Of a DNA stretch of 23,685 bases, positions 1-23,685 are shown in pieces. Origin of the DNA: Actinomycetota bacterium. GTDB taxonomy: Bacteria > Actinomycetota > Thermoleophilia > Solirubrobacterales > 70-9. Each line of letters begins with the position of its first letter. Position 1 is the stretch's first letter. Both the position numbers and the translations under genes were made by a program. The notes under the pieces are model-generated. The model was not told the DNA's origin. It searched no databases and saw nothing but the letters and a program-made list of their open reading frames with translations. The stretch covers positions 1 through 23,685 of the forward strand of contig JAFDWD010001093.1 in the NCBI GenBank assembly GCA_018268695.1. The letters run 5' to 3'.

Positions 1-7
1 ACCCCCG

Positions 8-2824
8 ATGGTCGTCCAGATGGGCCGGATCCGCATCGGTGAAACCACGGAGACCAGGTATCTTCGCGACGTGTCCGTCCCGACCGATTCGCTGCCCCTG
101 CTGGGGCGCGAGGAAAGCCTGGCGCGCCTGGAGGCGTTGACCGACGCGGTGCGCGCGGGTGCCGGCGGGGCGATCCGGATCGAGGGTGCGCCGGGGGTCG
201 GCAAGAGCGCTCTGCTGGAGGCCGCGGCCCCCGCGGACCTGACGGTGCTGCGGGCGGTCGGCGTCGAGGCCGAGGCGGGCCTGCCGTTGGCGGGACTGGA
301 GGACCTGATGCATGGTCTGGACGCGGCGGGCTCCGGCGCGTCCGGCGCCGCCGAGTGGCCGGGCCCGATCCCGATCGGGGACGCCGCCGACGGACGAGAC
401 CCGGTCGCGCTGCTGCGTGCGGTGTCGACGCGGCTCGCCGAGGCGGAACCGCTCGTCTGCCTGGTCGACGACGTGCAGTGGCTCGACCCCTCCTCGCGCG
501 CCGCGATCGCCTACCTGGCGCGGCGGGCCGAGCGGCTCGGGATCGGCGTGATCGCGGTCTGGTCGTTGCGCGGCGAGGCGCCGGAGGAGTGGCCGGGGGT
601 CGAGACGCTGCCGCTCGAGGAGCTGCCGCGGGAGGACGCGCTGGCGCTGGCGCGCCGCGGCGGACTGGCCGACCCGGTGGCCGAGGCGCTGGTCGCGGCG
701 GTCGGCGGCAACGCTCTCGCCCTGGTCGAGGCTCCCGCCGAGCTGAGCGCCGCCCAGCGCGGCGGCCGCGCCGTCCTCCCCGACCCGTTGCCCGCCGGCG
801 AGCGCCTCCAACGCGCCTTCGCCGCCCGCGTCGCCGAGCTGCCCGAGGCGACCCGGGACGCGCTCCTCCTCGCCGCCGCCGGCGCCCCGGCGACGATGGT
901 GGCGAGCGAGGGGGCCGGGACGCTGGCCGACTCCCTCTCCCCCGCCGAGGACGCGGGGCTCGTCCGCCTCGGTCCGAGCGGCGTCGCCTTCTCCCATCCC
1001 CTCGTCCGCGCCGCCGTCTACCACGGGGCGCCGCCCTCGGGGCGGCGCGAGGCGCACCGGCTGATCGCCGCCGCGGTCGCCGAGCCGGAGCGCTCCTGGC
1101 AGCTCTCCCAAGCCGCGCCGGCCCCGGACGAGGACCTCGCGGCGCGACTGGAGGAGCTCGGCGAGGAGGCGCGGCGGCGCGGCGCGCCCGGCCCCGCCGC
1201 CACCGTGCTGGAGCGCTCGGTCGCGCTCAGCCCGGATCCGGCCGATGCGACCCGCCGCGCCCTGCAGACCGCGATCGCCGCCGGGACTGCCGGCCGCCCG
1301 GCGCTCGCCCGCGGCGTCCTCGACGCGGTCCTCCCCACCGTGACCGACCCGGGCGCCCGCGCCGACGTGCAGATGCTGCGCGGGATGGCGATCCACCAGG
1401 GCGGCCGGCCGCGCGAGGCCTTCGCCCTGCTCGAGGCCGAGGCCCGCGTGATCGAGGAGGAGGACCCGATGCGTGCCTCGGCGCTCCTCACCCAGGCCTG
1501 CATCGCGCTGATGGGGACCGGGCCGATGGCCGGCCTGCAGGAGACCGCCGCCCGGGCCCGGTCACTGGCCCCGCCCGGCGCCGACACGATCCCGAGCCTG
1601 ATCGAGGCCGAGGTGCTGGTCAACCTCGGTGAGCACGGGCGGGCGCGGGAGATGCTCGACCGGATCGAGCCCGGCCTCGTCGCCTGGGACCCGACCGCCC
1701 CGGGCCACGAGGTGCTGGCGATCGACGCGCTCTGCCGCCTCTGGATGGGCGACCACGATGTCGCCGAGCGGGTGCTGACCCGCCTGGTCGAGGCCAACCG
1801 CGCGGCGGGGGCGGTGACGCCGCTGGCGCTGCCGCTCGCGGTCCTCGCCACCCTCCACATCCGTCGCGGGGACCTGGCGCTGGCCGCCGCCTGCGCCGAG
1901 GAGGCCAACGAGATCGCCGAGACGGGGCTCGGCCCCGGCTTCGTCGCGACCCTCTCGCTGGCGGCGGTGGCGATGGTCGCCGGGCACCGCGGCGATGCCG
2001 AGGCCTGCGAGCCGGCGGCGGCGCGCATGCTGCGGCTGGGCGAGGAGATGGAGCTGCCCTCGACCCTCGCCTGCGCCGAGCAGGCCCTCGGCCAGCTGGC
2101 CCTGGGACGCGGCGACGCCGAGCGCGCCGCCATCCACTTTCGCGCCGCCCTCGACCACGCCGCCGTCCACGGCACCCGCGATCCGGCCTTCCTCTTCAGC
2201 CACGCCGATCTGGTCGAGGCGCTGGTCCGCCTCGACCGCGCCGCCGAGGCGGAGGCGGTCCTCGCCGAGCTGGAAGTCGGCGCCGAGCTCTCCGGCGGCG
2301 CCTGGCCGCGCGCCGCGGTGCACCGCTGCCGGGCGATGCTCGGCCCGGAGGAGGAGATCGACGCGAACCTGGCCACGGCGCTGGCCGCCCACGCCGACCC
2401 GCCGATGCCGTTCGAGGCGGCGCGAACCCGCCTCGCGGTCGGCGAGCGGCTGCGACGCGCCCGCCGCCGCGCCGATGCCCGTCCCCTGCTCGCCGAGGCC
2501 CAGGACGCTTTCGCCGCGGCCGGGGCGCGGAGCTGGAGCGCCCGCGCCGCGAGCGAGCTGAGCGCGGCGGGGCCACCCGGCAGCGGCACGGGAACGCCCC
2601 CGACCCCGATCGACGACGCCGCCACGTCGTCGCCCGCGGACCCCCTCACCTCGCGCGAGCGGGACGTCTGCGAGCTGGTCGCCGCGGGCCGCACGAACCG
2701 CGAGGTCGCCGCCGCGCTCTTCCTCTCCCCCCGCACGGTCGAGCACCACCTCCGCTCCGCCTACCGCAAGCTCGGCGTGCGTTCGCGCACCGAGCTCGCG
2801 GTGCGCTTCGCCGCTGCCGCGTAG
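8..2824 (+). CDS. LAL-type LuxR family transcriptional regulator with AAA ATPase domain
   Basis: A large ATP-dependent regulator of the MalT/LAL class, 938 residues from the first ATG, which is normal for the family. An N-terminal LLGRE motif (about residues 31-35) precedes Walker A GAPGVGKS (60-67) and a Walker B-like LVCLVDDVQWLD (149-160). A long Ala/Leu/Glu-rich helical middle (about 390-830) looks like TPR-type repeats. The last 61 residues (878-938) are a LuxR helix-turn-helix with TSRERDVCELVAAG, NREVAAALFLSPRTVEHH and RKLGVRSRTEL. Such proteins sense an inducer through the middle region and activate promoters; the target is not apparent here. The start is uncertain: the frame is open to the window edge, and a GTG at 71, just before the LLGRE motif, would be equally typical. 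It converges on the methyltransferase at 3097-3969. Confidence 0.93.
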   Translation: MVVQMGRIRIGETTETRYLRDVSVPTDSLPLLGREESLARLEALTDAVRAGAGGAIRIEGAPGVGKSALLEAAAPADLTVLRAVGVEAEAGLPLAGLEDLMHGLDAAGSGASGAAEWPGPIPIGDAADGRDPVALLRAVSTRLAEAEPLVCLVDDVQWLDPSSRAAIAYLARRAERLGIGVIAVWSLRGEAPEEWPGVETLPLEELPREDALALARRGGLADPVAEALVAAVGGNALALVEAPAELSAAQRGGRAVLPDPLPAGERLQRAFAARVAELPEATRDALLLAAAGAPATMVASEGAGTLADSLSPAEDAGLVRLGPSGVAFSHPLVRAAVYHGAPPSGRREAHRLIAAAVAEPERSWQLSQAAPAPDEDLAARLEELGEEARRRGAPGPAATVLERSVALSPDPADATRRALQTAIAAGTAGRPALARGVLDAVLPTVTDPGARADVQMLRGMAIHQGGRPREAFALLEAEARVIEEEDPMRASALLTQACIALMGTGPMAGLQETAARARSLAPPGADTIPSLIEAEVLVNLGEHGRAREMLDRIEPGLVAWDPTAPGHEVLAIDALCRLWMGDHDVAERVLTRLVEANRAAGAVTPLALPLAVLATLHIRRGDLALAAACAEEANEIAETGLGPGFVATLSLAAVAMVAGHRGDAEACEPAAARMLRLGEEMELPSTLACAEQALGQLALGRGDAERAAIHFRAALDHAAVHGTRDPAFLFSHADLVEALVRLDRAAEAEAVLAELEVGAELSGGAWPRAAVHRCRAMLGPEEEIDANLATALAAHADPPMPFEAARTRLAVGERLRRARRRADARPLLAEAQDAFAAAGARSWSARAASELSAAGPPGSGTGTPPTPIDDAATSSPADPLTSRERDVCELVAAGRTNREVAAALFLSPRTVEHHLRSAYRKLGVRSRTELAVRFAAAA

Positions 2825-2899
2825 CTCCGGCGGACGGGCAAGGGACGCAAGGGTCTGCGGCGAGCCCGGCTTCCGTGCGTGTCGCGGAGCCGGCGAGGA

Positions 2900-2948
2900 G
2901 GTGCGTTCGTACTTAGGGGTCATATACGGCTCTAAGTACGAACGCACC
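2900..2948. repeat. 17-bp perfect inverted repeat (hairpin)
   Basis: The arm at 2900-2916 (GGTGCGTTCGTACTTAG) is exactly complementary to 2932-2948, with a 15-base loop at 2917-2931 that is AT-richer than its surroundings. It lies just downstream of the LuxR-type gene and would form a very stable hairpin on either strand. It may be a terminator or part of the mosaic element. There is no U-tract. Confidence 0.8.
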
Positions 2949-3012
2949 CGATGATCCCCACCGAGGTGTGGCCTCTTACGCACGGACCCTCGACGAAAGA
3001 CGCACTCCCTCC

Positions 3013-3070
3013 GTCCTGGGCGTCTCATGGAGGTCACAGCCTGCCAGGGCCTCCATGAGACGCCCAGGGC
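3013..3070 (+). repeat. Long hairpin with the conserved 12-nt loop ACAGCCTGCCAG (copy A)
   Basis: Arms 3013-3035 and 3048-3070 pair over 23 positions with two G-T wobbles, around the loop 3036-3047. The outer stem contains CCTGGGCGTCTCAT, identical to the copy at 14304-14361. The inner stem differs from that copy but keeps its pairing (GGAGG/CCTCC here, CGCGG/CCGCG there). Confidence 0.85.
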
Positions 3071-3096
3071 ACCGCCTCTCGGACGGTCGCCCCCGC

Positions 3097-3969
3097 CTAA
3101 ACGTCCGGCGCGGTCGCCGACACGATCCAGGTCGACGACGGGGCGACCACGCCGTCCTCGGTCTCGTACTGCTCCAGCACGCCGCGGATCTCGGCGGTGA
3201 TCGTCGGGCGGATCTCGTCGGCGCGGTCGCCCCAGAGGCGCAGGACCTCGCCCGCCGGGCCGATCGACATCACCAGGTCGACCGCCCCGTCGAGGTCGGC
3301 ACCCATCTTCAGCGGCAGGTCACAGCGGCGCAGCTCGATCGCCGCGAAGCCGGCGATCGCCATCTGTTCGCTGACGACGTCGGCGTTCGCCATCGAGAAC
3401 GGCCCCGGGCCGCAGGTCGGCTCCTCGGTCTCCTCCGGGTGCTCGAGGTAGCGCTCGACGACCTGCTCCGCTTCGTGGACCCAGCCGTTGTCGAGCTTGC
3501 GCCGCCAGACGACGAAGCAGACCCGCCCGCCCGGCCGCATCGCCCGCCGCACGTTGCGCAGCGCCTGCACCGGATTGGCGAAGAACATCACGCCCATCCG
3601 CGAGAAGACGTAGTCGAACGGCCCGCCGAGGTCGGCGATCTGGACGTCCCCGACGAAGTAGTCGACGTTGGCGAGGCCCTCCGCCTCCGCCTCTTCCATC
3701 GCCAGCTGCACGAAGGGCTGGGACACGTCGACGCCGACCGCCACGCCCCTCTCACCGACCATCCCGGCGAGCCGCCGTGTCGTGTCGCCGAAGCCGCAGC
3801 CGATGTCGAGGACGCGATCGGCGGGACGCGGCGGATGCGCGGCGATCGCCGCCTCGCCGTGCCGGCCCAGCCCTTCGGCGACGTAGGGGCGAAAGCGGAC
3901 GAAGCGCTCGAAGAGCGGCCCGCTCCAGGCCTCGGTCGACTCCGCGTTGGCGGGGGCGACCTCCGCCAT
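3097..3969 (-). CDS. Class I SAM-dependent methyltransferase
   Basis: A 290-residue protein with the Rossmann methyltransferase core: motif I VLDIGCGFG (about 53-61), the acidic end of strand 2 GVDVS (79-83), GD at 107-108, then FDYVFSRMGVMFF and the post-core MRPGGRV. It transfers a methyl group from S-adenosylmethionine; the C-terminal 140 residues give no clear substrate hint. The general look is Methyltransf_11/25, often seen for small molecules. ATG at 3969 is chosen because it overlaps the TGA of the upstream SnoaL-like gene (TGATG), which suggests translational coupling. A GTG one codon earlier is possible. It is the last gene of the minus-strand cluster that begins with the MarR gene. 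Confidence 0.9.
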   Translation of the reverse strand: MAEVAPANAESTEAWSGPLFERFVRFRPYVAEGLGRHGEAAIAAHPPRPADRVLDIGCGFGDTTRRLAGMVGERGVAVGVDVSQPFVQLAMEEAEAEGLANVDYFVGDVQIADLGGPFDYVFSRMGVMFFANPVQALRNVRRAMRPGGRVCFVVWRRKLDNGWVHEAEQVVERYLEHPEETEEPTCGPGPFSMANADVVSEQMAIAGFAAIELRRCDLPLKMGADLDGAVDLVMSIGPAGEVLRLWGDRADEIRPTITAEIRGVLEQYETEDGVVAPSSTWIVSATAPDV

Positions 3970-4367
3970 CACTCCCTCTCGACCGGCCGGTACCCCGAGC
4001 AGACCGTGCGCATCCAGCCGATGCGGCCGTCGCGCTCGCCGAGGAAGGCCTGCTGTTCCACTTCGAAGAGCCCTTCCGGGTTGCGGACGAGGAAGCGGTA
4101 ACCGACCCGCTCGCGGTCGGCGAAGGCGCCCGTCTCCAGGTCCAGGAGCTCGAGTATCTCGTCGGAGTCTTCGAACCAGACGCGCAGGGCGCCGCTGACC
4201 ACCGCCTCGGAGTCCTCCCCCTCCCAGAAGCGGCGCGGCGTCAGCGCGCGGAAGTCGATCTCCGGGTGGAGCAGGTCGCGGATGCGGTCGAAGTCCTTCA
4301 GCGCCAGGGCGGCGGCGAAGGAGGAGCCGAGGGACGCGGACCGGTCGACGCTCGTGATCTCGGACAT
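3969..4367 (-). CDS. SnoaL-like / NTF2-fold protein
   Basis: A 132-residue protein with the usual length and layout of the NTF2-like fold: an N-terminal helical part (FAAALALKDFDRIRDLLHPEIDFRALTP), then strands around WFEDSDEILELLDLETGAFADRERVGYRFLVRNPEG and a final IGWMRTVCSGYRP. Members are small cone-shaped pockets acting as isomerases or cyclases, or simply binding ligands; the reaction cannot be read from sequence. The start is ATG 4367 because GGAGG lies nine bases upstream; the open frame extends to 4403 without a better site. It overlaps the following methyltransferase start and is downstream of two MFS genes, so it probably shares their transcript. Confidence 0.82.
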   Translation of the reverse strand: MSEITSVDRSASLGSSFAAALALKDFDRIRDLLHPEIDFRALTPRRFWEGEDSEAVVSGALRVWFEDSDEILELLDLETGAFADRERVGYRFLVRNPEGLFEVEQQAFLGERDGRIGWMRTVCSGYRPVERE

Positions 4368-4407
4368 GGGATCGATCCTCCTCGCGACGGCCGCGGCTGT
4401 CAACGCC

Positions 4408-5616
4408 TCACTCGATCAGGTCCCGGCGGGCGACGATGATCGCCAGCGCCAGGGCGGGCATGACGATCGCGGCGACGGCGCCCGCGCGCCAGCCCAGCGC
4501 CTCGACCAGCGGGCCGACCAGGGCCGAGCCGACGCTGGCGCCGACCGTCGTCGCCAGCGCGACCCAGGTGAAGGCCTCGGTCGCGGTGCCCTGCGCCAGC
4601 GTCCTCTGGATGACCTGGTTGCGCACCGTGATCTGCGGGGCGAGCGTGACCCCGGCGAGCGCGGCGAAGACGAACATCTCCGGGATCGAGGTCGCCACCA
4701 CCAACGGCAGGCAGCTGAGGACCATGAGCGCGCCGAGCACGATCAGGGAGCGCCGCGGCGGCCCGAAGATCCCCGGACGGGCGCCATAGGCGATGCCCCC
4801 GGCACCGGAGCCGAAGGCGAGGGCCGCCGCGAACGGGCCGCCCAGGGCGGCCGCGCCGTGGTGGGCGCCGAAGGCGGGCAGCATCACGTCGAGAGCGCCG
4901 AAGGTCCCGGCCAGCGGCAGGTCGGAGAGGACCAGCAGGCGCAGGTGGGGCGAGACCAGGGCGCCGAGCCAATGGCGCTCGGCGCCGGGATCGCCGCCCG
5001 GCTCGACGGTCGAGAGGCGGGCGAAGCCGACCGACCCGAGGATGCCGAGCGCGCCCGCGACGAGCAGGCCCCCGGACGGGCCGACGGTCGCCGCCAGGAT
5101 CCCCGCCAGGAGCGGCCCGCTTACGAAGACGACCTCGATCATCACCGCGTCGAGCGCGTAGGCGGTCGGCAGCTCCGCCGGTCCGACCAGATCCGGCCAG
5201 CGCTGGCGGAAGATGCCGCCGATCGGCGTCGACCCGGCGCCGGCGACGAAGCCCGCGGCGACCAGCGGTACCGTCCCGGCGCCCGCCTCCCCCAGCACCA
5301 CGAGCGCGGCCATCGCCACCATCACCAGGAGCGCACCGGGGACGATGACCAGGCGCGAGCCGTGCCGGTCGATGACCCGCGCCAGCCACGGGCCGGTGAT
5401 CCCGAGGCCGATCGTGTAGGCGCCCGCGACGCCGCCGGCGATCCCGAACGAGTCGGTCTGGCCGTGGATGAAGAGGATGACCGCGACGCCACCCATCCCG
5501 ATCGGCATCCGCGCCAGCAGGGCGAAGCCGACCAGCGGCCGCACGCCCGGCGCCGCCAGCACGCGGCGGTAGGCGGTGAGGCCCTGGCTGGGCGGGACGG
5601 AGGCGTCGGTGGCCAT
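4408..5616 (-). CDS. MFS transporter, 12-TM type
   Basis: A 402-residue, strongly hydrophobic protein with about twelve predicted membrane segments and the Major Facilitator loop signature region around residues 75-95 (GPWLARVIDRHGSRLV). The middle break between the two six-helix halves falls near residues 200-225 (LSTVEPGGDPGAERHW). The family moves small solutes or drugs using the proton gradient; the substrate is not evident. It starts 24 bases after the stop of the larger MFS gene (5641-7107). Two MFS proteins behind a MarR regulator suggest an efflux or stress cluster. Confidence 0.88.
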   Translation of the reverse strand: MATDASVPPSQGLTAYRRVLAAPGVRPLVGFALLARMPIGMGGVAVILFIHGQTDSFGIAGGVAGAYTIGLGITGPWLARVIDRHGSRLVIVPGALLVMVAMAALVVLGEAGAGTVPLVAAGFVAGAGSTPIGGIFRQRWPDLVGPAELPTAYALDAVMIEVVFVSGPLLAGILAATVGPSGGLLVAGALGILGSVGFARLSTVEPGGDPGAERHWLGALVSPHLRLLVLSDLPLAGTFGALDVMLPAFGAHHGAAALGGPFAAALAFGSGAGGIAYGARPGIFGPPRRSLIVLGALMVLSCLPLVVATSIPEMFVFAALAGVTLAPQITVRNQVIQRTLAQGTATEAFTWVALATTVGASVGSALVGPLVEALGWRAGAVAAIVMPALALAIIVARRDLIE

Positions 5617-5640
5617 CCCACCAGCGTCCCAAAAGAAGGG

Positions 5641-7107
5641 TCAGTCGGGCTTGACGCCGGGCAGGCCGGCGCCGGCGAGCTCGGCTTCCTCGCGCTCGCG
5701 GCGGAGCTCGCTCGGCGTCGGCTCGTTGCCGCGACCCAATCCCCGCCCCGGCAGGACCCAGGCGACGACCGCGGCGAGGACGCAGATGCCGACCCCGGTC
5801 CAGGTGATCGCGTCGTAGCCGGCGAGGCGCGGCAGGCGGCTGCCCGCCGGGGTCTGTGAGGCGAGCAGGGTCGCGCCGATCGCGCTTCCCATCGAGAAGC
5901 CGATGTAGCGGACCACCTGGTAGAAGCCGGTCGCGCTCCCGGTCTCGCTTTCCGGCACGGCGCGGACGATCATCGCCGGGATCGCGCCGTAGGTCAGGCC
6001 GTATCCCAACCCCATCACGCCCATGATCACGAAGGCGCTCCAGATGCCGCCGTTGAAGAGGGCGAAGACGACACCGCCCGCGGCGACGATCAGCGCGCCG
6101 ACCGGCAGCAGGTTCGACGGGCCGAGCAGGCGGGTCCAGAACGGCAGCGTGCGCGAGCCGACGATGCTGAACACCGAGAACGGGACCAGGCAGAGGCCGG
6201 CGAGAACCACCGAGGCCGAGAAGCCGTAGCCGAGCTCCTTCGGCGCCTGGACGAACTCGCTGACCCCGGTCAGGTACAGGTACATCGCGACGCCGAGCAC
6301 CAGCGCGGCGACGTCGACGCTGAAGACCGCCGGGTGGCGGGCCAGGCGGAGGTCGACCAGCGGTTCCGGCGTGCGCAGCTCCTGCGCCCCCCAGAGCAAC
6401 AGGAAGACCACCGCGACTCCGAAGAGGCCGAGCGTCGCCGGCGCCCCCCAGCCCCAGCGGCTGCCCTCGGCGATCGCGATCAGGAGCGCCGCCAGGCCGA
6501 TCGTCAGGAGCGTCGCGCCGATCACGTCGAGCTTGCCCGCGGGCTGACCCGCGGTCGAGGGGATGAAGAGGACGGCGAGCACGAGGGCGAGCGCCGCGAC
6601 CACGGCGCCGAACCAGAACGCCGCCGAGAGGCTGATCCCGGCGAGCAGGCCGGAGATCGGGTAGCCCGCCCCCACCCCGGCCGCGCCCGCGACCGAGAGC
6701 AGGCCGATCACGGCGGGGACCCGCTCCGCCGGCAGCTCGTCGCGCGCGGTCGCCATCCCCTGCGGCACCAGGCCGAGGCCGAGGCCCTGCATCGCCCGGC
6801 CGAGGACGAGCACCGGGAGGCTCTGCGCGAGCGCCGCGATCACGCAGCCGAGCGCGACGACGGCCAGCCCGCCGATCAGCGTCTCGCGGCGGCGCGGGCC
6901 GTCGGCCAGTCGTCCCATCACCGGCGAGGAGATGACGCCGACCAGGAGCGTCGCGGTCAGCGACCACTGGGCGGCGCTGAGCGAGACGCCGAGATCGTCG
7001 CTGACGCTCGGGATCAGGGGCGCGCCGAGCGATGAGATGACCCCGGTGACCATCACGATCGACACCAGGACCCCCGGCAGGAGGCGCGCCCGCAGCGCCG
7101 GGCTCAT
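5641..7107 (-). CDS. MFS transporter, DHA2-like 14-TM drug exporter type
   Basis: A 488-residue integral membrane protein with the features of the drug:H+ antiporter-2 group. Loop 2-3 has the motif GRLADGPRRRETLIGG (about residues 65-80), and LVLGRAMQGLGLGLVPQG (about 99-117) and AGAAGVGAGYPISGLLAG (about 140-158) resemble antiporter motif C. Length and hydrophobic periodicity fit 14 helices. The C-terminal 35 residues are charged and cytoplasmic (SELRREREEAELAG). Its ATG overlaps the MarR stop (ATGA), the classical local arrangement of a MarR repressor with the pump it controls. It is likely a multidrug or toxic-metabolite exporter; the substrate is unknown. Confidence 0.9.
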   Translation of the reverse strand: MSPALRARLLPGVLVSIVMVTGVISSLGAPLIPSVSDDLGVSLSAAQWSLTATLLVGVISSPVMGRLADGPRRRETLIGGLAVVALGCVIAALAQSLPVLVLGRAMQGLGLGLVPQGMATARDELPAERVPAVIGLLSVAGAAGVGAGYPISGLLAGISLSAAFWFGAVVAALALVLAVLFIPSTAGQPAGKLDVIGATLLTIGLAALLIAIAEGSRWGWGAPATLGLFGVAVVFLLLWGAQELRTPEPLVDLRLARHPAVFSVDVAALVLGVAMYLYLTGVSEFVQAPKELGYGFSASVVLAGLCLVPFSVFSIVGSRTLPFWTRLLGPSNLLPVGALIVAAGGVVFALFNGGIWSAFVIMGVMGLGYGLTYGAIPAMIVRAVPESETGSATGFYQVVRYIGFSMGSAIGATLLASQTPAGSRLPRLAGYDAITWTGVGICVLAAVVAWVLPGRGLGRGNEPTPSELRREREEAELAGAGLPGVKPD

Positions 7108-7562
7108 GCGTCGCGGGGCAGCAGCGTCTCGATCAGGCCACCGAGGGTTTCGGAGGCATGGGCGAGGTCGATCAGCTCGTCGTCGGGAAGGTCGGCGAGC
7201 GCCTCGCGCATGTTCTCGCGGATCTCCGCCCGGACTTCCTCGAAGACCTCGGTCCCGGTCGGCGTCACCTCGACCATGACGACCCGGGCGTCTTCGCCGG
7301 AGCGGGCGCGGGCGACGAGGCCGCGGCCCTCGAGTTTGTCGACCAGCTGGGTCACGGTCGGCTGGGCCAGCGCCTCGGTCTGGGCGAGCTGGGTGATGCG
7401 ACGGGACCCTTCGGAGAGGGTCGCGAGGACGCCGACCTCGGTCCGCGACAGTTTGTGCGCCCCGCTCGGCATCAGCAGGCGGGTGAGGCGCGCGGCGCGT
7501 CCCAACAGGGAGTTCGCGACGAGGTCGATCGCCTCAGCACGATCGGGGGCGGACGAAGCCAT
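7104..7562 (-). CDS. MarR family transcriptional regulator
   Basis: A 152-residue winged-helix regulator of typical MarR length. SRTEVGVLATLSEGSRRITQLAQ and QPTVTQLVDKLEGRGLVAR form the helix-turn-helix (about 40-85). It is followed by the wing with the family signature DARVVMVEVTPTGTEVFEE (about 91-110) and a C-terminal dimerisation helix pair. ATG 7562 is chosen; a TTG three codons earlier also lies in frame. No Shine-Dalgarno is visible, while an AT-rich stretch with TATATT lies just upstream, so a leaderless transcript is possible. It overlaps the DHA2 exporter gene by four bases and probably represses the cluster 7562-3097. Confidence 0.92.
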   Translation of the reverse strand: MASSAPDRAEAIDLVANSLLGRAARLTRLLMPSGAHKLSRTEVGVLATLSEGSRRITQLAQTEALAQPTVTQLVDKLEGRGLVARARSGEDARVVMVEVTPTGTEVFEEVRAEIRENMREALADLPDDELIDLAHASETLGGLIETLLPRDA

Positions 7563-7590
7563 GCCGACCAATATAGAAAAACTATGGAAG
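7563..7590 (-). promoter_or_regulatory. Putative MarR promoter/operator (AT-rich short palindrome)
   Basis: The bases just upstream of the MarR start contain ATAG-AAAAA-CTAT, a short palindrome in an otherwise very GC-rich window, and TATATT about eight bases before the ATG on the minus strand. MarR proteins usually bind AT-rich palindromes overlapping their own promoter. The arms are only 4 bp, so this is tentative. Confidence 0.4.
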
Positions 7591-7606
7591 TCCTGCAGGG
7601 CCGAGG

Positions 7607-8605
7607 CTAGCCTGCGCTGGCGGGTTCAGGCTCCGGCTCGGCGCCGGGGCGGCGTTCCGCGCGACCCGCTCGGCGCCGTTCCCAGGCCGCCCAGGCGACC
7701 ATCACCGCCCCCGCGTAGACCCAGCCGAGCAGGATGTCGAAGAAGTAGTGCTCACCGGTCGCCATCAGGGTCAGCGCCATCGCCGCCGGGTAAAGGAAGA
7801 CGAGCCAACGGGCGCGGCGCCACGGGATCATCTTCCAGAGGTTGAGCGCGACCAGCATCGTGAAGGCGGCATGCAGCGAGGGCACCGCGGCGACGAGGTT
7901 GACCGAGGCCTGGCCTTCGGAGAAGAGGATCGAGGTGCCGACGCCGATGATCTTCCAGCCTTCCGAGGTCGTCCGGTGGACGTCGTGCAGGAGGCCTTCC
8001 TGTCCGGCCAGCCAGGGCGGCGCGGCCGGAAAGAGGATGTAGGTGATGACGCCCGCGATCGCCAGGGTGACGATGCGCTTGGCGAACCGCAGGTAGGCGG
8101 GGCGGTCGCGCGCCCAAAGCCAGCCGGCGAGGGCGAAGGGGGTGATGAAGTAGCTCGTGTAGATGAGCGTGAAGAAGGCGTTCCAGCCGGTCAGCCGGGT
8201 CGGGTCATAGAGGTGGCGCTGCAGCCATTCGGTCGGCGTCTGGCCGAAGAAGACGGCTTTGTCGAAGTCGATCATCGGGTGGAAGTGGACGCCGATGCCG
8301 AGCTTGTCGGCGGCGCCGCGGGTGACGTCGTAGGCGCCGAGGACGATCACCATCGGCAGCCAGTCGATGACCAGCCACAGCATCTCCCGCGGGTGGCGGC
8401 CGAGGCAGGCGCAGGCGAGCGCCCCGCAGACCCAGACGATCACCAGCTCCCGCTGGACCGGGATCCCGTAGTTGTAGCTCCAGACGACGAAACCGACGAG
8501 GTAGAGCGCCAGCGCGCAGCGCCGTACCGCCGGCCAATGGCCGAAATGCAGGACAGGCTCCGCTTCGGAGCCCGCCCGGGACCGGGCAAGGTCGGCGGCG
8601 CTCAC
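7607..8605 (-). CDS. PAP2 superfamily membrane protein, inositol phosphorylceramide synthase (AUR1)-like
   Basis: A 332-residue polytopic protein with about six membrane segments. The phosphatase/transferase signature is VPSLHAAF (about 241-248) and the downstream catalytic His/Asp pair is in GEHYFFDILLGW (284-295), the arrangement of the PAP2_3/AUR1-like branch rather than of soluble acid phosphatases. Members move a phospho-head group between lipids (for example inositol phosphate transfer in AUR1 or mycobacterial homologues) or dephosphorylate prenyl or phosphatidyl lipids. The active site would face outward. The start is GTG 8605, the only sensible initiator before the first helix. The C-terminus is Pro/Glu-rich. 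It is separated from the MarR gene by 44 bases and may be independent of it. Confidence 0.85.
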   Translation of the reverse strand: MSAADLARSRAGSEAEPVLHFGHWPAVRRCALALYLVGFVVWSYNYGIPVQRELVIVWVCGALACACLGRHPREMLWLVIDWLPMVIVLGAYDVTRGAADKLGIGVHFHPMIDFDKAVFFGQTPTEWLQRHLYDPTRLTGWNAFFTLIYTSYFITPFALAGWLWARDRPAYLRFAKRIVTLAIAGVITYILFPAAPPWLAGQEGLLHDVHRTTSEGWKIIGVGTSILFSEGQASVNLVAAVPSLHAAFTMLVALNLWKMIPWRRARWLVFLYPAAMALTLMATGEHYFFDILLGWVYAGAVMVAWAAWERRRAGRAERRPGAEPEPEPASAG

Positions 8606-8666
8606 CCGGTTAAGCCTATGCGCGTTCGAGCGCGCCCGGCGTGCGGACCGCGCGCCGACCCGACTT

Positions 8667-9242
8667 CTAGGAGCCCAAGGTGACGCCGACGATGACCAGA
8701 CGGGCGGGGCGGCGGCCGGTGTTGACGACGCGATCGGCGCCGTCGCGGATCAGGACGGCATCGCCGCGTGAGAGGGTCACCGGCTCCTCGTCGTGGACGG
8801 TGATCTCGAAGGTCCCGGAGATGATGTAGATGAAGAGCTCACGGTGGTGGAGGATCTCCCGGACCGCCTGCTCGCCGCCGGCGATCTCGAGCGTCGCCCC
8901 CGCCTCATAGTCGGTGACCCGCGGCGAGAGCTGCCAGCGCTGGTGACCGAGGAAGCGCGTCGAGATCCCCTCGGTGCTGGAGCTGAGGACGCTCCCCTCG
9001 CCGTCCCGGATCACCTCGAGCGGCTTACGCTCGGTCCGGCTGCCCTCGACCAGGTCGCTCAGTTCGACTTCGAAGAAGTCGGCCAGCCGCACGAGGCGGC
9101 TGATCGTGATGTCCGACTTGCCGCTCTCGACCAGGGAGAGGAACGAGCTGGAGATCTTGGTCGCCGATTCCAACTGGCTGAGCGAGAGGCCCCGCTCGGC
9201 GCGGAGGGCACGAAGTCTGGTTCCGAGATCGAGTTTGTTCAT
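8667..9242 (-). CDS. XRE family regulator with C-terminal cupin sensor domain
   Basis: A 191-residue two-domain regulator. Residues about 7-62 are a Cro/CI helix-turn-helix (LRALRAERGLSLSQLESAT, SSFLSLVESGKSDITISRL). Residues about 105-188 are a small beta-barrel cupin with HHRELFIYIISGTFEITVHDEE and LSRGDAVLIRDGADRVVNTGRRPARLVIV. The architecture matches PuuR-like regulators that bind a small ligand in the cupin pocket; the ligand is unknown. The start at ATG 9242 gives the standard N-terminus (MNKLDLGTRLRALR). A 6-6-6 palindrome lies 32 bases upstream and may be its own operator. The downstream PAP2 gene begins 61 bases after its stop. Confidence 0.92.
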   Translation of the reverse strand: MNKLDLGTRLRALRAERGLSLSQLESATKISSSFLSLVESGKSDITISRLVRLADFFEVELSDLVEGSRTERKPLEVIRDGEGSVLSSSTEGISTRFLGHQRWQLSPRVTDYEAGATLEIAGGEQAVREILHHRELFIYIISGTFEITVHDEEPVTLSRGDAVLIRDGADRVVNTGRRPARLVIVGVTLGS

Positions 9243-9273
9243 GAGGCGGCGATCATCTCACCCCTCCCGCGTT

Positions 9274-9291
9274 CTTCCAAGAAACTGGAAG
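9274..9291. promoter_or_regulatory. Palindrome upstream of the XRE-cupin gene, candidate operator
   Basis: CTTCCA-AGAAAC-TGGAAG is a perfect 6-bp inverted repeat with a 6-bp spacer, in the 56-base gap before the XRE-cupin start. The size and symmetry suit binding by a dimeric helix-turn-helix protein, so autoregulation is plausible. No other copy was noticed in the window. Confidence 0.5.
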
Positions 9292-9298
9292 GTTCCTA

Positions 9299-10159
9299 TT
9301 ACTCGAAGTCCTTCTGGGGCGGAGTGCCGCGCCGCCCCAGCTTCGCCCCCATCTTCACCGCCTTGACGGCGCTCGTCGCGCCCGCCTGCAGGGTGAAGCC
9401 GATGACGAGGAGCAGGACTCCCGGGAAGCGGAGGAAGGGCGAGCCGAGCATCAGCAGACCGATCCTCCCCATCAGGTAGGCCGGGGTCGAGACGACAGCG
9501 CCGAGGACGGACCCGACGATGCTCGCCGAGAGCCGGTCGCGGCGGGAGACGGTGCCGGAATCGACCCCGATCAACCGCGCCGGGACGGCGACGTAGGCGA
9601 CCATCATCACCCCGATCACGATGCTCAGCGCCAGCGCGAACCAGGGCGCGTGGGCGCGGGCGACGACGGTCACGGTCAGCGCCAGTGCGAGGCCGACAAC
9701 CGCCCCGGAGCCGAGGATCGTCGTCAGGTGAGGACGCGCTTCGTCCATCGCGGGACGGACCTTGGGCTTGCCGTCCTGGCTGATCGCGAAGCCGAAGACG
9801 GCGTTCAGCCAGAAGCAGAACATCGTGATCGCCATGATCCCGGTGACGATCGGGGCGACGATCGGCCCGTTGATCGCGCTCCAGCTACGGTCGTGGAGGA
9901 CGTGGCCGCGGAGGTCGTACATCGCCGCCCAGATCCACATCGCGGGCGGGATCTGGATCACGGTGAGCCGCCAGTTGCTGAGCAGCAGGCGCAGCCCGTT
10001 GAAGAGCATCGCGACGCCGCCGACCATCAGCGCCAGCGGGGCCAGCAGGCGGTGGCGCCGGCTGAGGGCCTCGACCGCCCGGGCGACCTCCCGCTCGTCG
10101 CCGTCCCGCACCCCGCGGGCAACTTCGCCGAGCCGCCCTGCCCACTCCCGTGCGGTCAC
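9299..10159 (-). CDS. Integral membrane protein of unknown function
   Basis: A 286-residue protein not matched to a family I recognise. A cytosolic, charged N-terminus (TAREWAGRLGEVARGVRDGDEREVARAVEALSRR region) is followed by about six hydrophobic segments: LLAPLALMVGGVAMLFNGLRLLL, VAPIVTGIMAITMFCFWLNAVFGF, ILGSGAVVGLALALTVTVVA, WFALALSIVIGVMMVAYVAV, a weaker one near SIVGSVLGAVVSTPAYLM, and FPGVLLLVIGFTLQAGATSAVKAVK. A basic C-terminus (KMGAKLGRRG) follows. The start is GTG 10159, overlapping the TGA of the preceding methyltransferase gene (GTGA), so the pair is probably translationally coupled. It may be a scaffold or transporter-like protein; no catalytic motif is visible. Confidence 0.75.
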   Translation of the reverse strand: MTAREWAGRLGEVARGVRDGDEREVARAVEALSRRHRLLAPLALMVGGVAMLFNGLRLLLSNWRLTVIQIPPAMWIWAAMYDLRGHVLHDRSWSAINGPIVAPIVTGIMAITMFCFWLNAVFGFAISQDGKPKVRPAMDEARPHLTTILGSGAVVGLALALTVTVVARAHAPWFALALSIVIGVMMVAYVAVPARLIGVDSGTVSRRDRLSASIVGSVLGAVVSTPAYLMGRIGLLMLGSPFLRFPGVLLLVIGFTLQAGATSAVKAVKMGAKLGRRGTPPQKDFE

Positions 10160-10851
10160 GTCGACCAGACGAAGGCGAAGGAGATCGGGTGGTGGCGGAA
10201 ACGCTCCCACTTCGGCTTCAGCGCGACCCACTCGTCGTCGACGACCCGCTCGTGTAGGGCGAGCAGCTCCAGCCCGGCGCCGCGCCCCGCCGCGACCTGG
10301 TCGCTCAGCAGGTGGACGTGGGTCTCGATCGCCAGCGCCTCGCCCGAGTCGGGATCGTCGAAATGGGTCGGCATGCCCGAGGCGATGATGAAGTGCGGGT
10401 GGAAGCCGACGAGCGCGAATCGCCCGTCGGGGCGCCCGAGCCGCGCTGCCTCGATGTAGAGCGGCCGCAGGTCGGCGAGGTGCTCGTCGACGAGACAGGA
10501 GACGACGAGGTCGTACGCGCCAGGCTCGAGGCCGGTGTCGCCGACCTCGCCCTCGCGCAGGGAGGCGTAGACGTCGCGGGCGCGGGCCGCCTCGAGCATC
10601 CCCGGCGAGAGATCGACCCCGTCGATCTCCCCCACCCCCCGCGCCGCCAGCCATGCGCCCGTGCGCCCGGTCCCACAGCCGAGATCGACAGCGCGGCCCA
10701 CGCCGCCCCAGTCGAGATCGAGCCGCTCGAGCAGCGCGATGTCCATCGCGTCCTCGACCGTGCCCTCGTAGGTGGCCGCCCACCGGTCATATCCCTCGCG
10801 CGGGTCGACGGTGCGGTAACCGCGCGTGTCGAAGGAGGAAAAGGAAGCCAT
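10156..10851 (-). CDS. Class I SAM-dependent methyltransferase, upstream partner of the membrane protein
   Basis: A 231-residue methyltransferase with motif I AVDLGCGTGRTGAWLA (54-69), GVDLSPGMLEAAR (78-90) for the ribose-binding acidic strand, and YDLVVSCLVDEHLADL for motif IV. The N-terminal YDRWAATYEGTVEDAM is typical of Methyltransf_25/11-like small-molecule enzymes. ATG 10851 has GAGG four bases upstream, and the resulting N-terminus begins MASFSSFDTRGYR. Its TGA overlaps the GTG of the following membrane protein. The substrate is unknown. The 5' end abuts the broken PIN gene at 10864-11166, only 12 bases away, and a short repeat (10853-10865) lies in that junction. Confidence 0.88.
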   Translation of the reverse strand: MASFSSFDTRGYRTVDPREGYDRWAATYEGTVEDAMDIALLERLDLDWGGVGRAVDLGCGTGRTGAWLAARGVGEIDGVDLSPGMLEAARARDVYASLREGEVGDTGLEPGAYDLVVSCLVDEHLADLRPLYIEAARLGRPDGRFALVGFHPHFIIASGMPTHFDDPDSGEALAIETHVHLLSDQVAAGRGAGLELLALHERVVDDEWVALKPKWERFRHHPISFAFVWST

Positions 10852-10863
10852 GGCCTCACTTTT

Positions 10864-11166
10864 TCATGCCGGGCGAAGCGAACGGAGCCCCGGCTCGAAG
10901 ATCCGTCCCGCCCGCCACAAGAGGACCCGGGTGACGGGATGCAGACCAAACAGGTCGAGAATAACCTCGGCCTGCCGCAGACCCAGAGTGAGGTCGAAGG
11001 CAGCATGCTTCCCGGGATTGCCGCGCAAAGCCCGGGGAACCTCAGTCAGCAAAAGTTCGCTGCCGACGAAGTGGGCACCGCGGACGAAGCTCCACATCGC
11101 CGCCGACCATCTCTCGTCTTTGACGAGCTTGACGGTGGCGGACGAATCTAGGAAAAGGGGCGGTAG
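10864..11166 (-). pseudogene. Truncated PIN-domain (VapC-like) toxin remnant
   Basis: About 100 codons resemble the first two thirds of a VapC-type RNase toxin: LFLDSSATVKLVKDE (first catalytic Asp), GSELLLTEVPRALR (conserved Ser-Glu-Thr/Leu-Glu region), and LHPVTRVLLWRAGRIFEPGLRSL. In intact relatives the last motif continues into a Asp-Ala-Ile-His helix and about 40 more residues carrying the other acidic active-site residues. Here the frame stops four residues later. No initiator is found at the expected point: the codon where the start should be (11164-11166) is CTA. An ATG at 11253 is in frame but lies deep inside the antitoxin gene. The missing tail was not found in another frame downstream. 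Probably inactive as an RNase. Confidence 0.7.
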
Positions 11167-11423
11167 CCGCGGGTCGCTTCCAGTGCGTGGGTAAGGGAGA
11201 GCGGGTCGTTCGGGTCCATCGGCAGCGGCGGCGCGACCACGTCCCAGAACCATTTGGGCGGGAAGATCCTTTCCTCCCCGGGAAGCCAAGGCCCCAGGGC
11301 CGCCAATTGCTCCCCTTCGTGCATGACCACCAAGCGCTTCGTCGCCCTCAGGTCCAGGTAGTAGTCGAGGTTCGCCTGCAGCTCCCCGAACGTCACCGTC
11401 ACGGTCTCGATCTCGGTCGTCAT
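11148..11423 (-). CDS. Phd/YefM-like antitoxin
   Basis: A 91-residue protein with the N-terminal DNA-binding and dimerisation unit of Phd-type antitoxins: VTVTFGELQANLDYYLD and RLVVMHEGEQLAALGPW (about residues 8-50). It is followed by a flexible toxin-neutralising tail ending HALEATRGYRPFS. In a normal pair it would repress its own promoter and bind the PIN toxin encoded immediately downstream. Here its stop codon lies inside the remnant PIN frame, as expected for a coupled toxin-antitoxin pair, but the toxin is broken, so the antitoxin may be an orphan. ATG 11423 is preferred; a TTG three codons upstream is in frame. No strong ribosome binding site is visible. Confidence 0.78.
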   Translation of the reverse strand: MTTEIETVTVTFGELQANLDYYLDLRATKRLVVMHEGEQLAALGPWLPGEERIFPPKWFWDVVAPPLPMDPNDPLSLTHALEATRGYRPFS

Positions 11424-11441
11424 CTGAGTCAACGTAGCGCC

Positions 11442-11804
11442 TCACTTTTCGGGATTTCTTGCTGGTCGTTCGGGGTCGGCTTCGCGTTCGGCGGCGAGCA
11501 GGGCGGCGGCGCGGAGGTCGGTGAGGACTCGCTCGCGGATCGCGGCGACGAGGGCGGTCGCGGTGTGGGTGTCGCGGGCGCCGGCGGCGACGGTGGCCGG
11601 GTGGGCGCTGCCGACGATCATCTCGAGCAGGACGAGGCCGGGGTCCTCGCCGGGGAAGGCACCGTCGGGGAGGTCGTCGAGGAGGGAGACGACGATGTCC
11701 TCCAGGGCCATCGCCGTGCGCAGCACCTCCTCGACCAGGTCCCGGGTCACCGCCGGCTCGAGTGGTGCGCCGGGCGGTCGGTGGCTGTATCGGCGTCGCG
11801 CCAT
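11442..11804 (-). CDS. Small protein of unknown function
   Basis: A 120-residue, mostly helical protein from ATG 11804, with an Arg-rich N-terminus (MARRRYSHRPPG) and helices around VTRDLVEEVLRTAMALEDIVVSLLDDLP and HTATALVAAIRERVLTDLRAAALLAAER. No family is recognised. A GTG at 11843 would add 13 residues with a GGGGGAG run close by. The gene points away from the aldo/keto reductase gene, sharing an upstream region of about 90 bases, and lies 18 bases before the antitoxin start on the same strand. Confidence 0.6.
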   Translation of the reverse strand: MARRRYSHRPPGAPLEPAVTRDLVEEVLRTAMALEDIVVSLLDDLPDGAFPGEDPGLVLLEMIVGSAHPATVAAGARDTHTATALVAAIRERVLTDLRAAALLAAEREADPERPARNPEK

Positions 11805-11893
11805 GCCCGCCCAAGGCCCGGGGGCGCCGATTTCTCCCCCCACCCGGAGCCGGGCCGCAATTCGAAACCCGCTGAGTGGGTAGAAAACGGGCG

Positions 11894-12955
11894 ATGAGCT
11901 ACGACGCAGACACCAATCGTTATGACGGCAAGATGGTCTACCGGCGCACCGGCCGCTCCGGCCTCGACCTCCCGGTCCTCTCCCTCGGCTACTGGCACAA
12001 CTTCGGCGACGACCGCAGGTTCGAGACGCAGCGGGAGATCGCCCGCCGCGCCTTCGACCTCGGCATCACCCACCACGACCTGGCCAACAACTACGGCCCG
12101 CCCTACGGCGCCGCGGAGACCAACTTCGGCCGGCTGATGCGCGAGGACTTCCGCCCCTATCGCGACGAGATGGTGATCTCGACCAAGGCGGGCTGGGACA
12201 TGTGGCCGGGGCCCTACGGCCAGGGCGGCGGCGGGCGCAAGTACGTCCTCTCCTCCCTGGACCAGTCGTTGAGGCGGATGGGCCTCGACTACGTCGATAT
12301 CTTCTACTCGCACCGGCTCGACGGCTCGACCCCGCTGGAGGAGACGATGGGCGCGCTCGACACCGCGGTGCGCCAGGGCAAGGCGCTCTACGTCGGCATC
12401 TCCTCCTACGACGCCGACCACACCCGGCGCGCCGCCGCGATCCTCGCGGACCTCGGCACGCCGCTCCTGATCCACCAGCCGAGCTACTCGATGCTGAACC
12501 GCTGGATCGACGACGAGGGCCTGCTCGAGGCGGTCGACGAGCTCGGCGTCGGCGTGATCGGCTTCACCGTCCTCGCCCAGGGCCTCCTCACCGGCAAGTA
12601 CAACGACGGCATCCCGGAGAACTCACGGGCGACCCAGAGCGACTACGGCGCCTTCGAAAGCGACTGGATCAACGACGACGTGATCGGCCGGGTCCGCGAG
12701 CTGAACGGGCTGGCCGAGAAGCGCGGCCAGTCGCTGCCGCAGATGGCGCTCGCCTGGAGCCTGCGGGACCCGCGGATGACCTCGCTGGTGATCGGCGCCT
12801 CGTCCGCGAGGCAACTGGAGCAGAACGTCGACGCGCTCGACAACCTCGACTTCACCGCCGAGGAGCTCGCCGAGATCGATCGCATCGTCGACTTCGAGTC
12901 GAACGTCGACGTCTGGGCGGACGCACGCGCGGGCAAGGTGGGATCGGGGATCTGA
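11894..12955 (+). CDS. Aldo/keto reductase, L-glyceraldehyde-3-phosphate reductase-like
   Basis: A 353-residue NADPH-dependent (beta/alpha)8 oxidoreductase. The catalytic tetrad is visible as Asp62 (HHDLANNYG), Tyr67, Lys98 (ISTKAGWDMWPGPYG) and His140 (IFYSHRLDG). The TKAGW-x-MWPGPYG stretch and Y-WHNFG near residues 33-38 are those of the YghZ/MgrA group, which reduces L-glyceraldehyde 3-phosphate and methylglyoxal-like aldehydes. The C-terminal cofactor phosphate motif is VIGASSARQLEQN. ATG 11894 begins the conserved N-terminus; a GTG at 11876 is also in frame. It is followed 32 bases later by an LLM flavin oxidoreductase gene, probably co-transcribed. Confidence 0.95.
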   Translation: MSYDADTNRYDGKMVYRRTGRSGLDLPVLSLGYWHNFGDDRRFETQREIARRAFDLGITHHDLANNYGPPYGAAETNFGRLMREDFRPYRDEMVISTKAGWDMWPGPYGQGGGGRKYVLSSLDQSLRRMGLDYVDIFYSHRLDGSTPLEETMGALDTAVRQGKALYVGISSYDADHTRRAAAILADLGTPLLIHQPSYSMLNRWIDDEGLLEAVDELGVGVIGFTVLAQGLLTGKYNDGIPENSRATQSDYGAFESDWINDDVIGRVRELNGLAEKRGQSLPQMALAWSLRDPRMTSLVIGASSARQLEQNVDALDNLDFTAEELAEIDRIVDFESNVDVWADARAGKVGSGI

Positions 12956-12987
12956 TGCCGACGAGCCTCGTTCGGCATGCTTAACGA

Positions 12988-13995
12988 ATGACCGACGTCC
13001 CGCTCTCGATCCTCGACCTCGCCGCGGTCGGGCCAGACGAGTCGATCGGCGACAGCTTCGCGGGGTCTGTGCGCCTCGCCCAGGCGGCGGAGCGCCTCGG
13101 CTACCGGCGCATCTGGTACGCCGAGCACCACAACATCCGCTCGATCGCCAGCTCGGCGACCGCGGTCCTGATCGACCACATCGCCGCCCACACCGAGACG
13201 ATCCGCCTCGGCGCCGGCGGCATCATGCTGCCCAACCACCAGCCGCTGGTGATCGCCGAGCAGTTCGGCACCCTCGCCGAGCTCCATCCCGACCGCATCG
13301 ACCTCGGCCTCGGCCGCGCCCCCGGCTCCGACACCGCCACGATGCGGGCGATGCGCCGCGACGAGCTCTCCAGCGAACGCTTCCCCCAGGACGTGCAGGA
13401 GCTGCAGGGATGGCTCGGCGACAACAGCCCCGTCTCCGGCGTCATCGCGGTCCCCGGCAAAGGCACCCACGTGCCGCTGTACATCCTCGGCTCCTCCCTC
13501 TTCGGCGCCCAACTGGCCGCGGTCCTGGGACTCCCCTACGCCTTCGCCTCGCACTTCGCCCCGCATGCCCTCTTCGACGCGCTCGACGTCTACAGGCAGA
13601 ACTTCAAGCCCTCCGAGCAGCTCGCCGAGCCCTACACGATGGCCGGCGTCGGCGTGATCGCCGCCCCCGACAAGGCCGAGGCCGACCGCCAGCTCGAGGT
13701 CACCCGCCGGGTCCGCGTCAAAAGCCTCTTCAAGACGGCGGGCGGCGGCAAGCTCTCAGACGAGGAAGTCGACCAGATCCTCGACTCCCCCCGCGCCCGC
13801 GCGGTCGACGAGATGCTCACCTACTCGGCCGTCGGCACCGGCGCCGAAGCAGCTGCCTACCTGGCCGACTTCCAGGCCAAGACCGGCGCCCAGGAGCTGA
13901 TCACCGTGCACTACGCCGACTCGGTCGACAACCGCGTCCGGTCGGTGGAGATCCTGGCCGACGCAGCGGCGCTGACGGAGCCGGCGGCGGCGTAA
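12988..13995 (+). CDS. LLM-class (luciferase-like) flavin-dependent oxidoreductase
   Basis: A 335-residue flavin-dependent TIM-barrel protein of the bacterial luciferase superfamily, MsnO8-like subgroup. It has [11 protein letters not shown] at the N-terminus, [22 protein letters not shown] (about 36-57), [25 protein letters not shown] (about 72-96), and the [14 protein letters not shown] flavin/phosphate loop (about 105-118). These enzymes use FMNH2 or F420H2 to oxidise or reduce organic substrates. Most members of this annotation subgroup have no assigned substrate. The start is ATG 12988. It is the last gene of a two-gene plus-strand unit and is followed by the hairpin-rich region up to 14368. 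Confidence 0.92.
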
Positions 13996-14049
13996 GGATC
14001 GGCCCGGGTCGGGCTCCGGGAAAGGGACGCAAGGCGGTTGCGGCGAGAG

Positions 14050-14101
14050 CGGCCGTCTCGGCCACGGCCCTGGCTGGCTGTGGCCGTGGCCGAGACGGCC
14101 G
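14050..14101 (-). repeat. 20-bp hairpin with conserved 12-nt loop (copy B, opposite orientation)
   Basis: Arms 14050-14069 and 14082-14101 are perfectly complementary. Read on the minus strand the loop is ACAGCCAGCCAG, identical to the loop at 14327-14338, and the stem again contains CGTCTC. The rest of the stem is unrelated to copies A and C but fully paired. Confidence 0.85.
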
Positions 14102-14146
14102 GGGGATGTGGGGAAGCGGCTGGGCCCGGGTCGTGGGCCGGGCCCG

Positions 14147-14271
14147 GAACGGTCAGGAATCTGCGCGGTTAGAAATCCACGCCTGGCGTGGATTACCAAC
14201 CACGCAGACCTTGCGGTGTTCGAAACCCGTCGTAGAGGCGGATAAGGAACAGGGCAGATTCCTGACCGTTC
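14147..14271. repeat. Branched inverted-repeat structure
   Basis: The outer arms 14147-14163 and 14255-14271 match over 17 bp (GAACGGTCAGGAATCTG and its complement). Inside, 14174-14194 is a 10-bp near-loopless palindrome (AATCCACGCC-T-GGCGTGGATT). The bases 14161-14170 can alternatively pair with 14198-14207 with one mismatch. The segment could form a multibranch RNA or a DNA cruciform. Its role is unknown. Confidence 0.7.
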
Positions 14272-14303
14272 GAATCCCCCGCTCTTCCGCACGGAACCCT
14301 CGC

Positions 14304-14361
14304 GTCCTGGGCGTCTCATCGCGGTCACAGCCAGCCAGGACCGCGATGAGACGCCCAGGAC
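14304..14361 (+). repeat. 23-bp perfect hairpin with 12-nt loop ACAGCCAGCCAG (copy C)
   Basis: Arms 14304-14326 and 14339-14361 pair perfectly around the loop 14327-14338. The outer 16 stem bases match copy A (3013-3070), and the inner ones differ with pairing kept. It ends eight bases before the stop codon of the HAD gene, so it is placed to end transcription of that gene. Confidence 0.88.
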
Positions 14362-14368
14362 ACCGAAT

Positions 14369-15037
14369 CTAGGACTGCCGCAACCCTCCGAGCAGCCGCT
14401 CCACCGCCTCGGCCAGGGTGTCGAGGATCTCGGTCGCGTCTTGAAGTTCCGCCTCCGGATGGGTGGTGCGGAAGGCGACGACGGGGATGCCGGCGGCGCG
14501 GGCGGACTCGATGCCGCTCGGCGCGTCCTCGAGGACCAGGCAGCGGGACGGGTCGACGCCGAGCTCACGGGCGCCGAGAAGGAAGGGTTCGGGGTCGGGC
14601 TTGCCACGTTCGATCGAGTTCGCGGTGATCAGGACGGCGGGCGGCGCGAGGCCCGCCCCGCGGAGGCGCGCGGTCGCCAGCTCGGTCGAGCCGCTGGTGA
14701 CGACCGCGATCGGGATCGGCCCGGCGAGGAGCTCGGCGGCGCCCGGATAGGCGGACACCGAGTCGGCGTCCTCGACCTCGTCGCGGTCGATCTGGGCCTG
14801 CTCGGCGTCGCGTTCGCCCTCCGACACCAACAGGGCGACGGTCTCCCGGGTCGGCCTGCCCATGGCGAAGCGGTGGGTCTCCTCCTCGTCGAGGCCGCGA
14901 CGTCGCGCCAGTGCCCCCCAGGCCCGCTCGCTGGAGGCGACCGAGTCGACCAGGGTGCCGTCGAGGTCGGCGAGGATCGCGGCGGGCGCCCAGATGCCGG
15001 CGTCCGCTTCGCCCGGACGTTGGTCGGCTCCGCTCAC
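14369..15037 (-). CDS. HAD superfamily hydrolase, subfamily IA (phosphoglycolate/sugar phosphatase type)
   Basis: A 222-residue phosphatase with all four HAD motifs: motif I LADLDGTLVDS (nucleophile Asp24, acid/base Asp26), motif II VVTSGS (Ser115), motif III Lys in RGKPDPEPF (Lys146), and motif IV CLVLEDAPSGIESARAAG (Glu170, Asp171). The helical cap lies between motif I and the SVSAYPGAAELL stretch, as in subfamily IA enzymes acting on small phosphorylated sugars. The start is GTG 15037, since the frame upstream contains no better start and would run into the riboswitch region. The gene diverges from the B12-regulated gene at 15254 and has no evident functional link to it. Confidence 0.92.
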   Translation of the reverse strand: MSGADQRPGEADAGIWAPAAILADLDGTLVDSVASSERAWGALARRRGLDEEETHRFAMGRPTRETVALLVSEGERDAEQAQIDRDEVEDADSVSAYPGAAELLAGPIPIAVVTSGSTELATARLRGAGLAPPAVLITANSIERGKPDPEPFLLGARELGVDPSRCLVLEDAPSGIESARAAGIPVVAFRTTHPEAELQDATEILDTLAEAVERLLGGLRQS

Positions 15038-15099
15038 TGAACCGATCCTAGGGAACGGGCAGCCGGGCCGACCGACCCGTCCCGTACGTTGCCGTCGTC

Positions 15100-15201
15100 G
15101 AGCGGTCGAGGGAACTGCGGTGCGAACCCGCGACTGACGCGCAACGGTGATGGGACGTCCCGGATCAGATCCGGGGTCCCTAGTCCGAATGCCGGCCGCT
15201 C
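15100..15201 (+). promoter_or_regulatory. Cobalamin riboswitch (compact) upstream of the intrinsic-factor-like gene
   Basis: The leader shows the cobalamin (B12) aptamer signature: GGGAACTGCGGTGCGAACCCGC, then GACTGACGCGCAACGGTGA and, near the 3' end, AGTCCGAATGCCGGCC. A closing P1 helix pairs GAGCGGTC (15100-15107) with GGCCGCTC (15194-15201). At about 102 nt it is shorter than the usual 180-220 nt form, with one hairpin (GGGAC/GTCCC enclosing CCCGGATC/GATCCGGG) where the peripheral helices are expected. AGGAG of the downstream gene lies 40 bases after P1. B12 binding should reduce expression. Confidence 0.9.
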
Positions 15202-15253
15202 CGACACACATAGGACCCCTCGCTCTCGCGAACGGACAAAAGGAGATCCACCG

Positions 15254-16645
15254 ATGCAGTTCCTGAAACGCCGGCTGGCGGCATTCGTCGTCGTCGCCAT
15301 CGCCGCCCTCGCAGTCCCGGCCACCGCACTGGCCACCTCGACGCCCGAACAGGTCGCCTCCGCGATCGCCAAAGGCCTCCCCTATCTGGAAGGCACGCAG
15401 GCCGAAAACGGCAGCTTCCCCGGCTTCGGCGGCGACTGGTCGCTGACCTCGTTCGCCGCCGCGGGCAAGGCCGCCGCGGACCTTCGCTACAAAGGCGAAG
15501 CGAAACGGCCCGATGCCCGTAGCTTCTACGGCAGCTCGACCGAATACGGGAGCCCGACCTGGCCCGGAACCGGCGCCGCGGTGACCGACTACGAGCGCGC
15601 CGCGCTGGTCGCCTACGCGGCCGGCATCGACCCGGCCCGGCCCTCGAATCGCCAAAACCTCCTGGCCCAGATCGTCGCCCAGTACCAGCCGGCGAGCCCC
15701 GGCTACTTCGGCAGCACCTTCAACGGCACCGTGTTCGGAGTGCTGGCGCTGACCGGCGCCAAGAGCCAGGCGGGCGCCCAGCGCTTCCCGCGGTCGCTGC
15801 TCGCCCTCTCGGTCGCGGCGATCAAGGGCAACCAGCACACCGACGGCGGCTGGACCTGGGAAAAAGCGGCGGGCAACGAAACGGCGCTGAAACGACCGAG
15901 CGAACCCGACCTGACCGGAGCGGCGATGGCGGCGCTCTGCGGCGCCGGGGTCGCCAACACCGACGCGAACATCGTCAGAGCGAAGAGCTACCTGGTCGGC
16001 CTGCTCGAATCCTCGACCGGCGCCTTCGCCTCCGAATTCGGCGTCAACACCGACTCCAACTCGTGGGCCGTGCAGGGGCTGAACGCTTGTGGGATCAATC
16101 CCCAAGGGGCCGAATTCACCACCGCCGCGGGCAAGACGCCGATCGACTTCCTGATCGCCCAACAGCTCGCCTCCGGCGCGTTCAAGTACCAGCCGGCGGC
16201 CACCGCCGCGAACCAGTACTCAAGCCAGGACGCCGTCCGCGCTCTCGCCGGCGGCGGGTTCACCGCCGCCCCACCGACCCCGAAAGCCGGCGAAAAATGG
16301 CTGGCGGCGAGCTCGTTCGCGACCGGAGCATCGGAATCCGACCCGCTCGCGCTGACGATCGAATACGGCACGACGCTGAAGGTGTGCGCCGTCTCGGTGG
16401 CACCGAAAGCGACGACCACGACGCTGGCGACGGTGCTCGAAACGGCGATGACCGCGACGACGCCGAGCGGTTGTGTCACCGGCCTGCAGCCGACCTCCGG
16501 CACCGGCGCGATCACCCAGGTCAACGGCTATCCGGAACCGAAAGTGGCCGGGTGGAACGTCTCGATCGACGGCGCCGCCGCGGTTCAGGCCAAACGCGGC
16601 ACCGTCATCCACGTCGGCGACACGATCAGCCTGAAGTTCGAATAG
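15254..16645 (+). CDS. Secreted intrinsic-factor/transcobalamin-like protein (alpha-barrel plus DUF4430)
   Basis: A 463-residue exported protein. Residues 1-28 are a signal peptide (KRR, hydrophobic core, ATALA). Residues about 30-335 carry alpha/alpha-barrel repeats of the squalene-cyclase/prenyltransferase type, seen as recurring turn motifs: NGSFPG, DGGWTWE, TGAFASEFG, SGAFKYQP. Residues about 362-463 form a DUF4430 beta domain (LALTIEYGTTLKVC ... GWNVSIDGAAAVQ ... HVGDTISLKFE). Animal intrinsic factor and transcobalamin have the same order of domains and clamp cobalamin between them. ATG 15254 has AGGAG eight bases upstream, in the leader of a B12 riboswitch. No membrane anchor or lipobox is visible, so it is probably released or wall-associated. 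Glu is written almost only as GAA. Function as a corrinoid binder is inferred. Confidence 0.85.
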   Translation: MQFLKRRLAAFVVVAIAALAVPATALATSTPEQVASAIAKGLPYLEGTQAENGSFPGFGGDWSLTSFAAAGKAAADLRYKGEAKRPDARSFYGSSTEYGSPTWPGTGAAVTDYERAALVAYAAGIDPARPSNRQNLLAQIVAQYQPASPGYFGSTFNGTVFGVLALTGAKSQAGAQRFPRSLLALSVAAIKGNQHTDGGWTWEKAAGNETALKRPSEPDLTGAAMAALCGAGVANTDANIVRAKSYLVGLLESSTGAFASEFGVNTDSNSWAVQGLNACGINPQGAEFTTAAGKTPIDFLIAQQLASGAFKYQPAATAANQYSSQDAVRALAGGGFTAAPPTPKAGEKWLAASSFATGASESDPLALTIEYGTTLKVCAVSVAPKATTTTLATVLETAMTATTPSGCVTGLQPTSGTGAITQVNGYPEPKVAGWNVSIDGAAAVQAKRGTVIHVGDTISLKFE

Positions 16646-16652
16646 GCGGCGC

Positions 16653-16685
16653 GGCCGACCCCGGGAGGCGATCCCGGGGTCGGCC
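16653..16685. terminator. Bidirectional hairpin terminator between convergent B12-regulated genes
   Basis: A 14-bp perfect hairpin with arms 16653-16666 and 16672-16685 and a 5-base loop GGCGA. It sits in the 54 bases between the stops of two convergent genes, so it can serve both. No clear U-tract follows on either strand, as is common in high-GC actinobacteria. Confidence 0.75.
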
Positions 16686-16699
16686 AGGCCTCGCCCTCC

Positions 16700-18673
16700 T
16701 CAGCGGCGGGAGCGGGAAGCGGGCACGACGCACCTCCGTGCCTTGCCGGCGAGATGCCCGCCCTGGCGTCGGCAGGCGGTGCGCCGACGGGCGTCCGCTT
16801 TCTTCCGCTTCTTCGCGGCCGCGGCCTTTCCGGCCGGGCCGCGGGAGCCCCGGTCGCCCTTCGGTCCCTGCGAACCGGCGGGACCGGCCACGCCGGTCGG
16901 GCCGACGGGACCCGGCGCCCCGGTCGCGCCCGCATCCCCGGCGGGGCCCGCAGGCCCGGCGGGACCGGCCGACCCCTGGCCCGTCGTCGCCGCGACGCCG
17001 GTCCCGCTCAGCGCCACCGGCGGCCCGTAGGCGCCGTTGGCGTTCAGCAGGTGCAGCAAGGCCGTCGCCGCGCCGGTCGCCGAGGGGGCGAACCGCACCC
17101 CTACCGTGCATCCCATGCCGGGTTCGATCGGCGTGCCCTGGCAGTCACCCGCGGCGACGACGAAGTCTTCCCGCTGCGGGCCGGTGACCGAGAAGCGCGG
17201 TTCGACCGGCGCTTCCTTGACCCGGACGTAGACCGTCTTACCGCGCCCGACGGTGCCTTCGGCCTGCTCACCGAATTCGATCGCGGCGCCCGTCGCTTCG
17301 AGGCCGCCCGCCGCCGGGAAACGGAGCCGCAGGAAATCGCCCGCTTCCACTTCCTGACCGCCGGGCGGCGATTCGAAGGTCGACGCGCTGGAGACGACCC
17401 AGCGGTGCCCGGCGCTGTCGGCGACGCCGTTGATCGCCGTCACCTCGCCTTCGCCGTCGACGGAGAGGCCGCTGACGCACGGCAGTTCGGCGGCCGACGC
17501 TTCGGTTTTCGCCGCTTCGAGGACTTCGACGATCGTCGACCCGGTCGGGGCGACGACCCGGCAGAGCCGCGGGTCGCCGCGGCCGTTGTCGATCAGCAGG
17601 GTCAGCGGCACCGGGGTACCGTCCGCGATCGCCGGGCCTTCGACGAACTGCGGCGGGTAGGCGACGAAGCTGCCGCCGGCCAGGGCGCGGAGCGCGTCCT
17701 GGGTCGCGTAGAGGCTGACGAACCCTTCCCCTTCGCCCGCTTCGTATTCGAAGCTGCCGGCGTTCGGGCCGGTCTGCCGCTGCAGCGACAGCAGGTAGTC
17801 CTCGGGCGTCTTGCCGAGCGGCGTCGTCCAGGGCGCCGCGGCGAGGTCGACGCCGCACGACTTCAAGCCGTCGAGCGCCCACGCGTTGGTGTCGGCGTTG
17901 GGACCGAAGGGCGTTCCGAAGGTGCCGGTGCTCGGGTCGAATTGCGTTTCGAGGAAGGCGATCCCGCGTGACACCGCCGGGTCGGCGGGCGTCGCGCCGG
18001 TCGCGCAGAGCGCCGCCAGGGCGGCACCGGAGATTTCGACTTCGCTTCTGACGCTCGGCGCGCCCGCGTTGAAGCGCCAGCCGCCGTCGTCGTTTTGGTT
18101 GCGACGGAGGTATTCGGCCGATTTCGCCAGCAGCCCGTAGGGCGCTTCGACCGCCGACATCGCCAGCGTGCCGAAGACGGTTTCGTTCACGCCGCCTTCG
18201 TTGCCGTAGCTGCCGCCGAAGCGGTAGAGCGAGGCCAGTTGGGCCACCGCGTTCTGGTCGGCGGAGAGCGCCGACGGCTGCAGCCCGCCCGCGTAGGAGT
18301 TGAGGATGATCCGGGCGAAGTCCCCGGCGATCTTGTGGCCGGGGTTCTGGTTTTCGTTCGGGACGGTCGGTTCGGCGAACGGCGCCGAGGTCCATTCGCC
18401 GAGGAAGAAGTCGTCGAGGCTCGGCGCCCCCGGCGTCGGGCCGTGAACTTCGGCGGGGCTGACCCCGGCCGCGGCCAGGGCGCTCATCGCCCAGTCCGCG
18501 CCGAAGCCTTCGAGGGCTCCGGTGGTGGTGTTCTGCTGCCCGCGGATCCAGGTCGTCGCCGATTCGATCGACTGCGAGATCTCTTCCTGGGTCGCGGCGG
18601 AAGCGGCGGCCGGGACCAGCCCGAGCACCGCGAGGACAGCCGTCAAGGCGACGGCCGCGAGGTGGCGTTTCAT
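16700..18673 (-). CDS. Secreted intrinsic-factor-like protein with DUF4430, ASH-like and collagen-like tail
   Basis: A 657-residue exported protein. Residues 1-27 are a signal peptide ending ASAA. Residues about 28-338 carry alpha/alpha-barrel repeats (GALEGFGADW, NDDGGWRFN, TGTFGTPFGPNADTNAWA, AGSFEYEAG). Residues about 354-455 are DUF4430-like (PVPLTLLIDNGRGDPRLC ... HRWVVSSAST ... VEAGDFLRLRF). A beta domain of the choice-of-anchor/ASH type follows (about 458-558, IEFGEQAEGTVGRGKTVYVRV, GCTVGVRFAPSATG). Then come a collagen-like Gly-x-y run (about 569-615) and a Lys/Arg-rich end with two Cys. The basic tail could stick to cell wall polymers. ATG 18673 has AAGGAG eight bases upstream, behind its own B12 riboswitch. 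It is a paralogue of the 15254 gene (shared GKTP, QDALRALAGG, SxAWALDGLKSCG-type stretches), extended at the C-terminus. Confidence 0.85.
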   Translation of the reverse strand: MKRHLAAVALTAVLAVLGLVPAAASAATQEEISQSIESATTWIRGQQNTTTGALEGFGADWAMSALAAAGVSPAEVHGPTPGAPSLDDFFLGEWTSAPFAEPTVPNENQNPGHKIAGDFARIILNSYAGGLQPSALSADQNAVAQLASLYRFGGSYGNEGGVNETVFGTLAMSAVEAPYGLLAKSAEYLRRNQNDDGGWRFNAGAPSVRSEVEISGAALAALCATGATPADPAVSRGIAFLETQFDPSTGTFGTPFGPNADTNAWALDGLKSCGVDLAAAPWTTPLGKTPEDYLLSLQRQTGPNAGSFEYEAGEGEGFVSLYATQDALRALAGGSFVAYPPQFVEGPAIADGTPVPLTLLIDNGRGDPRLCRVVAPTGSTIVEVLEAAKTEASAAELPCVSGLSVDGEGEVTAINGVADSAGHRWVVSSASTFESPPGGQEVEAGDFLRLRFPAAGGLEATGAAIEFGEQAEGTVGRGKTVYVRVKEAPVEPRFSVTGPQREDFVVAAGDCQGTPIEPGMGCTVGVRFAPSATGAATALLHLLNANGAYGPPVALSGTGVAATTGQGSAGPAGPAGPAGDAGATGAPGPVGPTGVAGPAGSQGPKGDRGSRGPAGKAAAAKKRKKADARRRTACRRQGGHLAGKARRCVVPASRSRR

Positions 18674-18755
18674 GTCGTTGCTCCTTTTTCAGGGCGACGA
18701 CACGCACGCGCCGAGGCGGGTGAGGGTCGGCGCCTATACGCGAGACGATTGACTC

Positions 18756-18906
18756 CTCACGACCGGGTCTTCGGACTCGGGGTCAGCCTCGCGGATCTCC
18801 TTCCCAAGCCTTCTTTTCCTCGGCTCAGTGGACCGGACGAGCCGCTCGTCACCCTCACCGCTGCGCGTCAGTCCCGGACTCTCACCGGGTTCCCCGCGTT
18901 CGTGAG
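18756..18906 (-). promoter_or_regulatory. Cobalamin riboswitch upstream of the 16700-18673 gene
   Basis: Read on the minus strand the leader has GGGGAACCCGGTGAGAGTCC, then GGGACTGACGCGCAGCGGTGA and at the 3' side GAGTCCGAAGACCCGG, all hallmarks of the cobalamin aptamer. Likely P1 arms are 18898-18906 and 18756-18764 (CTCACGA with TCGTGAG). It is about 151 nt, longer than the copy at 15100. Shared core words with that copy (GACTGACGCGCA, CGGTGA, AGTCCGAA) show that the two are close relatives. Confidence 0.9.
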
Positions 18907-18907
18907 C

Positions 18908-18944
18908 GGGGCGATTCCTACCACAGCCCGGCCGAGCCGGTCAA
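18908..18944 (-). promoter_or_regulatory. Putative promoter for the minus-strand B12 riboswitch transcript
   Basis: On the minus strand TTGACC (18939-18944) is followed 18 bases later by TAGGAA (18915-18920). Transcription would then start near 18908, right at the 5' end of the riboswitch P1 arm. The position fit supports it, although the -10 box is only a moderate match. Confidence 0.5.
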
Positions 18945-18969
18945 GCGATAGGGTCGCCGGACAAAGATC

Positions 18970-19125
18970 AGGGAGCGGTGGCAAGGGAAGCCGGTGAGAG
19001 ACCGGCGCGGGCCCGCCACTGTGACCGAGGAAGCCCGTCGCAGGCGCGACGCGCGGCCACTGGTCCACCGACCGGGAAGGCGCGACGGGAAAGCTCGGAA
19101 GCCAGGAGACCTCCTCCGACTCCCC
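18970..19125 (+). promoter_or_regulatory. Cobalamin riboswitch heading the four-gene operon 19161-23105
   Basis: A canonical cobalamin aptamer: AAGGGAAGCCGGTGAGAGACC, then GGCGCGGGCCCGCCACTGTGACC (B12 box at about 19011-19022) and the 3' signature GGAAGCCAGGAGACCT (19097-19112). The peripheral region between them is fuller than in the other two copies (about 70 nt). The two divergent riboswitches are separated by only about 63 bases (18907-18969). The first gene starts 35 bases after the aptamer, with AAAGGGG upstream of its ATG. Expression of the operon should fall when B12 is plentiful. Confidence 0.93.
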
Positions 19126-19160
19126 ACCACGTCGACCGCCCTCGCGGAAAGGGGCCAGGC

Positions 19161-20567
19161 ATGCGCAAGTCAGTCGCGACGCTGTTCGTCGCCATCCTCT
19201 CGTCCACCTCATTGGTGGTGTTCGCGGCCCCCGCGTCGGCGGCCCAGACCGAGGTCAACGTCCGGATCGAGGGGCGGGCGGAAACGCTCTTCGAGGGCCC
19301 GGTGCTGGTCGAACCCGACGGCGTCCGGGCCTCCTCGGACACCGCGCCCCGCCGCTGCAACGGGATCAACCCGCTCGACCCGGAGAACGTCCTGCCGGCG
19401 CCGACGCCGACGGCCGCCACGGCCGACGCGCTCGGGTTGATCGGCGAGACCTTCGACGGCCAGTGGTATCCAGGCTTCAACGACTACTTCATCACCCGTT
19501 GGGGACCCGACGCGCAGAGCCCCGGCGAAGCCGCCTACTGGGGCATCCTCGTCAACGACACCTTCACCAACGTCGGCGGCTGCCAGTACCAGCTCGATAC
19601 CGGCGACGAAGTCCTCTGGGCCTACGACGCGTTCAAGGGACGGCCGGACCTCGCCCTCCTGCCCGCGGCCGCCGCCTACGCCACCGGCCCGCGGCCGCTG
19701 ACCGCGACGACCGGCCTGAACGAACCGATCGCGGTGGAAGTCGTCGCCTACGAAGACGACGAAGAGAACCGGCCGCCGGCGACTCCGGGACGGATCGGCT
19801 CGAGCCCCTTCGCCAATGCCCAGATCGCGCCGGTGGTGACGTCGGCCCAGGGTTTCGAGCGGGTCAACCTCAAATCGGCCGAAACGAAGTCCTCGAACGG
19901 TGAAGGGAAGGCGACCTTCACCTTCACCGAACCGGGATGGCACCGGATCAAGGCGACTGTCGCCGGCGCGGGAGCCGAAGGGGCGATCCGCTCCAACCGC
20001 CTCGACATCTGCGTCACCGGCGGCGTGCCGACGAAAGCACTCGAAGGGGCGATGAGCTGCAACGAACTACCGGCCGCCGACAGGGTCCGGGTCGCGCCCC
20101 GGATCGCCGGCGAAGTCGACGGGCCGGCGGCGGGCGGCGGTGGCGGCGGGGAGACCGATGGCGGCGGCGGGACGGGCGGCGGTGGTGGCAACTCCGCCGG
20201 GGGCTCCGGACAGGGCTCCTCGACCCCTCCCGGGGGAGGCTCGGCGGCGACGGGGTCGCTGAAGGTGAGCATGCCCAGGGTCGACCGCAGGCATCTCGCG
20301 CAGGGGAAGCTCGGGATCACCTGGCAGGTGACCGACCGCGGGCCGGGCGTGCGTGGTTGGACGATCTCCTCGCTCACCCTCGGCGCCAAGAAGGCCCGCT
20401 GGATCGCCCGGGCGAGCGGCAGCGCCAGGTCCGCCGCGACGATCCGGCTTCCCCGCGGCCACACCTACAAGCTGCGCTTCGCGATCGCCGACGCAAGCGG
20501 GCAGGTCGCGACGATCGCGCTCGGCAGGGTGGCGGTGCCGAAGGCGGGCGACCCGGGCCCCCGATGA
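19161..20567 (+). CDS. Exported DUF4430-like protein with Gly-rich linker and C-terminal beta domain
   Basis: A 468-residue exported protein. A signal peptide covers residues 1-28 (MRKSVATLFV ... APASAA). Residues about 30-157 resemble the DUF4430 fold (TEVNVRIEGRAETLFEGPV, YWGILVNDTFTNVGGCQYQ, TGDEVLWAYD), the beta domain that covers the ligand in transcobalamin-like proteins. Residues about 185-290 form a second beta-rich region (EPIAVEVVAYEDD, KATFTFTEPGWHRIKATV). Then come a Gly/Ser-rich linker (about 320-365) and a C-terminal beta-sandwich-like part (SLKVSMPRVDRRHLA to VAVPKAG). There is no alpha barrel; that domain is on the next gene, whose ATG overlaps this stop (ATGA). Likely role: the beta half of a two-protein corrinoid binder. 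It is the first gene after the riboswitch. Confidence 0.82.
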   Translation: MRKSVATLFVAILSSTSLVVFAAPASAAQTEVNVRIEGRAETLFEGPVLVEPDGVRASSDTAPRRCNGINPLDPENVLPAPTPTAATADALGLIGETFDGQWYPGFNDYFITRWGPDAQSPGEAAYWGILVNDTFTNVGGCQYQLDTGDEVLWAYDAFKGRPDLALLPAAAAYATGPRPLTATTGLNEPIAVEVVAYEDDEENRPPATPGRIGSSPFANAQIAPVVTSAQGFERVNLKSAETKSSNGEGKATFTFTEPGWHRIKATVAGAGAEGAIRSNRLDICVTGGVPTKALEGAMSCNELPAADRVRVAPRIAGEVDGPAAGGGGGGETDGGGGTGGGGGNSAGGSGQGSSTPPGGGSAATGSLKVSMPRVDRRHLAQGKLGITWQVTDRGPGVRGWTISSLTLGAKKARWIARASGSARSAATIRLPRGHTYKLRFAIADASGQVATIALGRVAVPKAGDPGPR

Positions 20568-22228
20568 AGCTCGCCCTGGCGACCGCGATCACCGCCACCG
20601 CCCTGGCCGGGGCGGCGGTGGCGGTGGCGCTGACCCCGGAGCACCAGGCCTTGATCGACTCCACCGTGCGCTACCTGCAGGAGACCCAGGACACGAGCGG
20701 CGGCTTCGCCGAGCCCGGCCAGAGCCCGAGCCAGGGGATCAGCGCCTGGGTCGCGCTGGCCCTCGCCTCGGCGGGGATCAATCCAGAGGACCAGGCGCGC
20801 TGCGGCGCATCCGCCCTCGAATACCTCGAAGGGCACTTCGCCGAAGGGCTCGAAGAAGAACTGGCCTGGCCGCAGATCGGCGTCACCTCGCTCGAGCGCG
20901 AACTGCTGGTCATCGACGCCGCGGGGACCGATCCGCACTCCTTCGCCGGCCACGACCTGGTCGCGGAGATCCTCGCCCGGCAGCTGCCCGACGGCTCCTT
21001 CGCCTACACCCCCGACGGGAGGCATGGCGAATCCAACGACACGATCTTCGCCATCCTCGCGCTCGACCCGGTCCACGAGCCGGTGGTCGAAGAAGCGATC
21101 GCCGCGGCGCGCGAATGGGTCGTCTCGGCCCAGCTCGAAGACGGCGGCTGGTACTACTCGGGCGCCGCCCCGCACAGTGAAGTCGACATGACCGGCGCCG
21201 CGATCGAGGCCCTCGTCGTCGCCGGGGCACCCGCCGAGGAACCGGCGCGCGCCGCCTACGAGTCGGCGATCTCCGCGGGCCTCGAATACCTCCGGCGGGC
21301 ACAGCTGCCAGACGGCGGCTTCCCGGCGCTGCCGAGCGGGGAAACCGAATCGAACGTCGCCTCGACCGCCTGGGCGGTGCAGGCGATCTGGGCGCTCGGC
21401 GGCAATCCGGAAACCTGGACGACCGGCCCTGAGGCGCGCGAACCGCTCGACTACGTGGAATCGATGCAGGCCGAGGACGGCCACATCCGCTGGCGCGCCA
21501 GCACCGACATGAACGGGATCTGGATGACCGCCTACGTCACCCCGGCGTTCGCCGGGCAGGCGCTGCCGATCCCGGCCGCGGCCCGCGGCAGCGCCGAGGC
21601 GCAGGCGGGCGAGGCGGCCTCCTGCCTGAAGGTCGGCAGCGAAGAAGGGAGCGCGCCGCAGTCACAGGAAGGCGTGATCGCCGGCGGCGGCGGCGGGCAC
21701 GGGGCGCCGTCCTTCAGCCGGCCGAAAGCTCAGAGCAAGGGCAGGACGCCCGGCGGCGCGCGGGTCGTGCGCGGCCAGGGCCTGACGGCGCGGAACCACA
21801 GCCCGCGGAACCGGCGCGGCGCCGACGCCGACCAGCCGCGCGGGACCGAGACCGTCGAACCGCGGAGCGCCGCGGAAGCCGACCAGGAAGTCGAAGCGGT
21901 CTCAGCCGGGCCGGCGGGGACCGCCGACGGTGGCTTGGGCGGCGAGGGATCCGATCGCGGTGGTCGCGGCGAGCGTGGCGCGCCGCTCACCGTCGGGGAT
22001 CCCCCGCCGACCGAGCCCTCGACTCGCGGCGAAGAGGTCAGCGGCGTCGTGATCGGAGCGCCGCAAGGCGACGAACGCAGCAAGCTCGCCTTCGGCGCGC
22101 CGGGCCTGCGCAGCGCCGGGGCCGGGGCCACCGCGGAGCCGTGGACGGCGATCGGCATCGGCGCCGCGGCACTGCTCGCGGCACTCTCCGGGGCAGGCTG
22201 GGAGCGCCGCCGGGGGAGGCTCGCGTGA
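20564..22228 (+). CDS. Membrane-anchored alpha/alpha-barrel protein (intrinsic-factor alpha-domain-like)
   Basis: A 554-residue surface protein. A short signal peptide (1-22, KLALATAITATALAGAAVAVA) precedes an alpha/alpha barrel (about 24-340) with the turn motifs SGGFAE, DGSFAYTP, DGGWYYSG, DGGFPALP and DGHIRW, as in the squalene-cyclase-like barrels of intrinsic factor. Residues about 345-525 are a low-complexity stalk rich in Gly, Arg, Glu and Ser. Residues about 526-545 are a C-terminal membrane helix followed by ERRRGRLA, so the barrel is displayed outside on a tether. It has no DUF4430 of its own; the upstream overlapping gene supplies one. Its stop overlaps the GTG of the ExbB-like gene (GTGA), showing tight coupling. 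Corrinoid binding is inferred from fold and riboswitch control. Confidence 0.85.
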   Translation: MKLALATAITATALAGAAVAVALTPEHQALIDSTVRYLQETQDTSGGFAEPGQSPSQGISAWVALALASAGINPEDQARCGASALEYLEGHFAEGLEEELAWPQIGVTSLERELLVIDAAGTDPHSFAGHDLVAEILARQLPDGSFAYTPDGRHGESNDTIFAILALDPVHEPVVEEAIAAAREWVVSAQLEDGGWYYSGAAPHSEVDMTGAAIEALVVAGAPAEEPARAAYESAISAGLEYLRRAQLPDGGFPALPSGETESNVASTAWAVQAIWALGGNPETWTTGPEAREPLDYVESMQAEDGHIRWRASTDMNGIWMTAYVTPAFAGQALPIPAAARGSAEAQAGEAASCLKVGSEEGSAPQSQEGVIAGGGGGHGAPSFSRPKAQSKGRTPGGARVVRGQGLTARNHSPRNRRGADADQPRGTETVEPRSAAEADQEVEAVSAGPAGTADGGLGGEGSDRGGRGERGAPLTVGDPPPTEPSTRGEEVSGVVIGAPQGDERSKLAFGAPGLRSAGAGATAEPWTAIGIGAAALLAALSGAGWERRRGRLA

Positions 22229-22824
22229 TCGCCGCGGCGCTCGATCTCGGCGACGCCCTCTCTCAAATCGCGACGGCGCTGCGGGTGCCGGTGATGATCG
22301 CGGCGGTCGTCGTCCTGCTCCTCTGCGCGCTGGAGCTGGGGCGCTTCGCCTTCGAATCCTGGCGGCGATGGCGCAACCGCCACTTCGACCTCGGCGAGCT
22401 GGTCGCCCGGGCGCTCGCCGAGCCCTCGCACGCCGACCACTACGCCCGCTATGCCCGCAGCCCGATGAGCGCCCAGGCGGTGAGGTCGATCGCCGGCGCC
22501 CCGCCGGCCGAACGCGGCACGGCCACCGAGCGCGCCCTCGTCGACTACGAGCTCGCCGTCCAGCGCCGGCTCGACCGCACCCGGCTGCTGGTCCGCGCCG
22601 GCCCGGCGATCGGCCTGATGGGGACGCTGATCCCGCTGATCCCGGGGCTGGCGGCGCTCGCCGGCGGCGACGTCTCCGCCCTCGCGGGCGACCTGCGCGA
22701 TGCCTTCGGCGCGACCGTCGTCGGCCTCCTGGTCGGCACCGTCGCCTTCGCCCTGACCCTCACCCGCACGCGGATCTACACCGAAGACCTCGCCGGGCTC
22801 GAGCGCGGGAGCGCGATCCGATGA
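22225..22824 (+). CDS. MotA/TolQ/ExbB-family proton channel protein
   Basis: A 199-residue protein with three membrane helices (about 21-43, 124-146 and 161-181) and a cytosolic loop between the first and second, the ExbB/TolQ topology. The signature is AGPAIGLMGTLIPLIPGLAAL followed by DAFGATVVGLLVGTVAFAL, matching the conserved Gly-Leu-Gly-Thr and Ala-x-x-x-Thr-x-x-Gly-Leu segments of the family. Family members form pentameric stators that use proton flow to move a partner protein. GTG 22225 is chosen because GGGGGAGG lies six bases upstream and the codon overlaps the preceding TGA. The partner is probably the DUF2149 protein encoded by the overlapping next gene. A link to outer-surface B12 binders is new to me. 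Confidence 0.88.
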   Translation: MIAAALDLGDALSQIATALRVPVMIAAVVVLLLCALELGRFAFESWRRWRNRHFDLGELVARALAEPSHADHYARYARSPMSAQAVRSIAGAPPAERGTATERALVDYELAVQRRLDRTRLLVRAGPAIGLMGTLIPLIPGLAALAGGDVSALAGDLRDAFGATVVGLLVGTVAFALTLTRTRIYTEDLAGLERGSAIR

Positions 22825-23105
22825 GCCGCATCGGCCTCGGCCGCCACCGGGCGAGCGAAGAGCACCTCGGCGACCCCCTGGACGGCCTCGTCAACCTCTT
22901 CGACGTCGGCATGATCCTGGCGATCGCCTTCCTGATCGCCGGCCTCGGCCTCACGCTCCACCTGTCCCCGGGCGCCAAGAAGACCATCCCCCACCCCGCG
23001 AGCGCCCCCCAGGCCACCGGCCGCGGCACCCCGGTCGGCCAGGTCTACCGCCTCCCCGACGGCCGCCTCGTCTACGTGAAGAGCGGTCGGACGACGCGGA
23101 AATAG
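22821..23105 (+). CDS. DUF2149 family protein, ExbD-like single-pass membrane protein
   Basis: A 94-residue protein with a cytosolic N-terminus, one membrane helix (about 28-48) and a short outer domain. The stretch DPLDGLVNLFDVGMILAIAF places Asp28 at the start of the helix, like the essential proton-carrying Asp of ExbD/TolR (phi-x-D-V-hydrophobic run). The C-terminal part VGQVYRLPDGRLVYVKSG is the typical DUF2149 ending. DUF2149 genes are known to me next to MotA/ExbB-like genes, so the pair probably forms one proton-driven complex. The ATG overlaps the stop of the channel gene (ATGA). It is the last gene of the B12-controlled operon and meets the minus-strand gene at 23107 with one base between stops. 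Confidence 0.85.
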   Translation: MSRIGLGRHRASEEHLGDPLDGLVNLFDVGMILAIAFLIAGLGLTLHLSPGAKKTIPHPASAPQATGRGTPVGQVYRLPDGRLVYVKSGRTTRK

Positions 23106-23106
23106 C

Positions 23107-23685
23107 TCAGCGCGAGCGAGCGGGGCGACGCTGCGACGCGGATGCCACGGTCCGACGGCTGAGCGCGATCTTCTTCGAGACGCGCTTCGTCTTGCCGGAG
23201 GCGCTGAAGGCGACCTTCACGCCGACCTTCGCCTTGCCGACCTGCCGCAGCAGGCGGACCTTGGCGCCCTTCGCCGCGACCACCAACCGGTAATGCCCGG
23301 GGGCCGGGGTGGCCAGGGATTCGGCACGGACGGCGGCGCCGCTCAGCGTCAACACGCCGGCGGCGCTGACCTTCGCGGTCAACACGGCGGAGCCGTTGGC
23401 GAGGCTGCGGACGCGGGTCACGTGAAGGGTCACAGGCGCCGGCGCGGGAACCGTGCCGGGGGTCGTCGGCTGCGGCGTCGGCGAAGGAGTCGGCGTCGGG
23501 GTCGGGGTCGGCGTCGGCGGCACCGGGAGCGGCGCGCACGTTTCTTCGATCCCCGCCGGGATGGACTTGCCGAAGGCGACCCCGTAGGCCTTCTTCGCCG
23601 CCTCGCCGAAGTAGGGGCCGTAGAGGTAGCCCGGCTGGCCTTCGTAGCTGTAGGCCGTCAGCGAGAGCACCGTCGGCGCGCCGCT
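23107..23685 (-). CDS. C-terminal part of a secreted protein with PT-rich linker and beta-domain tail (partial)
   Basis: The frame is open to the right edge, so the start lies outside the window. 192 residues are visible. The first 47 (APTVLSLTAYSYEGQPG, GPYFGEAAKKAYG, IEETC) belong to an unidentified upstream domain. A PT-rich linker of about 30 residues follows, then an Ala/Val/Lys-rich beta domain (VTLHVTRVRSLANGSAVLTA, AGVLTLSGAAVRAE, GHYRLVVAAKGAKVRLL, KAKVGVKVAFSASG) and a basic end. Such a tail after a PT linker is a familiar style of exported proteins in Solirubrobacterales, where it may attach to the cell surface. A GTG near the edge (23668-23670) is unlikely to be the true start. 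It may belong to the same surface system, but nothing visible proves this. Confidence 0.75.
   Translation of the reverse strand, partial: SGAPTVLSLTAYSYEGQPGYLYGPYFGEAAKKAYGVAFGKSIPAGIEETCAPLPVPPTPTPTPTPTPSPTPQPTTPGTVPAPAPVTLHVTRVRSLANGSAVLTAKVSAAGVLTLSGAAVRAESLATPAPGHYRLVVAAKGAKVRLLRQVGKAKVGVKVAFSASGKTKRVSKKIALSRRTVASASQRRPARSR
23461..23522. repeat. Short tandem GTCGGC/GTCGGG repeats coding for a Pro-Thr linker
   Basis: A run of imperfect hexamers (GGCGTC, GGGGTC) encodes the PT-repeat linker of the partial gene on the minus strand. Such runs can change length by slippage, here in whole Pro-Thr units. Confidence 0.7.

Follow-up and report, generated by a model that had tools for sequence, protein, structure and literature searches.

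A cobalamin-riboswitch operon joining intrinsic-factor-like proteins to an ExbB/DUF2149 pair, and a proposed Ton-like uptake device

The C-terminal tail of gene D, and the association of a short box in that tail with C-anchored proteins encoded directly upstream of ExbB-like genes, are the new observations reported here. D lies in a riboswitch-headed operon, C-D-E-F, within the window (the whole stretch of 23,685 nucleotides that was analysed), and because of its tail, which was overlooked in the earlier note, the sequence suggests that D itself is the partner of the motor that E and F are predicted to form. We put at roughly even the chance that the operon encodes a Ton-like B12 uptake device of a cell apparently free of an outer membrane, in which receptor D would be pulled by a predicted proton-driven ExbB/DUF2149 motor.

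Riboswitches and intrinsic-factor-like exported proteins

The earlier proposal that three cobalamin riboswitches head three transcripts is supported by covariance search (Table 1), with riboswitches 2 and 3 exceeding the RF00174 cut-off of 31.5 bits and riboswitch 1 falling 0.5 bit below it. Riboswitches 1, 2 and 3 end 39, 70 and 48 bases, respectively, ahead of A, B and C, whose start codons are at 15254, 18673 (minus strand) and 19161. As had also been claimed, one transcript extends into an ExbB-like gene and a DUF2149 gene, both matched by Pfam, and there are 4-base overlaps at the C-D, D-E and E-F junctions.

Table 1. Positions of the genes, riboswitches and features discussed in the text
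Feature	Position	Strand	Evidence
Cobalamin riboswitch 1 (marginal)	15086..15214	+	RF00174 31.0 bits (E 6.6e-5), whole of model 1-189 covered
Gene A, predicted exported, toroid and DUF4430-like beta domain, 463 aa	15254..16645	+	AlphaFold2 model, Foldseek
Gene B, 657 aa, predicted exported; toroid, beta domain, collagen-like stalk and a part resembling choice-of-anchor D	16700..18673	-	
Cobalamin riboswitch 2, ahead of gene B	18744..18919	-	RF00174 78.4 bits
Cobalamin riboswitch 3, ahead of C-D-E-F operon	18984..19112	+	RF00174 69.0 bits
Gene C, DUF4430 protein of 468 aa, predicted exported; proposed as the beta half in a split intrinsic factor	19161..20567	+	PF14478 6.3e-7
Gene D, toroid protein of 554 aa, predicted exported, with long linker and membrane helix at the C-terminus; proposed as alpha half and as force transducer	20564..22228	+	
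Coupling box VSGVVIG, D residues 492-498	22037..22057	+	
Membrane helix at the C-terminus of D, starting at residue 527, ER end	22142..22207	+	hydropathy 1.53
Gene E, ExbB/TolQ/MotA-like, 199 aa, GTG start	22225..22824	+	PF01618 (MotA_ExbB) 6.6e-10
Gene F, 94 aa, DUF2149 protein; single membrane helix containing Asp28, beta hairpin on the outer side	22821..23105	+	PF09919 8e-10
Beta hairpin predicted in F (VYRLPDGRLVYV); candidate acceptor of D box	23043..23078	+	strands 74-77, 83-86, low-confidence model

Each of A, B, C and D has an N-terminal hydrophobic segment, and the description of these predicted exported proteins as having alpha-barrel and/or DUF4430 domains holds for A by its model and Foldseek, for B by alignment to A, and for C and D by Pfam. 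The AlphaFold2 model of A (pLDDT 84) contains both a toroid and a beta domain, and its eight best Foldseek matches are all transcobalamin entries. The DUF4430 match of A scores 15.4 bits, short of the Pfam cut-off of 23.8, and NCBIfam detects the toroid of A weakly (1.8e-5); searching PDB sequences with the profile of A yielded, up to E 1, nine cyclase-type rows and one designed protein and no transcobalamin, and the transcobalamin likeness of A therefore rests on the fold search. B aligns to A with 33% identity over 466 columns spanning A residues 21–462, nearly the whole of A; its toroid is below the Pfam cut-off and its beta domain is undetected by Pfam. It also has a collagen-like stalk (Collagen, 8.2e-8, Pfam) and a match to choice_anch_D of 27 bits, below the NCBIfam cut-off of 45. 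A toroid and a DUF4430-type beta domain are thus predicted within one chain in A, by model and Foldseek, and in B, by its alignment to A, while the toroid of D is matched by Prenyltrans (2.4e-9) and SQHop (3.2e-10) in Pfam. The toroid is common to A, B and D, and a reading of them as three unrelated paralogues was rejected. PF01122 gave no row among the seven window proteins scanned against Pfam, for which rows were kept up to E 1.

The tail of D and the ExbB/DUF2149 pair

The tail of D consists, in order, of the strand-like box VSGVVIG, a flexible stretch, the C-terminal membrane helix and ERRR; the hydropathy threshold for calling a helix is 1.5, which that of D barely exceeds. Conservation is higher in the tail than in the linker preceding it. 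All 113 of 113 C-anchored D homologues have a box, and its strict form is present in nine of the ten D proteins from loci with the riboswitch and C-D-E-F (the window and nine relatives), the tenth reading VSGAIV. It is absent from all three D-type paralogues found at ECF loci without ExbB, two of which have a C-terminal helix.

Of the 31 C-anchored proteins whose genes immediately precede ExbB, 26 have the box irrespective of their outer domain, including PKD proteins without a detected toroid, compared with 1/28 control genes and 29/1935 random windows; the sole strict box among the 28 controls is the D of locus L093, itself a member. The five misses are L083, in which a box VSGVLV is present and lies partly beyond the 80 residues kept; L093, in which an ECF S-like protein is directly upstream of ExbB; L092 and L087, whose upstream proteins resemble that of L093 by length and tail; and L107, which looks spurious. 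This sample derives from 43 loci besides those of Planctomycetes, 12 of which had no C-anchored upstream ORF by the threshold and were left uncounted. Among these, the tail of L094 (helix score 1.36) contains a VNGVLL box, and L086, truncated at a contig end, reads VDGVVV. In a held-out set of 20 loci, reduced to 18 by dropping L168 (no ExbB match) and L172 (contig end), the strict box is present in only 2/18 upstream ORFs, which were not helix-filtered and include two (L153 and L156) below the helix threshold, and one fixed box for every DUF2149 locus is accordingly rejected. A relaxed form, relaxed after inspection, is found in 10/18 held-out ORFs, as well as in 2/28 controls and 35/1935 windows. 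The 12 Planctomycetes loci, eight with an upstream ORF, show by eye no boxed C-anchored protein.

In E, T134 and T164 align with T148 and T181 of ExbB, and Asp28 of F, kept in 56/57 sequences, aligns with Asp25 of ExbD in a DUF2149-ExbD match that is weak; the model of F (pLDDT 69, pTM 0.31) is not strong enough to justify a fold search. ExbB adjoins DUF2149 in 40/41 loci, the exception being at a contig end; 40 of 56 ExbB rows were retrieved. A B12 riboswitch is missing from 33 of the 41 loci by a pattern search, eight of which are also without one by Rfam. The pair is not B12-specific, because FecCD genes and PBP_like_2/BPD_transp_1 genes are accompanied by the same pair and tail.

We propose that C (the beta domain) and D (the toroid) would clamp a corrinoid between them, like the two domains of intrinsic factor, with A and B as additional surface or secreted binders. 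E and F may form an ExbB-ExbD-like 5:2 proton channel with Asp28 of F within the T134/T164 ring of E, and the D box would join the F hairpin as an extra strand, for which the TonB D-box, described in the available text of PMC10907165 as pairing as a strand with ExbD, is a precedent. Proton flow would then pull the linker of D and open a very tight C-D clamp, and the released corrinoid would be handed to an importer of the ECF type (S, T and double ATPase), whose genes lie in the operon or elsewhere. The energy of the motor would thus be spent on freeing the ligand from a surface binder with a near-irreversible hold, and not on opening an outer-membrane gate. We suggest more tentatively, as an idea somewhat short of an even bet, that single-membrane bacteria have their own Ton system, in which nutrient receptors (the B12 clamp and the PKD proteins of other importers) with a strand box and C-terminal helix are pulled by an ExbB/DUF2149 proton motor so that a near-irreversibly held ligand is freed to an importer; in the B12 form, proton-motive force would open a split intrinsic factor.

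Relatives, the importer and alternative explanations

The riboswitch and C, D, E and F occur together at one locus in nine relatives; in L083, C runs towards D-E-F from a separate riboswitch, and in L136, E-F converge on D. Genes of the relatives were called with a simple custom script, which may have misplaced starts and erred on a few genes. Searches for outer-membrane and ECF components were made in related genomes. Omp85, the TonB-dependent receptor, the TonB C-terminal domain (PF03544) and ExbD (PF02472) were each found in 0/8, as anticipated for a cell not expected to have BtuB/TonB.

ECF S, T and ATPase components are absent from the seven window proteins scanned. In the relatives, genes for T, double ATPase and S-like components come with partners of the DUF4430 and toroid types, and several stand behind B12 riboswitches, and a CbiQ-type T gene is present in 9/9 genomes. 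The importer lies behind its own riboswitch in one closest genome, inside the operon in L092 and L093, and apart from it in L121, in which the S-like part is fused to a toroid. The suggestion that the membrane step might need a new permease is therefore rejected. The interpretation as a corrinoid scavenging system stands in part: the corrinoid regulon, the intrinsic-factor-like architecture and the conserved ExbB/DUF2149 module agree with it, but a B12-requiring cell does not follow, as one relative has cobalamin-synthesis genes (CobN and CobB/CobQ-type) behind a riboswitch.

In a rather unlikely alternative, E and F energise the importer or envelope otherwise, with the ECF S component as one possible route, and D has its tail purely as an anchor that brings the binder to the uptake site. 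The ECF S-like membrane protein directly preceding ExbB in L093 (29.9 bits, barely below the cut-off) is consistent with this, as are the proteins at that position in L092 and L087, which are similar in length and tail only, and the FecCD and PBP_like_2/BPD_transp_1 operons, which also pair ExbB/DUF2149 with an ABC importer. However, a conserved box would be superfluous for a plain anchor, and it is missing from the D paralogues at ECF genes without ExbB while present in the PKD proteins. It is improbable that the ligand is a precursor, cobinamide or a cobalt chelate rather than complete B12; B12 riboswitches also govern uptake of cobalt and corrinoid precursors, and the riboswitch-headed synthesis genes of the relative would fit, but the two-domain architecture is typical of cobalamin carriers. 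Slightly less probable still is that the binders are a surface corrinoid store or adhesin-like coat, with the motor acting in wall or signalling processes unrelated to B12, as the stalk of B, the absence of a C-terminal helix from A and B by the hydropathy threshold, and the many loci without a riboswitch might indicate, given that the operon is riboswitch-headed with overlapping genes, recurs in nine relatives and is joined by the ECF importer in two.

Comparison with known systems

Ton motors are regarded as devices of the outer membrane, and ligand release from intrinsic factor in animals occurs by lysosomal digestion. If the proposed pulling of D by E and F is correct, a B12-controlled, motor-linked surface receptor in monoderm cells would reveal the use of a Ton-type motor where there is no outer membrane, DUF2149 would gain a role beyond heme, and the bacterial use of an intrinsic-factor-type carrier with ligand recovery would be explained.

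Animal intrinsic factor and transcobalamin share with A and B the toroid and DUF4430-type domain, whereas C and D carry the two domains on separate proteins, D is anchored, and these bacterial proteins do not match PF01122. The Ton system has the same ExbB-like channel and small partner with a membrane Asp, and its transducer likewise has a single membrane helix, a flexible linker and a strand-like box near the membrane (the D-box, in the available text of PMC10907165). It differs in the components that were sought in the eight relatives and not found there, and in that the helix of D is C-terminal and D, as the proposed transducer, carries a ligand-binding domain. In the portion of PMC12204202 available, vWA force transducers with TolQ-like motors are similarly extracytoplasmic proteins for which 5:2 motors are the proposed drive, although a vWA domain was not found here. 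The same paper deems incomplete Ton systems of monoderm Actinobacteria likely non-functional. ECF-type cobalamin importers (CbrT; the SCO2321 family) are matched by the T, double ATPase and S-like genes of the relatives; no surface binder is named in the part of PMC5997447 available, and the window does not contain the importer.

HmuSTUV of Bacteroidota has the same pair, HmuU being ExbB-like and HmuV carrying the DUF2149 name (PMC10434189, in part); in the available text of PMC10100974, HmuU and HmuV are said to resemble ExbB/ExbD and HmuV is regarded as diagnostic of heme transport. No CobN family match that would mark a CobN-like HmuS was seen among the seven window proteins, neighbours of the pair included. 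HmuSTUV is a heme system of diderms and involves a CobN-like dechelatase as well as a TonB-dependent receptor, whereas here DUF2149 is found with B12 and other operons.

Three cobalamin riboswitches and the conserved gene set

A covariance search of the window found three RF00174 cobalamin riboswitches within about 4 kb, one ahead of each of three transcripts, as the earlier note had proposed. Two precede genes A and B, encoding predicted exported intrinsic-factor-like proteins whose toroid and DUF4430-type domains give only weak Pfam or NCBIfam matches; B shares 33% identity with A in an alignment spanning nearly all of A. The third heads the C-D-E-F run, in which Pfam identifies a DUF4430 protein (C, 6.3e-7), a toroid protein with a C-terminal membrane helix (D, Prenyltrans 2.4e-9 and SQHop 3.2e-10), an ExbB/TolQ/MotA-like protein (E, MotA_ExbB, 6.6e-10) and a DUF2149 protein with one membrane helix (F, 8e-10). 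Neighbouring genes overlap by four bases at each of the C-D, D-E and E-F junctions. Most named matches to E and D come from Solirubrobacterales. Spurious ORF translations at two places in the window have a near-identical peptide in common, a hint of a dispersed intergenic repeat.

Features of the window
Feature	Position	Strand	Remarks
spurious ORF translation	about 2968-3040		SRSQPARxxMRRPGH, near-identical at both sites
spurious ORF translation	about 14100-14370		SRSQPARxxMRRPGH, near-identical at both sites
cobalamin riboswitch	15086-15214	+	RF00174 31.0 bits, E 6.6e-5, complete, 0.5 bit under cut-off; before gene A
gene A	15254-16645		riboswitch-preceded
gene B	16700-18673	-	riboswitch-preceded
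cobalamin riboswitch	18744-18919	-	RF00174 78.4 bits; before gene B
cobalamin riboswitch	18984-19112	+	RF00174 69.0 bits; before C-D-E-F run
C-D-E-F run	19161-23105	+	riboswitch-preceded
open-ended ORF	23107-23685	-	Pro-Thr repeat linker, no Pfam match; convergent with DUF2149 gene

The ExbB profile matches at 56 places in 42 of the 121 genomes of the order, and we analysed 40 fetched loci together with the window; DUF2149 adjoins ExbB in 40 of these 41, the sole exception lying at a contig end. Riboswitch, C, D, E and F occur in a single locus in ten cases (the window, L081, L082, L083, L084, L085, L092, L093, L135 and L136). RF00174 scores above cut-off in all eight genomes with a relative of E. 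Two of the ten depart from this arrangement: in L083, C points towards D-E-F, with a separate riboswitch for each side, and in L136, E-F lies downstream of a ribonucleotide-reductase pair and converges on D. At 27.9 bits, below the cut-off, a weak match to the B12 riboswitch precedes these class I reductase genes, which run into ExbB-DUF2149 (L136:1504-6041). DUF2149 is present in 38/249 genomes of the class and 8/296 of the phylum.

A conserved box in the tail of D

Residues 492-498 of D form a strand-like motif, VSGVVIG (the box), followed by a flexible stretch, a C-terminal helix from residue 527 and a terminal ERRR. The helix passes our threshold in 113 of 117 full-length D homologues, and the box, in the form [VIL][STEDNR]G.[LV][LIV], lies 27-32 residues before it in all 113; mean conservation over the 117 rows is 0.41-0.60 in blocks 401-500 versus 0.68-0.71 in 501-550. 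Among C-anchored proteins immediately upstream of ExbB, 26/31 carry the box 23-43 residues ahead of the helix, among them PKD proteins and a protein that matches no Pfam family. By comparison, this strict pattern occurs in one of 28 single-helix C-anchored genes of the same loci (D of L093) and in 29/1935 random 70-residue windows. It is absent from all three D-type paralogues of ECF importer loci that lack ExbB (L121, L130, L133), two of which have the C-terminal helix.

Counting against the box, the strict form is present in just 2 of 18 held-out loci, which were drawn from additional genomes in the class and phylum. Once the sequences had been inspected, a relaxed form bearing Pro at position 5 was defined; it occurs in 10/18 held-out loci, versus 2/28 controls and 35/1935 windows. 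In L154-L167, 13 of 14 loci have an upstream ORF with an over-threshold helix near its C-terminus (L156 falls below), mostly preceded by a Ser/Pro/Thr-rich linker. No boxed C-anchored protein was seen directly upstream in twelve planctomycete loci, eight of which have an upstream ORF. Divergent DUF2149/ExbB pairs in other genomes of the phylum (L169-L171) have hydrophobic membrane proteins upstream in place of a boxed protein.

An ECF-type importer and other likely cargoes

By the earlier note's reasoning, the membrane step would need a permease elsewhere or be new; the relatives favor the first, since they carry ECF genes, within the operon in L092 and L093, and argue against the second. The L092 order is C, D, a DUF4430 lipoprotein, a CbiQ-type T component, a double ATPase, a membrane protein, ExbB and DUF2149; L093 is similar, and its protein preceding ExbB matches ECF_trnsprt at 29.9 bits, just below the cut-off of 30.7. 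G001, one of the closest relatives, has a separate riboswitch-headed ECF locus (L121) encoding a small C-like protein, a DUF4430 protein, T, a double ATPase and a 714-residue protein (L121:2346-4490, minus strand) that joins an S-like part (residues about 33-179; 27.6 bits, just under the Pfam cut-off) to an intrinsic-factor-like toroid. This fusion, adjacent to T and ATPase genes behind a B12 riboswitch, ties the carrier fold, directly and genetically, to a probable corrinoid importer. All nine genomes with a B12-type locus have a CbiQ-type gene. Across the eight other than G091, it lies within about 3 kb of an RF00174 riboswitch in G001, G003, G004 and G006 and inside the B12 operon in G037 and G043; no riboswitch is listed on the contig carrying it in G002 and G005.

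The ExbB/DUF2149 pair and boxed tail also share operons with FecCD and Peripla_BP_2 (L108) or PBP_like_2, BPD_transp_1 and ABC (L099), and are found with PKD proteins; the motor may thus energise surface proteins in general, with B12 one use among several. The boxed PKD-type or other proteins beside the pair in L099, L105, L106, L108 and L112 are likely other cargoes of the same motor. No B12 riboswitch reaches the Rfam cut-off in L089 or L094-L100. The five loci L094-L098 form a conserved set encoding a secreted toroid protein, a protein with the box (that of L094 was scanned and has no Pfam match) and a long ExbB, joined by DUF2149 in those whose contig extends far enough.

Comparison with Ton and Hmu systems

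Both intrinsic factor and transcobalamin have an extremely high affinity for cobalamin, and in animals the carrier is digested; energised release would make sense for this reason. C and D would be the two halves of a split intrinsic factor. Protons passing through E-F would tug on D's linker and so open the C-D clamp, leaving the freed ligand to the ECF importer. By analogy, F may capture the box of D by strand recruitment, as ExbD is described as capturing the membrane-proximal TonB D-box (PMC10907165; related work PMC10771500).

E keeps T134 and T164 in 20/20 sequences; a profile alignment, though weak (probability 8%), pairs them with T148 and T181 of E. coli ExbB. The single helix of F carries Asp28, kept in 56/57 sequences and aligned with ExbD Asp25 (E 6e-4 for one comparison, although the probability is only 12%), and an outer beta hairpin is predicted (pLDDT 69, pTM 0.31). 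ExbD, TonB-dependent receptors, Omp85 and the TonB C-terminal domain were each found in 0/8 related genomes, with the E. coli control positive every time, in keeping with the expectation of a cell without BtuB/TonB. The observation behind the earlier note is confirmed and its interpretation partly supported.

There is a parallel in Bacteroidota, where HmuU and HmuV are described as resembling ExbB and ExbD (PMC10100974), and the final gene of the Hmu operon is annotated as DUF2149, the family of F (PMC10434189). The individual parts are of known kinds and their combination is a new variant, in which a B12-controlled receptor appears to double as the force transducer, in cells that show no sign of an outer membrane; there is a real chance that it represents a new class of Ton-like system.
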